Below, in pieces: positions 1 through 61,329 of a stretch of DNA of 61,329 nucleotides. The notes below the pieces were generated by a model. The model saw nothing but the letters and a program-made list of their open reading frames with translations, was not told the DNA's origin and made no database searches. The stretch comes from Bacteroidota bacterium (GTDB lineage: Bacteria > Bacteroidota > Ignavibacteria > Ignavibacteriales > Ignavibacteriaceae). The translations under genes were made by a program, and so were the position numbers. The DNA lies in NCBI GenBank assembly GCA_022562275.1, contig JADFPP010000009.1, positions 1 to 61,329 on the forward strand. The letters run 5' to 3'. Numbering within the stretch: the stretch's first letter is position 1; the number at the start of each line of letters is the position of its first letter.

Positions 1-598
1 AATCATTAGGCGTTTTTTGATATTCTTCTCCCCAATGCGCAAAAACTATATCGAGTTGCCCTTGGGCGATATTTCCTTGTAGCAATGCTGCAGTTTTATT
101 TCTATCACCACCAAACTGATTATATCCGTATAAAACAATTCTCTTCCCATTAATTTCTTTTTTCAAAATAGAAATGTAAAGGTTAAATCGTGCTTCATCT
201 TCTTTCCAATTTTCATAAGTAATTTTCTCACCATAATAATTTGCACCATTACGTTTTTTCCTGATATTTTCACAAAAATTCCAGTCAAATTCAAAATCAG
301 GATACTTGACACAGAGATATGTAAAAAGACAGAGATGGTTGGAAATTATTATTTTATCAAAAAACAAGTACGCTTCCACATAGATTCTTAACGCATCATA
401 GTGTTCAATATATACATTCATCCATCTTGCATCTTGTTCATTAATTGATTTTTTAATAAGCTCTGCAGTATTAAGATTTATTTCAGCATTTTCCATTAAA
501 GACTTAATCCGTCGCTTGTTAACAAAAGCAATTGTCCTGTAATAACCTTTTTCTTTGCAAGATTTATCAGCTTCTTTTACAGTATCGGATTTAAGCAT
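1..598 (-). CDS. HEPN-domain protein running into a CapA-like segment (partial)
   Basis: Open frame of 199 codons with no stop, leaving the window at its left edge. Residues 1-148 look like a HEPN protein of the kind paired with minimal nucleotidyltransferases: helical, with the block RKKRNGANYYGEKI at about 113-126. This resembles the RNGINYYG block of archaeal and bacterial HEPN partners but lacks the histidine of the RX4-6H ribonuclease motif. From residue 149 the sequence changes: GKRIVLYGYNQFGG and LDIVFAHWGEEYQKTPND match the core of CapA/PGA-cap metallophosphatase-like enzymes. A full CapA domain is much longer, so only its middle part is in view. The ATG lies inside the end of the nucleotidyltransferase gene (8-nt overlap ATGCTTAA), so the two are translationally coupled. 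HEPN identity is fairly safe; whether the fusion is natural, a recombination scar or an assembly join cannot be told here. Confidence 0.72.
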   Translation of the reverse strand, partial: MLKSDTVKEADKSCKEKGYYRTIAFVNKRRIKSLMENAEINLNTAELIKKSINEQDARWMNVYIEHYDALRIYVEAYLFFDKIIISNHLCLFTYLCVKYPDFEFDWNFCENIRKKRNGANYYGEKITYENWKEDEARFNLYISILKKEINGKRIVLYGYNQFGGDRNKTAALLQGNIAQGQLDIVFAHWGEEYQKTPND

Positions 599-1133
599 TT
601 ACTTCAACTCCTAAATCCTCTATAGAGCCTTTAATAAAGTCTCCCTGAATAATATAAGGCAACATTTTATCTATACGCTTTAAACCTTTTTTGTCTTTTG
701 CATTATGCACCTGAATTTCTCTATGCAATTTAAATCCAAATTTATGATCCTCAAATTTTGAGTCATCTCCATAAATAAATACATCAATATCGCTGTGATC
801 ATACCAATCCCACCTAGAGAAGCTACCGAAAATAATAACTACTTTTGCTCCTTTTAAAGCAGAAAGATGATTAAGTAATCCACTTTCTGACAACATCTTT
901 ATTGCAAATAACCTTTTTCTATGCTGAAATTCAGGATTCTTGTAATTTCCAACATAGAAAGGCATTTTTCCTTTAGGATTTATCCTCTTAATTAAGCCCT
1001 GTTTTACAAATATTTTCAGCCAATAACTTAACCTATCTCTACTTAAATCAGATTTCTTTTTTAATTCATCAAAATGCCAATACTTGGGCTTGTTGTAAAA
1101 CATTTCCAATACATTATCTTCTTTGCTTTTCAT
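591..1133 (-). CDS. Winged-helix MNT nucleotidyltransferase (MntA-like antitoxin)
   Basis: 180 aa. Residues 1-70 form a winged helix-turn-helix (FDELKKKSDLSRDRLSYWLK, then a wing ending KGKMPFYVGNY). Residues 98-125 carry the nucleotidyltransferase signature GSFSRWDWYDHSDIDVFI, with the GSxSR loop and the paired metal-binding aspartates D115 and D117. In the characterised MntA/HepT systems the MNT protein adenylylates and neutralises the HEPN toxin; that role here is inferred from gene order and the coupled HEPN frame. The DNA-binding domain fused to the MNT domain suggests the protein represses its own operon, and a perfect palindrome lies three bases before its start codon. The start at 1133 keeps the whole winged helix. 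Confidence 0.85.
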   Translation of the reverse strand: MKSKEDNVLEMFYNKPKYWHFDELKKKSDLSRDRLSYWLKIFVKQGLIKRINPKGKMPFYVGNYKNPEFQHRKRLFAIKMLSESGLLNHLSALKGAKVVIIFGSFSRWDWYDHSDIDVFIYGDDSKFEDHKFGFKLHREIQVHNAKDKKGLKRIDKMLPYIIQGDFIKGSIEDLGVEVNA

Positions 1134-1136
1134 ATT

Positions 1137-1156
1137 TAGTACGTAAATACGTACTA
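1137..1156. promoter_or_regulatory. Perfect 9-2-9 palindrome, candidate autoregulatory operator
   Basis: TAGTACGTA and its exact inverse TACGTACTA are separated by AA. The site ends 3 nt before the ATG of the winged-helix MNT gene, where a ribosome binding site would otherwise be. No purine-rich RBS is visible there. Position and symmetry fit a dimeric winged-helix repressor, most simply the adjacent MNT protein. Confidence 0.7.
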
Positions 1157-1339
1157 TTATTTAAATATTTTGTTTTTTGAACTTTAATTTCTAAATCTTT
1201 CTTGTCCATAATGGAATGAATATACCATTTTTTATATAAATCTTCCTATTTCTTGCAAGATTTTCCATATTTTTGGAGATATATTTTTAAATATTGGTTG
1301 ATAACCAACTATATATTTCACTACCACAATGTAATTAAA

Positions 1340-1837
1340 ATGTCTGTACAAATATATGTCACAGGTGGTACTTTTGATAAGGTTTATGATCCTATAACAG
1401 AAAAACTTGACTTTCAAGAAACGCATATTCCAGAAATTCTTAGAATAGGAAGAAATAGGAATAATGTAGAGCTAGAAACTCTTATGTTTAAAGACAGTCT
1501 TTACATGACTGATTCTGATAGGCAATATATTTTAGAAAAGTGTCAAAGCTGTCCAGAAAAGAAAATATTAGTAAGTCATGGAACTGGCACAATGGTAGAA
1601 ACTGCAAGAAAACTAGGTGAAAATGATCAATCATTAGAAGACAAAACTGTTGTGTTATTTGGAGCAATGATTCCTTATTCAATCAAGGACACAGATGCGG
1701 AATTTAATTTTGGTTTTGCATTGGGTGCAGTTTCATCCCTACCATCAGGAGTATATATTGCCATGAACGGAACTATTTTTGATTGGTATAACATTGAGAA
1801 AAATACAGAATTAGGACATTTTAAGACAATAAAATGA
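1340..1837 (+). CDS. Small asparaginase-domain protein (N-terminal domain only)
   Basis: 165 aa from the ATG at 1340; a longer frame from 1253 adds 29 aromatic residues that do not belong to the family. Landmarks are VTGGTFDKVYD (nucleophile threonine loop), KDSLYMTDSDR, HGTGTMVETA and FGAMIPYSIKDTDAEFNFGF, ending GVYIAMNGTIFDWYNIEKN. This matches the short stand-alone asparaginase-domain family of about 160 aa rather than full L-asparaginases of about 330 aa, which have a second domain. In the second catalytic loop classical enzymes read HGTDTM, and here the aspartate is glycine, so ordinary asparaginase activity is doubtful. Gene 22 bp upstream of the fused response regulator. Confidence 0.8.
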   Translation: MSVQIYVTGGTFDKVYDPITEKLDFQETHIPEILRIGRNRNNVELETLMFKDSLYMTDSDRQYILEKCQSCPEKKILVSHGTGTMVETARKLGENDQSLEDKTVVLFGAMIPYSIKDTDAEFNFGFALGAVSSLPSGVYIAMNGTIFDWYNIEKNTELGHFKTIK

Positions 1838-1859
1838 TAGAATTTAGAGAATAATTATA

Positions 1860-3182
1860 ATGCTCAAAGGCAAAAAAATGACAGGACAAAACAATCCATC
1901 TTCAATTAAAAGCGGAGTTGGTAATAATGATCCCAACTTAGCGGAATATTCCGGATTCCAATTATTTGGACATCATACTAGGGGAGCAAACTATCCATGT
2001 CCAGTTCTTCCAATCATTAGAATAGAAGGTAAATTAACTGGAGTATTTGATGGCCCCGAATTACAGTATATGAGTGATGATTTTAAATTCATTCGGCATA
2101 GTGACGAACTAAACGCAAATCTAAGCGAATATGATTATAGAACGTGTCGTTTATTTGGGCGTCGTGCAGAAGATGATATTTTATATTATAAAATCAAAGA
2201 ACAGGACGAGTTTTTTCGGGGATTGTTAAGCGATCCGACGCTCTCCGAAAAGGATCCACTTATGATGCTTAGCTTAGCTGAGAGTATTGAGGATCTAGAA
2301 CTGGTACAAAATGGGGTGGAAATTGCCATGAGAAGATTTATGAAAGATTTCCCAGATATTGCAGCACATTTTTATCGGACTCAGATACATGAAATGCGAT
2401 ATCATGAGTGGAGTACCCCCTTGGCATATGAATTAAGTAAACCAAAATATCTAGAGAAACTTATAAGTGATCCAAAAATATTGAGGGATGAAATGAAGAA
2501 GATATTAATTATCGAGGATGATCCTGCAACCTCAAAAGGTCTTGTCGATGCACTAAATGATGAAAACTATCAGACTATGGATGTTGATAATGGGGAAAAA
2601 GGGTATCATCTGGCTAAGAATGAAAAATATGATCTAATCATTTTGGATTTAAAGCTACCGGGTAAAAATGGAATTGATGTTTGTAGGGATTTAAGAAAAG
2701 ATGGAGTGAATACGCCTATAATAATGTTAACAGTTTTGAAAGAAGAACTTGATCAAGTGTTAGGTCTTGAATTAGGAGCTGATGATTATATGACAAAGCC
2801 ATTCAGCTTAAGAGTGTTGTTAGCAAAAATAAAAGCGATTTTAAGAAGAAAATCTGAAATAGTTTCAGATATTGAAGAATATTCTTTTGGTGATGTGTAT
2901 ATTAATTTTAAGGCACAGGAAGCAACTAAGAATAAAAAACCAATAGAACTTACTAATATGGAATTTAAACTACTCAAATATCTTTGCCAGCAGGAAAATG
3001 TAGTAATTGATAGGGACACTTTATTAGATGAAGTTTGGGGTTACCAAAACTATCCTTCGACCAGAACAGTTGATAATTTTATCTTATCACTAAGAAAAAA
3101 AATTGAAGATGATCCTGCTCATCCAGTACACTTACTAACAGTTCATGGTGCAGGCTACAAATTTATTAAAGGGGAAGAATAA
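1860..3182 (+). CDS. PhoB/OmpR response regulator with an unrecognised N-terminal domain
   Basis: 440 aa. Residues 212-440 are a complete OmpR/PhoB regulator: receiver with acidic pair (LIIEDD), phosphoacceptor D263 (LDLKLPG) and K313 (TKPF), then a winged-helix DNA-binding domain (ELTNMEFKLLKYL, TRTVDNFILSLRKKIEDDP, LLTVHGAGYKF). Residues 1-211 are not recognised: a polar, aromatic-rich segment including PCPVLPIIRIEGKLTGVFDG and a helical second half. An ATG at 2493 preceded by a GAGGG-like sequence could start a conventional regulator alone, so the locus may be a true fusion or two genes joined in frame. A second possible start for the long form is 1878. No histidine kinase is adjacent. Confidence 0.82.
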   Translation: MLKGKKMTGQNNPSSIKSGVGNNDPNLAEYSGFQLFGHHTRGANYPCPVLPIIRIEGKLTGVFDGPELQYMSDDFKFIRHSDELNANLSEYDYRTCRLFGRRAEDDILYYKIKEQDEFFRGLLSDPTLSEKDPLMMLSLAESIEDLELVQNGVEIAMRRFMKDFPDIAAHFYRTQIHEMRYHEWSTPLAYELSKPKYLEKLISDPKILRDEMKKILIIEDDPATSKGLVDALNDENYQTMDVDNGEKGYHLAKNEKYDLIILDLKLPGKNGIDVCRDLRKDGVNTPIIMLTVLKEELDQVLGLELGADDYMTKPFSLRVLLAKIKAILRRKSEIVSDIEEYSFGDVYINFKAQEATKNKKPIELTNMEFKLLKYLCQQENVVIDRDTLLDEVWGYQNYPSTRTVDNFILSLRKKIEDDPAHPVHLLTVHGAGYKFIKGEE

Positions 3183-3191
3183 ATAGACAGG

Positions 3192-4616
3192 TTAGCTTGC
3201 CTTTTTTATTATCCTAATCTTTCCCACAAAAGAATCACATGTTTTTTTAATATTTGATGAAGAATTAAATACCCTCTTCTGTGCATGATGTCTCTGAAAG
3301 ATAGAAAGCTTGAAATATATTATGGTTGTAATAGCTATCTTGAGTATGAACTGAGGGATTGATTCCTGAACTGATTGTTTAGATATAAATTTTAACCAGC
3401 GTTTAAATATGTTTTTCCAGGAATAAAAGATCTTATTCACTAGCTTATATATGTCATAAATTTCTTCTTCAGAAAGGTTGTTATGTTTGAACAATACGTG
3501 ATCGCCTTCATAATGAGATATATCATAATCAATTAATCTACCTTCCGAAACAACTTTATCATAAAAAGGAGTACCGTAAATAGGAATTGATATTGAAGGT
3601 AATATGACACAAGTACCAACTTCTTCCAATTTCTGCGGAAGAGTTTCGTAATATTCTTTTGTGTCTTCATCTAATGCAAACATCAATCCGGTAAAGGTTA
3701 ATATACCCTTGCGATGTAGCTTATCGAATACGTCTTTGTATTCTTCAACTTTGTTCTGTCTTTTTTGAACATCTTTAAGACTATCTTCATTTAGTGATTC
3801 CATTCCAATGAATGACATTCTACAATTAGCTTTTGAAAGAAGCTCAACAAACTCATTATCACGTAAACACTCGATACTGTATTGTGTCCCTATACCCCAA
3901 AAGTTAAGCTTTGCTATTTCTCTTAAAAGTTCTTTTGCATTTTTCAGATTACCACCCAAATTATTATCCAGGAGCATCGCCATTTTCTTTTTATACCACC
4001 TAAGACCCTTAGTATTAGTTAAATCGGCGATTACATCCTTTACTGGGCGTGTGCGGTATGGTGAACGAATTATATTTAACTGGCAATATGTGCAGGGATG
4101 AGGACACCCTCTTGAAGTTTCGGTTACAATCGGACTAAAAAATTTAGATTCCACAAGATCATAACGTGGTGGAGGAATATTTTCGAGAGATGGTGCCAGT
4201 CCTGAATCATAACGCTTCTTTAATTTTCCAATTACCATATCTTTAACCATCTGGGGCCAAACATGTTGTGCTTCACCAACCAGAATCGAATCAAAATGTG
4301 GTTGCACTTCATCCGGGAATGTTGAAGCAAATTTACCTCCGCCAATAACTGTTTTACCCATTGCTCTAAACTTAGCTGAAACTTCGTACGCGTGCGGTGA
4401 AATATAATCCATAAAACTTATGGCAATAAAATCCGCATCAGTGTTGTAATTAATTGGTCTCACCATTTCATGAAGTACTTCTACATCCACAATTGGCGGT
4501 GTTAATCCAGCTAATAATATCCCGGGTAAAGGCGGGGCAGGAGTTTTTGCATAGTAAGGTTCCTCGTCTAGTAGATTCTGAAATAATACAATGATCAATA
4601 ATTTTGGCATTTTCAT
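3192..4616 (-). CDS. B12-binding-domain radical SAM protein
   Basis: 474 aa from the ATG at 4616. Residues 1-150 look like a cobalamin-binding Rossmann domain (PPLPGILLAGLTPP, then DADFIAISFMDY and VIGGGKFAS). The 4Fe-4S cluster motif follows as RGCPHPCTYCQL (CxxxCxxC), then a TIM-barrel region with LDNNLGGN and FIGMESLNEDS. The C-terminal 90 residues carry a hydrophobic stretch (QFILKIAITTIIYF) as seen in BchE/HpnJ-type lipid- or pigment-modifying members. Last gene of the minus-strand lipid set, 110 nt after the oxoamine synthase. The reaction is unknown; cobalamin/radical SAM enzymes of this type often methylate or rearrange unactivated carbons. The start is placed at the second ATG because the longer frame begins inside a repeat (4614-4655). 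Confidence 0.85.
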   Translation of the reverse strand: MKMPKLLIIVLFQNLLDEEPYYAKTPAPPLPGILLAGLTPPIVDVEVLHEMVRPINYNTDADFIAISFMDYISPHAYEVSAKFRAMGKTVIGGGKFASTFPDEVQPHFDSILVGEAQHVWPQMVKDMVIGKLKKRYDSGLAPSLENIPPPRYDLVESKFFSPIVTETSRGCPHPCTYCQLNIIRSPYRTRPVKDVIADLTNTKGLRWYKKKMAMLLDNNLGGNLKNAKELLREIAKLNFWGIGTQYSIECLRDNEFVELLSKANCRMSFIGMESLNEDSLKDVQKRQNKVEEYKDVFDKLHRKGILTFTGLMFALDEDTKEYYETLPQKLEEVGTCVILPSISIPIYGTPFYDKVVSEGRLIDYDISHYEGDHVLFKHNNLSEEEIYDIYKLVNKIFYSWKNIFKRWLKFISKQSVQESIPQFILKIAITTIIYFKLSIFQRHHAQKRVFNSSSNIKKTCDSFVGKIRIIKKAS

Positions 4617-4655
4617 ATGTTTATAATTCCTTGTTTTGGTCATATGGAACTCGCA
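4614..4655 (-). repeat. Leader repeat copy A (ATG-N24-ATGAAA block)
   Basis: Read on the minus strand it runs GCGAGTTCCATATGACC, then AAAACAAGGAATTATAAAC, then ATATGAAA. Nearly the same as 47193-47237 and related to 54318-54361 and to the end of the repeat before comEC. It places an in-frame nonapeptide MTKTRNYKH ahead of the radical SAM protein. Confidence 0.8.
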
Positions 4656-4726
4656 TTATAATCATTTCCATGAGTGTAAATGTTTTTTCATGCTCGTTTC
4701 ATTTTTGTGTTTTCTTCCTTTAAAGA

Positions 4727-6052
4727 TTAATTCATAAATGTTTTATTTGATGTTAAGAGTGTGTACTCACTAAAATTTAGTTGTTTATATTCATCCCAAA
4801 TTTCTTCGATGGCTGTCATCATCCTATCGATATCTTCTTTAGTATGTGTTGCCATTACGCTTATCCTGAACCTTTGCTGTGATTTTGGAACTGCCGGGTA
4901 TTCAATGGAGTTAAGAAATAACCCCCTTTGATGGAACTTGAAGGCAGCCTCTCTTATGTTCATTCCCTCAGGCACTTTTAATGGGAAGATTGGCGTAAGA
5001 GAATTATTTTCGAAGCCCAATTCTGTTAGCCGTTGCGCAGTATAATCTATATTTAGTTTTAACTTGTTAATTAATTCAGGTTCGTTCTCCAGTACATCCA
5101 ATCCTGCAAGAACTGAAGCAATTACAGTTGGTGGAGCTGAGGCAGAAAACATATAAGAGCGGGCAAAAAATCTGAGGTAGTTGATAACCGGTTTTGATGC
5201 CGCTACAAAACCACCTGAGGCAGCAAATGTTTTACTAAACGTACCCATCGATATGTCGATCTTTCCTTCCAATCCGAAATGCTCTGCAGTTCCTCGCCCG
5301 GTTTTACCCATTACGCCGGTGCCATGTGCATCATCAAGTATTAGTATGGCATTGTTCAGCTTACAAATGGGAACAATTCTGTTTAAAGGAGCAATATCTC
5401 CGTCCATCGAATATACTCCCTCAACACCGACGAATACATTTCTTCCTTCGTCAACATTAATACGAGTTAAGTACTTCTCTAATTCTTTAACATCGTTGTG
5501 CGGGAAATGTACTGCCCGGACACCTGACATTTTTATACCGTCTGAAAAAGAAGCATGACTGTATCTATCATAAATCACGATATCATTATTATTTAGTAGA
5601 GCGGTTATCAATCCCACATTTGCTCCGTACCCACTTGAAAATATTAGTGCATCTTCACATCCTTTAAGTGCAGCAAGCCGTTCCTCTAATTCTTTGTGAA
5701 GTATTGTATAACCGTTTAATAAAGGTGGTCCGCCAATACCCACACCAAACTTGTTAATTATTCCCGAAACATATTCTTTTACATACGGATGATTTGCTAA
5801 ACCCATGTAATTATTTGAACCAAACATCAACATTGGTTTTACATGCCCCGAATAGGAATCAATAACATCAACCTGCCGATCTGCGGCACTTGTAATACAA
5901 CGCAAATGCTGCATCTCTTTTCTTGTTGTAAGACCTTTAATAAAATCTGAAAAGAAGTCTAATTTTTTGTGAAAACTCATTTTCCTACCCTTAAGCAGAA
6001 TATCCCGCAAATCGAAATTCTCTCCGCCTTTATAATCATTTGTTGCTAACAT
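4727..6052 (-). CDS. Alpha-oxoamine synthase family acyltransferase (PLP)
   Basis: 441 aa from the ATG at 6052, which has AAGG eight bases upstream; a GTG two codons earlier is also possible. Fold type I PLP enzyme: FGSNNYMGLANHP, GGPPLLNGYTILHKELE, SSGYGANVGLI, DDAHGTGVMG, and the Schiff-base lysine in GTFSKTFAASGG. Family members condense an amino acid with an acyl thioester with loss of CO2 (serine palmitoyltransferase, KBL, AONS, CqsA). No other biotin gene is nearby and the neighbours are a lipid kinase and a prenyltransferase, so a long-chain base or similar lipid head precursor is more likely than biotin. The exact amino acid and acyl donor cannot be read from sequence. Confidence 0.85.
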   Translation of the reverse strand: MLATNDYKGGENFDLRDILLKGRKMSFHKKLDFFSDFIKGLTTRKEMQHLRCITSAADRQVDVIDSYSGHVKPMLMFGSNNYMGLANHPYVKEYVSGIINKFGVGIGGPPLLNGYTILHKELEERLAALKGCEDALIFSSGYGANVGLITALLNNNDIVIYDRYSHASFSDGIKMSGVRAVHFPHNDVKELEKYLTRINVDEGRNVFVGVEGVYSMDGDIAPLNRIVPICKLNNAILILDDAHGTGVMGKTGRGTAEHFGLEGKIDISMGTFSKTFAASGGFVAASKPVINYLRFFARSYMFSASAPPTVIASVLAGLDVLENEPELINKLKLNIDYTAQRLTELGFENNSLTPIFPLKVPEGMNIREAAFKFHQRGLFLNSIEYPAVPKSQQRFRISVMATHTKEDIDRMMTAIEEIWDEYKQLNFSEYTLLTSNKTFMN

Positions 6053-6148
6053 TATCACACCTTTTAGTTTTAAATAAATTTAATATTGTTTCTACAAGTA
6101 AATCTAAATCAGATTTAGCAGAGATGTGTCAGAGAGATGTAAGAAGAT

Positions 6149-6167
6149 TGTCAAAATGTTGTCATTT
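6149..6167. promoter_or_regulatory. Pho-box-like direct repeat before the oxoamine synthase
   Basis: TGTCA-N6-TGTCA (11-bp period) in the 121-nt gap between the ThiL-like gene and the oxoamine synthase, 97 bp before the latter's start. It has the same period and the same orientation relative to the genes as the array at 9181-9211. Two half-sites only, so weaker than the upstream array. Confidence 0.4.
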
Positions 6168-6173
6168 ACTATT

Positions 6174-7208
6174 TTATAATGAGCTGTCAATCTCTAAAAG
6201 AGATTTTAGATAGGAATTTAAGTTGAAGTTTTTCCGGCTGCCAATATTTCGAATTCTTTCTGTAGGTAATTTAACCGGTTCATCGTTTATATTTAGGTAA
6301 AATCCTTCTTTACTTTGAATTTCTCCTATCCGTAAAAAATGAAGTGAGTGTTGAAATGATATTTTTTCTAGAATTGATACTTTTTCGGTGGGTACTGTAA
6401 ATACTAATTCAAACTCACCATGCTGACCGGCTAGCAGAAACCAATTAGGAAGATTTAATTCTTTCATAACAGTTTTTGAATTAACATCCATTTTGTCATT
6501 CCAATCCGGAACCATTTTTATTCCCACATTATTTAATCTCATAAGTTGATCCAGTGCGGCAATCACCCCATCACTTGTATCAATACAGCAGGATGCAATT
6601 CCGCAAATAGCTTTGCCGACTTTAAGCCGGGCAATCGGCTTATAATTAATTTTATTTTCCATATCAGCCAACTGTGTTAATGCATATGCATTACCTATAC
6701 CTAACTTTCCTGTTGTATAAAGTACATCACCTGGTTTGCATCCTGTGCGTGTATTGAACATTTTATTTTTTGTTATGCCAATGGCGGTGGCTGAGATTAT
6801 TAATTGCTTCCCAAAGTTTGTATCGCCTCCAATTACATAGGTACTGCATACCTTGCAGGCATCGCTTATGCCATTGTGCAATTTTGTTCTGAAACTATCA
6901 TCAAGGAAGTCCGGAAGAATCTCAGAAACTAAAACACCAACCGGTGTTGCACCAACTGCAGCAAGATCACTCATATTAACCATTACCGTCATCCATCCAA
7001 TTAAATAAGGATCTTTATAAATGCCTACTTCAATTTCTTCAACTATTGAATCTGTAGTTACAGCTAACTGATCATTTTTCAGAAGGTTAATATTCAAAAG
7101 CTCGGAATCACTCTCCTGAAGTTTGTTGATTTGAATCGGAGAGCGATTATAATTTTTAGTAATATCTTCAATTAACTTATTCTCAGTTATTGAATTTAGT
7201 TTATACAT
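6174..7208 (-). CDS. ThiL/AIR-synthase-like ATP-dependent enzyme
   Basis: 344 aa from the ATG at 7208 (AAGGA nine bases upstream); the first 13 residues of a longer frame overlap the kinase gene and are discarded. The order of motifs is that of thiamine-monophosphate kinase: TTDSIVEEIEV, DPYLIGWMTVMVNMSDLAA, VIGGDTN, CCIDTSDGV and GEFELVFTVP. In ThiL the last motif is GEDYEL; here the Asp-Tyr is replaced by Phe, and the middle motif differs too. Together with its place in a lipid gene set (13-nt overlap with the lipid kinase) this suggests a paralogue working on another phosphorylated substrate. True thiamine-phosphate kinase is not excluded, as no second copy is in view. Confidence 0.72.
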   Translation of the reverse strand: MYKLNSITENKLIEDITKNYNRSPIQINKLQESDSELLNINLLKNDQLAVTTDSIVEEIEVGIYKDPYLIGWMTVMVNMSDLAAVGATPVGVLVSEILPDFLDDSFRTKLHNGISDACKVCSTYVIGGDTNFGKQLIISATAIGITKNKMFNTRTGCKPGDVLYTTGKLGIGNAYALTQLADMENKINYKPIARLKVGKAICGIASCCIDTSDGVIAALDQLMRLNNVGIKMVPDWNDKMDVNSKTVMKELNLPNWFLLAGQHGEFELVFTVPTEKVSILEKISFQHSLHFLRIGEIQSKEGFYLNINDEPVKLPTERIRNIGSRKNFNLNSYLKSLLEIDSSL

Positions 7209-8125
7209 ACTCTGATCCTTTTTTTTAACAACGAAAATCGTGCACAATGAGTTCTGATTATCTCTCCATCGAACTCTACTTTAAATGGTTTTTCAGCTTT
7301 TATTAATATTGAACTTGATTGTGAGGAGTTGAATACATTAGCGGCATTTGCTTTATTATTCTGCAATTGATGCAATATTTTTATCAGTTCAATTTTAGTT
7401 GTATCACAGAGCAAGTGAATATTAAGTAACCCATTGTTATAATTGGGTGTGTAATTTAATTTTAGATTACCAGAGATATATGGACTTTTAGTGATTGCAA
7501 GATTTGCAACTCTAAATATTTTAGCAATTTTATTAGAGTCAATCATCTTTAGTTCGATATTTTTGTATCTCATAATTGTATGTATAGCTGAATAAATAAT
7601 TGCTGCACTGGTATTTATTCTTTTAAATAATTTGAGAATAAAATTAGGGTGATTAAAAAAATAATTTGCTTCTGCCGTTACTCCTATGCTAGCATTTATC
7701 AGGAAGTACTTCTTGATTCTTCTCGCATTGTGAACATAAGTTATACATCCAATATCTCTTTTTGTGGTAGTAGTAAAATCAACTTTACATGGAATGCCAT
7801 TGATAAGGCGATTTGAATTCATCGGTTTATGGAAGTCGTTGCTTGAGCCAAGACCAATTGCTCCGATTTGGATTTCATCAATTATTGTTTTTGATGGATT
7901 CGATAAGATTTCATTCAATAAGTAGTTAATGGTTCCATCACCCCCAGCCGCAATAAATTTTCTTTCTCCCTTTAATATTGCATTTGAAATATCCAAATTC
8001 GCATTTGAATTATTATCCACCTTATGACCTGCTTCGAATTCAACTAAAGGAAGTGAATTTTTAATTCTATCCCATTTCTTTAATGCGTTCCCCCCAAAAG
8101 CACGAGTATTCAATAGTAAAAACAT
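7196..8125 (-). CDS. Diacylglycerol kinase-family lipid kinase
   Basis: 309 aa, the usual length of the YegS/DgkB family. The nucleotide motif GGDGTINYLLNE is at residues 80-91 and the second motif GLGSSNDFHK at about 113-122; the C-terminal beta domain ends FKVEFDGEIIRTHCARFSLL, as in the family. These enzymes phosphorylate lipid hydroxyls (diacylglycerol, sphingoid bases, undecaprenol) at the membrane. It sits 7 nt after the prenyltransferase and overlaps the ThiL-like gene, so it is part of the same transcript. The lipid substrate cannot be inferred, but pairing with an oxoamine synthase makes a long-chain base plausible. Confidence 0.86.
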   Translation of the reverse strand: MFLLLNTRAFGGNALKKWDRIKNSLPLVEFEAGHKVDNNSNANLDISNAILKGERKFIAAGGDGTINYLLNEILSNPSKTIIDEIQIGAIGLGSSNDFHKPMNSNRLINGIPCKVDFTTTTKRDIGCITYVHNARRIKKYFLINASIGVTAEANYFFNHPNFILKLFKRINTSAAIIYSAIHTIMRYKNIELKMIDSNKIAKIFRVANLAITKSPYISGNLKLNYTPNYNNGLLNIHLLCDTTKIELIKILHQLQNNKANAANVFNSSQSSSILIKAEKPFKVEFDGEIIRTHCARFSLLKKRIRVCIN

Positions 8126-8132
8126 CTCTAGC

Positions 8133-9122
8133 CTATATTTGATTCTTAGATGGTCTGAATTTTAAAACAATCGAAAAGCAAAAGTAAAAAATGAATAAGT
8201 GAAGTATCCATTCCGGCTTTTGAGAAGCTATGATTGCAGAAAGTAGTAATACATAACTTTTCACCGATGGTATTACAGCAATATGAGCTTCAGAATCTTT
8301 CTTTATATCACGCAAAAGCAGTTGAATTGACAGAACTTTAAATGCTCCGAATAAAAGAAAAAATAATGATGGTATCAGTGGTAGTAAACTGAGAAAATTG
8401 TTGTAAGAATCGAATATAGCTAATACCGTGAAGACCACTGCGGAAATTCCAAATATATCACTCACGAATGAAGCCCACTTTTTACCATATACAACCGGAA
8501 GCGTATTATATCCGGTTGCTCTGTCTGCTTCTATATCTTTAAAATAACCCACAAGAACAAAATTTGAGTATGCAAAAAAAACAGCAGCGATTGTAAATAT
8601 AAATTTCGAGGAGAAATCTATTGTCATCCCCTTAACACCACTCAAATATGCCATAAGAAAAAGTAAGGCAACAATCCAGGAGTTGTAGAGTGGACCTGCC
8701 CACCATTTCTTTTTAAAAATTGTATAGGTTGCCAATCCAACACCTGCAGTTATACCAAGTATCAGAGATGGTGGATAAAAAATGCTGAAGACAGTTATAC
8801 AATATGTTAACCCTATAGCACTGATAATAAGAAATTCTATGCGGCTCACAATCCCTTGAGTTAGAGGTCGGTAAGGTGATGAAATTGAGTCGGTATCTAT
8901 TTGGAAACAATCTGTTAGTGCCTGACCAAATCCGTACGATAAAAATGAAGCTGAAAATATAATTATACCATCTACTAAGTTGAGGTTGCTTACAAATGAA
9001 AGACCTGCAATGCCGGTAATTCCAGAAATAAATAACAAATAAGGTCTCATTGTTATGAAATAAGCTTTTATAAAAGATGGTGAAAGTAACTTGTATGTAT
9101 GAACCGAATATTGATTTTGCAT
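8133..9122 (-). CDS. UbiA-family prenyltransferase
   Basis: 329 aa from the ATG at 9122 (AGGA ten bases upstream); the longer frame from 9182 has no RBS. Eight or nine hydrophobic segments. The first aspartate motif is ALTDCFQIDTDSISSPYRPL (D-x3-D-x-D form) and the second is GYFKDIEADRATGYNTLP; both bind prenyl diphosphate through Mg2+. Members prenylate aromatic or polar acceptors (ubiquinone, menaquinone, chlorophyll, archaeal ether lipids). No quinone gene is adjacent, and the gene leads a lipid-enzyme operon. Across the divergent promoter are IPP isomerase and a polyprenyl diphosphate synthase, which could supply its donor. Confidence 0.87.
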   Translation of the reverse strand: MQNQYSVHTYKLLSPSFIKAYFITMRPYLLFISGITGIAGLSFVSNLNLVDGIIIFSASFLSYGFGQALTDCFQIDTDSISSPYRPLTQGIVSRIEFLIISAIGLTYCITVFSIFYPPSLILGITAGVGLATYTIFKKKWWAGPLYNSWIVALLFLMAYLSGVKGMTIDFSSKFIFTIAAVFFAYSNFVLVGYFKDIEADRATGYNTLPVVYGKKWASFVSDIFGISAVVFTVLAIFDSYNNFLSLLPLIPSLFFLLFGAFKVLSIQLLLRDIKKDSEAHIAVIPSVKSYVLLLSAIIASQKPEWILHLFIFYFCFSIVLKFRPSKNQI

Positions 9123-9436
9123 TTTCTCATTCCTTACTAATTTTAATTTCTGTTGGAATGATACATAGCCGAGCGAACCCAAATGTCATCATTTTGTCAT
9201 CATTTTGTAAAATTTTAATTATTCGCCAATTTCAATTAAGGCAAAGTATAATTGCAGATAAATTTTACGCTTCCTCATATTTACTTTTTTAATTTTTTCT
9301 CTTAATATTCCTTGCATTATTACAGATCATCCATTCTATGTTGCATTTTTAATCATCAAAGGGTTAGAACAAAAAGTATTTTAATACGATTTTTAATATC
9401 TTTCTTCTCATTTAATCTCATTCTTTACAAGCACTT
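9123..9436. other. Divergent promoter region between lipid set and isoprenoid operon
   Basis: 314 bp with no convincing gene. It holds the TCATCATTTTG tandem array (9181-9211). On the minus strand the array is followed by TTTG and, about 16 bp on, TATCATTC, a loose -33/-7 pair for the prenyltransferase. The rest is AT-rich without clear signal. Confidence 0.55.
9181..9211. promoter_or_regulatory. Pho-box-like direct repeat array
   Basis: TGTCATCATTT / TGTCATCATTT / TGTAA: three TGT(CA) half-sites with exact 11-bp period. The E. coli Pho box is CTGTCAT-N4-CTGTCAT, the same period and core. Read toward the lipid genes the repeat is inverted, and it abuts a TTTG that could be the -33 element. 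It lies 64 bp before the prenyltransferase start and 230 bp before fni. Confidence 0.5.
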
Positions 9437-10483
9437 ATGAATCCGGATAAGAGTAAAACATCACAACGGAAAAAAGAGCATCTTGAGTTGTGTCTCACAG
9501 ACGATGTATCATTTAAGAGAAAGTCTACAGGATTTGAAAATTATGAGTTTAAGCATTATGCAATTACTGAAGTTGATATTGCTAAAATTGATTTTACCGG
9601 TGAATTTGTTGGTAAAAAAATAAAATATCCGTTTCTTATTTCGTGCATGACAGGAGGAACTACTGAAGCGGAAAATATTAATGCACAACTTGCTCTTGTT
9701 GCAGAAGAGTTAAAAATACCAATCGGTGTTGGCAGCCAAAGGCAGGCACTTGAGAATAACGAATTTGTTAACTCTTTTAAGATCGTGAGAAAAAATGCTC
9801 CGAGTGTACCGATATTGGGGAATATCGGTGCGGCACAAGTCACTCAATTTAACTCTATCGATCCGATTAATAAACTTTTGGAGATGATTATGGGTGACGC
9901 TCTTGTTATTCATGTTAATCCGTTACAAGAATTGCTACAAAAGGAGGGAGAAATTAATTTTTCCGGCTTTTTAGATAAAGTTATAACTTTGGTTAATAAT
10001 TTAAAGGTGCCTGTTATTGTTAAAGAAGTCGGCTCAGGAATATCGGAAGAAGCGGCAGAAAAATTGTTAGAAGCAGGAGTGAAAGGCATAGATGTTTCTG
10101 GAGCAGGAGGAACAAGCTGGGCAGGTGTTGAAATTTTGCGGAATAAAGATGATCAGAATAATTATTTGTGGGATTGGGGTCTTCCAACCTCATACTGTAT
10201 AAAAGAAGTGTTTAAGCTGAAGAAAAATTATAAATTTACTTTAATCGGTTCGGGTGGAATTAAAAACGGTTTGGACGCCGCAAAAGCATTTGCCCTGGGA
10301 GTGGATATAGTTGCATCAGCGAGACAGGTACTGCAAATACTTCATAAATATGGAGTAGAAAAAACCGCTGACTACATTCAAAGCATATTTCATGAAATAA
10401 GTGAAATCATGTATTTAACCGGTTCACAAAATTTAAATGATCTGAGAATGAATAAACTTATTAGAAAGGAATTATTTTATTAG
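9437..10483 (+). CDS. fni: Type 2 isopentenyl-diphosphate delta-isomerase
   Basis: 348 aa TIM-barrel FMN enzyme that interconverts IPP and DMAPP. Family marks: RKKEHLELCL near the N-terminus, SCMTGGT, GVGSQRQALE, ILGNIGAAQ, HVNPLQELLQKEGE with the substrate-binding His/Asn/Gln, VIVKEVGSGIS, DVSGAGGTSWAGVE and the FMN phosphate site IGSGGIKNGLDAAKA. The length is standard. It starts a co-directional run; the downstream prenyl synthase overlaps its stop codon by one base. Type 2 enzymes are unrelated to the idi type and need reduced flavin. Confidence 0.95.
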   Translation: MNPDKSKTSQRKKEHLELCLTDDVSFKRKSTGFENYEFKHYAITEVDIAKIDFTGEFVGKKIKYPFLISCMTGGTTEAENINAQLALVAEELKIPIGVGSQRQALENNEFVNSFKIVRKNAPSVPILGNIGAAQVTQFNSIDPINKLLEMIMGDALVIHVNPLQELLQKEGEINFSGFLDKVITLVNNLKVPVIVKEVGSGISEEAAEKLLEAGVKGIDVSGAGGTSWAGVEILRNKDDQNNYLWDWGLPTSYCIKEVFKLKKNYKFTLIGSGGIKNGLDAAKAFALGVDIVASARQVLQILHKYGVEKTADYIQSIFHEISEIMYLTGSQNLNDLRMNKLIRKELFY

Positions 10484-11475
10484 TGAATGCGAATATTAAA
10501 AAATACAATTTGCTTTATGAGAAAGAAAGAAAAAAAATTAATGCAATTTTGCACGGAACTGTTAAGAACAGAAAACCATCATCACTATACATCCCGGCTG
10601 CATACATAATTAATAGTGAAGGGAAAAGAATTCGTCCTTTCTTAGTGCTGTTATCGGCTGGAGCAGTTGGAGGCAATTTTAGTCAGGCATATAATGCAGC
10701 AGTTGCAGTTGAACTGCTTCACGATTTTACACTCGTGCACGATGATATAATGGACAATGCGGAAAAGCGTCGGGGAAAACTAACTCTTCATAAAAAATAT
10801 AATAAGAATACTGCGATTTTAGTTGGAGATAGTTTACTTTCAGTTGCTTATGAATATTTGCTTAAAGACTGTAATGGTTATTCAAAAAGTATTATATCAT
10901 CGTTTACCAGCGGATTAATTGAGGTATGCGAAGGACAGATACTTGATACCGATTATGAAGCAAGAAAATACGTTTCATTATCTGAATACTTATTAATGAT
11001 TAAAAAGAAAACAGCTTCGATGGTAAAAATGTGTTGCGAGATTGGGGCAACACTTGGCGGGGGAACAGAAAAGGAGATAAAGGGAATTGCAAACTACGGA
11101 TTAAACATTGGAATTGCTTTTCAAGTTCAGGATGATCTACTGGATATAATAGCGGATGAAAATAAATTTGGTAAAAGAATTGGCAGTGATCTTATTGAAG
11201 GGAAGAAGACATATTTGTTTATTAAAGCACTTGAAAAAGCAAGAGGTGAGGATCGTAAATTGTTGAGCAAAGTTGTTGATAATAAAGGTATTGGGATAAA
11301 TCAGGTTAAAAAATATAAAGAGTTATATGAAAGATTAGGTGTAATTGCCGATGCAAGAAAGACAATAAATTATTATACAAAAAAAGCATTAAATTCCCTT
11401 AATGTAATTAAAAAAATATCGGACAAAGAAATATTGGTTTGGTTAGCCGATGAATTACTTAAAAGAATTAGATGA
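10483..11475 (+). CDS. All-trans polyprenyl diphosphate synthase
   Basis: 330 aa, GTG start overlapping the fni stop (TAGTG). First aspartate-rich motif LVHDDIMDNAEKRRG and second FQVQDDLLDIIAD, with the RPFL region before them (GKRIRPFLVLLSAGA). Elongates allylic diphosphates with IPP. The residues five and four before the first motif (F, T in DFTLVHDD) are small or medium, so the chain may be longer than C15; length prediction from this alone is unsafe. Followed without a gap by ptsH. Confidence 0.92.
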   Translation: MNANIKKYNLLYEKERKKINAILHGTVKNRKPSSLYIPAAYIINSEGKRIRPFLVLLSAGAVGGNFSQAYNAAVAVELLHDFTLVHDDIMDNAEKRRGKLTLHKKYNKNTAILVGDSLLSVAYEYLLKDCNGYSKSIISSFTSGLIEVCEGQILDTDYEARKYVSLSEYLLMIKKKTASMVKMCCEIGATLGGGTEKEIKGIANYGLNIGIAFQVQDDLLDIIADENKFGKRIGSDLIEGKKTYLFIKALEKARGEDRKLLSKVVDNKGIGINQVKKYKELYERLGVIADARKTINYYTKKALNSLNVIKKISDKEILVWLADELLKRIR

Positions 11476-11741
11476 TGATAGAAAAAATAGTTAAAATCAG
11501 AAATAAAGCTGGATTACATACACGGCCTGCTGCTACAATTGTTAAACTTATAGCAAAATATGAATGTGATTTTTTTATCTCACGTGATGGTATGAATATT
11601 AACGGGAAAAGTATAATTGGAGTAATGACACTTGCTGCTGAAGAAGGTGCAGAATTAACACTTACATTTGATGGCTCCGATGAAGAAGAGGCTGCTAAAG
11701 AAATTATTGATTTTTTTGAGAAAGGTTTTGGCGAAGAATGA
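11472..11741 (+). CDS. ptsH: Phosphocarrier protein HPr
   Basis: 89 aa. The phospho-accepting histidine is in NKAGLHTRPAATIVKL (H16), and the regulatory serine region reads NGKSIIGVMTLAAEEG. The ATG overlaps the stop of the prenyl synthase (ATGA) and its own stop overlaps ptsI by four bases. HPr carries phosphate from Enzyme I to sugar-specific EII proteins or to regulatory targets. No EII or HPr kinase gene lies in the window. The conserved serine leaves room for HprK-type control. Confidence 0.95.
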   Translation: MMIEKIVKIRNKAGLHTRPAATIVKLIAKYECDFFISRDGMNINGKSIIGVMTLAAEEGAELTLTFDGSDEEEAAKEIIDFFEKGFGEE

Positions 11742-13504
11742 AATCATTTTCAGACGTATATAGAAATGCTGAAAATAAAATTGCCGGTATAGCCGCTGCC
11801 CCCGGTATTGTTATAGGGGAAGTTTATCTCTTTACAAAAGAAAAACTTGAAATAAATGATGCCGATATCACTGATGTAAAAGAAGCAAAGAAAAATCTTC
11901 TCGAAGCATTAGAAAAGTCAAAAAAAGAATTTAATAAGATCTTTGCAATTGCTAAGGAAAAAATGGGAGAAACTCGTGCAGGCATTTTTGAAGCGCAATT
12001 AATGATACTTGATGATCAGGTTCTGATAGGGAACATCATTAAAAGAATTGAAAAAGAAAAGAAACAACCTGAATTTATTGTCGATGATGAAATATCTAAA
12101 TACCAAAATTTAATGGTTATGTCTCACGAGGCATATATGAAAGAACGTGCAAATGATATTGAGGATATTAAGAATCGAATTGTAAGAAACCTCCGAAATA
12201 AGCGCTGGAAATCAAAATTTAGAAATGATGTTATAATCGTAAGTGAATCGTTAACACCTGCTGATATATTATTACTCTCTAGAAATAAAGTCAAAAGTTT
12301 CATAACCGATCATGGTGGATTAACTTCACATGCAGCAATCATTTCAAGATCATTAAATATTCCAGCCGTTGTCGGAACTCATAATGCCACTTTAAAGTTA
12401 GCAGACGGACAAAATGTTATTGTTGATGGATTTCACGGTTACGTCCTTTTTGATCCGACTGAAGAACAAATTTCTTTCTTTGAAGAGAAACATAATCATC
12501 TGATTGCATTACAGAAACAACTTGAAGAATTTAAAGATAAACGTGCAGTTACTAAAGATGGAAAAGAGATTCAAATGCTTGCCAATGTGGATGTAACTGG
12601 TGAAATAGATCTTGTATTAACCAGTGGTGCAAAGGGGATAGGTCTTTATCGCTCCGAGCAAATCCTGGATGAGATCGAAACAATTCCGAGTGAGGATGAA
12701 CAGGTAAAAATATATGCAAGATTAGCATCCAGAATTTATCCTGATTTCATTACTATCAGGGCATTTGATATTGGCGGCGATAAGTTTAAGTTGTTTGATT
12801 ATGATGAACCAAATCCATTCCTTGGGTTAAGAGGGCTCCGCTTGCTTTTGGAGAACCCTAAATTGTTTAAGGAACAGATCCGTGCAGTTCTTCGATCTAG
12901 CAGCCATAAGAATATAAAATTTATGCTTCCGATGGTAAGTACCTTAAGTGAAATTCATCATTCGAAAAAAATTATCTCGGATTGTATGGATGAACTATCA
13001 ACCAAAAATATCCCTTTCGATAAAGATATGGAAATTGGCATTATGGTAGAGGTTCCATCGGCAGCAGTGATGGCAAAAGAATTTGCGGATGAAGTGGATT
13101 TTCTCAGCATCGGTACAAATGATTTGATTCAGTACCTGATGGCTGTTGACAGAGGTAATGAATTAGTTTCCGATTTATACCAGGAATTTAGTCCGGTTGT
13201 ATTAAGAACATTAAAAAAGATAATTGATGATTCTAAACTCGCAGGTAAACCGGTGAGCCTTTGTGGCGAGATGGCTGCTGATACACTTGCAATGCCTTTA
13301 CTTGTTGGTCTCGGACTTGAATCGATGAGCATTTCCCCGGCAACTATTCCGTATGCAAAAAAAATTATTGCGAGTTTCAATTATAAGGATTCAAAACTAA
13401 TGGCAGAAAAATGCTTATCAGTCTGTGATGAAGAAGGGGTTCAGAAAATAATAGAAAAATTCTTTAGTGACAATAAAATAATTCGTACAAGAAACATAAT
13501 ATAA
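11738..13504 (+). CDS. ptsI: PTS Enzyme I, phosphoenolpyruvate-protein phosphotransferase
   Basis: 588 aa, full length. N-terminal domain begins GIAAAPGIVIGEVY; active histidine H198 in HGGLTSHAAIISRSL; PEP-binding TIM barrel with ANVDVTGEI, GLYRSEQIL, ITIRAFDIGGDK, FLGLRGLRLLL, VEVPSAAVMA, SIGTNDLIQY and the cysteine in VSLCGEMAAD. Takes phosphate from PEP and passes it to HPr. Only the general PTS components are present here, wedged between isoprenoid genes and a sugar-phosphate isomerase. Confidence 0.95.
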   Translation: MKSFSDVYRNAENKIAGIAAAPGIVIGEVYLFTKEKLEINDADITDVKEAKKNLLEALEKSKKEFNKIFAIAKEKMGETRAGIFEAQLMILDDQVLIGNIIKRIEKEKKQPEFIVDDEISKYQNLMVMSHEAYMKERANDIEDIKNRIVRNLRNKRWKSKFRNDVIIVSESLTPADILLLSRNKVKSFITDHGGLTSHAAIISRSLNIPAVVGTHNATLKLADGQNVIVDGFHGYVLFDPTEEQISFFEEKHNHLIALQKQLEEFKDKRAVTKDGKEIQMLANVDVTGEIDLVLTSGAKGIGLYRSEQILDEIETIPSEDEQVKIYARLASRIYPDFITIRAFDIGGDKFKLFDYDEPNPFLGLRGLRLLLENPKLFKEQIRAVLRSSSHKNIKFMLPMVSTLSEIHHSKKIISDCMDELSTKNIPFDKDMEIGIMVEVPSAAVMAKEFADEVDFLSIGTNDLIQYLMAVDRGNELVSDLYQEFSPVVLRTLKKIIDDSKLAGKPVSLCGEMAADTLAMPLLVGLGLESMSISPATIPYAKKIIASFNYKDSKLMAEKCLSVCDEEGVQKIIEKFFSDNKIIRTRNII

Positions 13505-13510
13505 ACGCTT

Positions 13511-14542
13511 ATGAAAATAGAAGAATTAATAAAGAATAACGATACTCAAAATCAGTTCCAGGTACTGATTGACTCTTATAAACAAATAGAGAATGCCTGG
13601 AACAACAAAATAGATTTGGAAGATGAATCTAAGAATAAGTTCAACAATATTATTGTTGCGGGGATGGGCGGCTCAGCAATTAGTGCAGATCTGCTAAAAA
13701 GTTTTTTAGGAAACGAACTACGAATACAACTTCAGGTATGCCGTGATTATTCTTTACCGTATTATGCCACTGAAAACTCTTTGGTAATTATTTCATCTTA
13801 TTCCGGAAATACAGAAGAAACCATTTCTTGTTTAGAAGATGCCATACAAAAAAAATGCAAATTGATCATTGTTTCAACCGGCGGTAAAGTAAAAACTATT
13901 GCACAGGAAAACAATATACCCTGGATCAATCTTCAGAAAGGATTTCAACCAAGATATGCATTGGGTGTTGGTTTTTTTACTCTGCTTAAAATATTGCAAT
14001 CATTAAATATTATACCTAACCAAAGTGAAGTTGTAAATAAAGTGAAAGAACTTTGGAAGAATAAAGGCATAGAATATTCAACTACGGAAAACACTGCTTT
14101 AACTATCGCAGAAGAATTGGTAGGTTTTATTCCCTTGATTTATTCTTCTACTGGATTAGAAGCAGTGGGATATCGATTAAAATGTCAATTCAATGAAAAT
14201 TCGAAATTGCACGCTTTTAATAATGTTATACCTGAATTAAATCACAACGAAATTATAGGTTGGGAAACATTCGAGGATAAGCAATTAAACGCAAAACTAA
14301 TTGCAATTTTAGATAATGAATATCATCCGCAAATTATTAAGCGGTTTAGTATAACAAGGAAACTTGCAAAAAAAAGTAAGGTTGAAATACTGACCCTTAG
14401 AAGCAGTGAAAATGATTTTAAGGTACGAATAATGGATTTGATTTATTTGGGTGATTGGATAACTTATTATCTATCTATACTCAGGGATTTTGATCCTTCG
14501 GAAATAGATTATATACATGAGCTAAAGCAACGCCTGGTTTAA
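13511..14542 (+). CDS. Bifunctional phosphoglucose/phosphomannose isomerase
   Basis: 343 aa with two SIS domains. The first reads IIVAGMGGSAISADLLKSF and VIISSYSGNTEETISCLEDA; the C-terminal part contains NENSKLHAFNNVIPELNHNE, the characteristic substrate-closing segment of the archaeal/bacterial PGI-PMI family. Interconverts fructose-6-phosphate with glucose-6-phosphate and mannose-6-phosphate. Seven bases after ptsI, so likely in the same transcript, linking PEP-dependent phosphotransfer to hexose phosphate use. Confidence 0.88.
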   Translation: MKIEELIKNNDTQNQFQVLIDSYKQIENAWNNKIDLEDESKNKFNNIIVAGMGGSAISADLLKSFLGNELRIQLQVCRDYSLPYYATENSLVIISSYSGNTEETISCLEDAIQKKCKLIIVSTGGKVKTIAQENNIPWINLQKGFQPRYALGVGFFTLLKILQSLNIIPNQSEVVNKVKELWKNKGIEYSTTENTALTIAEELVGFIPLIYSSTGLEAVGYRLKCQFNENSKLHAFNNVIPELNHNEIIGWETFEDKQLNAKLIAILDNEYHPQIIKRFSITRKLAKKSKVEILTLRSSENDFKVRIMDLIYLGDWITYYLSILRDFDPSEIDYIHELKQRLV

Positions 14543-14613
14543 GTTGTTAGTTGCTATGCAATAAAAACTTAGCAGCACAAAATATTTAAGTCATAATTCA
14601 TCCGTAAATAATT

Positions 14614-17436
14614 GTGATCTTTAATCGGTTTTCTAAATATCTTTTCTTATTCATTCTCCTTTATGCGCAGGTTATGTCGGCTCAATATTTCTTTTTCGGA
14701 AGAAACAAAGTTCATTACGAAGACTTTGATTGGAAAGTAATGCGAACCGAGCACTTCGATATTTTCTATTACGGTGAAATGCAGAGCATTGCTGAGATCG
14801 GTGCATATTACGCTGAACAGGTTTATGACGAATTGAAAGTTGAAATGAATAATGTAGTAACACGCAGGGTTCCACTTATTTTTTATAACACTTCTTTGGA
14901 ATTCCAGCAAACAAATATTACCCCGGGGTTGCTGCCCGAGGGTGTTGGCGGTTTTTTTGAATTTTTGAAAGGGAGAGTTGTATTGCCCTCAACCGGTTCG
15001 CTTAAAGATTTTAAGCATGTTATTAGGCATGAACTGGTACACGTTTTTATGACGAACAAAGTTTACCGCGTTTTACGCGACCACAAATTACCAACTAACC
15101 GGATGCCTCCTTTATGGTTTGTTGAAGGTCTTGCTGAGTATTTATCTACCGATATGGATTCGCAGGCAGAAATGGTGATGAGAGATGCCGTTATTAATAA
15201 TTATCTTGTAGGCATTAAAGATATATTCAAGATATTCGGTAGTTTTTTAATGTATAAAGAAGGACAAAGCTTCCTTGAATTTGCTGGTGAAAAATATGGC
15301 AAGCAGCGTGTACTGGATATTCTAGAAAATATTTGGACAAACAGTGCTTTTAGCCGCGTGCTAGAATATACCTTTAAAAAAGATCTTGAAGAATTAGATG
15401 CAGAATGGCAATACTACTTAAAGCAAAAGTATTATCCCTTATTAGAAAAAGTTCTTCCTCTTTCAATAGGTGCAAAAAAAATTACGCGGGAGGGTTTTAA
15501 TTTTTCTCCTGTTAGTTTTACAATTGACAGTATTAAATTTATATACTTCATTGCTAACCGTGATGGCTATTCATCAATTTACAGAATGCCGATTGCTTCC
15601 GACAATAAACCGTTGGATGATCCATCAATTGTTTTACGCGGAGAAAAGGATGAAGAGTTTGAAGCATTTCATTTATTTCAATCTGGTTTGGATGTTTCAT
15701 CGGAAGGTCTAATAGCATTTGTTACAAAAAAGGGCGGTACCGATGCCATTCATTTCTTTTCTATTTACCGAAACGAGATTGTTAAAAGATTCCATACTCG
15801 TGATTTGGTGAATATTATCTCACCCAAATTTTCTGATAATGGTAACAGAGTTGTTTTCCACGCAGTTGACAGAAAGGGTTTTATGGATTTATACATTTAT
15901 GATCTTTTAGATGATAAACTTTACCGCATAACCAACGATTACTACGATGACAGAGATCCAATATTTGGTTTGAATGACAGGCAAATAATTTTTACTTCAG
16001 ATAGAACAAGCGGAATATCTGAAAAAAAGTATAACCTTTTCTCAATCAATCTTGATACCTATGAAATTGAATACATAACTTATTTAAATGCCCATAACTT
16101 TTCACCACTTCTGTCTGCAGATAAGAAGAAATTATTATTTATTTCCGAATTAGATGATGTAAGAAACATTTGGGAAATAAACATTGAAGAAAACCAATTC
16201 AGTAAACAAATTAAACGAATTACTAGATTTATTACCAGCGTTTTCACTCCTGTTTATTTAGATTCCTCTTCAATTGCATTATCGGGATTTGAGAATTTCT
16301 CAATTAACATTTATGTGATTAACAATTATCAAACAGTTTTAGATTCTGTTGAACTAATAACAATGGAAATAGATTCGGCAAAAGATAAATGGATGGCAAA
16401 TCAAATACAGCTTCCATCCGAAAGAAAAAAAATTGAGTATGAAAAAGAGTACGCACTTGATTTTGCACAAAGTGTAGTTACAACCGATCCGATTTTTGGA
16501 ACAAGGGGCGGAGCAATTTTATCTTTAAGTGATTTATTAGGTGATGACCGCTATCATCTTTTAATTTATAATTCGGCAAACGTGCAAAGTGATTTTTTAA
16601 GAAGCTTTAACATAATATTACAAAGAGCCAACCTTGGTAAAAGAGTGAACTATGGTTATGGTGTTTTTCATTTAAGCGGAAGAAGATATGATTTAAGAGA
16701 TCCGGATGAATTTTTTTTCGAAAGAACTTTCGGAGGTTTTTTTGGAATTAATTTTCCTGTTTCAAAATTTCAAAGGTTGGAAGCAAATATAACTGTAGCA
16801 AATTCTGATAAAGAAATTATTACCGGCGTTATTGAAAGAAAAGCATTACTGGTTACAAACACCATCGCTTACATTCACGATAATTCACTGTGGGGACCAA
16901 CAGGTCCGTTAGCCGGAAGCAGAGGTATTCTGCTGCTTGGTTACACTTCCGATATTAAATTTAGTAATGTTAATTATTTTTCTGTGGTTGCAGATTACAG
17001 GTATTATGCACGGGTTGCCTTAACAACTTTATTCGCCTTCAGAGTTGCATTGTTTTATAATGAAGGAAAAGAAGCAAGGAGATACGTGATTGGGGGTTCC
17101 TGGGATCTCAGAGGTTATCCCAGATTTTCAATAAGAGCAAAGCAAATATGGTTTACTTCCGTGGAATTTCGCTTTCCACTAATTGATCAGCTTAACATTA
17201 AGTTTCCAATTTTAAGCTTGGGTTTTTTTGGAATTAGAGGTGCCTTCTTTTTTGATATGGCTGGCATAGGGGATAATGGTTTTAAGGAAACACTTGGTTC
17301 TGTTGGAGGAGGAATAAGATTGAATGTTTTTGGAGTTCTTACTTTAAGATATGATATAGGAAAAAAAATAGAAAATAATTTTACTCGTTTTCAAGATGGC
17401 TTGTTTTATCAATTCTTTTTTGGATGGGACTTCTGA
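14614..17436 (+). CDS. Secreted gluzincin-like peptidase / beta-propeller / outer-membrane barrel fusion
   Basis: 940 aa, GTG start. Signal peptide 1-23 (FLFILLYAQVMSA, cleaved before Q24). Residues 35-280: metallopeptidase-like domain with HELVH (H139, E140, H143) and a third ligand candidate E171 in WFVEGLAEYLS. Residues 290-600: TolB/WD40-like repeats (SPKFSDNGNRVVFHA, DRDPIFGLNDRQIIFTSDR). Residues 640-940: BamA/Omp85-type beta strands (GGSWDLRGYPRFS, GFFGIRGAFFFDMAGIGD) ending in aromatic FFFGWDF. The propeller would face the periplasm and the barrel would sit in the outer membrane. First of three overlapping envelope genes. Its substrate is unknown; both zinc ligands and the glutamate are intact. 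Confidence 0.82.
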   Translation: MIFNRFSKYLFLFILLYAQVMSAQYFFFGRNKVHYEDFDWKVMRTEHFDIFYYGEMQSIAEIGAYYAEQVYDELKVEMNNVVTRRVPLIFYNTSLEFQQTNITPGLLPEGVGGFFEFLKGRVVLPSTGSLKDFKHVIRHELVHVFMTNKVYRVLRDHKLPTNRMPPLWFVEGLAEYLSTDMDSQAEMVMRDAVINNYLVGIKDIFKIFGSFLMYKEGQSFLEFAGEKYGKQRVLDILENIWTNSAFSRVLEYTFKKDLEELDAEWQYYLKQKYYPLLEKVLPLSIGAKKITREGFNFSPVSFTIDSIKFIYFIANRDGYSSIYRMPIASDNKPLDDPSIVLRGEKDEEFEAFHLFQSGLDVSSEGLIAFVTKKGGTDAIHFFSIYRNEIVKRFHTRDLVNIISPKFSDNGNRVVFHAVDRKGFMDLYIYDLLDDKLYRITNDYYDDRDPIFGLNDRQIIFTSDRTSGISEKKYNLFSINLDTYEIEYITYLNAHNFSPLLSADKKKLLFISELDDVRNIWEINIEENQFSKQIKRITRFITSVFTPVYLDSSSIALSGFENFSINIYVINNYQTVLDSVELITMEIDSAKDKWMANQIQLPSERKKIEYEKEYALDFAQSVVTTDPIFGTRGGAILSLSDLLGDDRYHLLIYNSANVQSDFLRSFNIILQRANLGKRVNYGYGVFHLSGRRYDLRDPDEFFFERTFGGFFGINFPVSKFQRLEANITVANSDKEIITGVIERKALLVTNTIAYIHDNSLWGPTGPLAGSRGILLLGYTSDIKFSNVNYFSVVADYRYYARVALTTLFAFRVALFYNEGKEARRYVIGGSWDLRGYPRFSIRAKQIWFTSVEFRFPLIDQLNIKFPILSLGFFGIRGAFFFDMAGIGDNGFKETLGSVGGGIRLNVFGVLTLRYDIGKKIENNFTRFQDGLFYQFFFGWDF

Positions 17437-18572
17437 TTAAAAATATATTGATTATTGGATTTATGATCATTTTCATTTTCGGTTGCGGAAAATCGCTCAT
17501 TAAAATTACTGCAAAGTTAGACAGTGATCCGTATCCGATGTTTGGAAGAACATCTGCCAGGAATTTCTACGTTCCGGTAACAGTTTCTGATTCATTGCTC
17601 CTTTATTGGGAGAATGATGTTCACGGAAGCTTTACTAATTCATCTGTTACTATTTATGATGAGTATGTTTTTACAAGTGATCTTGGTGGTAGAATTTATG
17701 TATTTGATATTAATGACGGATCAAAAGTTGGAATGCTAAAAAGTAAGGATGCAATCTATTCAGCACCGCTTATATTTAAATCGGTGGTTGTTTATGCAGT
17801 AGCCGAGGAGAAATATAATCTGACCGAAATAATTATTTATAATTTTAAAACCGGTAAAGAAGTATTTTACGAAGAAATTTATAGTCGTGTTTTGTCTGAA
17901 ATGATTGCACTTGAAGACGGAATAATATTTTTAACCGAGAGCGGAAGGATAAACAGGTATGACCTTTCGGGAAAATCAATATGGCAAACAGAAACAGATG
18001 CAGCAACACGATGCTCTCCATCATTAAAAAATGGGATAATAATTTTTGGTAACGATGATGGGGAAGTGATTACGGTGGATTTGGAAGACGGCGAAATAAT
18101 CAATCGAAAATCAGTGGGCGGTATTTTTACAGGTACACCAACAATTGATGATAGTATTGCTTACATGTCTAACAATAACGGAATGATCTACGCACTCGAT
18201 TTAAAGAGTATTGAAATAATTTGGCAGCATGATACCCATGCAAGAATACTTATGTCTCCCGCAGTAGATGATAAAAATGTTATTATTGGAAATTTAAGCG
18301 GCTCCCTTTTCTCACTTAATAAATTTAATGGTAAACCAAATTGGAAACAGCAGTACAAAGGAGTGTTCCAGGCAACTCCTCTTCTTACAAATTACCGGAT
18401 AATTATTCCCGATCTTTTTCGTTCATTATATATTATCGATAAAAGCACAGGCATCCCGAACAAAATTTATTTACTCGAGGGAAGAGCCAAACTTTCACCA
18501 GTTTATTTTGATGGTATTTTATTTATTGGATTTGATAGAGGTATTTTAAGGGCGTATGAGTTTGTTTATTAA
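17424..18572 (+). CDS. BamB-like PQQ-type beta-propeller lipoprotein
   Basis: 382 aa overlapping the previous gene by 13 bases. Lipobox at IIFIFGC (C21), so outer-membrane or periplasm anchored. Repeated blades of the type IYVFDINDGSKVG, ITVDLEDGEIINRKSVGGIF, IYALDLKSIEIIWQHDTH and LFSLNKFNGKPNWKQQYKG, the pyrrolo-quinoline-quinone/BamB blade. No quinone-ligand or dehydrogenase motifs are seen. Neighbour to a protein with a BamA-like barrel, so a role beside it in outer-membrane insertion or scaffolding is a reasonable guess, not more. Confidence 0.8.
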   Translation: MGLLIKNILIIGFMIIFIFGCGKSLIKITAKLDSDPYPMFGRTSARNFYVPVTVSDSLLLYWENDVHGSFTNSSVTIYDEYVFTSDLGGRIYVFDINDGSKVGMLKSKDAIYSAPLIFKSVVVYAVAEEKYNLTEIIIYNFKTGKEVFYEEIYSRVLSEMIALEDGIIFLTESGRINRYDLSGKSIWQTETDAATRCSPSLKNGIIIFGNDDGEVITVDLEDGEIINRKSVGGIFTGTPTIDDSIAYMSNNNGMIYALDLKSIEIIWQHDTHARILMSPAVDDKNVIIGNLSGSLFSLNKFNGKPNWKQQYKGVFQATPLLTNYRIIIPDLFRSLYIIDKSTGIPNKIYLLEGRAKLSPVYFDGILFIGFDRGILRAYEFVY

Positions 18573-19281
18573 AATATTATTTGCACTTGTAATTAATTTT
18601 GCGGTAAATGTTTTTCCGCAAGAATGTGAAGCTAATCTTACAATAATAAGCGATATTGAAAATGTTAATATATTTATTGATGACTCACTCGCCGGAATGG
18701 GTAAAAATATTGATGTTACCTTATCAAAAGGGTGGCACAAAATTGTTGCACTCGAAAACAGTGATAGGTGGGGTACTAAAACATTTACTGATTCGCTGAA
18801 TATAACTGATTGTAACGATATTGTACTTCAATACAACTTTAATAAAGTAGTACTCCTGAATTCCGAACCGCAGGATGTTTATGTGTTCAGCAATGATACG
18901 TTGATAGGATACACGCCGCTATTAATTCCAATGGAATTGAATAATCTCCGCCTGGAAAAAAATGGTTTTGAAAGTAAGGTAATTAGCTATTCTGATTTTG
19001 GAATTAATAATCCGGTTAAACTCAATTTCATAGGCGAATATGATGACGGTAATTTTTTTGATAAAACACTATTCAAAGTATTGATAGGTACAATGGTTGC
19101 TTTGGGAACAACGACTGCTTACTTAAAATTAAAAGCCGATGATAAATTTGCCGAATATAAGATAACGGGGGATGAAGCCTTATTGGATCAGACAAACAGG
19201 TTGGATACTATAAGTGCGGTTACTTTTGTTGCACTACAAATAAATTTTGGCTATATAATTTACAGGTTTCTTGTAGATTAA
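18556..19281 (+). CDS. PEGA-domain envelope protein
   Basis: 241 aa; start inside the end of the propeller gene (17 nt overlap). Signal peptide 1-22 (ALVINFAVNVFPQ). Two PEGA-like beta units: NVNIFIDDSLAGMGKNIDV with KGWHKIVALE, and QDVYVFSNDTLIGYTPLLIP with LRLEKNGFES. A hydrophobic helix (VLIGTMVALGTTTAYLKL) follows at about 175-192 and another near the C-terminus. PEGA domains occur in surface-layer and carbohydrate-related envelope proteins. The function of this one is unknown; gene coupling suggests the three proteins act together. Confidence 0.75.
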   Translation: MSLFIKILFALVINFAVNVFPQECEANLTIISDIENVNIFIDDSLAGMGKNIDVTLSKGWHKIVALENSDRWGTKTFTDSLNITDCNDIVLQYNFNKVVLLNSEPQDVYVFSNDTLIGYTPLLIPMELNNLRLEKNGFESKVISYSDFGINNPVKLNFIGEYDDGNFFDKTLFKVLIGTMVALGTTTAYLKLKADDKFAEYKITGDEALLDQTNRLDTISAVTFVALQINFGYIIYRFLVD

Positions 19282-19333
19282 TAAACATAATCTATAAATT
19301 ACATCTCCGTTATTATATTTTTCTATTTTCTTC

Positions 19334-20188
19334 ATGCTAACAATATTAGGTGTGATTACTAAATCAACTGAATACCTTGATAGAAAAGGTATTGAATCAC
19401 CGCGTGCAAATGCCGAGATATTACTTGCAAATATTCTAAATTGTAAAAGACTTGAATTATACTTAATGTATGACAAACCCTTAAGAGATAGTGAACTTAA
19501 TAGTTATAGAGAGTATCTGAAAAGAAGAAGCAATTATGAACCCATTCAATATATAACAGGCTCGGTTGAGTTTTATACTTTAGAGTTAAAGGTAACACCT
19601 GCTGTTCTAATACCACGTCCTGAAACAGAAATTCTTGTGGAAGTAATTATTGATTCGGTAAAAAAAGAAGATGAATTATTTATATTGGATTTTGGAAGCG
19701 GCTGTGGAAACATTAGTATTGCCCTGGCTGAAAACTTGCCAAACGTACACGTAACCGGAATTGATATAAGTAAAGATGCAATTATGATCGCGAATGAAAA
19801 TTTAGAAAAATATCAGCTGAATGGCAGAGTTAATTTTGTAAATGGTGATATACTAAAATTTAATGTAAACGATTTTTTGAATTACGACATTATAGTATCA
19901 AATCCTCCGTATGTTTCTCAAAACGATTATTTAAATGTTCAAAAAGAAATTAAAAATTTTGAACCGAAGATTGCTGTTACAGATTTTTCTGATGGGTATA
20001 AATATTTTGTTAAAATTATCACTCTTGCATCAGAAATATTGAAAAGCGGTGGAAAACTTTTTTTCGAAATGGGAGAGGGACAATCAAAAAAAATAAATGA
20101 GCTTTTAGTGAAAAATAATTATAAAAAAATTTATGTATTTAAAGATTATCAAAAAATTGATCGAGTCATTTCAGGAGTTAAATCTTGA
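19334..20188 (+). CDS. prmC: Release factor glutamine methyltransferase
   Basis: 284 aa. N-terminal helical domain with SPRANAEILLANILNCKRLELYL, then ITGSVEFYTLELKVTPAVLIPRPETE and the Rossmann SAM site ILDFGSGCGNISIALAE. The catalytic NPPY motif is SNPPYVSQNDY. Methylates the GGQ glutamine of peptide release factors. The stop overlaps the TTG start of dtd (TTGA). Confidence 0.93.
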   Translation: MLTILGVITKSTEYLDRKGIESPRANAEILLANILNCKRLELYLMYDKPLRDSELNSYREYLKRRSNYEPIQYITGSVEFYTLELKVTPAVLIPRPETEILVEVIIDSVKKEDELFILDFGSGCGNISIALAENLPNVHVTGIDISKDAIMIANENLEKYQLNGRVNFVNGDILKFNVNDFLNYDIIVSNPPYVSQNDYLNVQKEIKNFEPKIAVTDFSDGYKYFVKIITLASEILKSGGKLFFEMGEGQSKKINELLVKNNYKKIYVFKDYQKIDRVISGVKS

Positions 20189-20637
20189 GAGCCGTTGTCC
20201 AAAGAGTTAGCAGTGCATCTGTAAAAATACCTGGTGAAAAATATTCTGCAAAGATAAATAAAGGTCTTTTGATATTGCTTGGAATTAAATCCGGTGATAA
20301 TATCGATGATGTGAATTTTGTTTCCGATAGATGCAGTCGACTGAGGATTTTTGCAGATAGTGAAAATAAAATGAATATTTCGGTTCAGGATATAAAAGGA
20401 GAAGTACTAATAATTTCTCAATTTACATTATACGGGGAAACAGCTAAAGGCAACAGACCAAGTTTTATTGAAGCCGCAAAACCAGATGAAGCAATTCCGC
20501 TCTACGAAGAGTTTATTAAAAGGATAATATACAATTTGGGTGATGACAAAGTTAAAACCGGTATATTCGGTGCTATGATGGATATAGAACTTATTAATGA
20601 AGGGCCGGTTACAATTATTGTGGAATCGAAGAAATAA
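20185..20637 (+). CDS. dtd: D-aminoacyl-tRNA deacylase
   Basis: 150 aa with a TTG start overlapping prmC. Family marks: MRAVVQRVSSASV at the N-terminus, the Ser-Gln-Phe-Thr-Leu motif (ISQFTLYGETAKGNRPSF) and the Gly-cis-Pro motif NEGPVTIIVE at the end. Hydrolyses D-amino acids from mischarged tRNA. Full length. Coupling to prmC groups two translation-quality genes. Confidence 0.95.
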   Translation: MRAVVQRVSSASVKIPGEKYSAKINKGLLILLGIKSGDNIDDVNFVSDRCSRLRIFADSENKMNISVQDIKGEVLIISQFTLYGETAKGNRPSFIEAAKPDEAIPLYEEFIKRIIYNLGDDKVKTGIFGAMMDIELINEGPVTIIVESKK

Positions 20638-20679
20638 TTTTATAAATTATTTATGGAGAGCTCTGAATTATTCTATTAC

Positions 20680-20800
20680 TGTCACTCTGAATCCGGCAAT
20701 TGCCGGATGAAGAGTTTGTTTAATAATAAAAATCGAGATATTTTGCTCCTGCCTACCCTGCCTACCGGCAGGCAGGCGGCAGGCAGGTCGCTCAATATAA
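20680..20800. repeat. Palindromic intergenic repeat (TGTCA-TCTGA family)
   Basis: Starts TGTCACTCTGAATCC and contains the 16-bp perfect palindrome TCCGGCAATTGCCGGA (20692-20707), then nested GCCTACC/GGCAGGC inverted repeats at 20751-20790. The left end matches the elements at 50868 and 25320. A 60-codon frame across it is an artefact of the palindromes. Confidence 0.8.
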
Positions 20801-20861
20801 CCATGATAAACTTTTCAGAAGTCTCTAATATTTAATCGATATTAATTGAAGGATAATTCTT

Positions 20862-21767
20862 TTGAATTCAGTATTAATGATCTTTCTTGATGGAGTTGGG
20901 ATAGGAGAGAAAGATTCAAAAATAAATCCTTTCTTTAGATATGGATTCAATTCATTTACAACTTTATTCGGTGCAATTCCTTCGTTAGAAAATTTATTTT
21001 TAGTTGGCGATAAAAAATATCTTTTCCCAACAGATGCCTGTTTAGGAATTAATGGATTACCACAGAGCGGCACAGGGCAGGCATCCTTGTTTTGCGGTTT
21101 TAACGCAGCCAAACAAATTGGAAAGCATCATGGCCCGTTTCCATATTCTACAACGGTTCCAATCATTAAAGAAAAACATATTCTTACTCATTACTCAAAT
21201 AAAAGGAACGGACAATATTTTGCCAATGCGTATCCTAAAGTTTTTATTGATTATTTAAAATCCGGTGGAACAAGATTAGGAGTTACGGCTTCCTGTTGCA
21301 GATTAAACAATTATAGATTTAACAAAATTTCGGATGTCAGACGTGGTAATTCTTTAACTGCAGAAATTACAAATGATAGATGGAATACAAGATTCGGATT
21401 TAATTTACCGCTGATAAAGCCGCAAACTGCTGCACGAAGATTACTCAAATTAGCCGGCAAATATAAATATACTTTATATGAATATTATTTATTGGATCAT
21501 TTAGGTCATCTCAGAATTAAAGATGAGTTTAGTGATATATTCAATACGCTCGATCTTTTTCTTTTTACAATCCTTACAGAGTTCGATGACAAAAAATTGA
21601 CAATAGTTATCTGTTCCGATCACGGAAATTTTGAAGACCTTTCTATAAAAATGCATACAAGGAATCCTTCTTTAACTATAACAGCCGGAAAGTATGCAGA
21701 AGAATTGTTTACCTCAGTAAAAAGTATAATGGATATTAAACCGGCAATAATAAAATATTGCAGATGA
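20862..21767 (+). CDS. Alkaline-phosphatase-fold metalloenzyme (phosphoglyceromutase-like)
   Basis: 301 aa from a TTG at 20862 with GAAGGA upstream. N-terminal metal site MIFLDGVGIGEKDSKINPF; central GTGQASLFCGFNAA with a serine/threonine nucleophile candidate; C-terminal ligands in YYLLDHLGHL and ICSDHGNFEDLSIKMHTRNP (DH and H positions of the iPGM/phosphopentomutase family). Shorter than both those enzymes (about 400-510 aa), so the substrate is open; related stand-alone proteins are annotated as peptidase or metalloenzyme-domain proteins. Flanked on both sides by repeats rather than in an operon. Confidence 0.75.
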   Translation: MNSVLMIFLDGVGIGEKDSKINPFFRYGFNSFTTLFGAIPSLENLFLVGDKKYLFPTDACLGINGLPQSGTGQASLFCGFNAAKQIGKHHGPFPYSTTVPIIKEKHILTHYSNKRNGQYFANAYPKVFIDYLKSGGTRLGVTASCCRLNNYRFNKISDVRRGNSLTAEITNDRWNTRFGFNLPLIKPQTAARRLLKLAGKYKYTLYEYYLLDHLGHLRIKDEFSDIFNTLDLFLFTILTEFDDKKLTIVICSDHGNFEDLSIKMHTRNPSLTITAGKYAEELFTSVKSIMDIKPAIIKYCR

Positions 21768-22310
21768 AACGAGTCACATTGAATCGCATGGACGTCAACT
21801 TAAGGATTATTTCCTTATAACTAACTTATAAAAAGTGTCCCGACTCAGTCGGGATTGAATTGCCACGCCATTTAGAGCTTGTGTGAAAAACAGCAAACTC
21901 ACCCTAAATCCCTCTCTTGGTAAGAGAGGGACTTTTGAAAAGCTGCGAAAGCTACTTGTTTTAGCCCCTTCTCTTTTTAAGAGAAGGGGTTGGGGATGAG
22001 TTCTTCTATTTGACATATAATTTTAACACAGTCTCTTTATGGCGTGGACTTAATTAACAAACCAAATTTTGGCTTTTCCGAAGGAATCCCTTGGATAGCC
22101 AAAAATGTAAGATTGGTAGTGGCTTCACAAAGTGATCCCTTTGGGAAAAGCCTTTATTAACTTTGGATTACAAGGTCCCCGACTTACTCGTCTCGCTCCG
22201 CTCGCCGGAGCGGAAAAGTCGGGGCAATTAAGTTGACGCATATACGTTGAATCGGGATTAGTTCCAAATGATTAAAAAAAAATATGCCGGAAGCGGAAAA
22301 GAATAAACAT
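21764..22310. repeat. Composite palindromic repeat cluster upstream of comEC
   Basis: No gene is seen in this 540-bp stretch. Left boundary GATGAAACGAGTC matches the start of the element at 47147. An outer inverted repeat CGTCAACTTAA / TTAAGTTGACG (21793-21803, 22228-22238) encloses several hairpins: TCCCGACTCAGTCGGGA (21838-21854), CCCTCTC/GAGAGGG (21910-21930), CCCCTTCTC/GAGAAGGGG (21965-21989), GGCTTTTCC/GGGAAAAGCC (22071-22152) and CCCCGACT/AGTCGGGG (22177-22224), the last with a nested GCTCCG/CGGAGC. The right end carries a variant of the leader repeat ending AATAAACATATGAAA at the comEC start. Confidence 0.8.
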
Positions 22311-24704
22311 ATGAAAGACCATCCTATTATAATATTTACAGTCGCATTTATAATTGGAATTCTTCTTGAGCCGGTGTTTCAGGTTAGCATATTAATAGTT
22401 CTGATCTTAACTCTTATTCTTTTTTCTTTTCTTCTTATTTCAAGATTGAATGGATTCTTCTATAAAATTAAGATTATACTATCGGTAATATCTCTAATAC
22501 TTATATCATCCCTCGGAAATCTAACAACATATTTTAACCAAGTGCAATTCAATCCCGAGGTATCCTCTTTGTATAAAGAAAAGAACGTGTCGGTATCCGG
22601 TACTATAAATACAATAGAACTGATTAGAGAAAATGAAATTCTGTTCCTTCTTGATGCTAGCAATTTTATTACTAAGGATGAAAATATTAATGATGATATA
22701 ACATTTCTTTGCAAATTGCGAGGTGGTAAAAAAGGAAGAAATGAATTTTATAATACAATGAAACCCGGATACCTTATTGAAGTGAAAGCTATATACACTA
22801 AAGGAAAAGGGAGGAGAAACCCGGGAGAATTTGATTATAACTCTTACCTGAAATCGAAGGGAATTACAGGCATACTTATAATTAAAAAATTCAGCGATAT
22901 TATAATTGTTAAAGATAAACCGAACTTCTTTAAAAATAGTATCTTCCAGGTAAGAAAAATTATAAACGAACAGATAAATTCACTACACGGTAATAAAACC
23001 GCTTCATTATTAAGGGGACTACTCCTGGCAGACAGAAGAGAAATTGATCAGGAAACAAAAATACAATTTATAAATTCAGGAGTTGTTCACGTACTTGCTG
23101 TTTCCGGATTACACGTGGGATTTATAGCTTTTATATTTATAATTCTGTTTGGCAGGTTCAATATTTACTTTAGATCGGTTTCAACTATTGTAGGATTATT
23201 ATGTTTTATGTTCTTAACCGGAGTTCCGCCTTCAGTTTTTAGAGCAACGGTTATGGCTCTTGTTATAATAACAGCATTTCTTACAAATCGTACGACAAAC
23301 ATTTTTAATTCACTGGCTATTGCTGCACTTATAATACTTGTAATTAATCCTAATGAAATTTATTCACCCGGATTTCAGCTTTCATTCTCTGCTGTTCTGG
23401 CAATAGGAGTAATATATCCACTTATTTCTAACGCTATAAATAAGCTTAAAATTGAATCTAAACTAATAAGATTTTTTTTACTTTTTATCGCAGTATCTTT
23501 TGCGGCACAAATAGGTACGCTTCCGTTCACATTGTTATATTTTGGAAAATTATCTGTTATTGCGTTGTTAGCAAATCTTATAGTAATTCCAACAATTGGT
23601 TTTATTATTTCATTATCCATAATAACATTAATAACTCAAGCGGTGTTTCCGTCATTAGCAATTTACTATGCGGCAACGAATGATGCTATAACAAATCTTT
23701 TGTTAGATTTTATTAATTTTACCGGTCAACTTGGTTTTTCTCATATAAAAATACATGGATATTCGATATATGATATATTTATTTTTTATTTCTTCCTGAT
23801 ATTCGTACTTTATTTTTTAAGAAAGGTAAAATCGAAGTTAGCATTTTCGATTGTGATAATATTCGTCATTGTAAATATTTATCTTCTTTCTTCTTTAGAT
23901 AATAAAAAGCTTTTACCGGATAATGTTCTCAGTATACTTATGATAGATGTTGGGCAGGGCGATGCGATCTTAATAAAATTTCCTGATAATACAATTGCTT
24001 TGATCGATGCAGGACAGGCAACATTCTATTTCGATTATGGTGAAAGAGTGATTTTACCTCTGCTCGATTACCTTGACATTGAGAAAATAGATTACGGTTT
24101 TGTATCGCATCTTGATCTGGACCATTATGGAGGGTTCGTTTCGTTGATCCAAAACGATAAAATTAAAGAAATATATAAACCGGCAATAGATTCATTACTT
24201 AGCAAGGACGTTAAATTTGAAAAATTTCTCAGAGAGCAGAAAGTTCCGATTAACTATTACGATTATCAATCTCTCATGATTGGCAATTGCCGGCTTTTTA
24301 CTCTTTCTGATAAAGATGAAGCGGAATTCTATAAATTATCTTCAAACAATAAGAGTGGAGTAATGAAACTTGTTTATGGGAAGAAGTCTTTTCTATTTAC
24401 AGGTGATGTTGAAAAAAGAGTTGAAAAAATTCTAATTAATGATTTTGAAATTTTTCTGGATGTCGATGTATTAAAAGTAGCCCATCACGGAAGTAAGACT
24501 AGCACGTCTGATGAATTCTTAAAATATACGTCTCCGCAATATGCGTTAATTAGTGCAGGCATTAAAAATAAATTTGGTCATCCGGCAGAAAATGTGATTT
24601 CCAAATTCCGTAAAAACAGTGTAAAAATTTTAAGAACAGATGAATCAGGTGCTGTATTATTATGGTGTGATGGTGAAAAAATATTTGTAGAAGATTGGAG
24701 ATAA
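22311..24704 (+). CDS. comEC: ComEC/Rec2 DNA-uptake channel
   Basis: 797 aa from the ATG at 22311; the frame extends nine codons upstream into a repeat and that part is excluded. Three hydrophobic segments at the N-terminus, an OB-like soluble region (VSVSGTINTIELIRENEI, GEFDYNSYLKSKGI), the Competence domain from about 240 (SGVVHVLAVSGLHVGFIAF, FLTGVPPSVFRATVMAL), then a C-terminal metallo-beta-lactamase domain (MIDVGQGDAILIKFP, VSHLDLDHYGGF, LKVAHHGSKTSTSDEFL). Full-length form: channel plus nuclease-like domain for uptake of single-stranded DNA. No other com gene is adjacent. Confidence 0.92.
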   Translation: MKDHPIIIFTVAFIIGILLEPVFQVSILIVLILTLILFSFLLISRLNGFFYKIKIILSVISLILISSLGNLTTYFNQVQFNPEVSSLYKEKNVSVSGTINTIELIRENEILFLLDASNFITKDENINDDITFLCKLRGGKKGRNEFYNTMKPGYLIEVKAIYTKGKGRRNPGEFDYNSYLKSKGITGILIIKKFSDIIIVKDKPNFFKNSIFQVRKIINEQINSLHGNKTASLLRGLLLADRREIDQETKIQFINSGVVHVLAVSGLHVGFIAFIFIILFGRFNIYFRSVSTIVGLLCFMFLTGVPPSVFRATVMALVIITAFLTNRTTNIFNSLAIAALIILVINPNEIYSPGFQLSFSAVLAIGVIYPLISNAINKLKIESKLIRFFLLFIAVSFAAQIGTLPFTLLYFGKLSVIALLANLIVIPTIGFIISLSIITLITQAVFPSLAIYYAATNDAITNLLLDFINFTGQLGFSHIKIHGYSIYDIFIFYFFLIFVLYFLRKVKSKLAFSIVIIFVIVNIYLLSSLDNKKLLPDNVLSILMIDVGQGDAILIKFPDNTIALIDAGQATFYFDYGERVILPLLDYLDIEKIDYGFVSHLDLDHYGGFVSLIQNDKIKEIYKPAIDSLLSKDVKFEKFLREQKVPINYYDYQSLMIGNCRLFTLSDKDEAEFYKLSSNNKSGVMKLVYGKKSFLFTGDVEKRVEKILINDFEIFLDVDVLKVAHHGSKTSTSDEFLKYTSPQYALISAGIKNKFGHPAENVISKFRKNSVKILRTDESGAVLLWCDGEKIFVEDWR

Positions 24705-24744
24705 TTGTAAATAGTTAATTATATATTAACTATAAGGAAAAAAT

Positions 24745-25236
24745 ATGGCAGAGAAACTACTTGTTGGAATTATAATGGGCAGTGATTCAGATCTAACCGT
24801 AATGGGAAAAGCATTCGAAGTGTTAGATAACTTTAATTTGAAGTATGAGGTAAAAATTCTCTCTGCTCACCGTACGCCTAAACAACATACAGAGTATGCA
24901 GCTACAGCTGAGAAACGGGGTCTGAAAGTAATTATTGCTGCTGCCGGTGGTGCAGCACATTTGCCGGGTGTTACCGCGGCACATACTATTCTTCCGGTAA
25001 TTGGTGTTCCAATTAAAAGTATAGCTCTTAACGGTATGGATTCATTGTTATCAATTGTTCAAATGCCTTCTGGTGTACCGGTTGCAACGGTTTCTATAGA
25101 TGGTGCAAAGAATGCTGCTCTTCTGGCTTTACAAATACTTGCAATATCTGATAAAGTTATAAAACAAAAGTTGAGGAGATATAAACTAAAAACAGAAAGA
25201 GAATCGATGGCAAAAAACGAAAAATTGAATAAATAA
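24745..25236 (+). CDS. purE: N5-carboxyaminoimidazole ribonucleotide mutase
   Basis: 163 aa, class I Pur[19 protein letters not shown] binds the phosphate and carries the catalytic serine/aspartate; [15 protein letters not shown] has the catalytic histidine; [19 protein letters not shown] and [14 protein letters not shown] follow. Converts N5-CAIR to CAIR in purine synthesis. A purK partner is not in the window. RBS AAGGAAAA seven bases upstream. Confidence 0.95.
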
Positions 25237-25289
25237 TTAACTTATCAATGGCAAATTATAATAATGGAAATAATTAATAGCTGAATTAT

Positions 25290-25421
25290 TAACTCATGTT
25301 ACGCGAAAGAATGATTTTTTGTCATATTGATCCCGATTCATCGGGAGAAATATCTCCAAACTAGTGCAAATCGTAAACCTTGAGATTCTTCAGAATGACA
25401 ATTTTGCGTAAGGTGAGTTAC
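25290..25421. repeat. MITE-like palindromic element
   Basis: Outer arms AACTCA-TG-TTACGC-G-AAA and TTTGCGTAAGGTGAGTT are imperfect inverted repeats; inside them TTGTCATATTGATCCC and TCAGAATGACAA form a second pair, with CCCGATTCATCGGG in the centre. No coding capacity. It occupies much of the 424-bp purE to T9SS-protein gap; the rest (25422-25660) is AT-rich with no clear gene. Confidence 0.75.
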
Positions 25422-25660
25422 TAATTAAAAGTGATCTATTTTCTAAAAATTATAGCGTTTTACTTTGTTTAATTTTTTTTATTGTACTACTTGTATTAAA
25501 CTCTAAAATTTCTTAATCTTGCTGTACAGAATTCTAACGGGCAGTGAAATTAACTTTTCTCATCAAAAGTTTTATTAAAGTACTACACTTAAATACCTGT
25601 ATAAACAAATATCTTAATTAATTAATCTATCACTTTAAACTATTTTAGGAGGCTCAATTT

Positions 25661-27691
25661 ATGAGAAAAACATTTTTTACTCATTTGTTTTTTTGTTTTC
25701 TGTTAACAGGTTTTGCGATTACCACTACAGCTCAGAAAAAAGGAACGGATATAGTTCCGAATAAAGCAGCTAAAAGTAGTATGGTTGAAACCTGGACACC
25801 AATACAGTATAATTCCGGTGGCGGAACTATATTTATGGATGATATGAATGGTGTTAACGATTTGGCTGGTTTGGCTGCACGCGGTTGGTTTTTTGATGAT
25901 GTTGACGGAGCCGGATTACGTACGACATTTCAGGGTATTGCGAGTGTATTCTTCGCTTACGAAGGTCCTGATACCGGTTATGTTGCACAAAATTTCAATG
26001 GGGCATTTGGTGGAGGATTACTCATCGATCAATGGTTAATTTCACCTGAAGTAACAGTTGAAGCTGGGGATATTCTTCAATTCTGGCATCGTTCACCCGA
26101 TGGAAGTCCCTACCCAGACCCATTAGAAGTATGGGTATCTAATACTGCAGGCACTACTGCTGCGGATTTCGATGTTCAGTTAGATGCATTTCAGGCATCT
26201 ATTACCGGTTGGGCACAATGGGTTGGTTCTTTCCCAAGTGCTGGAACAGTAAGATTTGCTGTTCGTTACTTCACAACCAATGGAGGTCCAAGCGGTGCTG
26301 AATCTAATTATGTTGGTTTGGATTTATTTGAAATTATCCCACCTTGCCTAATAGATCAAGCAACAAACCCAGATCCCTTAGATGGCGCAAAAGGTGTAGA
26401 TGTTAATCTAGCGGCAATTAGCTGGACAAACGGTGCAGGGGCAAATAATGTAGAAGTTTGGTTTGACGGAACCTTGGTTTATGATGGTACTGCTATCTCA
26501 ACATGGCCAATTACTGGTCCTTTAGCTTATTCAACAACATATCCCTGGCAAATTATTGGAAAGAATGATACCTGTAGTGTATCTGGTCCAACCTGGTCAT
26601 TCACAACTGCAGCGGATCCTAATATAGTTTGTATATTTATGGATGACTTTGAAGCCGGATCAGGTAATTGGGATATAACCAACGACGGTGGAACCTGTGT
26701 TTGGGAAGTTTGGGATATAAGCACAAATGGATATACAATGCCTGCGGAAGCAATGCTTAATGTGTTGGCTGCAGATGCTGATGAATGCGGTTCCGGTTCG
26801 ACTACTCTTACAACTGCTGCAATGAGCTTTGGTGTAGATGCAACTGATTGGGAATTTGTATGGATTGAATTTGACAACGATTGGCGAACCATTCAAGCTT
26901 CTGATGAAGCTTATGTTGAGATGAGTATTGACGGCGGCGCAACCTGGACAGTGGTTGTATCCTGGTTAGGTGTTGATCAGCGTAATACTCACGAAGTATG
27001 GGATGTATCACCATCTGCCGGTTTCCAATCAGATGTCAGGTTTAGATTTAGAACTCTTCAACCCGAATGGGACTGGTGGTGGGCAGTAGATAACTTTGCT
27101 ATATACTTTGACGGTTTCGTACCAGTTGAATTAACATCATTTGTGGCTAGTGTTAGTGATGGAAATGTTATTCTTAACTGGAGCACATCCACAGAAACAA
27201 ATAATCAGGGATTTGATGTAGAGAGAAATTCAGGTAACGGATTTCAGAAAATTGGATTTGTTGCCGGATTTGGTACATCAACAGAAAATCATAGCTATTC
27301 TTATGTAGATGGTTCATTACTAGAAGGATCATACGTTTACAGACTAAAACAAATTGACTATGACGGATCATTTGAATATTCAGATGTTGTTGAAGTTATT
27401 TTAACAGTTCCTAAAGTATTTGCATTAGAGCAGAACTATCCGAACCCATTTAACCCAAGTACAAAGATTAAGTTTAACTTAGCTGCTGACAGCAGGGTTA
27501 CCTTAACGGTATTTGATATTTTGGGACAGGAAGTTGCTAATCTTATCGGTGGTAACCTGCTAGCAGGTTCACACGAAATAGACTTCAATGCATCAAACTT
27601 CAATAGTGGTGTTTACTTCTATAGAATTAATGCAACAGGAGTTGATGGAACTAACTTTACATCAGTTAAGAAAATGATCTTAACCAAGTAA
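25661..27691 (+). CDS. T9SS-exported multidomain surface protein
   Basis: 676 aa. Signal peptide 1-24 (FCFLLTGFAITTTAQ). Residues 60-230: jelly-roll of the choice-of-anchor J type (IFMDDMNGVNDLAG, LQFWHRSPDGSPYPDPLEVW). Then a fibronectin-like unit (TNPDPLDGAKGVDVNLAAI, TYPWQIIGKND), a second jelly-roll (CIFMDDFEAGSGNWDITND) and an Fn3-like module (PVELTSFVASVSDGNVILNW). The C-terminal 80 residues are a T9SS type A sorting domain (LEQNYPNPFNPSTKIKF, VFDILGQEVANL, SGVYFYRI, KMILTK). Exported and anchored or released at the surface. No catalytic motif seen. RBS AGGAGG ten bases upstream; own terminator. Confidence 0.85.
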   Translation: MRKTFFTHLFFCFLLTGFAITTTAQKKGTDIVPNKAAKSSMVETWTPIQYNSGGGTIFMDDMNGVNDLAGLAARGWFFDDVDGAGLRTTFQGIASVFFAYEGPDTGYVAQNFNGAFGGGLLIDQWLISPEVTVEAGDILQFWHRSPDGSPYPDPLEVWVSNTAGTTAADFDVQLDAFQASITGWAQWVGSFPSAGTVRFAVRYFTTNGGPSGAESNYVGLDLFEIIPPCLIDQATNPDPLDGAKGVDVNLAAISWTNGAGANNVEVWFDGTLVYDGTAISTWPITGPLAYSTTYPWQIIGKNDTCSVSGPTWSFTTAADPNIVCIFMDDFEAGSGNWDITNDGGTCVWEVWDISTNGYTMPAEAMLNVLAADADECGSGSTTLTTAAMSFGVDATDWEFVWIEFDNDWRTIQASDEAYVEMSIDGGATWTVVVSWLGVDQRNTHEVWDVSPSAGFQSDVRFRFRTLQPEWDWWWAVDNFAIYFDGFVPVELTSFVASVSDGNVILNWSTSTETNNQGFDVERNSGNGFQKIGFVAGFGTSTENHSYSYVDGSLLEGSYVYRLKQIDYDGSFEYSDVVEVILTVPKVFALEQNYPNPFNPSTKIKFNLAADSRVTLTVFDILGQEVANLIGGNLLAGSHEIDFNASNFNSGVYFYRINATGVDGTNFTSVKKMILTK

Positions 27692-27715
27692 ATTATAGTT
27701 GGTTTAGTTTTATAA

Positions 27716-27747
27716 AAACCGACTCTGAATAAGAGTCGGTTTTTTTA
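27716..27747 (+). terminator. Rho-independent terminator
   Basis: ACCGACTCT - GAAT - AAGAGTCGGT stem-loop followed by seven T residues, 25 nt after the stop of the T9SS protein. Confidence 0.92.
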
Positions 27748-27941
27748 TTACTAAAATTACTGAATCCTTGAAATGGAGGATTATTAATCCTATATTTGAG
27801 CAATATTTAGAATGTATGAGCCGTTCAAAAATATTGTTATCTCTTGAGTATTTAGAAATGCGAATATTTCCTCGATAAAATCAAGATCTATTATTTGTAA
27901 TAAATGCTATTTTAATTTTTAGAGTTATTTTAGGAGCACTT

Positions 27942-29723
27942 ATGAAATGTTTTTCTACATTATCTCTTTTACTCTTTTTTATAATTCCGTTTCTTATGCC
28001 GGCACAACAAATTACATTCTCCGATGTTGCTGGTTCAATGGGTATAAATCATCCGATAACATTTATTCGGGGCAGTGTAAGTTTTTGTGATTTCAATGGT
28101 GATGGTAAAGATGATTTATCCTTTAGCAGTATAGAAGGGTTGCCAATGATTATTTATAGAAATGACGATACTGAGTTTATTGATGTAACTTACAATTTAA
28201 GATTGGTTGATTCTTCCCGAACAATGAATTTGCTGTGGAGCGATTATGACAATGACGGTGATAAAGATCTTTTCACAGCAGTAGACTTTGCAAGTAGTTA
28301 TTCCCGCTTATATCGCAATGATGGCTGGGGCGTTTTGGAAGATGTTACTCTGCAGGCAGGATTAACTGATGTACCTGGAAGTTGTAATGCTGCCTGCTGG
28401 GGTGATTTTAATAATGACGGATTGATTGATTTATATGTTACTAATTACAGCGAGTACGACCATAACTATTTGTATATGAATAATGGTGATGGAACATTTA
28501 CTGATGTTACTGAAGATGCTGGTGTTGCTGACACTTCGGGAACTACCGGATATTATAAACTACCATTAGCTGTTGTTTTCTTCGATTATAATAATGATGG
28601 CTGGCAGGATATTTATATTGCCAACGATCATTTTTCAGGAAATACTTTATTTGAAAACAACGGTGATGGAACATTTAAGGATGTAAGCGAGCAGACAAAT
28701 TCTGCATTGCGTGGATTTATGATGGGTATTGCCGTCGGCGATTATGATAATAATGGATTCTTAGATCTTTATTTAAGTAATGATCCTTACGGTAATTATC
28801 TGCTGAAAAATAATGGAGACGGAACATTTACCGAAGTTGCTGCAGATTTAGGTCTATCTGTAAATAAAGCTTGTTGGGGAACAAACTTTTTTGATTACGA
28901 TAATGATATGGATTTGGATTTATATGTTTGTGCTTCCGTTGGTCCATCAAATGGAATAAATGAACTTTTTGAAAATAACGGTGATGGTACTTTTCGGCGA
29001 ATGATAGGTATTGGATTAGACGATGATTATAAAAGTTTTGGAATGAGTATTGGAGATTTTAATAACGATGGATTTTATGATATAGCAGTAAATAATCAGC
29101 AGGTTTCACCAAATCTTTTTATGAACAGCGGTAATAAAAACAATTGGGTCAAATTAAATCTGGTAGGTGTGGAAAGTAACAGGGATGGTATAGGAAGCTG
29201 GATTGAGGTTTACAACAACGGTAATATGTTTATAAGAGAAACACATTGTGGGATCAGTTATATGTCGCAAAATAGCTCATCGCTAATAATTGGTGCCGGG
29301 GAGGAAACTACAATTGATTCAATAATTATTAAATGGGCAGGCAGCGGTAATATAGATATATTAAGGAACGTTGATGTTAATCAAACTATTACTATTGTGG
29401 AAGGATCAACAATTACTGCTGTTGAGTATGAAGAATTTTTACCCGCTGAATTTGTTCTTGAACAAAACTATCCCAACCCATTCAACCCAAGTACAAAGAT
29501 TAAGTTTAGCCTGGCTGCTGACAGTAAGGTTACCTTAAAAGTATTTGGTATCTTGGGACAGGAAGTTGCTAATCTAATCAGTGGTAACCTAACAGCAGGT
29601 TCTCATGAAATTATCTTCATTGCATCAAACATAAATAGTGGTGTTTACTTCTATAGAATAGATGCAACCGGAGTCGATGGAAGTAACTTCTCATCAATAA
29701 AGAAGATGATCTTAATGAAATAA
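27942..29723 (+). CDS. T9SS-exported FG-GAP/VCBS repeat protein with ASPIC/UnbV domain
   Basis: 593 aa. Signal peptide 1-21 (FIIPFLMPAQ). About seven calcium-binding-like repeats of the form DFNGDGKDDL, DYDNDGDKDLF, DFNNDGLIDLYVTN, DYNNDGWQDIYIAND, DYDNNGFLDLYLSND, predicted to form a beta-propeller. The ASPIC/UnbV module follows (NNWVKLNLVGVESNRDGIGS). C-terminal T9SS sorting domain (LEQNYPNPFNPSTKIKF), nearly the same as in the previous protein also at DNA level. Extracellular; ligand unknown. Confidence 0.87.
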   Translation: MKCFSTLSLLLFFIIPFLMPAQQITFSDVAGSMGINHPITFIRGSVSFCDFNGDGKDDLSFSSIEGLPMIIYRNDDTEFIDVTYNLRLVDSSRTMNLLWSDYDNDGDKDLFTAVDFASSYSRLYRNDGWGVLEDVTLQAGLTDVPGSCNAACWGDFNNDGLIDLYVTNYSEYDHNYLYMNNGDGTFTDVTEDAGVADTSGTTGYYKLPLAVVFFDYNNDGWQDIYIANDHFSGNTLFENNGDGTFKDVSEQTNSALRGFMMGIAVGDYDNNGFLDLYLSNDPYGNYLLKNNGDGTFTEVAADLGLSVNKACWGTNFFDYDNDMDLDLYVCASVGPSNGINELFENNGDGTFRRMIGIGLDDDYKSFGMSIGDFNNDGFYDIAVNNQQVSPNLFMNSGNKNNWVKLNLVGVESNRDGIGSWIEVYNNGNMFIRETHCGISYMSQNSSSLIIGAGEETTIDSIIIKWAGSGNIDILRNVDVNQTITIVEGSTITAVEYEEFLPAEFVLEQNYPNPFNPSTKIKFSLAADSKVTLKVFGILGQEVANLISGNLTAGSHEIIFIASNINSGVYFYRIDATGVDGSNFSSIKKMILMK

Positions 29724-29747
29724 GAATGGACTTTCTTTATGCAATTA

Positions 29748-29777
29748 AAGCCGGTCTGGTAATAGACCGGCTTTTTT
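29748..29777 (+). terminator. Rho-independent terminator
   Basis: AGCCGGTCT - GGTAAT - AGACCGGCT stem followed by TTTTT, 25 nt after the FG-GAP protein gene. Confidence 0.92.
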
Positions 29778-29856
29778 AATGGGTTTTTATATGCGTTGTA
29801 AATTCGATTATCAATTCATAATTTTAACACCTTTGTTAAACAAATTATTATGAGAA

Positions 29857-30366
29857 ATGAAAACAATTATTATTACTCTTTCTTTATTTATTCTGCTTTT
29901 TGCTGGATGCTCTGATAAAAAAACAGCTGGTGAATTATTAACCGAAGGCAATAAATTTACAGGCGAAGAAAATTCATCCGAAGCGGTTATATCTTATGAA
30001 ACACTTATAAAAGAATATCCGAATGATAAATTGGCTCCTGAAGCAATTGCCAGATTGGCAGCTATTTATCAAAATAAACTAATAAAAAATATTTCGGAAA
30101 CAGAGTCTCTTAATAAATCCGTTGGATTTTTCAAAAGTATTTATGATAAGTATCCAAACAGTGACCAAGCACCCACAGGCATTTTTATGGCTGGATTTGT
30201 TGAGGCAAATGAATTACACGATTATGATGCAGCAACAATAACTTATAATTCATTCATTAAACTTTTTCCAAACCACGAACTAATAACTTCAGCAAAAGAA
30301 GAGCTCGATAATATGGGATTGACACCTGAAGAGATACTTCAAAAAAATATTGCAAGGCAGCAATAG
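29857..30366 (+). CDS. TPR-like outer-membrane lipoprotein (BamD/YbgF type)
   Basis: 169 aa. Lipoprotein signal with lipobox LLFAGC (C18). Helical repeats EAVISYETLIKEYPNDKLAPEA, SVGFFKSIYDKYPNSDQAP and AATITYNSFIKLFPNHELI match the TPR pattern of BamD/Tol-Pal-system proteins, with three repeats instead of the five of BamD. The stop overlaps the GTG start of the next gene by one base. Probably a scaffold in the envelope; exact complex not inferable. Confidence 0.78.
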   Translation: MKTIIITLSLFILLFAGCSDKKTAGELLTEGNKFTGEENSSEAVISYETLIKEYPNDKLAPEAIARLAAIYQNKLIKNISETESLNKSVGFFKSIYDKYPNSDQAPTGIFMAGFVEANELHDYDAATITYNSFIKLFPNHELITSAKEELDNMGLTPEEILQKNIARQQ

Positions 30367-31274
30367 TGTCTCAAGTAAATCTTGAGTACAAAAACATATT
30401 AGACCCATCAATTATTCCGAAAATAAATTCGCTGGAGCTGAGAGCGAGATTAGTGGTAGAAGGCTTTATGGTTGGGCTCCATAAAAGCCCTTACCATGGC
30501 TTCAGTGTAGAATTCATACAGCATCGCCCATATATGCAAGGGGATAGTCTTAAAAATGTTGATTGGAAAGTATATGGTAAAACCGAAAAATTTTTCATTA
30601 AACAATATGAAGAAGAAACAAATTTAAGAAGTTACATTCTGCTGGATAAAAGCAGATCAATGCTATTTTCTTCGGGTAATAATGTTTCTAAACTTGATTA
30701 TGCTGTTACTTTAGTTGCTGCCCTCAGTTATTTAATGATGAAACAGCAGGATGCAGTGGGACTTACTTTGTACTCTGATAAAATAGATCTGTACTTACCT
30801 CCAAAGGCAACCAGAGCTTATTTACAGGAAATTTTAAAAAATCTTGCTAATATCAAAGCCTCTGAAAAAACAAATACTGCCGAATGCCTTGGCACAGTTG
30901 CTGAAAAGATTAATCGAAAAGGATTAGTTATAATTATTTCAGATTTTCTTGATGATGTTGATTCAATAGTACAATCAGTAAAGCATTTCAGATATAAAAA
31001 AAATGATGTAATAGTTTTTCAAATATTAGACCCGATTGAAAGAAGTTTTGCTTTTGGAAAAGAAGCAATTTTTAAAGATATGGAAACGGAAGAAGAGTTA
31101 ACTACGCAGCCATATCAAATTCTTAAGGCATATAAGCAGGCTATGGATGAGTTTATTGGTAAGATTAAAAAGGAATGTCTTAATTCTAATATCGATTATT
31201 ATTTAGTAGATACATCAACACCTTTTGATAAAGTCTTACTTAGTTATATTCAAAAAAGATCAAAACTTTATTGA
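30366..31274 (+). CDS. DUF58 (von Willebrand A-like) protein
   Basis: 302 aa, GTG start at the stop of the lipoprotein gene. DUF58 core GDSLKNVDWKVYGKTEKFFIKQYEEE followed by a vWA-like fold with YILLDKSRSMLFSSG (MIDAS-like D-x-S-x-S), a conserved Thr region and VIIISDFLDDVDSI. Usually encoded beside MoxR ATPases in putative chaperone systems; no MoxR gene is in view here, so the partner must lie elsewhere or be absent. Confidence 0.83.
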   Translation: MSQVNLEYKNILDPSIIPKINSLELRARLVVEGFMVGLHKSPYHGFSVEFIQHRPYMQGDSLKNVDWKVYGKTEKFFIKQYEEETNLRSYILLDKSRSMLFSSGNNVSKLDYAVTLVAALSYLMMKQQDAVGLTLYSDKIDLYLPPKATRAYLQEILKNLANIKASEKTNTAECLGTVAEKINRKGLVIIISDFLDDVDSIVQSVKHFRYKKNDVIVFQILDPIERSFAFGKEAIFKDMETEEELTTQPYQILKAYKQAMDEFIGKIKKECLNSNIDYYLVDTSTPFDKVLLSYIQKRSKLY

Positions 31275-31277
31275 GTG

Positions 31278-32630
31278 TTAATTCATCTCTAAAATTTCTG
31301 AAAGATAACTGTTAGCTTGCTTCTCAGCTTCTTCAGCGGATTTTGCTTCCGTAATTATTCTTATTATTGGTTCTGTGTTTGATTTTCTTAAATGTACCCA
31401 ATTATCATTAAAATCTATTCTTAACCCGTCATCCGTATTTATTTTTTCCGATGAATATTTACTTATCATTTTATTAATTATAGTATCCGGATCAAGATTC
31501 CCTATATTTACCTTCTTTTTGCAAATAGAATATTGTGGAAGATTATCTTTTAACTGAGTCATAGGTCTTCCGAACTCAACAAGATGTTGAAGCGTGATTC
31601 CAATTCCTGCCAAAGCGTCTCTTCCATAATGCAATGCCGGGTATATCACACCGCCGCTGCCTTCACCACCAATTATAGCTTCTACTTCTTTCATTTTTTT
31701 TACAACATTTGCTTCACCTACAGATGAACGGAATATTTTACATCCATATTCTTTTGCAACATCATCAACTGCGCGTGTTGTTGATAAATTTACCACTACA
31801 TTCCCTTTTTCTTTTGATAAAATAAATTTTACTACCTGGGTAATTGTGTTTTCTTCTCCGAATGCTTCACCCTTATCTGTTATTAACACTAATCTATCAA
31901 CATCAGGATCAACAACAATTCCCAGATCTACTTGTGATTCTTTTACTGCCTTCATTGTATTTATAAGATTTTCCGGTATTGGTTCAGGAAGGCGCGGGAA
32001 AATTCCTGTTTTTTCGCAATCCAATTCAAATACTTCGCAGCCAAATTCCTTTAACAATTGGGGAATAACGTAAGCACCGGCACCATTAACACAATCGGCA
32101 AGAACTTTAAACTTTCTATTACGAATTGCCTGGAGATCAATATATTTCATTCTCAACACTGCGTTCATATGATTTTGAATACCTTCGGTGTATAAAGAAG
32201 TGGTGCCGACATTTTTCCAATGGCTATAATTATTTTCAGATTCATCTATATTGCCTAACATTATTTTATTTTCATCCGGTGTCATAAATTGTCCTGTTGA
32301 ATTTAACAGTTTTAAAGCATTCCATTCATTAGGGTTATGACTTGCGGAAATAGCGATGCCTCCTTCTGCATTTAACTGTGTTACAGTATACTGAACTGTA
32401 GGTGTTGGGCAAATTCCTATATTGACTACATCCAATCCTTTTGCTAAAAGTGTTCCTGTTACCAATTGATCAAGCATTTCACCGGTAATTCTCGCATCTC
32501 GTCCTATAACAATTTTTCCTTTACCAATAAAATCGGCATAAGCGCTTGTATATTTTATAATTGTATTTGGGTCAAGACCATCACCAACAATTCCTCTTAT
32601 ACCCGAAATACTTACCATCAATGTGCCCAT
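31278..32630 (-). CDS. glmM: Phosphoglucosamine mutase-type alpha-D-phosphohexomutase
   Basis: 450 aa. Active serine in GIAISASHNPNEWNALKLL, Mg loop VVDPDVDRLVL, sugar-binding GGEGSGGVIYPALHYGRDAL and phosphate-binding KSNTEPIIRII. GlmM makes glucosamine-1-phosphate for peptidoglycan; this group also includes phosphomannomutases, so the symbol is likely rather than certain. Start set by GGAGGA six bases before the ATG. Convergent with the DUF58 gene with three bases between them. Confidence 0.8.
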   Translation of the reverse strand: MGTLMVSISGIRGIVGDGLDPNTIIKYTSAYADFIGKGKIVIGRDARITGEMLDQLVTGTLLAKGLDVVNIGICPTPTVQYTVTQLNAEGGIAISASHNPNEWNALKLLNSTGQFMTPDENKIMLGNIDESENNYSHWKNVGTTSLYTEGIQNHMNAVLRMKYIDLQAIRNRKFKVLADCVNGAGAYVIPQLLKEFGCEVFELDCEKTGIFPRLPEPIPENLINTMKAVKESQVDLGIVVDPDVDRLVLITDKGEAFGEENTITQVVKFILSKEKGNVVVNLSTTRAVDDVAKEYGCKIFRSSVGEANVVKKMKEVEAIIGGEGSGGVIYPALHYGRDALAGIGITLQHLVEFGRPMTQLKDNLPQYSICKKKVNIGNLDPDTIINKMISKYSSEKINTDDGLRIDFNDNWVHLRKSNTEPIIRIITEAKSAEEAEKQANSYLSEILEMN

Positions 32631-32738
32631 TCTTCCTCCGGTGTAATAAATAATCTATTAGATAAATGAACCGAAATATATAACAAAAATATTTATCTTA
32701 CTCTTTAAACATTTTTCAAATACTAAAAATTAATCTGG

Positions 32739-33449
32739 ATGCAAAGAATAATACAAGAAATTGATAGTCTATTGATTGAATATTTTGGTGTTCCGATGAG
32801 AAATAAAAAGAAGCCCAATTCTGTTGACATGCTAATTGGAACAATCCTATCTCAAAATACTAATGATAAAAACTCGTACCGGGCTTATAAAAATCTAAAA
32901 GAAAAATTCAAAACCTGGGAAGAAGTAACGGAACAAACTCAATCAAAAATTGAACGAATAATAAAAGTTGCAGGTTTGGCTAAACAAAAATCAAAAGCAA
33001 TTACATCTATATTAAAGGAGTTGAAGAAAAGAAATAAAAAGATAAATCTAAATTTTTTAAATAAACTTTGTGATGAAGAAATCATTTCTGAACTTATTAA
33101 ATTTATTGGAGTTGGAGTGAAAACGGCGAGTTGTGTCCTTCTGTTTTCAATGAACAGAAATATTTGCCCGGTCGATACACATGTTCATCGAACACTTAAC
33201 AGAATTGGATTAGTGAATACAAATTCACCGGAAAAAACTTTCTATAAAATTAATGGAAATATCCCTAATGGCGCTGCCCATTCCTTCCATACAAATTTAA
33301 TCAGGTTGGGCAGAGAAATTTGTAAACCATCAAAACCAAAATGTACTATCTGTCCTCTAATTAAAAAATGCCGTTATAAATTTAAAAATTTTGAATTACA
33401 CGCTGTGCACAAAAAGAATGATTTTATGTTGTTAGACAATATTAGTTGA
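32739..33449 (+). CDS. nth: Endonuclease III
   Basis: 236 aa. Helix-hairpin-helix with catalytic lysine in FIGVGVKTASCVLLF, catalytic aspartate in CPVDTHVHRTLNRIGL, and 4Fe-4S ligands C-x6-C-x2-C-x5-C (REICKPSKPKCTICPLIKKC). Excises oxidised pyrimidines and nicks the abasic site. Divergent from glmM across 108 bp. The HhH reads IGVGVKTA instead of the common PGVGRKTA, a mild change. Confidence 0.9.
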   Translation: MQRIIQEIDSLLIEYFGVPMRNKKKPNSVDMLIGTILSQNTNDKNSYRAYKNLKEKFKTWEEVTEQTQSKIERIIKVAGLAKQKSKAITSILKELKKRNKKINLNFLNKLCDEEIISELIKFIGVGVKTASCVLLFSMNRNICPVDTHVHRTLNRIGLVNTNSPEKTFYKINGNIPNGAAHSFHTNLIRLGREICKPSKPKCTICPLIKKCRYKFKNFELHAVHKKNDFMLLDNIS

Positions 33450-33597
33450 AAATCATAACTTATTATTCCACAAAGAATAAAATTAATCAATTAATTGGAT
33501 TTCGGTTATTTGCTATTTTTATTTATTTTATATACATACATTTTATCTTAAATTTTATATCAAACACTTTCATTAATAATTTTTAGGGAGCATTTAA

Positions 33598-34716
33598 ATG
33601 TCTGATAAATTAGGAATTCTTGGTTACGATTATGTTGAATTTTATGTTGGCTCTGCAAAAATGCTGGCTTACTGGCATGCAAAAGCATTGGGAATGAAAG
33701 TAGTCGGATATCTTGGTTCTGAAACGGGTGTGAAAGATAAATCCTCGTATTATTTAGAAAAAAATAATTTCAGAGTTGTAATTACTACAGCATTAGACCC
33801 GGTAAATTATGAGATAACGTCTTTCGTAACTAAGCACGGGGATGGTGTTAAGAGATGGGCACTGAAAGTTAAAGACGTAAAAACTGCATTTGAAATTTCA
33901 GTACAAAACGGTGCTATTCCTGAAAGAAGTCCCCGGCTTTTTGAAGATGATAAAGGTTCAATTGAAGAAGCTGCTATTAAACTTTATGATGATGCAGAAA
34001 TTGTTTTCGTTAACAGGGATAAATATAATGGAATATTTAAACCGGGTTTCGGAAATCCGGTTCAGCGTCTGGAAATAGCAGCCGAAGAAACTGGATTGGC
34101 GGCAATAGACCATATTGTAGGAAATGTAAGAATTAACGAAATGAATTTATGGGCAAACTATTTAAACAAAAGTTTAAACTTTGAAACTTTCATTGATTTT
34201 GGACCAGGCGATATCTCCACCAAATATTCTGCATTACTTTCAAAGGTTGTTCGTTCTAAAGAAGGTGCCGCAGTTAAAAATCCTATTAACGAACCCTTTG
34301 AAGGAATAAAAAAATCTCAGATAGAAGAATTTATTGATGTGTATAATGGGTCAGGTATTCAGCATATTGCTGTTTCTACTCCGGACATAATTAAAACTAT
34401 AGCAGCCTTGAGAGCGAACGGTGTTGAGTTTTTATCTGTGCCGGAATCTTATTATGATGCGTTAAAAGAAAGAGGACTTGAAGTTACCGAAGATATTGGC
34501 CAATTAAAGAAATATGGAATTTTATGCGATACCGAAGGTGACGGTTATTTATTACAACTATTTACAAAACCAATTGGTGATAGACCTAGTTTTTTCTATG
34601 AATTCATTCAGCGAAGAAAAGGAGCTCAGGGATTCGGTCAGGGAAATTTCCAGGCATTATTTGAATCGATAGAAAAAGATCAGGAATTGAGAGGATCACT
34701 TGATAGGGAAAAATAA
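33598..34716 (+). CDS. hpd: 4-hydroxyphenylpyruvate dioxygenase
   Basis: 372 aa, two vicinal-oxygen-chelate domains. Iron ligands: His in AAIDHIVGNV, His in SGIQHIAVSTPD and Glu in FFYEFIQRRKG; the closing GDGYLLQLFTKPIGDRPSFF is typical. Converts 4-hydroxyphenylpyruvate to homogentisate. First gene of a five-gene tyrosine breakdown operon with AGGGAGC upstream. 134 bp separate it from hmgA, and this gap holds a perfect inverted repeat. Confidence 0.94.
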   Translation: MSDKLGILGYDYVEFYVGSAKMLAYWHAKALGMKVVGYLGSETGVKDKSSYYLEKNNFRVVITTALDPVNYEITSFVTKHGDGVKRWALKVKDVKTAFEISVQNGAIPERSPRLFEDDKGSIEEAAIKLYDDAEIVFVNRDKYNGIFKPGFGNPVQRLEIAAEETGLAAIDHIVGNVRINEMNLWANYLNKSLNFETFIDFGPGDISTKYSALLSKVVRSKEGAAVKNPINEPFEGIKKSQIEEFIDVYNGSGIQHIAVSTPDIIKTIAALRANGVEFLSVPESYYDALKERGLEVTEDIGQLKKYGILCDTEGDGYLLQLFTKPIGDRPSFFYEFIQRRKGAQGFGQGNFQALFESIEKDQELRGSLDREK

Positions 34717-34749
34717 ATTAAACATCATACATTTATACAAACATTCATC

Positions 34750-34804
34750 CATGCAACCATGCAAAAGGGGAGATTTCATCAGAGCATGTATGCATGGTTG
34801 CATG
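34750..34804. promoter_or_regulatory. Perfect 13-bp inverted repeat between hpd and hmgA
   Basis: CATGCAACCATGC (34750-34762) and GCATGGTTGCATG (34792-34804) with a 29-bp spacer. No T-run follows, so it is not a simple terminator. It ends 47 bp before the hmgA start. Could be a regulator site or an RNA stem that processes or attenuates the message. Confidence 0.6.
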
Positions 34805-34850
34805 AAAAGATCTAAAAAATTGACAAACAAAAATTTTTTTGGAGGAAAAG

Positions 34851-36014
34851 ATGCCATTTTATGTTAAGGTGGGAAATGTTCCGCCGAAGAGGCATACAAC
34901 ATTTTTTAAAGAGGATGGAGAATCACTATATCGCGAAGAGTTGTTTAGCACTAAAGGATTCTCAGGAATATATTCAAATAAGTATCACATATTCACACCA
35001 ACCCAGGTAAAAAATATTGGAGAGATCTCACAAGACCATTCATCCGAATGGCCGGATGCACCGCTTCAATATTATCACTTCTTTACGGAAAAAAAGAAAA
35101 CAAGAGGTGATATTCTTTCGTCACGCAACGAATTTTTAAAGAATGATAATTGTGTTATCTCAACAGCCAATGTTACTGAAGATGCAGACTATTTTTTCAG
35201 GAATAGTTATGCTCACGAATTAATTTTTGTTCACCACGGTGAAGGCGAATTTTTATCAGAATATGGTCGCTTGCCGTTTGAGCCATGGGATTATATTTTA
35301 GTGCCCAAGGGTACAACATATCAGTTGAAATTTAAAAATTATGACAATAATAAATTGTTTATTGTTGAATCATCCTCACCTTTTGAGATCCCCCGTCATT
35401 TTAGAAATGAATATGGACAGTTAACAGAGGATGCACCTTATTATGAGAGAGATTTTCATATTCCGCAGTTTATGGAACCGATTGATAAACAAGGTGAATT
35501 CGAATTGATATTAAAATTGAAAGACAAGTATTTTAAATATCTTCTGCCAAATCATCCGTTTGATGTGGTTGGCTGGGATGGATTTTTATATCCTTATACA
35601 TTTAATTTAAGAGAGTATGCTCCAAAAGTTGGGAAGATACACCTCCCGCCACCGGTGCATTTAATGTTTACCACACAAAGCTTTGTAGTTTGTAATTTTG
35701 TTCCTCGCCTGTTTGATTTTCATCCCGACTCCATACCGTCACCTTATTATCATTCTAATGTTGATAGTGATGAAGTTCTCTATTATGTTCATGGAGATTT
35801 TATGTCTCGTAAAGGCGTCGAAGAAGGATCTATTACTCTGCATCCAATGGGAATTCCGCATGGACCTCAGCCCGGTAAAACAGAAGCATCAATCGGGGTA
35901 AAGGAAACAGATGAATATGCTATTATGATTGATACTTTCCAACCGCTTCAGGTAACTAATAATGTAAAAGATACTATGGTTGAAAACTACAGCCAGTCTT
36001 GGTTGGAAGAATAG
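34851..36014 (+). CDS. hmgA: Homogentisate 1,2-dioxygenase
   Basis: 387 aa from the ATG at 34851, chosen because GGAGG sits five bases upstream. Cupin fold: HHGEGEFLSEYGRLPFE, then HLPPPVHLMFTTQSFVVCNF, and the iron-ligand region HSNVDSDEVLYYVHGDFMSR with HPMGIPHGPQPG. Opens the ring of homogentisate to maleylacetoacetate. Somewhat shorter than the 430-aa proteobacterial enzymes, as in the compact bacterial form. Second gene of the tyrosine operon. Confidence 0.93.
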   Translation: MPFYVKVGNVPPKRHTTFFKEDGESLYREELFSTKGFSGIYSNKYHIFTPTQVKNIGEISQDHSSEWPDAPLQYYHFFTEKKKTRGDILSSRNEFLKNDNCVISTANVTEDADYFFRNSYAHELIFVHHGEGEFLSEYGRLPFEPWDYILVPKGTTYQLKFKNYDNNKLFIVESSSPFEIPRHFRNEYGQLTEDAPYYERDFHIPQFMEPIDKQGEFELILKLKDKYFKYLLPNHPFDVVGWDGFLYPYTFNLREYAPKVGKIHLPPPVHLMFTTQSFVVCNFVPRLFDFHPDSIPSPYYHSNVDSDEVLYYVHGDFMSRKGVEEGSITLHPMGIPHGPQPGKTEASIGVKETDEYAIMIDTFQPLQVTNNVKDTMVENYSQSWLEE

Positions 36015-36060
36015 AGCAAACATTTCCGCTAATAAGTAATTTGGAATTAAGGAGAATAGT

Positions 36061-37074
36061 ATGAAATTAGTTTCATATACATTAAAGAAAAAAGATCGAA
36101 TAGGAATTTATAACAACAATAATATTTATGATCTTAAAGAATGTGCACAAGGTCTCGGTATTGAATTGCCATCGAGGATGAGAAGATTTCTGCGAGGGGG
36201 AGATAACATGATTGAGCAAGCAAAGCAAGTCAATAGTGCAATCCTTGAAGGTAAAATAACTTCAAATGTGGAAGATTCGAAATTGAAATTGCTTGCTCCA
36301 ATTCCTAAACCAACATCTTGCAGAGATGCTTACGCATTCCGCCAGCATGTTGCTACGGCAAGGAGAAATCGTGGTGTTCCGATGATTGATGAGTTTGATC
36401 AATTCCCCGTATTCTATTTAACAAATCACAACGCCATTGTTGGATCCGGTGATGTAAAACTTGAGTCAGATCATTTTCTTAAACTCGACTTTGAACTTGA
36501 AGCAGCAATTGTAATTGGGAAAAGAGGAAAAAACATTTCTGTAAAGGAAGCTGATTCATACATTGCAGGATATATGGTAATGAATGATATATCTGCAAGA
36601 GTTTTGCAAATGGAAGAAATGAAATTGAATCTTGGACCTGCCAAAGGAAAAGATTTCGCCACAGCAATTGGACCCTGGCTGGTAACACCGGATGAGCTTG
36701 AATCTTATAAGATTGAAACTGAATTTGGAAATAAATATGATCTGCGAATGACTGCAAAGCATAACGGTAAATTAATATCGGATGGAAATATGAAAGATAT
36801 GGATTGGACATTTGCAGAAATAATTGAACGTGCCTCTTACGGTGTTGAACTTGTTGCCGGTGATGTAATTGGATCAGGCACGGTTGGAACCGGTTGTTAC
36901 CTCGAACTGAACGGGACCTGCGTACTGGAAGCAAAAGAAAAAGGCGAAGACTTTACACCTATCTGGATTGAAGAAGGTGATTCAATGGAATTGGAGATTG
37001 CCGGGCTGGGTGTATTAACAAACAAATTTCTTAAAAGAAAAACAGCTCGCTCGATTCTTGCAAAAAAAAAATAG
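36061..37074 (+). CDS. Fumarylacetoacetate hydrolase-family protein
   Basis: 337 aa. C-terminal FAH fold: NHNAIVGSGDVKLES, the metal ligands in KLDFELEAAIVIGKRG, YMVMNDISARVLQ, GPAKGKDFATAIGPWLV and GDVIGSGTVGTGCYLELNG. In this operon its job is to split fumarylacetoacetate into fumarate and acetoacetate. No maleylacetoacetate isomerase gene lies in the operon, so isomerisation may be glutathione-independent, encoded elsewhere, or bypassed by direct hydrolysis of maleylacetoacetate. RBS AAGGAG ahead of the ATG. Confidence 0.88.
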   Translation: MKLVSYTLKKKDRIGIYNNNNIYDLKECAQGLGIELPSRMRRFLRGGDNMIEQAKQVNSAILEGKITSNVEDSKLKLLAPIPKPTSCRDAYAFRQHVATARRNRGVPMIDEFDQFPVFYLTNHNAIVGSGDVKLESDHFLKLDFELEAAIVIGKRGKNISVKEADSYIAGYMVMNDISARVLQMEEMKLNLGPAKGKDFATAIGPWLVTPDELESYKIETEFGNKYDLRMTAKHNGKLISDGNMKDMDWTFAEIIERASYGVELVAGDVIGSGTVGTGCYLELNGTCVLEAKEKGEDFTPIWIEEGDSMELEIAGLGVLTNKFLKRKTARSILAKKK

Positions 37075-37077
37075 TTA

Positions 37078-38067
37078 ATGCTTCACTACGAAATTAAAGA
37101 TTTAGCCGTACCGGAATTACATCAACTGCTTTTAGGGGGAATTGCACCCCGACCAATAGCATTAGTTTCAACAATATCAAAAGATGGAGAAAGTAATTTA
37201 TCACCATTTTCGTTTTTTAATGCTTTTGGTGTTAATCCACCGATGATTGCGTTTTCGCCGGCAAGACGCGGAAGAGATGCGAGTTTAAAAGATACTTATA
37301 ATAATCTCATCTCAACCGAAGAATGTGTTGTGCAAGCTGTTACCTATTCTATGGTTGAACAAATTAGTCTCGCATCTACCGAATATCCGGCAGGTGTTGA
37401 TGAATTTTTAAAGAGCGGTTTAACTCCAATTGAATCCGATTTAGTAAAACCTAAAAGAGTTAAAGAATCTCCATTTCAAATGGAATGCAAATTAGTTGAT
37501 ATGAAAAGTTATGGTGAAAGTGGGGGATCAGCTAACATGGCAATTTGTGAGATTCTGAAATTGCATGTTGCAGAAGATATTTTTACTGATGGAATTATTG
37601 ATCCTCAAAAAATTGATTTAATTGCTAGGATGTCCGGCAATTATTATTGCCGCGCAAATGGAAAAGCAATATTTGAAGTTGAAAAACCATTGGAAAAAAG
37701 AGGGATTGGTTACGATCAGCTTCCGAATTTTATAAAATTATCGGAAGTTTATTCTGCAAATAATCTTGCTAAATTTGGAAATGCAACTTCAATTCCTGAC
37801 GATGGAACAGTTAAAGATTTTATTAAAGAAATTGTTAATATTGATTCTGTAGGATTTGAAATTAGTGAAGAAGCATTTTACAGATATGAAAAGCTATCCA
37901 ATTATAAATACATGATGAAAACTTCGCTTCAATTTATAAAAGAAAACCATCCCAAATCAAAATACTTTATAGAAATCACTGCAAAATGCGCATTAGAAAA
38001 TAATGACACGGATTTTGCCTGGAAAGCGGCAATGTGTAAAGAAAAAATTGATAAACATCCCTGGTAA
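37078..38067 (+). CDS. Flavin-reductase-like (FMN-binding split-barrel) protein
   Basis: 329 aa, three bases after the FAH gene. Residues 1-210 form the split barrel: GGIAPRPIALVSTISKDGESNLSPFSFF, NPPMIAFSPARRGRDASLKDT and ANMAICEILKLHVAED. Residues 215-329 are a helical extension not part of the usual flavin reductase (about 200 aa). Members of this group are often next to fumarylacetoacetase and homogentisate genes in Bacteroidota, but the reaction is not established to my knowledge. A supply of reduced flavin or a side reaction in tyrosine catabolism is a guess. Confidence 0.78.
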   Translation: MLHYEIKDLAVPELHQLLLGGIAPRPIALVSTISKDGESNLSPFSFFNAFGVNPPMIAFSPARRGRDASLKDTYNNLISTEECVVQAVTYSMVEQISLASTEYPAGVDEFLKSGLTPIESDLVKPKRVKESPFQMECKLVDMKSYGESGGSANMAICEILKLHVAEDIFTDGIIDPQKIDLIARMSGNYYCRANGKAIFEVEKPLEKRGIGYDQLPNFIKLSEVYSANNLAKFGNATSIPDDGTVKDFIKEIVNIDSVGFEISEEAFYRYEKLSNYKYMMKTSLQFIKENHPKSKYFIEITAKCALENNDTDFAWKAAMCKEKIDKHPW

Positions 38068-38087
38068 TTGACTATCCATAATTAATA

Positions 38088-40061
38088 ATGAAAAACGTGT
38101 CCGAAAATACTTTGCTGTGGCAGCCTAATAAAAAAAGTATTGATGATACTAATATCACAAAGTTCATTAAGTTCATAAATAAAGAATTCACAACATCATT
38201 ATCTAATTACTCCGATTTATATAATTGGTCTGTTACGGATATAGAAAAATTTTGGGAGGCTACCTGGAAATATTCCGGAATAATTCACTCCGTAGGGTAT
38301 GATTCTGTTCTTGATGAAAGAAAAATGCCTGGGGCTAAATGGTTCGAAGGTGCAAAATTAAACTTTGCTGAGAATCTGCTTCGACATCGTGATGATACTA
38401 TTGCTATTATTAGTTATAGGGAAGATAATCCAACCATTCAATTAAGCTATAAAGAACTTTACTCTCTGGTTGCAACGTGTGCCGCTGGATTAAAAAAACT
38501 GGGGGTTACTAAAGGGGATAGGATTGCTGGATTTGTTACCAATATACCTGAAACGCTTATTGCAATGTTAGCGACCACGAGTCTGGGAGCAATTTGGTCC
38601 TCGTGCTCCCCTGATTTTGGATTACAGGGTGTATTGGATAGATTTAATCAGATTAATCCCAAAATATTATTTGCGATTGAAAGTTACCAATATAATAGAA
38701 AATTGATAGATTGTAGGAAGAAAATTGAACAAATCGCTGATAAAATTCCTGCTATTGAGAGAGTAATCAAAATACCACATTTTGATGATTTTTCTAGCCA
38801 GAATAGAAATGAACTTACAGATGATAAATATATATATTTTAATGAATTACGAAGATATGATGAAACTGAAATATCGTTCAAACAGTTACCATTTAATCAC
38901 CCGGTGTATATTATGTATTCAAGCGGTACAACCGGATTGCCAAAATGTATGGTACATGGTGCTGGTGGGATATTATTACAGCATTATAAGGAGCACGTTT
39001 TTCATACAAATCTAACCAAAGGTGATGTAATTTCCTATTTTACAACTTGCGGGTGGATGATGTGGAACTGGCTGGTTAGTTCCTTACAAGTGGGAGCGTC
39101 TATTTTTATGTTTGATGGGAGTCCGGCTTATCCTGATCTGGAAATTTTATGGAAGCAAATTGAAGAAGAAAATATTACAATATTCGGAACAAGTCCAAAG
39201 TTTCTTTCCACCTGCCAAAATGCTGCAATTATCCCAAAGGACAAATTCAATCTTACATCATTAAAAGTAATACTTTCAACAGGGTCTCCATTGTCGGATC
39301 AAAATTTTAATTGGGTTTATAAAAATGTAAAGGAGGATGTCCAATTATCTTCCATTTCAGGTGGCACTGATATTGTATCTTGTTTTATGCTGGGCAATCC
39401 GATTCTACCGGTTTATAGTGGAGAGATTCAATGCAGAGGTTTGGGTATGAAAGTCGAAGCATTTGATGCAGATGGAAAACCTTTATACAATAAAAAAGGA
39501 GAGTTGGTTTGCACCGAACCATTTCCTGCAATGCCGGTATATTTTTGGAATGATAAAAATAATGAGAAATACTTAAAAGCATATTTCCTGGGATTTGAAG
39601 GAGTATGGACACATGGAGATTATATTAAAATTACCCGAACAGGCGGAGTAATTGTTTATGGTAGATCAGATGCTACCTTAAATCCGGGTGGTGTTAGAAT
39701 TGGTACAGCGGAGATTTATCGTATTATTGAATCGATGGAAGAAATAAAAGACAGTGTGGTTGTTGGACAAAAAAAGAATAACGACATTAAAGTTATATTA
39801 TTTATTGTTGTAAAAGATGATGTTGTATGGACAGATGAATTAATAAAAAAAATCAAAAAGAATATAAGAACTAACGCTACTCGCCGTCATGTTCCTTCGG
39901 ATATATACCAGGTTAAGGATATTCCGCATACAATTAGCGGTAAGAAAGTGGAGATTGCCGTCACTAAAATTATTAATGGAGAACCAGTTGAAAACAGGGA
40001 TGCTTTAGCTAACCCTGATTCCCTGGATCAATTTTTAAAATTTAGTACACAGCAGAATTAA
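38088..40061 (+). CDS. Acetoacetyl-CoA synthetase
   Basis: 657 aa, ANL superfamily. Family-specific N-terminus (LLWQPNKKSIDDTNITKFIKF), GAKWFEGAKLNFAENLL, AMP-binding signature YSSGTTGLPKCMVHGAGG, TCGWMMWNWLVSSLQVG, and the C-terminal catalytic lysine region DIPHTISGKKVEIAV. Activates acetoacetate, the product of the preceding hydrolase, to acetoacetyl-CoA, closing tyrosine breakdown. 20 bp after the flavin-reductase-like gene. Confidence 0.92.
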   Translation: MKNVSENTLLWQPNKKSIDDTNITKFIKFINKEFTTSLSNYSDLYNWSVTDIEKFWEATWKYSGIIHSVGYDSVLDERKMPGAKWFEGAKLNFAENLLRHRDDTIAIISYREDNPTIQLSYKELYSLVATCAAGLKKLGVTKGDRIAGFVTNIPETLIAMLATTSLGAIWSSCSPDFGLQGVLDRFNQINPKILFAIESYQYNRKLIDCRKKIEQIADKIPAIERVIKIPHFDDFSSQNRNELTDDKYIYFNELRRYDETEISFKQLPFNHPVYIMYSSGTTGLPKCMVHGAGGILLQHYKEHVFHTNLTKGDVISYFTTCGWMMWNWLVSSLQVGASIFMFDGSPAYPDLEILWKQIEEENITIFGTSPKFLSTCQNAAIIPKDKFNLTSLKVILSTGSPLSDQNFNWVYKNVKEDVQLSSISGGTDIVSCFMLGNPILPVYSGEIQCRGLGMKVEAFDADGKPLYNKKGELVCTEPFPAMPVYFWNDKNNEKYLKAYFLGFEGVWTHGDYIKITRTGGVIVYGRSDATLNPGGVRIGTAEIYRIIESMEEIKDSVVVGQKKNNDIKVILFIVVKDDVVWTDELIKKIKKNIRTNATRRHVPSDIYQVKDIPHTISGKKVEIAVTKIINGEPVENRDALANPDSLDQFLKFSTQQN

Positions 40062-40083
40062 ACATTTAATAGGAATTATATTT

Positions 40084-40434
40084 ATGGAAAATTTTTTAGT
40101 TACAAAAAAAGAAGACATAGTAATTGAAGAAGTAAATCTTGTTAAAGCAACAAGAGAACAAGCTGAAGAGTTTAAAATAATTTTATTAGATCATATTGAA
40201 GAGGGAAAGACTAAACTGGTTATTGATCTCCATCAGTGCGATTTTGTCGATTCAACATTTCTCTCCACTCTGCTTATAGCCCTAAAAGCAGTTATGGCAA
40301 AGGGCGGTAGTTTAAAAATCGCAGCTCTTAAGAATGAAGTTGCAGAGGTGATGGAAGCGACAGGGATGAACAAAGTATTTGAAATTTTTTCAAGTATTTC
40401 GGAGGCAATAGAAAGTTTTAAGAAATTATCTTAA
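40084..40434 (+). CDS. STAS-domain protein (anti-sigma factor antagonist type)
   Basis: 116 aa, single STAS domain: KLVIDLHQCDFVDSTFLSTLLIALKA with the conserved Asp-Ser pair that is phosphorylated in SpoIIAA-like proteins, and GGSLKIAALKNEVAEVMEATGMNKVFEIFSS split across two helices. Lies 22 bp after the acetoacetyl-CoA synthetase, in the same direction; it may be co-transcribed by position alone. No anti-sigma kinase is nearby. Confidence 0.85.
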   Translation: MENFLVTKKEDIVIEEVNLVKATREQAEEFKIILLDHIEEGKTKLVIDLHQCDFVDSTFLSTLLIALKAVMAKGGSLKIAALKNEVAEVMEATGMNKVFEIFSSISEAIESFKKLS

Positions 40435-40528
40435 TCCTTAAATCTACCTCTTGTAGTTTTTTGTACAATAATTCAATTATTTCCAATATCTATGGAAAGA
40501 TCTTATTACATATTTATAAAAACACTAA

Positions 40529-40680
40529 TCACTCAAATTCTCTAGCTTGCTTCTATAACGTACTCCGTGGTAAACCGAGCATTTCAACCGCTGATGAAAC
40601 ATTGTTGTTTGCTTTTTTCATTGCTCATTCAAATATCTCTTTTCCATTTAAATTCTTTTCACACCTTTCAAGTTGGTTTT
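40529..40680 (-). pseudogene. Remnant of an NtrC-type regulator C-terminus (Fis HTH)
   Basis: On the minus strand one frame reads LERCEKNLNGKEIFE, stop, AMKKANNNVSSAVEMLGL, PRSTL, stop, KQAREFE, stop. This is the Fis-type helix-turn-helix that ends sigma54-dependent activators (AL-KANNNVSKAAEMLGLPRSTLY-K). Two internal stops (TGA, TAG) and loss of everything upstream show decay. The 82-codon plus-strand frame over the same DNA is its shadow. The 331-bp STAS to DUF47 gap holds otherwise only a promoter-like site. Confidence 0.72.
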
Positions 40681-40725
40681 TATTATGTCTCGCATTTTTG
40701 AAACATTAACAAATATATAATTTCT

Positions 40726-40733
40726 TATATTTG
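40726..40733 (+). promoter_or_regulatory. Bacteroidota-type -7 box before the phosphate transport pair
   Basis: TATATTTG (consensus TAnnTTTG) ends 32 bp before the DUF47 start. A TTTG at 40697-40700 is 25 bp upstream, slightly wide for a -33 element. Confidence 0.45.
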
Positions 40734-40765
40734 CAGCATTGGTAAAATAATTAAGGAACTGTAAA

Positions 40766-41410
40766 ATGGCAGTTTTATTTAAAAAGATAAAAAATCTGGA
40801 AGCACAGATTGATAACTACCTGGACATGGTTGTTAAAGGCGGATTCCTATTCAAACAGGGAATCAAATACTTTTTAGAAGAACAGACAGAAGAGTTCGAA
40901 TCGCGATTAGTAAACATCGATACAACCGAAAGTGATGCTGATAATCTGAGAAGAAGGATAGAAAGAAGGCTTTATACGGAAACACTTATTCCTGAATCGC
41001 GCGGCGATGTATTAGGTATATTGGAATCTTGTGATAAAGTGTTAAATAAAACAGCAGAAACGCTTCATCAGTTTTCGGTTGAGCTTCCATTCATACTCCC
41101 GGAAGTTAAAAACTATTATCTTGAGTTAACTGATATATCAGTATTAGCATTAGAAGAAATGGTTGCTGCGGTTCGTTCATACTTTACCGATATTAACCAC
41201 GTAAGAGATCATATAAACAAAGTTCAATTATATGAATCGGAATCGGATAAAATTGCGGAAAAAATTAAACGTATTGTTTTCAGATCGAATATTCATTTGA
41301 GCCAGAAAATTCATATGAGATATTTTGCACTTCATATTGAAAGCATAGCCGATGAAGCTGAAGACGTTTGCGACCGGTTGTCAATAGCTGCCGTCAAACG
41401 ATTCATATAA
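40766..41410 (+). CDS. DUF47/PhoU-like phosphate transport regulator
   Basis: 214 aa, all-helical PhoU-like fold. Charged pattern of the TIGR00153 group: FKKIKNLEAQIDNYLDMV, IDTTESDADNLRRRIERRLY, PESRGDVLGILESCDKVLNK and SIADEAEDVCDRLSIAAVKRFI. Members sit next to PiT transporters and are thought to control them by metal and phosphate binding. 15 bp before pitA, so co-expressed. Confidence 0.88.
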   Translation: MAVLFKKIKNLEAQIDNYLDMVVKGGFLFKQGIKYFLEEQTEEFESRLVNIDTTESDADNLRRRIERRLYTETLIPESRGDVLGILESCDKVLNKTAETLHQFSVELPFILPEVKNYYLELTDISVLALEEMVAAVRSYFTDINHVRDHINKVQLYESESDKIAEKIKRIVFRSNIHLSQKIHMRYFALHIESIADEAEDVCDRLSIAAVKRFI

Positions 41411-41425
41411 CAAACAGGTTGGTTA

Positions 41426-42601
41426 TTGATGATTTGGTTTTATTTACTCAGCGGAATTTTTCTTGGCTGGTCATTAGGTGCCAATGACACAGCTAATATA
41501 TTCGGAACTGCAGTAGGCACCCGGATGATAAGGTTTCGTACTGCAGCGATTGTGACAGCAGTTTTTGTTGTTCTGGGTGCAGTTATCAGCGGCGAAGGGG
41601 CTTCACATACACTTGGAAAACTCGGTGCAGTTAATGCAATTGCCGGATCGTTTACAGTTGCTTTGGCTGCGGCTGTAACTGTGGCGTGGATGACTAAATT
41701 GAAACTTCCTGTTTCAACTTCACAGGCAATTGTTGGTGCCATAATTGGCTGGAATTTTTTTACCGGTTCTCCTACCGACATAAACACTTTAATCAAAATT
41801 GTAACTACATGGGTTTTATGTCCGTTATTAGCAGCAGCGTTTGCGTTCGTTATTTATAAAATTACAATGGCTGCTCTGCCAAGATCGAGAGTCCATTTGC
41901 TTAAGCAGGATTATTATAACAGGGTAGGCTTACTCCTGGTAGGTGCATTCGGTGCATACAGTTTGGGGGCAAACAATATTGCAAACGTAATGGGTGTTTT
42001 TGTTCCGGCAAATCCATTCACAGATATTTCTTTTAGTACTCTTTTTACTTTAAGCGGAACACAACAATTATTTTTACTTGGTGCTATTGCTATAAGTGTC
42101 GGTGTATTCACTTATTCTTATAGAGTGATGTTAACAGTTGGTAATGATCTTTTTAAACTTACGCCTGTTGCAGCTTTAGTTGTAGTACTATCCCAATCTA
42201 TCGTGCTTTTCCTTTTTGCTTCTAAAGGATTAGAAACGTGGTTAGCAAGTCTTGGGCTGCCAACTATTCCTTTAGTACCGGTTTCCAGCTCCCAGGCAGT
42301 GATAGGAGCAATAGTTGGAATTGTTCTTGCAAAGAGAGGTAGAGGCGTGAACATGAAAGTATTAGGGAAAATTTCTTCAGGATGGATAACTACCCCGGTA
42401 ATTGCAGCAGTTATCAGCTTTATAGCATTATACTTCGCTCAAAATGTTTTTGAACAAAAAGTGGTTGAGCCAATCAACGAAACAAGAATTGAGATTCAGC
42501 ATCAGAACACACAAATTGATACCCTAAAAAACAGCATTATTTATGAATTTGATTTGAACGAGGATATTAATATTAAAGATTCTACTAAGATGATTCCCTA
42601 A
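41426..42601 (+). CDS. PiT-family inorganic phosphate transporter
   Basis: 391 aa, about ten membrane helices. Both halves of the internal duplication are visible: LGANDTANIFGTAVGTRM at residues 19-36 and LGANNIANVMGVFVPAN in the second half, plus PVSTSQAIVGAIIGW and PVSSSQAVIGAIVGI, the two P-x-S-x-SQA motifs of PiT. Low-affinity phosphate or metal-phosphate uptake. A 45-residue cytosolic or periplasmic tail rich in polar residues follows the last helix. Confidence 0.92.
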   Translation: MMIWFYLLSGIFLGWSLGANDTANIFGTAVGTRMIRFRTAAIVTAVFVVLGAVISGEGASHTLGKLGAVNAIAGSFTVALAAAVTVAWMTKLKLPVSTSQAIVGAIIGWNFFTGSPTDINTLIKIVTTWVLCPLLAAAFAFVIYKITMAALPRSRVHLLKQDYYNRVGLLLVGAFGAYSLGANNIANVMGVFVPANPFTDISFSTLFTLSGTQQLFLLGAIAISVGVFTYSYRVMLTVGNDLFKLTPVAALVVVLSQSIVLFLFASKGLETWLASLGLPTIPLVPVSSSQAVIGAIVGIVLAKRGRGVNMKVLGKISSGWITTPVIAAVISFIALYFAQNVFEQKVVEPINETRIEIQHQNTQIDTLKNSIIYEFDLNEDINIKDSTKMIP

Positions 42602-43149
42602 TTATTGCTCTCTTACTTTATTCATCTAAAAATTTACCAGATTCTGTATACGCTTGAAATCTCTCAAATATAAAATACTCCCAAACCTATTCAACAATCA
42701 CTGGAGTACCATCCTCGACTTCACCGACTCCGTGTAGAGAGATTTTCATTAAAGTTAGATTACTTTCTATTGTCATTCAGCCAGCCTGTCCGGCCCGCTT
42801 CGCTTCGTTGGAGACGAGGCGAGTAGGCAGGTAAGAATCTTGTCAATATTTTTCGAATCCAGTTTATTTATGTTATTCATCGTAATAACTTTCCCCTGTC
42901 TGCAGCGATAACTGTTGCATGAAGTAGTAATTCATTTACTGCTCCATAAAAAGAACATTAATTTATTTTGTAAAATTATAAGGTGTGTTCTAACAAAAAG
43001 AAAATAAATAAAAACTAAAAATGGGGCTGTCTCATAAGTACCAAACTACTAATAATGTTTTTGATTTCATTTTAAAATAAAAATTTTTTCTGGATAAAAG
43101 TAACTTATAGGACAACCCCTTTAGTTAGCTGTTTGAATTTTCAAAATAA
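42602..43149. other. Gap with repeats and no intact gene
   Basis: 548 bp. Contains a TGTCATTCAG-type palindromic repeat with GCCTGTC / GTAGGCAGG arms at 42769-42850 and the mini-element at 43023-43119. On the minus strand short open stretches (one ending at 42877 with an ATGA overlap to another) look like scraps of coding DNA but none can be named. Confidence 0.5.
43023..43119. mobile_element. Mini-element with IS1182-like terminal inverted repeats
   Basis: 97 bp. Ends GGGGCTGTCTCATAAGT and ACTTATAGGACAACCCC, inverted with three mismatches; the inside is AT-rich and non-coding. The G-rich end with CTGTCTCA-AAGT resembles terminal repeats of IS1182-type transposons. The outermost flanks (ACTAAA, TTTAGT) extend the symmetry. 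A solo end of the same kind lies at 47651-47668. Confidence 0.6.
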
Positions 43150-43617
43150 TTAAGTAAAAATAATTTGCGCACCTGCAGATTTTTCGTAAAATTCACCAAT
43201 AGAAATAATTCCGTCAACTTGTTTGCAGAAATCACTTTCCTTTAGGTGAAACATATCTACAGTTGCTTTACATGCATAAAGTTCTCCACCGGCATCGTGA
43301 ATCATTTCAATAAATTCGCGAACAGGAGGTATGTCTATCTTTTCCATTTCTTTACTCATCATTTTAGTTGCAAATGCACTCATTCCCGGTAAAGCTCCAA
43401 GTAGAGTTGGCATGTGCATTGCAGGATTTCCGACAGTTGCAACTTTAAGATGATCCATCCTTTTATCTATGATGGCATCAAGACCAAAGAAAGTAAAGAA
43501 TAAAGTTGCTTCAATACCTTCCATTCTTGCACCATTAGCCATTAACAATCCTGGATAAACACCTTCCAGCGAACCGCGGGAAATAATGATTGATACTTTT
43601 TCGATTGGTTCAGGCAT
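43150..43617 (-). CDS. DsrE/DsrF/DsrH-like sulfur carrier family protein
   Basis: 155 aa. Rossmann-like DsrE fold: VSIIISRGSLEGVYPGLLMANGA, ATLFFTFFGLDAI, and YACKATVDMFHLKESDFCKQ containing two cysteines, the first at the position used for persulfide binding. The middle segment rich in methionine (MHMPTLLGALPGMSAFATKM) is typical of the DsrE2 subgroup. Likely trafficks sulfane sulfur with the DsrC-like protein next to it, 119 bp upstream. Confidence 0.82.
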   Translation of the reverse strand: MPEPIEKVSIIISRGSLEGVYPGLLMANGARMEGIEATLFFTFFGLDAIIDKRMDHLKVATVGNPAMHMPTLLGALPGMSAFATKMMSKEMEKIDIPPVREFIEMIHDAGGELYACKATVDMFHLKESDFCKQVDGIISIGEFYEKSAGAQIIFT

Positions 43618-43736
43618 TATTTATTCTCCTGAATTTGTTTTTTATTTCCAGTTATTCTGAATAATCTTAAAACGAGTGATGATTTTGTTTTAAGATTCTT
43701 TGCTGAAATCAGAATAACATTAAATTTTTTTATAGG

Positions 43737-44054
43737 CTATATACAACCTTTAGGTTTTGGTAAGCCAGCTATTCTAGCAGCTTTTTTTACCGGACCTTTA
43801 GGGAATAATTGATAAAACTCTTTTGTATTTACACCGCTTTCTTTTGTTAATTTGCGTATAGATGGCGCATCACCTTTATCTTCAAATTCTTTGCGCATAA
43901 AATTTATTACCATCCAATGACGTTCGGTTAATTTTTCAATGCCTTCCACTTTAGCCAGTTCAATAGCAATTTCTTCATTCCAATCAGTCATATTTTTAAG
44001 ATTGCCGTCTGCATCCAACTCTAATTGTTTTCCCAGGAATTCTATTGATCCCAT
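43737..44054 (-). CDS. TusE/DsrC-family sulfur relay protein lacking CysB
   Basis: 105 aa. Complete DsrC fold: ELDADGNLKNMTDWNEEIA, LTERHWMVINFMRKEFED, YQLFPKGPVKKAARIAGLPKPKGCI. The penultimate cysteine (CysA) of the flexible arm is present. Eleven residues before it, DsrC of dissimilatory sulfur metabolism has a second cysteine (KACRIAGLP); here it is alanine. A single-cysteine arm is the TusE-type state, used for sulfur relay rather than trisulfide formation with DsrAB. Same strand as the DsrE-like gene. Confidence 0.9.
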   Translation of the reverse strand: MGSIEFLGKQLELDADGNLKNMTDWNEEIAIELAKVEGIEKLTERHWMVINFMRKEFEDKGDAPSIRKLTKESGVNTKEFYQLFPKGPVKKAARIAGLPKPKGCI

Positions 44055-44185
44055 TTTTATTAACCCTTATTTAATTTGACTGTGTTTCGTTTATTTTTTT
44101 TAGTGGATAATTATTCTGCTTCTCTTACCTCATCAAAAGGTGCTGATTCACTGGCAAAAGAATTGTTTTTATGCTTGTGTTCATT

Positions 44186-45346
44186 TCAAAATATCATATC
44201 ATCTGAATAGTAACGACGAACGGGTGATCTAAGATTATACCCGGAAGACATAACCTCGCCGTATGCACCGGTTGTTCTAATTGCAATAATATCACCTCTT
44301 TTTGTCTGTGGAAGCATAACTGCTTTTCCAAATGTATCAGAGGATTCGCATATAGGACCCACGACATCATAACGTTCCGGTAAACCTTTAGAAATTAAAT
44401 TTTCAATTTTATGATAGGATTGATAAAGAGCCGGTCGCATCAGTTCTGTCATCCCTGCATCAAGAATGGCGAAATTTGTGTTAATTCCTTTTTTGATAAA
44501 AATAACTTTTGAAATAAGTGAACCGCATTGAGCAACAATTGCTCTGCCTATTTCGAAATGAACTTTTTGATTTGCATGAATTTCTAAAAACTTATGAAAA
44601 ATTTCAATAAATGATTTAAAATCAGGAATGCTGTATTTTTGAGGTTCCTTATAATCTACTCCTAATCCACCGCCAACATTAATATGCTGAAGTTCTATAT
44701 TGTGATCATTAAACCAATGCTGCATTTCATTAACTCTAATACACAAACCCCTAAAGATTTCCAGATCAGTTATTTGTGATCCAATGTGAAAATGTAACCC
44801 GGTAAGTTTCAGGTTATTTAATTCTTTCAGCTTGTTTAATATTTCATCAAGCTGCCATGTGTTAATTCCGAATTTATTTTCCTCCAAACCGGTTGTAATA
44901 TAATGGTGTGTTTTTGCATTTATGTTTGGGTTGATTCGCAGAGCAACATTAATGATTTTCTCCACATTCTTTGCTAACTGATTAATTACTTCAAGTTCCT
45001 GCATTGATTCACAATTTATACAAAAGATGTTGGTCTTAATTGCAAGGTTAATTTCTTCATCGGTTTTACCCACACCGGCAAACACAATATCTTCAGCAAT
45101 AAACCCGGTATCAATTGATCTTAAAATTTCATTTCCACTAACACAATCAACACCCATCTTGTTTTTTCTTATTATCTCAAGTATCCTTTTATTGGAATTG
45201 GCTTTAAGTGCATAATGAATAATAAATTTATATTTGGAAGCTTCTTTATTCAATACTTCAATTGTTTTTTTTAGAAGTTCTAAATCGTAATAGTAAAACG
45301 GGGTTTTAATAGTATTGAATTTATTTATAAGTTTTTTATTAAACAT
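44186..45346 (-). CDS. lysA: Diaminopimelate decarboxylase
   Basis: 386 aa, fold type III PLP enzyme. PLP lysine in FIIHYALKANSNKRIL, LTGLHFHIGSQITDLEIF, NVGGGLGVDY, EIGRAIVAQCGSLIS, and C-terminal GPICESSDTFGKAVMLP with the substrate cysteine. Last step of lysine synthesis. Five bases after lysC in the same direction. Confidence 0.94.
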   Translation of the reverse strand: MFNKKLINKFNTIKTPFYYYDLELLKKTIEVLNKEASKYKFIIHYALKANSNKRILEIIRKNKMGVDCVSGNEILRSIDTGFIAEDIVFAGVGKTDEEINLAIKTNIFCINCESMQELEVINQLAKNVEKIINVALRINPNINAKTHHYITTGLEENKFGINTWQLDEILNKLKELNNLKLTGLHFHIGSQITDLEIFRGLCIRVNEMQHWFNDHNIELQHINVGGGLGVDYKEPQKYSIPDFKSFIEIFHKFLEIHANQKVHFEIGRAIVAQCGSLISKVIFIKKGINTNFAILDAGMTELMRPALYQSYHKIENLISKGLPERYDVVGPICESSDTFGKAVMLPQTKRGDIIAIRTTGAYGEVMSSGYNLRSPVRRYYSDDMIF

Positions 45347-45351
45347 AATCT

Positions 45352-46659
45352 TTAAAATAAATCATTCAGTGAGATTAATGCATTCTTCTTATCAATAGAA
45401 TTTATAAGAATTGAAATGTTATGCCTGCTGCCGCCGAATGATATCATTCTTATAGAAAAATTTTTTAATGCTTCGAACACTTTGTTTATATAACCTTTTT
45501 GCTCAATTATATTATGACCCACCACACAAAGTATTACCATGTCATCATTAACTTCAACATTACCGTATTTATTAAGCTCTGTTACTATCTGATTCAGATA
45601 TGTTTTATTATCGATGGTGACTGAAACAGCAATTTCAGAAGTCGTAATCATATCAATAGGTGTTTTGTAGCTCTCAAACACCTCGAACACCTTTCTCATA
45701 AAACCGTAAGCAAGCAGCATCCTTCCAGATTTTATTTTAATAACAGTAATCCCATCCTTTACTGCAACTCCTTTTATTCCCTTGCCCTCGGCACCCGATT
45801 TAATAATCGTTCCCGGTTCAGAGGGATTTAAAGTATTTTTTAAATGTACCTGAATGTCTTTAAGCTTTGCCGGAAACACACTCGACGGATGTAAAATTTT
45901 AGCACCAAAGTACGCAAGCTCTGCTGCTTCATCGAATGAAAGATATGGAATTGGGTACGTGTTTTTAACATACCGTGGGTCGTTGTTGTGGAAACCGCTA
46001 ATATCTGTCCAGATTTGAATCTCTTCAACTTCTAAAGCTGCACCAATAAGTGATGCCGAATAGTCGCTGCCACCGCGTTTAAGATTGTCAATTTCACCGT
46101 ACATATTTCTGCAAATGTAACCCTGCGTTATAAATAAATTACAATCACTATACTTTTTAAGTTCACGTTTAAGATTTTCTTCAATGTAATAATTATCGGG
46201 CTCTGTGTTTGTATTAATTCTCATAAAGTTAAGTGCCGGCAGAAGAACAGAATTAATTTTATGCTCGAGGAGGTAATTATGAAAAAGGGCGGTTGAGATT
46301 AATTCACCTTGAGCAAGAACAGCTCTCTCTTCGTGAATAGAAAATAAATCCCTTGTAAAAGAACTTATATAATCGAAATGATAATTAATTAACTCTTTAC
46401 CTTTTTGTTTATACTCTAAATCCGTATATAACTCATCAACTACAGTTAGATAATCCAGTTCGAGATTTTTTATCATTTCGGCTGCTTCTTTATTTTCCTT
46501 TTTATGTAACTTATCAGTTATTTCAATGAGAATATTCGTTGTGCCGGACATTGCCGAGAGTACAACTATTTTCTTTTCCTCATTATTAATAATGTTTGCA
46601 ACACTTTTCATTCTTTCAGCAGTCTCCAACGAGGTACCGCCAAACTTTAACACTTTCAT
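45352..46659 (-). CDS. lysC: Aspartate kinase (monofunctional)
   Basis: 435 aa. Begins MKVLKFGGTSLETAERM (KFGGTS nucleotide motif), then the active-site region ITQGYICRNMYGEIDNLKRG with GGSDYSASLIGAAL, and DISGFHNNDPRYV. Two ACT domains fill the C-terminal 150 residues (ITTSEIAVSVTID, VVGHNIIEQKGYI), giving feedback control by lysine or threonine. Phosphorylates aspartate at the head of the lysine and threonine pathway. Upstream is a divergent gap with a perfect inverted repeat; no lysine riboswitch is recognisable. Confidence 0.94.
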   Translation of the reverse strand: MKVLKFGGTSLETAERMKSVANIINNEEKKIVVLSAMSGTTNILIEITDKLHKKENKEAAEMIKNLELDYLTVVDELYTDLEYKQKGKELINYHFDYISSFTRDLFSIHEERAVLAQGELISTALFHNYLLEHKINSVLLPALNFMRINTNTEPDNYYIEENLKRELKKYSDCNLFITQGYICRNMYGEIDNLKRGGSDYSASLIGAALEVEEIQIWTDISGFHNNDPRYVKNTYPIPYLSFDEAAELAYFGAKILHPSSVFPAKLKDIQVHLKNTLNPSEPGTIIKSGAEGKGIKGVAVKDGITVIKIKSGRMLLAYGFMRKVFEVFESYKTPIDMITTSEIAVSVTIDNKTYLNQIVTELNKYGNVEVNDDMVILCVVGHNIIEQKGYINKVFEALKNFSIRMISFGGSRHNISILINSIDKKNALISLNDLF

Positions 46660-46818
46660 AACTTTAATTTATTTTATAATTCAAAAAAACTCCCCAAAAA
46701 TTTTAACTATAAAGGTGTGTTAATTTAAACATTTATGTCGGGAAATGTTATTCCCCCGCATCATAGGGCAGGGGTTTATTTTGTTTAAATGATTATCGAA
46801 TAATGATTAACGAATTTT

Positions 46819-46843
46819 GAATGATGATTTTAATTCATCATTC
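46819..46843. promoter_or_regulatory. Perfect 9-bp inverted repeat in lysC-dodecin divergent gap
   Basis: GAATGATGA - TTTTAAT - TCATCATTC. Lies about 160 bp from lysC and 75 bp from dodecin. Could be an operator for either gene or a repeat scar; the region also holds CCCC/GGGG arms at 46752-46774. Confidence 0.45.
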
Positions 46844-46917
46844 GGTGTGCATTATTCTATATATTGATAGTATATTTTAATTCAATACAATTATTATTAT
46901 TTATGAGGAGGTAACTT

Positions 46918-47130
46918 ATGGCAGACAGCATTTATAAAGTTATTGAGCTTGTTGGTACAAGCAGCGTTTCCTGGGAAGACGCAGCTAAAAATGTAGTTGA
47001 GAGGGCTGGCAAAACACTTAAAGATCTTAGAGTGGCTGAGGTAGTTGAGCAGGATTTAAAAATTGAAGATGAAAAAGTCGTGGCTTATCGTACAAAGTTA
47101 AGATTGTCATTCCGCTTCCATGATGAATAA
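46918..47130 (+). CDS. Dodecin-family flavin-binding protein
   Basis: 70 aa. Typical dodecin sequence: YKVIELVGTSSVSWEDAAKNVVERAG, then VAEVVEQDLKIEDEKVVAYRTKLRLSFRF. Forms hollow dodecamers that store flavin or, in some bacteria, coenzyme A. Excellent ribosome binding site GGAGG six bases before the ATG. Confidence 0.93.
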   Translation: MADSIYKVIELVGTSSVSWEDAAKNVVERAGKTLKDLRVAEVVEQDLKIEDEKVVAYRTKLRLSFRFHDE

Positions 47131-47146
47131 ATATCAGGGCTTTTCA

Positions 47147-47237
47147 GATGAAACGAGTCCCGATGAACCTGCCTGTCCGGTAGGCAGGTCGGGACGAGTT
47201 CCATATGACCAAAACAAGAAATTATAAACATATGAAA
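47147..47237 (+). repeat. Leader repeat copy B with internal palindrome
   Basis: Begins GATGAAACGAGTCCCGA, has a CCTGCCT-N7-AGGCAGG hairpin, then TCGGGACGAGTTCC and the block ATATGACCAAAACAAG AAATTATAAACATATGAAA. The last ATG is the start of the Mth938-like gene. The right 42 bp are almost the same as 4614-4655 on the other strand, and the left end matches 21764. Confidence 0.8.
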
Positions 47238-47594
47238 CCCAGAATTGATAGTACATCTTTTGGATCAATTACCATAGAAGGGTTGGTCTTCGATCACGAT
47301 GTCTTCATCAACCTGAACGGAGAAGTTAATAAGCGGAAGAAGAAATTATCGAAAAAGCATTTCGGTACTTCTCATATAATTTCTCTTGAAGAAGCCAAAT
47401 ATATTTACGAAGAAGGTGCCGAAAAAATTTTAATTGGCAGCGGACAAACAGGAATGGTAAGACTTTCAGATGAAGCTTCTAAGTTCTTCGACCAAAAGAA
47501 CTGCAATGTTTTTATTATACCAACCGGCACTGCAATTGAAAAATGGAATAAGGAATCTGGTTCTGTAATTGGATTATTTCATTTAACGTGTTGA
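47232..47594 (+). CDS. Mth938-like domain protein
   Basis: 120 aa from the second ATG; the longer frame adds the repeat-encoded MTKTRNYKH. Single domain: IDSTSFGSITIEGLVFDHDV, GTSHIISLEEAKYIYEEGAEKILIGSGQTG and IPTGTAIEKWNKESGSVIGLFHLTC. Matches the MTH938/NDUFAF3-like fold found across bacteria and in a mitochondrial complex I assembly factor; biochemical role unknown. Preceded by a palindromic repeat and not in an operon. Confidence 0.78.
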   Translation: MKPRIDSTSFGSITIEGLVFDHDVFINLNGEVNKRKKKLSKKHFGTSHIISLEEAKYIYEEGAEKILIGSGQTGMVRLSDEASKFFDQKNCNVFIIPTGTAIEKWNKESGSVIGLFHLTC

Positions 47595-47650
47595 GGAAAT
47601 CTTTTTACAGCCCGAATTTTTATCAATTCTAATAATCACTCAAATAGAAA

Positions 47651-47735
47651 GAGGCTCTCTCAAAAGTTCTGGTTTTTGTGTCATTCCCGTGTAAACCTGT
47701 CTTACGAACAGGCGGTAAAATATTAAAATTCTTAG
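47651..47735. repeat. Solo IS-like end plus palindromic repeat
   Basis: GAGGCTCTCTCAAAAGT resembles the ends of the mini-element at 43023. TGTCATTCCCGTG follows, then the hairpin CCTGT-CTTACGA-ACAGG (47696-47712). Fills the gap between two convergent genes. Confidence 0.5.
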
Positions 47736-47780
47736 ATTTATTAATACCAGAAAACTTACGGTATTTTAAATAGTACTATT

Positions 47781-48155
47781 CTATTTTTCCGAACTGTCCT
47801 GTTCTGTTTCTCCCTTCCAGCCAATAATTCCTGGCTGCAGATGGCATACGTTTTTAAAGCCCATTTTCAGCATGTGATTTCCTGCGTGAAAACTCCTGCT
47901 ACCGCTTCGGCAGTAAAGATAATAATTTTTATTTCTATCAAGTTTATCAAGTTCCGGAATAAAAAAGGGGCTTGCAATATCAATCAATAATGAATTTGGA
48001 ATTCGTAACATTTTATTTTCCATAGTAGTTCTTACATCAATTAGTACAGCGTTTTCATCTTCCTTTATCATCTTTTCAAAAGATTCTGCATCAACGTTTT
48101 CAACGGTATTAACTTTTTCATTTTTATGCCTGTTCGAAAACATATCCTTAAACAT
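47781..48155 (-). CDS. Rhodanese-like sulfurtransferase
   Basis: 124 aa, single rhodanese domain: ENAVLIDVRTTMENKMLRIP, then active-site cysteine in YYLYCRSGSRSFHAGNHM and GFKNVCHLQPGIIGWKGE. A six-residue loop after the cysteine is the sulfurtransferase form. The first 25 residues are polar and basic, with no signal peptide. May feed sulfane sulfur to the DsrE/DsrC-like carriers 4 kb away, inferred from function only. Confidence 0.88.
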   Translation of the reverse strand: MFKDMFSNRHKNEKVNTVENVDAESFEKMIKEDENAVLIDVRTTMENKMLRIPNSLLIDIASPFFIPELDKLDRNKNYYLYCRSGSRSFHAGNHMLKMGFKNVCHLQPGIIGWKGETEQDSSEK

Positions 48156-48431
48156 TCAATCTCCTTAACCGCGTTTTATAAAGAATGGAATTCCTTAATC
48201 ACTCAAATCCCAAGGTTTAAAGAAAAGCTGATTTAAAATTTTATCAAAAACGGAATTGAAATATAGTTGCATAGATGAAATTAAACAATTATAATCATTA
48301 TCTTATAATAATATTGAACGCATTATTCTCACTATTAAGTGGAGATTTATTTGCCCATTTGAATTTATTAAAAAATTAGGATATTCTTGTAACAGAAATT
48401 CTTTCAAAGTTATTTTATCGCGGAGTTATTA

Positions 48432-49118
48432 GTGAAAATATTTTCTTCAATTATTCTATCATTATTATTTTTCTCATCTGGTTACAGTCAAAGCAATTTC
48501 GCAGTTGGTGTGAATGCCGGATTATCACTTCCCGTTGGTCAATTAACTGAATTTTACCAATCAGGGTATAGCGCAAACGGACAGTTTATGTACAATATAA
48601 GTGATCAGTTTATGGCTGTACTTACTGTTGGCTATAGTAAATGGGATGTCGATCAGGATGCATTAAATAAGAAATTAGAAGATCAGGGTAAAACTTTTCG
48701 TTTAGATATTGATTCACAATTCAGAATAATTCCGTTATATATTGGTGCACGATATTATTTAACGAAAGGGAAACATCGTCCATTCTTATCTTTTGATTTT
48801 GGAATATATTCTTATGAATTTAAATTGACTGGAAATATTGTAAATACTATTCAAGGAGCAGATATACCAAGAATTCCAATCCCGGATCAGAAAGAGACGG
48901 GTACCGAATCTACTCTTGCCATTGGACTTGGCTATTTCTATAAATTAAGTAAACACTGGTATCTGGAAATACATTCCAAGTATAATGTTATTACAAATGC
49001 ATTTTCAATTAATGAACCGGACCAGATATATGATCCGGAAGATTCTTCTTCTATTTATGGCTTCAAAGGAGAGTTGGCATTTTTTACTTTTATGGCAGGA
49101 ATTGATTATAGGTTTTAA
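48432..49118 (+). CDS. Outer-membrane beta-barrel protein (OmpX/PorT type)
   Basis: 228 aa, GTG start with GGAG nine bases upstream. Signal peptide 1-19 (LLFFSSGYSQ). Alternating strands: NFAVGVNAGLSLPVGQLTEF, GQFMYNISDQFMAVLTVGYS, RIIPLYIGARYYLTKGKHRP, STLAIGLGYFYKLSKHWYLE, ending with a terminal aromatic GIDYRF. Eight-stranded barrel likely. No specific function can be given. Confidence 0.75.
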   Translation: MKIFSSIILSLLFFSSGYSQSNFAVGVNAGLSLPVGQLTEFYQSGYSANGQFMYNISDQFMAVLTVGYSKWDVDQDALNKKLEDQGKTFRLDIDSQFRIIPLYIGARYYLTKGKHRPFLSFDFGIYSYEFKLTGNIVNTIQGADIPRIPIPDQKETGTESTLAIGLGYFYKLSKHWYLEIHSKYNVITNAFSINEPDQIYDPEDSSSIYGFKGELAFFTFMAGIDYRF

Positions 49119-49445
49119 AGTATTAAAATGATTTCCTATTTAGTTGAAGTTAATTGTAACAAGGTTAAAGACATTTGATTAATATTCTGAGTAATTCTCG
49201 CTGGTCAATATCCAAATTATGGTATGTTGAATAAACTACAAAATAAAAAAGTTTTCCTGATTAGCTTCCTAAAAAAACTCACCCCTCACCATTATTATTA
49301 ATGTTTTAGGGTTAAGCACATAAGTTAATTTTACCTAAATTATCTTTTTTTGACCGATGGGTCAATAAACAGTCTGCAACAGTTTCATCTTTCCTTTTGC
49401 TTCTTTATATTTGTCCAACTTTTTATTAGCAGAATCACCTAATTT
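49119..49445. other. Gap before lpdA with a -7-type promoter box
   Basis: 327 bp without a gene. TATATTTG (TAnnTTTG consensus) at 49406-49413 lies 33 bp before the lpdA start; no well-spaced -33 TTTG is present. The rest is AT-rich. Confidence 0.45.
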
Positions 49446-50849
49446 ATGATAAAACAATACGATATAGCAATTCTTGGCGGAGGTCCCGGAGGATACGTAG
49501 CTGCAATACGTGCCAGTCAGTTGGGTTTCAAGACCGTTGTTATTGATAAAGATAAATTGGGTGGAATTTGTCTGAATTGGGGTTGTATTCCTACAAAATC
49601 GTTATTAAAGAATGCTGAAATATACGATTCGCTAAAAAACCATGGAAAAGATTTTGGAATTACGGCAAAAGAACTCACGTTTGATTTTACTAAGATTATC
49701 GAAAGAAGCAGGAGAATATCAGATAAAATAACAAATAACGTTGAATTGCTTGTAAAAAAGAACAAAGTTGATAGAATAAGAGGATTTGGGAAATTAAAAT
49801 CTAAAAATGAACTTGAAATATTTGACGAAAGTGGAAAGATTATTGAAACAATAAAGTCCGGAAAGTTAATAATCGCCACTGGTGCCAGATCAAAAGTTGT
49901 TCCTTCAATTCCAATTGATGGAAAAATGATCATTACAAGCACCGAAGCAATGATATTACCCAAGCAGCCGAAGGAATTGATAATTATCGGTGCCGGCGCA
50001 ATAGGTATTGAGTTTGCTTATTTTTATTCAGTTTTGGGTACTAAAGTTACGGTGATTGAGATGATGGAGAATATTCTTCCGGTTGAAGATGTCGAAGTGT
50101 CCAAAACATTGGCTAAAAGTTTTAAAAAGAGAAAAATTGAAATATTAACCGGAACCAGCATTGAGAAAGCTGTTATAAAAGGAAAAAAGGTTGAGGTGAC
50201 AATTTCGGTTAATGGTAAAAAGAAAATTTTAAGTGCGGATAAGGTTTTGAATTCAATTGGTGTAACAGGAAATGTTGAAGAATTTGGTTTGGAACAGGTT
50301 GGTGTTGCGTTGTGCAAAGATCACATAAAAGTGAACAAAGAAACTTATGAAACCAACGTAGCGGGAATTTATGCAATTGGTGATGTGATTGGACCGCCGT
50401 GGTTAGCTCACGTTGCTTCTCACGAAGGAATACATTGTGTTGAAGGTATAAAAGGAATCAATAATAATCCGATTGATTACAACAACATTCCCGGTTGTAC
50501 ATATTGTCAGCCGCAGGTTGCCAGCGTAGGATACACAGAAGAAAAAGCAATCGAAGCCGGATACGAAATTAAAATCGGTAGGTTTCCCTTTATGGCAAGT
50601 GGTAAAGCGTTTGCTGTTGGAGAAAGGGAAGGATTTGTTAAACTTATTTTTGGTGCGAAGTATGGTGAATTACTGGGTGCACATATTATCGGTTCGGAAG
50701 CAACCGAGCTAATTGCTGAATTGGTGATGGCAAGAGAGTTGGAAGCAACAGGGGAATCAATATTTAGAACAATTCATGCGCATCCAACTCTATCAGAATC
50801 GATAATGGAAGCCGCAGCCCAGGCATACGGTGAAGCAATACATATTTAA
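49446..50849 (+). CDS. lpdA: Dihydrolipoyl dehydrogenase (E3)
   Basis: 467 aa. FAD site AILGGGPGGYVAAIRASQLG, redox pair in GGICLNWGCIPTKSLL (C-x4-C), NAD site IIGAGAIGIEFAYFYSVLG, AIGDVIGPPWLAHVASHEG and the C-terminal HAHPTLSESIMEAAAQAYG with the catalytic His-Glu pair. Reoxidises dihydrolipoamide of the E2 encoded downstream. First gene of the locus, separated from lipB by a palindromic repeat. Confidence 0.95.
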   Translation: MIKQYDIAILGGGPGGYVAAIRASQLGFKTVVIDKDKLGGICLNWGCIPTKSLLKNAEIYDSLKNHGKDFGITAKELTFDFTKIIERSRRISDKITNNVELLVKKNKVDRIRGFGKLKSKNELEIFDESGKIIETIKSGKLIIATGARSKVVPSIPIDGKMIITSTEAMILPKQPKELIIIGAGAIGIEFAYFYSVLGTKVTVIEMMENILPVEDVEVSKTLAKSFKKRKIEILTGTSIEKAVIKGKKVEVTISVNGKKKILSADKVLNSIGVTGNVEEFGLEQVGVALCKDHIKVNKETYETNVAGIYAIGDVIGPPWLAHVASHEGIHCVEGIKGINNNPIDYNNIPGCTYCQPQVASVGYTEEKAIEAGYEIKIGRFPFMASGKAFAVGEREGFVKLIFGAKYGELLGAHIIGSEATELIAELVMARELEATGESIFRTIHAHPTLSESIMEAAAQAYGEAIHI

Positions 50850-50867
50850 TTTCGTAGTGACTATAAT

Positions 50868-50982
50868 TTGTCACTCTGAATCCCGATTTGTCTGCTTGAA
50901 GAAAGTTTATCGGGATGAAGAGTCTTTTTACAAATTCTAGACAAGATTCTTCTCCCCGATGAATCGGGGATCAGAATGACAA
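50868..50982. repeat. Palindromic intergenic repeat (TGTCA-TCTGA family)
   Basis: Ends TTGTCACTCTGA and TCAGAATGACAA are inverted repeats; inside are CCCGAT/ATCGGG and CCCCGATGAATCGGGG hairpins. No coding. The most complete copy of this family in the window. Confidence 0.82.
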
Positions 50983-51082
50983 TATTAAATTTTGCTATCA
51001 ATGTGTTATTCTCATTGCTGTCCTATAGGCTGGATTTCACGGAATTGACAAACAAGTTGAAATATTAAATTGACTAAAATCT

Positions 51083-51781
51083 ATGACAAATAAAAAACTT
51101 ACATACTGCGATTTAGGAACAATCGATTACAAAGAAACATGGGAATTGCAGCGATATATCTTTGATCAAAGATATAAAAATAAAATTGATGATATTCTTC
51201 TGTTGTTAGAACATCCCCAAACTTATACTTTGGGTAAAACTGCCGACAGACAAAATCTCGTTGGAAATGAAGAATACATTCGTAAAAATAATATATCTGT
51301 TTATGATATTGACAGGGGCGGAGATATTACATATCACGGACCAGGGCAAATTGTTGGTTATCCAATATTTAATTTAAACAACTGGACAAAGGATACACAT
51401 AAATATTTAAGAGCACTCGAAGAGATATTAATTCAAACCTGTGCTGATTACGGTTTGACGGCAAAGAGAAATTCTAAATACACCGGGGTATGGATTGAAG
51501 ATAGAAAAATTGGAGCAATTGGTATAAAAGTAAGCAGATGGATCACGATGCATGGTTTTGCTTTTAATGTTAACACAGATCTTTCTTTATATGATGGTAT
51601 AATTCCCTGCGGTATAAATGATAAAGGTGTAACATCATTAAAAAAAGAACTTAGCAGGGAAATTGATATACAGGAAGTAAAAACCAAAATACTAAATCAT
51701 ACACTAAAAATATTTGAATACGAGAATCTTATGACATCAGATGCTGATAATCTATTTAAAAATGAATTGTTAAATATTTAA
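51083..51781 (+). CDS. lipB: Octanoyltransferase
   Basis: 232 aa. RYKNKIDDILLLLEHPQTYTLG, YDIDRGGDITYHGPGQIVGYP (RGG-xx-T-x-HGPGQ motif), KYTGVWIEDRKIGAIGIKVS with the catalytic lysine, and MHGFAFNVNTDLSLYDGIIPCGI with the catalytic cysteine. Moves octanoyl from acyl carrier protein to lipoyl domains, the first step before lipA. 14 bp before the E1 gene. Confidence 0.95.
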   Translation: MTNKKLTYCDLGTIDYKETWELQRYIFDQRYKNKIDDILLLLEHPQTYTLGKTADRQNLVGNEEYIRKNNISVYDIDRGGDITYHGPGQIVGYPIFNLNNWTKDTHKYLRALEEILIQTCADYGLTAKRNSKYTGVWIEDRKIGAIGIKVSRWITMHGFAFNVNTDLSLYDGIIPCGINDKGVTSLKKELSREIDIQEVKTKILNHTLKIFEYENLMTSDADNLFKNELLNI

Positions 51782-51795
51782 CCCGAAAGGATTTT

Positions 51796-53895
51796 ATGGC
51801 AAAGAAAAATTCTAATACATCAACTAAAAAGAATGTGAAAGATTCTGTTAAACCAAGTAACGGTAAAGGGATAAAAAACATTTTAAATAAAATTTCAAAT
51901 CAGGAATTGATTGATACATTAAGAATGATGGTTCTCGCACGTACAATCGATCAAAAGGCAATGAACTTTCTCCGGCAGGGCAAAACCTTTTTTCATATTG
52001 CCGGTGCCGGGCACGAAGCAATCCAGGCTGCAGTGGGACTTCAGCTTGATAAAGAAAATGATTGGTATTTTCCATACTACAGAGACCTGACTCTTGTCCT
52101 TTATTCAGGTGTAACAACAAAAGAATTCTTTCTGCAAAGTTTTGCAAAAGAGAGTGACCCTGCCAGTGGTGGAAGACAACTTTCTTCCCACTGGGGTTCA
52201 AAGAGAAACAGATTGGTTTCACAATCCAGTCCCACAGGTACGCAATTTCTTCATGCGGTGGGCAGTGCACTTGCAAGTGTTAAGCAAGGCGAGAAACGAA
52301 TCTCTTATGTGAGCAGCGGTGAAGGAACAACAAGCCAGGGTGAATTTCATGAATCAGTTAACTGGGCAAGCCGGGAAAAACTGCCTGTACTGTTTGTTAT
52401 TCAGAATAATAGGTATGCGATATCCGTGCCGGTGGAAGAGCAGAGTGGTGGAAAGGATAATTCTATTGCAGAGATGATGTCCGGGTTTGAAAATCTTAAA
52501 AGGCTTAGAGTAGATGGTACCGATTTCTTCAAGTCGTATGAAAAAGTAGAAGAAGCACTGAAATATATTAAGAGCGGACTGGGACCTGCATTAATCGAAG
52601 CTGAATGTGTAAGATTACTCTCTCATTCTTCTTCCGATGACCAAAAAAAATACAGACCCGATGAAGAGCTTATAGAAGATAAATCGAAATGCCCAAACGA
52701 AAAGATGGCTAATACACTAATTGCTGAAGGCATTATTACTAATGAGGATTACGTGTTGCTAAAACAGGAAGTTACTGATTACGTTGGTAAAGAAGCTGAT
52801 GAAGCGATGCTTGAATCCGAACCGGATCCGAATGATGCACATAAATATGTTTTTGATGAGAGTGGTTTTAATGAGACACTTGGTTATGAAAAATCCGAAC
52901 CATCCGGTTCAAAAATTGTAATGGTCGATGCTATAAATCATGCTATGCACGAAGAAATGAAACGAAATGATAAGATGTATATTTTCGGTGAAGACATAGC
53001 AGATAGAAAAGGCGGAGTGTTTACGGCAACAAAAGGGCTTTCTTCTGAGTTTGGTTATGATAGGGTTTTTAACTCACCCTTAGCCGAAGCAAGTATTATT
53101 GGTGTTGCAACAGGAATGGCACTTGCGGGTCTCAAGCCTGTGGTAGAAATTCAATTTGCCGATTATATTTGGCCGGGATTTATGCAGCTAAGAAATGAAA
53201 CGGCAACAATGCGATACAGATCGAACAATGTATGGGCAAGTCCTTTGGTTGTAAGGGTTGCAACGGGTGGTTATATCCACGGAGGACTTTACCACAGCCA
53301 GAATATCGAATCAATTTTTGCGCACGTTCCAGGTTTGTATATTGCATACCCAAGTAACGCTGCCGATGCAAAGGGCTTATTAAAAACTGCTTGCCGGATA
53401 AATGATCCTGTAATTTTTTGTGAACATAAAGCGTTATACAGACAAAGTTATGCATCTTCTCCCGAACCTGATGAAAATTATCTATTGCCTTTTGGTAAAG
53501 CAAAGGTTGTTGCTGAAGGTACAGATATTACAGTTGTTTCTTATGGGCTTTCAGTGTGGGATTCAGTTTTTGCCGCAAAACGTTTGAGTGAAGAAGGATA
53601 TTCTGTTGAGGTTATTGATATTCGAACGATTATTCCCCTGGATGAAGAAACAATTTTTAATTCTGTTAAAAAAACCGGTAAGGTTATTGTCATTCATGAA
53701 GATACTCTTACAGCCGGGTTTGGTGCAGAAATAGCAGCCAGGGTTGCCGATAGTTGTTTCCAATTCCTTGATGGTCCGGTAAAAAGAATTGCCGCCAAAG
53801 ACAGCCATATCCCGTATTCACCTGTACTTGAACCTGCAATTTTACCGGGAAGAGAAGATGTATATACAGGTATAAAAGATTTATTGAAGTTTTAA
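51796..53895 (+). CDS. 2-oxoacid dehydrogenase E1, fused alpha and beta subunits
   Basis: 699 aa. Residues 1-350 are E1 alpha: HIAGAGHEAIQAAVGLQL, RQLSSHWGSKRN, thiamine diphosphate motif SGEGTTSQGEFHESVNWASR ending at FVIQNNRYAIS. Residues 365-699 are E1 beta: MVDAINHAMHEEMKRNDKMY, FGEDIADRKGGVFTATKGL, VEIQFADYIWPGFMQLRNE, and HEDTLTAGFGAEIAARV. A fused E1 is common in Bacteroidota. It could use pyruvate, branched-chain or other 2-oxoacids; sequence alone does not decide. Lysine-rich N-terminal 35 residues are extra. Confidence 0.9.
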   Translation: MAKKNSNTSTKKNVKDSVKPSNGKGIKNILNKISNQELIDTLRMMVLARTIDQKAMNFLRQGKTFFHIAGAGHEAIQAAVGLQLDKENDWYFPYYRDLTLVLYSGVTTKEFFLQSFAKESDPASGGRQLSSHWGSKRNRLVSQSSPTGTQFLHAVGSALASVKQGEKRISYVSSGEGTTSQGEFHESVNWASREKLPVLFVIQNNRYAISVPVEEQSGGKDNSIAEMMSGFENLKRLRVDGTDFFKSYEKVEEALKYIKSGLGPALIEAECVRLLSHSSSDDQKKYRPDEELIEDKSKCPNEKMANTLIAEGIITNEDYVLLKQEVTDYVGKEADEAMLESEPDPNDAHKYVFDESGFNETLGYEKSEPSGSKIVMVDAINHAMHEEMKRNDKMYIFGEDIADRKGGVFTATKGLSSEFGYDRVFNSPLAEASIIGVATGMALAGLKPVVEIQFADYIWPGFMQLRNETATMRYRSNNVWASPLVVRVATGGYIHGGLYHSQNIESIFAHVPGLYIAYPSNAADAKGLLKTACRINDPVIFCEHKALYRQSYASSPEPDENYLLPFGKAKVVAEGTDITVVSYGLSVWDSVFAAKRLSEEGYSVEVIDIRTIIPLDEETIFNSVKKTGKVIVIHEDTLTAGFGAEIAARVADSCFQFLDGPVKRIAAKDSHIPYSPVLEPAILPGREDVYTGIKDLLKF

Positions 53896-54495
53896 AGGTA
53901 TGGGCAAAGGCGGAGACGCAGATAAGTGAAATTGTGAATGATGATATTGAAAAGATAGTTCGAAACGATATAGGAAGTTGAAACAAACATCTGTCATTCA
54001 GTTTACCTGCCTGCCAGAAAAGCAGGCAGAATAACAATTTGAATTATATTCGCAATCAATGAAACGGACAATTGTAAACATATGAAAGATTGAAAAGACC
54101 ACGAAGTGGTCAAACGTCTGTAAAAAGAGATAGATGAAAATAATTACACTGATGCCGAAGGTATCGAAGGAAAACGTTGTTGCCTTTAATTGTAATGTAA
54201 ACTTCAACCGCCTTGCGGTTGTTGATTTTATTTTTTATGCAAAGTTTTTACAAACATTAAACTGCTTCGCAGTTAAAAGAGTTAGTTAGAAAATAAAAGA
54301 TGAGAAACAATTCAGTTGGAACGAGTTCCATATGACCTTAATAAGAAATTATAACACATATTAAATAATTAATTCTTCCACTGAAATAGTGAAAGAACTT
54401 ACGGCTTTAATTAAATCTTTAGAAAAATGAAGTTTCAGACAATTCATATTCTTCGCCTCTGCCTGAATCTTTGCCTTTAAATATTGGAGAGTAAA
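53896..54495. repeat. Hairpin cluster and leader repeat copy C between E1 and E2
   Basis: 600 bp with no convincing gene. Hairpins: CTGCCTGC/GCAGGCAG (54007-54029) beside TGTCATTCAG, GACCACGAAGTGGTC (54097-54111), CAACCGCCTTGCGGTTG (54205-54221), AACTGCTTCGCAGTT (54260-54274). Leader repeat copy C is at 54318-54361 (GAACGAGTTCCATATGACC, then a diverged remainder without the final ATGAAA); a fragment ATTGTAAACATATGAAAG is at 54071-54088. Confidence 0.7.
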
Positions 54496-56145
54496 ATGGA
54501 TATTATTATGCCTAAAATGGGTGAAAGTGTAAGTGAAGGCACTATCATCAAATGGTATAAACAAGTTGGAGACAGTGTAAAACGAGATGAATTAATTTGT
54601 GAAATTAGCACGGATAAAGTTGATACTGAAATTCCATCTCCAAATTCAGGTGTGCTGTCCGAGATAAAAGTTAATGAAGGAGATACAGTTGATGTTGGAA
54701 CGGTTATAGCAATTTTGGATGAAGACAATAAAAATGTTTCTAAAACTACTACAGGCATTGTTCCTGAAGAAAAAACAGAACCGGCAAAAAGTGAATCAGC
54801 GAAAAGTGAGCCTGAGCTGAAGAAGATAAACACAAGTGGAGAGCTGCTTGAAATTGAAATGCCAAAGATGGGTGAATCGGTAATGGAAGGAACTATTATT
54901 AAATGGCTTAAAAAAGTAGGCGAGCATATAAAATTAGATGAAGCACTTTTTGAAATTAGTACGGATAAGGTTGATACTGAAGTGCCATCGCCTGTTGAAG
55001 GTACAGTTGCTGAGATAATGGTAGCTGAACAGGAAACTGTGGATGTTGGAACTGTTGTTGCGAAAATATCAACCGATCTTAATTTTATTATTCCAAAAAC
55101 TTCAAAAAGTTCAGAGGTCGAAGAATCGGTTGTCAGCGCTCCCGCATCAATTCATAAAAATTTCACAACTCAATCCGCTGAATTAACAAAGCAAACAAGT
55201 GAAGGGGACAGATTTTACTCACCACTTGTTTTAAGTATTGCTCAAAAGGAAAATGTTAGTTTTGATGAATTGGGAAAAATTAATGGAAGCGGACTAAAAG
55301 GAAGAGTAACAAAGAAGGATATTCTTTCTTACCTGCAGGAAAGAAAAACAGGTGATACGAGGGAAGTGCAGACACCACCATCCGGCACACAGTCACAAAC
55401 TCCTGTTCAGCAAGGTGTAACTGAATTGCGATCATCCGGTGAAGTTGAAAAAATCCCTATGAATAACATCCGGCAAAAAATTATGAAACACATGATTGCA
55501 AGCAGGGATACTTCTGTTCATGTAACTTCGTTGGTTGAAGTTGATATGGTTAGGATTGATAAATTTATTGTGGAAAAGAAAGAAGAATACCGGCAGCGCG
55601 ATGGAATTAATTTAACCTATATGGCATTCATTGCAGATGCCTGTGTAAAAGCATTACAGGAATATCCGCTTGTTAACTCAAGCATTGAAGGAAACATGAT
55701 CATCAGGAAAAAATATATTAATTTAGGGATTGCTGTTGCAGTTGAACGAACTGGTTTAATTGTCCCGAATATTAAATCAGCAAATCATAGAAACCTAATT
55801 GGATTGGCAGCAGCTATAAGTGATATCGCTTACCGTTCGAGAAATAAAAAACTTTTACCTGATGATGTTACCGACGGAACTTTTACAATAACTAACTACG
55901 GCGTATTTGGAACCGTATTCGGTTTACCAATAATTAATCAGCCGGAAGTAGCGATACTTGGTGTTGGTGCGGTTGTAAAGAGACCCACGGTAATTGAAGC
56001 TGATGGAACCGATACAATTGCGATCAGACCAATTATGGCATTAACACTTTCGCACGACCATCGTTTGATTGATGGAATGTTAGGAAGTTTATTTTTAAAG
56101 TATGTTAAAGAATCATTAGAAGGATTTGATCCGGGTTCAATATAA
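54496..56145 (+). CDS. Dihydrolipoamide acyltransferase E2 with two lipoyl domains
   Basis: 549 aa from the ATG at 54496 (GGAGAG six bases upstream). Two lipoyl domains at about 1-76 and 118-196, each with MPKMGESV and the lipoylated lysine in EISTDKVDTE. Acid-rich and alanine/lysine linkers separate them. Subunit-binding domain near 245-285 (FYSPLVLSIAQKENVSFDEL, GRVTKKDILSYL). Catalytic domain from 325, with SHDHRLIDGM carrying His and Asp. Forms the core of the complex with the E1 upstream and LpdA. Confidence 0.92.
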   Translation: MDIIMPKMGESVSEGTIIKWYKQVGDSVKRDELICEISTDKVDTEIPSPNSGVLSEIKVNEGDTVDVGTVIAILDEDNKNVSKTTTGIVPEEKTEPAKSESAKSEPELKKINTSGELLEIEMPKMGESVMEGTIIKWLKKVGEHIKLDEALFEISTDKVDTEVPSPVEGTVAEIMVAEQETVDVGTVVAKISTDLNFIIPKTSKSSEVEESVVSAPASIHKNFTTQSAELTKQTSEGDRFYSPLVLSIAQKENVSFDELGKINGSGLKGRVTKKDILSYLQERKTGDTREVQTPPSGTQSQTPVQQGVTELRSSGEVEKIPMNNIRQKIMKHMIASRDTSVHVTSLVEVDMVRIDKFIVEKKEEYRQRDGINLTYMAFIADACVKALQEYPLVNSSIEGNMIIRKKYINLGIAVAVERTGLIVPNIKSANHRNLIGLAAAISDIAYRSRNKKLLPDDVTDGTFTITNYGVFGTVFGLPIINQPEVAILGVGAVVKRPTVIEADGTDTIAIRPIMALTLSHDHRLIDGMLGSLFLKYVKESLEGFDPGSI

Positions 56146-56195
56146 ATGATTGAGGATTTGAATTGAGGTTGAAACCCCTCAATTCTTATATTCAT

Positions 56196-56377
56196 TTCAC
56201 CACGACTTAAAAGTCGTGGCAAATCAAATTTTTAGAGTTTGAAGAATTATGAATTGCCACAAGATTTATCTCGTGGGATTATTAATACCCAATCAGGTAT
56301 TAGGGTTTTTCCGAAGGTCAGAAGAACTCCTGCGGAGAATCCTTTGGATAACCCCAAATGTTAGCAGGAAAAATTTA
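56196..56377. repeat. Hairpin repeats before lipA
   Basis: CCACGACTTAAAAGTCGTGG (56200-56219), AATACC/GGTATT (56284-56301), GGTTTTTCCGAAGG paired with CCTTTGGATAACCCC (56303-56355), and CTCCTGCGGAG (56328-56338). The GGnTTTTCCGAAGG...CCTTGGATA pattern also occurs at 22071-22099. The DNA is open in the lipA frame and would add 43 false residues to LipA. Confidence 0.75.
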
Positions 56378-57292
56378 ATGAGCAGAATAAACCAGTATCA
56401 AAGAAATTATAAAGAGAAGATTGAAAAATCTAAAATACCATTGGGTAAAAGACCGGACTGGTTGAAAATAAAATTACCAGTTGGGGATAATTATAACGAA
56501 GTCCGAAATTTGATGCGGAGACTAAAACTCAATACTGTTTGCGAGGAGGCGAATTGTCCGAATATTGCCGAATGCTGGAACCATAGAACAGCTACCTTTA
56601 TGATTCTTGGAAATATTTGCACAAGGACATGCGGCTTTTGTAATGTTAAATCCGGTTTGCCAACCGAACTGGATTTTGATGAACCCAGAAGAGTAGTTGA
56701 ATCAATAAAAGAATTGAACTTAAGACACGCTGTTATCACCTCTGTTAACAGAGATGAACTTTATGATGGTGGAGCGGTTATCTTTAAAGAGATGATTAGA
56801 ATTGCAAGAATAGAAGTGCCTGACTGCACTATTGAGATTTTGATTCCTGATTTTAAAGGTGAAGAACACGCATTTGAAATTATAATGCAGGCGCCACCCG
56901 ATATTCTGAACCATAATTTAGAAACTGTTAAAAGAATGTATCACGTAGTTCGCCCGCAGGCGAAATATGATCGAAGTCTTAAATTAATTGAATGGTTTAA
57001 AGAAAAGAGATTAAAAACAAAGAGTGGATTAATGGTTGGTATTGGTGAAAAGCCGGATGAAGTATTGGAAGTTATGAATGATTTAGTTAGTCACGGTTGT
57101 GATATTCTTACGATCGGTCAATATCTGCAGCCAACAAAACAGCATCTTCCCGTTGATAGATATGTTACACCGGAAGAATTTAGAATGTATAAAGAGGAAG
57201 GGTTAAAGATGGGTTTCAAAATCGTAGAATCTTCACCACTCGTAAGGTCTTCCTATCATGCAGATGAACACGCCAGGGAAGTATTTAAATAA
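56378..57292 (+). CDS. lipA: Lipoyl synthase
   Basis: 304 aa from the ATG at 56378, which follows AGGAAAAA and excludes 43 repeat-encoded residues. Auxiliary cluster cysteines in CEEANCPNIAECWN, radical SAM cluster CTRTCGFCNV, then AVITSVNRDELYDGGA, NHNLETVKRMY, KSGLMVGIGEKPDEV and the C-terminal serine ligand region SSPLVRSSYHADEH. Inserts sulfur into protein-bound octanoyl groups to make lipoate. Completes the lipoylation pair with lipB. Confidence 0.95.
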   Translation: MSRINQYQRNYKEKIEKSKIPLGKRPDWLKIKLPVGDNYNEVRNLMRRLKLNTVCEEANCPNIAECWNHRTATFMILGNICTRTCGFCNVKSGLPTELDFDEPRRVVESIKELNLRHAVITSVNRDELYDGGAVIFKEMIRIARIEVPDCTIEILIPDFKGEEHAFEIIMQAPPDILNHNLETVKRMYHVVRPQAKYDRSLKLIEWFKEKRLKTKSGLMVGIGEKPDEVLEVMNDLVSHGCDILTIGQYLQPTKQHLPVDRYVTPEEFRMYKEEGLKMGFKIVESSPLVRSSYHADEHAREVFK

Positions 57293-57461
57293 AGTTACTG
57301 GTTAACTGTATTAATTAGGCACTAAATTTTACCCAATCAATTAACTAAAAACAATTTTTTTGATTAATTATTTCTATGTATTTTAAGCAGCACTTTGAAT
57401 AACCTTTGTTTCAAGTGAGGGAAACAAAAGATTAATAACTATTGATTAAAAACACGGATCT

Positions 57462-59582
57462 ATGAAAATACGTTTACCTTTTATTCTTTTTACTTTCTCA
57501 CTCTATTCCTTCATCCTTAATCCCGGGGATGATGATAAAAGATTTCCCAAAATATTAGATGATGATAATTCTAAATTTACCAATGTTGGTAACATTGGTT
57601 TAACTGTTACGAACTTTGGCACTTACGGTAGTGGTTTTGTTGGTTGGCCCCAGCAGCCAAGTTGTGAGTTTCCCCTTGGTTCCGGCATAGAACATATTTT
57701 TGATGGCGGACTCTGGATTGGTGCTTTTATCGCTAACGACTCCCTTGGTGGAGGAAAAGTTGGTCCGTTTGTAACTACAGGCGCAGTTGATGCTGCATCA
57801 GTTTCCGCACGAGGCGGTGGTTTTGAATATACAAACGCTCCCGGTGATTTGGTTGTGGAAAGATCATCGTTATTTGATTCCCGGTTTTTCGACCCTTCCG
57901 CAATTTCGCACCAGGATTTTGTGATGGATTTTGTAGATACAAATAAAACGTTTCTAAACGGAGAGGTTATTGAAAATCACGATCCGTTAGGTGTATCAGT
58001 TTATCAGGAGACTTACGCGTGGGATTTCCCATTCGCTAATTTCTTTGTCATTTTTAATTACTGGATAAAAAATGTAAGCGATAAATATCTCGACAGCGTT
58101 TATGTTGGACTTTGGACTGATACAGTTGTGAGAAATACACGGATTACAGGCAGACCTTCGGGCAGCGCATTTTATAATAAAGGTGGTAACGGATATAATG
58201 ATTCACTTCAATTAGCTTACGAATTTGATGCAGCCGGCGATCTTGGTTTTTCGGATAGTTATATCGGGATTCAGTTTTGTGGTTCTGAACCCAATCTTCC
58301 AAGCTCATTTCCTTTCGGTTTAGAAGATTCTATTCCCTCAGTAAATTATGTTACATGGCAGTTCCGAAATACAGATGATCCAAACTTTTTTGCACCACAG
58401 AACGATTTTGATCGTTACGGAAAGATGAGAGGATTTTTTAGCAGCACAAACAGATGGAAAGACGGAATCAACCCCGAACTGGTTAGAGGTCCTTCCAACA
58501 GATCTATTTTTTTAGGAAGAGGACATTTTAAAAGTATTGCACCCGGAGATTCGATTAATATTGTTTTTGCTATTGTTACCGCAAAAAAATTCGGTCCCGA
58601 CCCGGCTGACCTTGATACTGAAGAGCAAAAGAAAAACTTATATTCAAATGCAGATTGGGCATTAAGGGCTTACTTTGGTGAAGACAGAAACCGTAATGGA
58701 ATTTTAGATTCCGGTGAAGATTTGGATGGCGACGGGAAAATTACACGATATATTTTACCTGCACCTCCTATTACACCTCTAATAAAAGTAATTCCCGAAA
58801 ATAATAAAGCAACAATTTATTGGAATAAACGTTCAGAATTTTCGGTTGATCCCATTTCGGGTAAAATGGATTTTGAAGGATACAGACTTTACCGAACTCA
58901 AGCCGGATTTGATCTTACACAAAAACAGGATATTTTCGCTTCTTTGGTTACTCTTGCTACATTTGATAGTGCTGCGAACGGTGTTGATTTTGATACAGGA
59001 TTTGATTTTGTAGAATTAGATGAACCGATTACCTTTCCCGGTGATACAACCGAATATCATTATAAATTCGAGCTTGATAACTTACTTAACGGCTGGCAGT
59101 ATCTTTTTTCAGTAACTGCTTTTGATGAAGGAGATCCATCAAATAATCTCGATCCGCTTGAATCAAGTCCGCTTGCAAATCTCGAAAGAATTTTACCCGG
59201 TACTCCGGCAAACGAAGACCCGAATGTGGAAGTTGGTGTTTATCCTAATCCATATTACGGAGAAGCATATTGGGACGGCAGTTCAGAGCGGCTGAGAAAG
59301 ATTTATTTTTTTAACTTGCCTTCGGAATGTGAAATTATTATTTATACACTTGCAGGAGATATTGTTAGAAGAATTCAGCATGATCAGGCAAGTAACGGCT
59401 CAGATATTAGATGGTTTGAAACTTTTGCCAGCGATGGTAAGCAAAAGATGGCTGGCGGCGAGCACGCTTGGGACTTAATTACCGATAGCGACCAGGCAAT
59501 TGCAACCGGAATGTACTTGTTTGCTGTAGAAAACAAACGAAGTGGAGATCTTAAAACAGGGAAATTTTTAATAATTAAATAA
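57462..59582 (+). CDS. Large secreted protein with a T9SS-type C-terminus
   Basis: 706 aa. Hydrophobic N-terminus 1-20 (PFILFTFSLYSFI). N-terminal 400 residues rich in aromatic, Asn and Asp (VGNIGLTVTNFGTYGSGFVG, FDGGLWIGAFI), a pattern shared by large surface proteins of Ignavibacteria of unknown function. An EF-hand-like DRNRNGILDSGEDLDGDGK (calcium loops) lies near 410-430, then Fn3-like strands (KATIYWNKRSEF, FEGYRLYRTQAGFD). The ending VGVYPNPYYGEAYWDGSSE ... GKFLIIK is a T9SS-type sorting region. No catalytic motif. Confidence 0.78.
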   Translation: MKIRLPFILFTFSLYSFILNPGDDDKRFPKILDDDNSKFTNVGNIGLTVTNFGTYGSGFVGWPQQPSCEFPLGSGIEHIFDGGLWIGAFIANDSLGGGKVGPFVTTGAVDAASVSARGGGFEYTNAPGDLVVERSSLFDSRFFDPSAISHQDFVMDFVDTNKTFLNGEVIENHDPLGVSVYQETYAWDFPFANFFVIFNYWIKNVSDKYLDSVYVGLWTDTVVRNTRITGRPSGSAFYNKGGNGYNDSLQLAYEFDAAGDLGFSDSYIGIQFCGSEPNLPSSFPFGLEDSIPSVNYVTWQFRNTDDPNFFAPQNDFDRYGKMRGFFSSTNRWKDGINPELVRGPSNRSIFLGRGHFKSIAPGDSINIVFAIVTAKKFGPDPADLDTEEQKKNLYSNADWALRAYFGEDRNRNGILDSGEDLDGDGKITRYILPAPPITPLIKVIPENNKATIYWNKRSEFSVDPISGKMDFEGYRLYRTQAGFDLTQKQDIFASLVTLATFDSAANGVDFDTGFDFVELDEPITFPGDTTEYHYKFELDNLLNGWQYLFSVTAFDEGDPSNNLDPLESSPLANLERILPGTPANEDPNVEVGVYPNPYYGEAYWDGSSERLRKIYFFNLPSECEIIIYTLAGDIVRRIQHDQASNGSDIRWFETFASDGKQKMAGGEHAWDLITDSDQAIATGMYLFAVENKRSGDLKTGKFLIIK

Positions 59583-59594
59583 CACAAGGAGTTA

Positions 59595-60725
59595 ATGATG
59601 AAAAAACTTTTAACGCTTTTATTTTTTCTTGCATTTAGCGGGATGCTATTTGCACAAACTTATCCTCTCGTTACTATTGAGGACATACAATATCAGCATC
59701 CCGATTCATTAATTGCTAACGGAGACGATCAGGAACGGCATAATCCACTTTTTGGAGATACTGTGCGGGTGCAAGGTGTTGTTATGGTTGCACCTGTTGT
59801 TAATGCGGGAACAGATAGAAGACGAATCCATGCTGCCGGAAATAGATGGATGATTTACATGGTAGATCCGAATGGTAACCAACATGAATTTTTTGACGGT
59901 ATTATACCTATACAACATGATACTACCGGTGTAAATCAGAATACATTTTTTGATCTCGTTGATACAGCAGATGTAGTTGAATTTACTGTTGTTGTTGAAG
60001 AATTTTTTACAACAACGCAAGTTGCTCTTTTAGTAAATCCTCCTACTTCAGTCAGTATTGTAGGCAATTTAGGTTCAAGACCTGCACCGATAGAGGTTGA
60101 TATTAGCGAATTTGTTGATGATCAAGGTAATTGGAATCCGTTGTCTGAGAAGTACGAGGGACAATATGTGATAGTTAGAAACGCCATTTCGAGTGATCGA
60201 GACTTAGGTAATGGAACATTCAGGCTTAATGACGGACAGGGAAATTCCATTTTAATGTATGATCAGTCTGGTTACTTTACACTTAGAGGTCACAGGCTAA
60301 CTGGTATTACTGATTATCAGCCTCCGGTTGATGGCTCGAATATTACTTTCATTCGTGGATTCATTCAAACACATAGTGACCTAGGAGCTCGTATCGCTCC
60401 CGCATATCCAGGTGATATTGAGGTTGCAACATTACCATCTGGTTTCTTAGGAGATGTAAACGGTGATGATAATTGTAATTCAACAGATGCATTGATAATA
60501 CTTTCATTCGATGTAGGACTACCAATTCCACCTGATTTTTTAGATAGAATAAATACAGGATTTGGTGATGTAAATTCAGATGGACTGACAAATTCAACTG
60601 ATGCATTGATCTTATTATCCTTTGATGTGGGTATTCCGGTACCATTCCCGGTTTGTGAATCGTTTACACCGCCAGTGGCGGCAACAGCATATGAAGAACC
60701 AACCACAAAAAATATAGGAAATTAA
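59595..60725 (+). CDS. Secreted protein with a C-terminal type I dockerin
   Basis: 376 aa, AAGGAG before the ATG. Signal peptide 1-20 (LLFFLAFSGMLFAQ). Residues 25-285: beta-rich region with OB-like segments (GDTVRVQGVVMVAPVVN, EGQYVIVRNAI, FIRGFIQTHSDLGA), similar in style to nucleic-acid-binding OB or DUF5689-type domains. Residues 288-350 are a dockerin: GDVNGDDNCNSTDALIILS and GDVNSDGLTNSTDALILLS, two F-hand calcium loops with recognition residues Ser-Thr at the usual place. Such modules bind cohesin domains; the next gene encodes one. No T9SS tail is seen after the dockerin. Confidence 0.85.
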   Translation: MMKKLLTLLFFLAFSGMLFAQTYPLVTIEDIQYQHPDSLIANGDDQERHNPLFGDTVRVQGVVMVAPVVNAGTDRRRIHAAGNRWMIYMVDPNGNQHEFFDGIIPIQHDTTGVNQNTFFDLVDTADVVEFTVVVEEFFTTTQVALLVNPPTSVSIVGNLGSRPAPIEVDISEFVDDQGNWNPLSEKYEGQYVIVRNAISSDRDLGNGTFRLNDGQGNSILMYDQSGYFTLRGHRLTGITDYQPPVDGSNITFIRGFIQTHSDLGARIAPAYPGDIEVATLPSGFLGDVNGDDNCNSTDALIILSFDVGLPIPPDFLDRINTGFGDVNSDGLTNSTDALILLSFDVGIPVPFPVCESFTPPVAATAYEEPTTKNIGN

Positions 60726-60789
60726 AAAAATAATCAGATAGGAAATTAACTTATTAAATAATTGAAATATTAAACAAAAGGAACACACA

Positions 60790-61329
60790 ATGAAAAACCA
60801 AACAATGGTAGCAATACTAATAATGTTGTTAATTCTACCCGTCTCATTGTTTTGTGGTGATAAGAAGATAAGGGTAACAGCTAATCCGGTTACCACTGAG
60901 ATAACAAGGGGGATGACAGTGGAGATACCAGTCAATATAGATGTATCTCAATATGAATTCGAATTGGGAAGTTTTACAGCAATGCTTGAGTGGGATAATA
61001 CAACTTTGGAATTCGAATCATTCGAGGGAGGAAGGACAAATGGATTCGAAAATCCCACAGTAAATACAAAAGGAACGGATAAAGGCAAACTGGTCTTTGC
61101 AAGTGCAGTACCACAGGGATCAAAGGGGAAGGTAAATGTTCTTAATCTAAAATTTAAGGTAATAGGGAAACCTGGTGTACGCAGTGCACTGAAACTTAGT
61201 TTTACAGCAATGGCTGCTGCAAAAACATTCGAGAACCTGCTGCCATATCTGGATAGCCGGGAGATAATCAGTAGTATAGTAAGTATTGGCAATAATCCCA
61301 TAAAGTTCAAATTAGAGAATTATCAAAAT
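60790..61329 (+). CDS. Secreted cohesin-like domain protein (partial)
   Basis: 180 codons, open to the right edge. Signal peptide about 1-22 (ILIMLLILPVSLFCG). The remainder has the type I cohesin pattern: VTRGMTVEIPVNIDV-like opening (ITRGMTVEIPVNID), ELGSFTAMLEWDNTTLEFES, GFENPTVNTKG, GKLVFASAVPQGSKGKVNVL, NLKFKVIG. Cohesins bind dockerins, and the gene before it ends in a dockerin, so the pair could assemble outside the cell. The codons (many ATA, AGG, GGG) differ from neighbouring genes, which may mean transfer or a distinct repeat family. 64 bp after the dockerin gene. Confidence 0.8.
   Translation, partial: MKNQTMVAILIMLLILPVSLFCGDKKIRVTANPVTTEITRGMTVEIPVNIDVSQYEFELGSFTAMLEWDNTTLEFESFEGGRTNGFENPTVNTKGTDKGKLVFASAVPQGSKGKVNVLNLKFKVIGKPGVRSALKLSFTAMAAAKTFENLLPYLDSREIISSIVSIGNNPIKFKLENYQN

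Follow-up and report, generated by a model that had tools for sequence, protein, structure and literature searches.

UbiA enzymes usually ionise allylic diphosphates, and AprD4 is a diol dehydratase that acts with a reductase partner on aminoglycosides. According to the excerpted text of PMC9385802, the archaeal UbiA-fold enzyme DGGGP synthase has a phosphorylated one-chain lipid as its acceptor and requires D66 and D180. In the bacterial ceramide pathway (Spt, bCerS and CerR), a serine palmitoyltransferase (SPT)-like oxoamine synthase comes first. A published puzzle, as set out in the accessible portion of PMC11334938, is that 33 Cloacimonadota MAGs have Spt-like genes without a neighbouring ceramide synthase or reductase.

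The gene cluster analysed here resembles the ceramide pathway in its SPT-like oxoamine synthase and, in 13 loci, in a linked SDR of a kind able to reduce a 3-keto group. In contrast to that pathway, the cluster synthase scores under the SPT cut-off, and the core includes two kinases and a UbiA-fold enzyme. A targeted search of open-licence papers found no description of this gene set, in agreement with the first-pass annotation of the same DNA, which knew of no named pathway containing it.

Layout, conservation and distribution of the cluster

The window (the whole stretch of DNA analysed, 61,329 nucleotides) contains five same-direction ORFs between 3192 and 9122 with overlaps or small gaps, as the first-pass annotation had described (Table 1). 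The ATG at 9122, in frame within the UbiA ORF, is the likely UbiA start, and an internal ATG at 7208 is the likely start of the ThiL paralog. The UbiA and lipid kinase (DAGK) genes are 7 bp apart, the DAGK and ThiL genes overlap by 52 bp (longest ThiL ORF) or 13 bp (start at 7208), and gaps of 115 bp and 83 bp separate ThiL from the alpha-oxoamine synthase (AOS) and AOS from the radical SAM gene. In 12 further loci, a relative of the C-terminal half of the response regulator, at 50-71% identity, is encoded close to the cluster.

Table 1. Features of the cluster and its flanks in the window
Feature	Coordinates	Strand	Profile score or remark
OmpR-type response regulator	1860..3182	+	convergent with cluster; possible regulator, unproven member
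Radical SAM protein, AprD4-like fold, exchangeable module	3192..4643	-	Radical_SAM 59 bits
Alpha-oxoamine synthase, serine palmitoyltransferase/BioF-like	4727..6058	-	Aminotran_1_2 178.3 bits
ThiL paralog, proposed lipid-phosphate kinase	6174..7247	-	AIRS 78.6 bits; TIGR01379 thiL 181.5 bits
YegS/DAGK-type lipid kinase	7196..8125	-	DAGK_cat 37.7 bits (cut-off 23.6)
UbiA-fold membrane enzyme	8133..9182	-	PF01040 75.2 bits
Type 2 IPP isomerase and polyprenyl diphosphate synthase	9437..11475	+	divergent from UbiA, doubtful membership; TIGR02151 392.8 bits (over cut-off), PF00348 242.9

Counts are of one locus per genome (37 loci, 37 genomes). Loci cut by contig ends (L033 and G594 [L087]) and those from genomes already counted (L053, G581 and G109) were excluded, and L030 and L099, two contigs of one genome, were pooled. 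The loci span Ignavibacteria to Cloacimonadota, plus one Legionella, and the cluster is rare and patchy: the bacterial groups that have it are several and distantly related, and in each only a few members do. The lipid kinase gene is present in every locus, at ≤400 bp from UbiA in 35 of 37; the oxoamine synthase is found in 35 (one a remnant), and 34 have the ThiL paralog, which in one case lies on a second contig. UbiA, DAGK and ThiL form the tightest group, DAGK and ThiL also lying ≤400 bp apart in 29 of 32 same-strand pairs. Three loci are incomplete: L101 has no nearby ThiL, L108 has neither ThiL nor AOS, and the AOS of L036 is a mere remnant. The radical SAM gene is present in 21 loci; of 26 cluster genomes, 17 have it, against none of 10 cluster-free relatives.

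Pairwise distances within the five families are correlated (0.68 to 0.82), and no correlation as high was reached in 1,000 permutations for any of the 10 pairs; shared organism history contributes to these values. Linkage in 37 loci and correlated divergence together indicate a grouping beyond chance, so that conservation as neighbours, a point on which the earlier five-gene proposal could have failed, is borne out. A conserved, lipid-type gene set thus stands, with a core of four genes rather than five, as the radical SAM gene is replaceable.

Carriage on plasmids was considered and rejected: the radical SAM query matched eight plasmid records, with identities of 25-35% and query coverage always below 80%, and the Legionella UbiA query had no match.

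One genome used as cluster-free, G011 (locus L098), has a far-diverged second cluster type, met once. It consists of genes for a ThiL-like protein, an NAD-epimerase, another radical SAM protein, UbiA (26% identity), an OYE-type flavoprotein, AOS (32%) and DAGK, and its UbiA lacks the equivalents of D66 and D180 (Gly and Tyr). A search with this UbiA matched 11 of 395 genomes; no such cluster was present in short stretches from each of the 11 or in longer ones from 7 of them, and the type therefore remains a single case. Four UbiA proteins from these 11 genomes have the canonical first motif. On plasmids, the G011 ThiL query found only a housekeeping thiL of Legionella adelaidensis, and the G011 UbiA query found nothing.

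Altered motifs in the ThiL paralog and the UbiA-fold enzyme

The ThiL paralog shares with thiamine-phosphate kinase ThiL its fold family, the phosphate- and metal-binding Asp residues and DxSDG. Asp47, Asp66, Asp94 and Asp142 are kept in 33 of 34 paralogs (one row is cut), and Asp223 and Asp226 are kept in all 34. It is unlike ThiL in its lipid-gene context and in changes at Ala49, the HF pair, Lys86 and the GGED region, and GDD has lost its first Asp; the altered motif reported in the first-pass annotation is thus confirmed by alignment. In the comparison with genuine ThiL, one of the eight rows (L059) is a wrong ORF, and "conserved" there means seven of eight.

The paralog of the window lies just 2.65 bits under the curated TIGR01379 cut-off of 184.15, and a ThiL that exceeds it is absent from 18 of 26 cluster genomes. 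Both points would suit five housekeeping genes brought together by accident, with ThiL serving thiamine metabolism. However, no cluster copy exceeds the cut-off, whereas 8 of the 26 genomes have, alongside the paralog, a separate copy that does so (eight copies in all). None of 30 cluster-free relatives has a ThiL over the cut-off either, which suggests that the clade mostly does without ThiL. The 37-genome linkage and correlated divergence also speak against accident, as do the four other UbiA proteins in the window's own genome (three with NDxxD, one with NHxxE) and the presence of a second AOS gene in most cluster genomes (21 of 26). The housekeeping explanation is therefore largely contradicted already and is highly improbable. 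The cluster paralog is distinct from genuine ThiL and, as far as sequence comparison can tell, is not the thiamine enzyme, since 8 of 26 cluster genomes carry genuine ThiL besides; a housekeeping ThiL was rejected as an explanation. Amidation by this protein, once suggested, gained no specific support.

The UbiA-fold enzyme (model pLDDT, 89.7) has DGGGP synthase, a true prenyl transferase, as its nearest solved relative by profile and by fold, ranked first in Foldseek. Fold, overall sequence, the motif 2 Tyr and Lys and the two motif 3 Asp residues are common to both. In contrast, three metal or acceptor positions of DGGGP synthase (N62, D66 and D180) are T, Q and Y in all 37 cluster sequences. 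The first Asp motif of the window (TDCFQIDTD) conforms to TDxxQxDxD, found in 37 of 37, and NDxxDxxxD of prenyl transferases is absent; T90, D91, Q94, D96, D98, Y213, K215, D216 and D220 are likewise invariant. Partner genes also differ, being the oxoamine synthase and ThiL paralog here and GGGP synthase for the archaeal step. Because the first Asp motif is altered throughout, prenyl transfer by this enzyme is no more than a possibility. A phosphoribosyl transferase role, suggested by 8j8k and 8j8j at ranks 13 and 15 of the fold search, was considered, and nothing positive supported it.

The kinship with DGGGP synthase, which acts on a phosphorylated lipid with one chain (PMC9385802, in excerpt), would fit an archaeal-like hybrid lipid: the kinase would make a long-chain-base phosphate, UbiA would transfer a prenyl chain to it from a prenyl diphosphate, as DGGGP synthase does with GGGP, and the ThiL paralog would later make a diphosphate for chemistry at the head group. 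The IPP isomerase and polyprenyl diphosphate synthase genes divergent from the cluster are a possible prenyl supply; however, they adjoin it in one genus only, namely in the window and in L018, a relative from that genus. Further, two of the three replaced residues, D66 and D180, are those that the same excerpt describes as needed, and the cluster has no user for a later diphosphate. Such a hybrid is possible, yet rather unlikely.

Lipid kinase, oxoamine synthase and tailoring modules

The lipid kinase has GGDG[TS] in 37 of 37 sequences and DGE in 36 of 37, and the window copy scores 62.2 with the YegS/Rv2252/BmrU subfamily model TIGR00147, under the cut-off of 118.65. The best solved relatives of the AOS are serine palmitoyltransferases. 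With the SPT model NF047600, it scores 362 bits in the window and 456 to 462 bits in three Cloacimonadota-type copies, which are thus closer to SPT; all are under the cut-off of 640. The GGPPLLNG motif is not general (21 of 35). An acyl-CoA ligase gene is present in L106 (FadD11 model, 308 bits) and, judged by eye, in L031, L100 and L104; that of L031 is spread over two ORFs.

Oxoamine synthases of related type produce quorum signals, among them CAI-1 synthase (E = 5e-30 with the AOS), and the patchy distribution is like that of secondary metabolism. The product could accordingly be a low-amount signal, pigment or cofactor derived from an amino-ketone rather than a bulk membrane lipid. This is unlikely, since all loci have the lipid kinase and some also encode an acyl-CoA ligase or a lipid enzyme of the BtaA family; the radical SAM model, moreover, is long-helical in its C-terminal part, which would fit contact with the membrane without proving it.

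The radical SAM protein has CxxxCxxC in all 21 sequences. Its earlier label as a cobalamin protein was not upheld: the B12-binding Pfam score is 20.6 against a cut-off of 32.1, and DxHxxG is absent from the N-terminal domain, the pattern occurring in 3 of 21 sequences within the radical SAM core (alignment columns ~226-231). Some cobalamin enzymes lack this motif, so that cobalamin binding may still occur. Nor did methylation or chain rearrangement gain specific support. The nearest fold is AprD4 (Z, 27.4; next, 23.7), and a candidate reductase gene often adjoins, recalling the AprD4/AprD3 deoxygenation pair; however, identity to AprD4 is 16-18%, and TsrM, MgmA and CysS precede it in the sequence-profile search, which weighs against the analogy.

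An SDR gene is linked in 13 of 21 loci with the radical SAM gene and in none of the 16 others (Fisher P = 7e-5, shared ancestry ignored). At the threshold used, none was seen beside the radical SAM gene in the other eight, including the window. In L036, one of the loci that lack the radical SAM gene, an SDR-like ORF occurs at a distance of 2.3 kb; counting it gives P = 6e-4. The KdsR model scored 125 and 146 bits on two cluster SDRs (cut-off 400), and a third lacked KdsR among its best 25 matches. A DUF3419 protein like the betaine-lipid enzyme BtaA is encoded in four loci (L028, L035, L052 and L102) and is absent from the window. Unlike in the BtaA system, a GNAT gene adjoins, before or after, in three of the four. 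DUF3419 occurs in 4 of 16 loci without the radical SAM gene and in 0 of 21 with it (Fisher P = 0.03, shared ancestry ignored), and its distribution requires four changes on the UbiA tree. The SDR/radical SAM and DUF3419/GNAT modules never share a locus.

A proposed long-chain-base lipid pathway and its significance

That the cluster encodes one dedicated lipid pathway is very probable. A long-chain-base pathway with exactly the steps below is plausible while falling short of probable. We infer the following reactions, order and product. First, the oxoamine synthase would form a 3-keto long-chain base from acyl-CoA and an amino acid, most likely serine, a step to which the acyl-CoA ligase of some clusters would be tied. 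Second, the YegS-type kinase would phosphorylate a lipid hydroxyl. Third, the ThiL paralog would convert the lipid phosphate to a lipid diphosphate by in-line transfer of the ATP gamma-phosphate, as ThiL does on thiamine phosphate. Fourth, the UbiA-fold enzyme, with its metal site unlike that of prenyl transferases, would consume the diphosphate in coupling the base with a second hydrophobic partner, at the point where a ceramide synthase would N-acylate. Finally, the SDR and AprD4-like radical SAM protein would remove a hydroxyl or amino group beside a hydroxyl and then reduce the ketone, or the BtaA-like enzyme would add a 3-amino-3-carboxypropyl group, followed by the GNAT acylase.

Points in favor of the proposed pathway are the linkage of the core over 37 loci, the tight UbiA-DAGK-ThiL group, the radical SAM gene in cluster genomes and in none of the 10 cluster-free relatives, the nearness of the AOS to SPT, the acyl-CoA ligase of some clusters, the coexistence of the paralog with genuine ThiL and its retained Asp residues, the AprD4 fold with SDR linkage, and the distribution of DUF3419. 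Against it, a saturated lipid diphosphate would demand new UbiA chemistry, the UbiA-fold enzyme has a true prenyl transferase as its nearest relative, L101, L108 and L036 are incomplete, and eight radical SAM loci lack an SDR at threshold. A new class of two-chain lipids is a possibility that we regard as doubtful. In it, a base diphosphate made by the lipid kinase and ThiL paralog would undergo non-prenyl UbiA coupling, after which an AprD4-like radical SAM/SDR pair specific to lipids would deoxygenate or deaminate the product, or the product would receive a homoserine-type head group.

If true, the proposal would add a lipid pathway to the ceramide and archaeal routes and give new roles to the ThiL and UbiA families. 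It is a candidate answer to the Spt-like genes of the 33 Cloacimonadota MAGs, as far as the excerpt of PMC11334938 describes their neighborhoods; on the two-chain reading, the second chain would be supplied where no ceramide synthase lies near the Spt-like gene. Annotations such as thiL, ubiA and bioF/kbl in such genomes may conceal lipid genes. Remodelled vitamin- and quinone-making enzymes appear to have been re-used for the assembly of an undescribed membrane lipid.

Layout and conservation of the gene cluster

As the first-pass annotation had described them, the five genes run in one direction, with one overlap and otherwise small gaps of 7, 115, and 83 bp; these minus-strand ORFs occupy positions 3192 to 9122 of the window, or end at 9182 if the longest first ORF is taken. 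Among the matches listed, no NCBIfam model reached its cut-off for any of the five proteins. The OmpR-type response regulator has ∼205 additional N-terminal residues, and in the cluster loci compared, its matches of at least 50% identity start at residue 201 or beyond.

Features of the window and of variant loci (cluster genes of the window assigned with Pfam/NCBIfam)
Locus	Position	Strand	Feature
Window	8133-9182	-	UbiA-family protein
Window	7196-8125	-	DAGK_cat/YegS kinase (DAGK)
Window	6174-7247	-	AIR-synthase-family protein, nearest ThiL (ThiL paralog)
Window	4727-6058	-	Alpha-oxoamine synthase (AOS), nearest BioF and serine palmitoyltransferase
Window	3192-4643	-	Radical SAM protein, nearest BchE and HpnJ
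Window	1860-3182		OmpR-type response regulator
Window	6174-8125		Two-kinase segment compared with L018
L052	12887-14708		Stretch without gene assignment
L098 (G011:C32)	4510-12000		Far-diverged cluster
L038 (Aquimarina)	2761-13385		Cluster with additional genes

A single scan of bacterial genomes, with the UbiA protein as query, yielded 21 loci, and by tblastn the other genes adjoin UbiA in Ignavibacteria, Calditrichia, Kapaibacterium, a Cloacimonadota bacterium, Bacteroidales, Aquimarina, and Legionella gresilensis. Addition of further genomes gave a comparison set of 37 loci, one per genome. The predicted conservation as neighbours held up: DAGK is on the same strand as UbiA in all 37 loci and within 400 bp in 35; 34 loci have the ThiL paralog (in one case on a second contig), and 35 have AOS (one a remnant, one truncated by a contig end). 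The five-gene set stood for these four near-constant members and not for the radical SAM gene, present in 21 of 37 loci (one on a second contig). ThiL was not found nearby in L101, nor ThiL or AOS in L108; the L105 and L025 loci are cut off where their contigs end. For the five families, pairwise distances are correlated with coefficients of 0.68 to 0.82, and for none of the 10 pairs did any of 1,000 permutations give a value as high; shared organism history contributes to this correlated divergence. The cluster genes are a real unit.

Of 97 genomes of relatives, 12 contain the cluster; the figure is 7 of 395 for the phylum, 1 of 112 for Legionellaceae, 4 of 40 for the phylum to which a Calditrichia locus belongs, and 10 of 147 for that of the Cloacimonadota locus (each figure includes the query's own genome). 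This rarity across the genome sets scanned suggests a history of horizontal transfer and loss.

Putative chemistry of the ThiL paralog and the UbiA enzyme

A separate housekeeping role as ThiL, raised in the first-pass annotation as a possible refutation, was not borne out: 8 of 26 cluster genomes have a genuine ThiL above the cut-off (274 to 330 bits) in addition to the cluster copy (128 to 182 bits where whole). None of 30 cluster-free relatives has ThiL above the cut-off, and therefore the clade mostly manages without it. When 45 columns conserved in at least seven of eight genuine rows were compared with 27 cluster rows, 23 were kept, 6 partly kept, and 16 changed, including the first Asp of GDD (to Ser, Ala, or Thr), which confirms the altered motif noted earlier. 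Cluster rows also have Glu49 for Ala, Met86 for Lys, an altered HF pair, and AGxHGE in the GGED region; Asp residues, Arg167, and DxSDG are retained. As described for ThiL in PMC6416309, the GDD loop contacts the ATP ribose-phosphate, the pyrimidine is exposed to solvent, and the substrate phosphate attacks the γ-phosphate of ATP in line. By analogy, the natural reading is that the paralog would perform phosphate chemistry on a substrate other than thiamine phosphate.

The window and L018, a relative from the same genus, share only 43 to 44% identity in the ThiL paralog and DAGK but 82 to 83% in AOS and the radical SAM protein; from these sequences, the two kinases may have undergone rapid change or replacement.

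The nearest solved relative of the UbiA enzyme, by profile and fold, is DGGGP synthase, for which PMC9385802 describes strongly reduced activity in alanine mutants of D66, D70, D180, D183, and D187 and expects N62 and Y125 to be close to the acceptor. In the profile alignment, N62, D66, and D180 are replaced by T, Q, and Y, and D70, D183, and D187 are retained; changed and kept residues alike are invariant in all 37 loci. Three of four UbiA paralogs of the same genome carry NDxxD and one carries NHxxE. In the paralog L003, Asn occupies the D180 position, which is therefore variable in other UbiA proteins too. Donor or metal use is probably altered in the cluster enzyme, judging from these residues. 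The main rival explanation, which is compatible with these data too, is that this enzyme would prenylate a base phosphate. For a dedicated long-chain-base lipid pathway, we propose instead that the kinase would act first, the ThiL paralog second, and the UbiA enzyme third, because phosphate-to-diphosphate conversion is ThiL chemistry, diphosphates are substrates of UbiA enzymes, and these three genes are the most tightly grouped.

Tailoring modules and variant clusters

The radical SAM protein was found in 17 of 26 cluster genomes versus none of 10 cluster-free relatives. Its model (pLDDT 78) is nearest AprD4 (Z of 27.4 over 383 residues; next, 23.7), which is described as a diol dehydratase of the radical SAM type that works with an NADPH-dependent reductase (PMC5461906); the sequence profile places TsrM, MgmA, and CysS ahead of AprD4, and the assignment to a class is therefore more secure than the choice of its closest member. 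All 13 loci with a linked SDR also have the radical SAM gene; for two of three scanned SDRs, the KdsR model was within the best 25 matches, under its cut-off and never top.

DUF3419, the family of BtaA, which is reported to form diacylglycerol-O-homoserine using SAM (PMC10685587), occurs in L028 and L035 (Pfam) and in L052 and L102 (tblastn matches), accompanied by a GNAT gene in three of the four. Tailoring modules (SDR with radical SAM, or DUF3419 with GNAT) seem to have been exchanged on a shared core, because DUF3419 never occurs with the radical SAM gene and its label requires four changes on the UbiA tree, at least two of them forced by well-supported branches (the L035 and L052 rows are long branches). 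Neither module is present in 12 loci, some truncated by contig ends.

The unassigned ∼1.8 kb in L052, a high-GC locus, lies between AOS and DUF3419. L098, the one case of its type, has the same four families (ThiL-like, UbiA, AOS, and DAGK) plus an HpnA-like epimerase, a different radical SAM protein, and an OYE-type flavoprotein. L038 additionally has FabA/FabZ-like, ketosynthase, DUF3089, carbamoyltransferase, and fatty-acid hydroxylase genes; DUF3089 is shared with L036, whose AOS is a remnant only.

Relation to bacterial sphingolipid synthesis

The best solved relatives of the AOS are serine palmitoyltransferases (SPTs). In Cloacimonadota-type loci, the AOS is from a different subfamily, still closer to SPT, and three scanned copies score 456 to 462 bits against the SPT cut-off of 640. 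An acyl-CoA-ligase-like gene is present in four clusters (L031, L100, L104, and L106; NCBIfam on L106 only). The cluster is similar to the opening steps of bacterial sphingolipid synthesis, but its AOS falls short of SPT membership by score. No description of the gene set was found in the open-licence papers searched. PMC11334938 reports 33 Cloacimonadota MAGs in which bCerS and CerR are absent up to a distance of 10 ORFs from the Spt-like gene, and the cluster may fit the question that these Spt-like genes raise.
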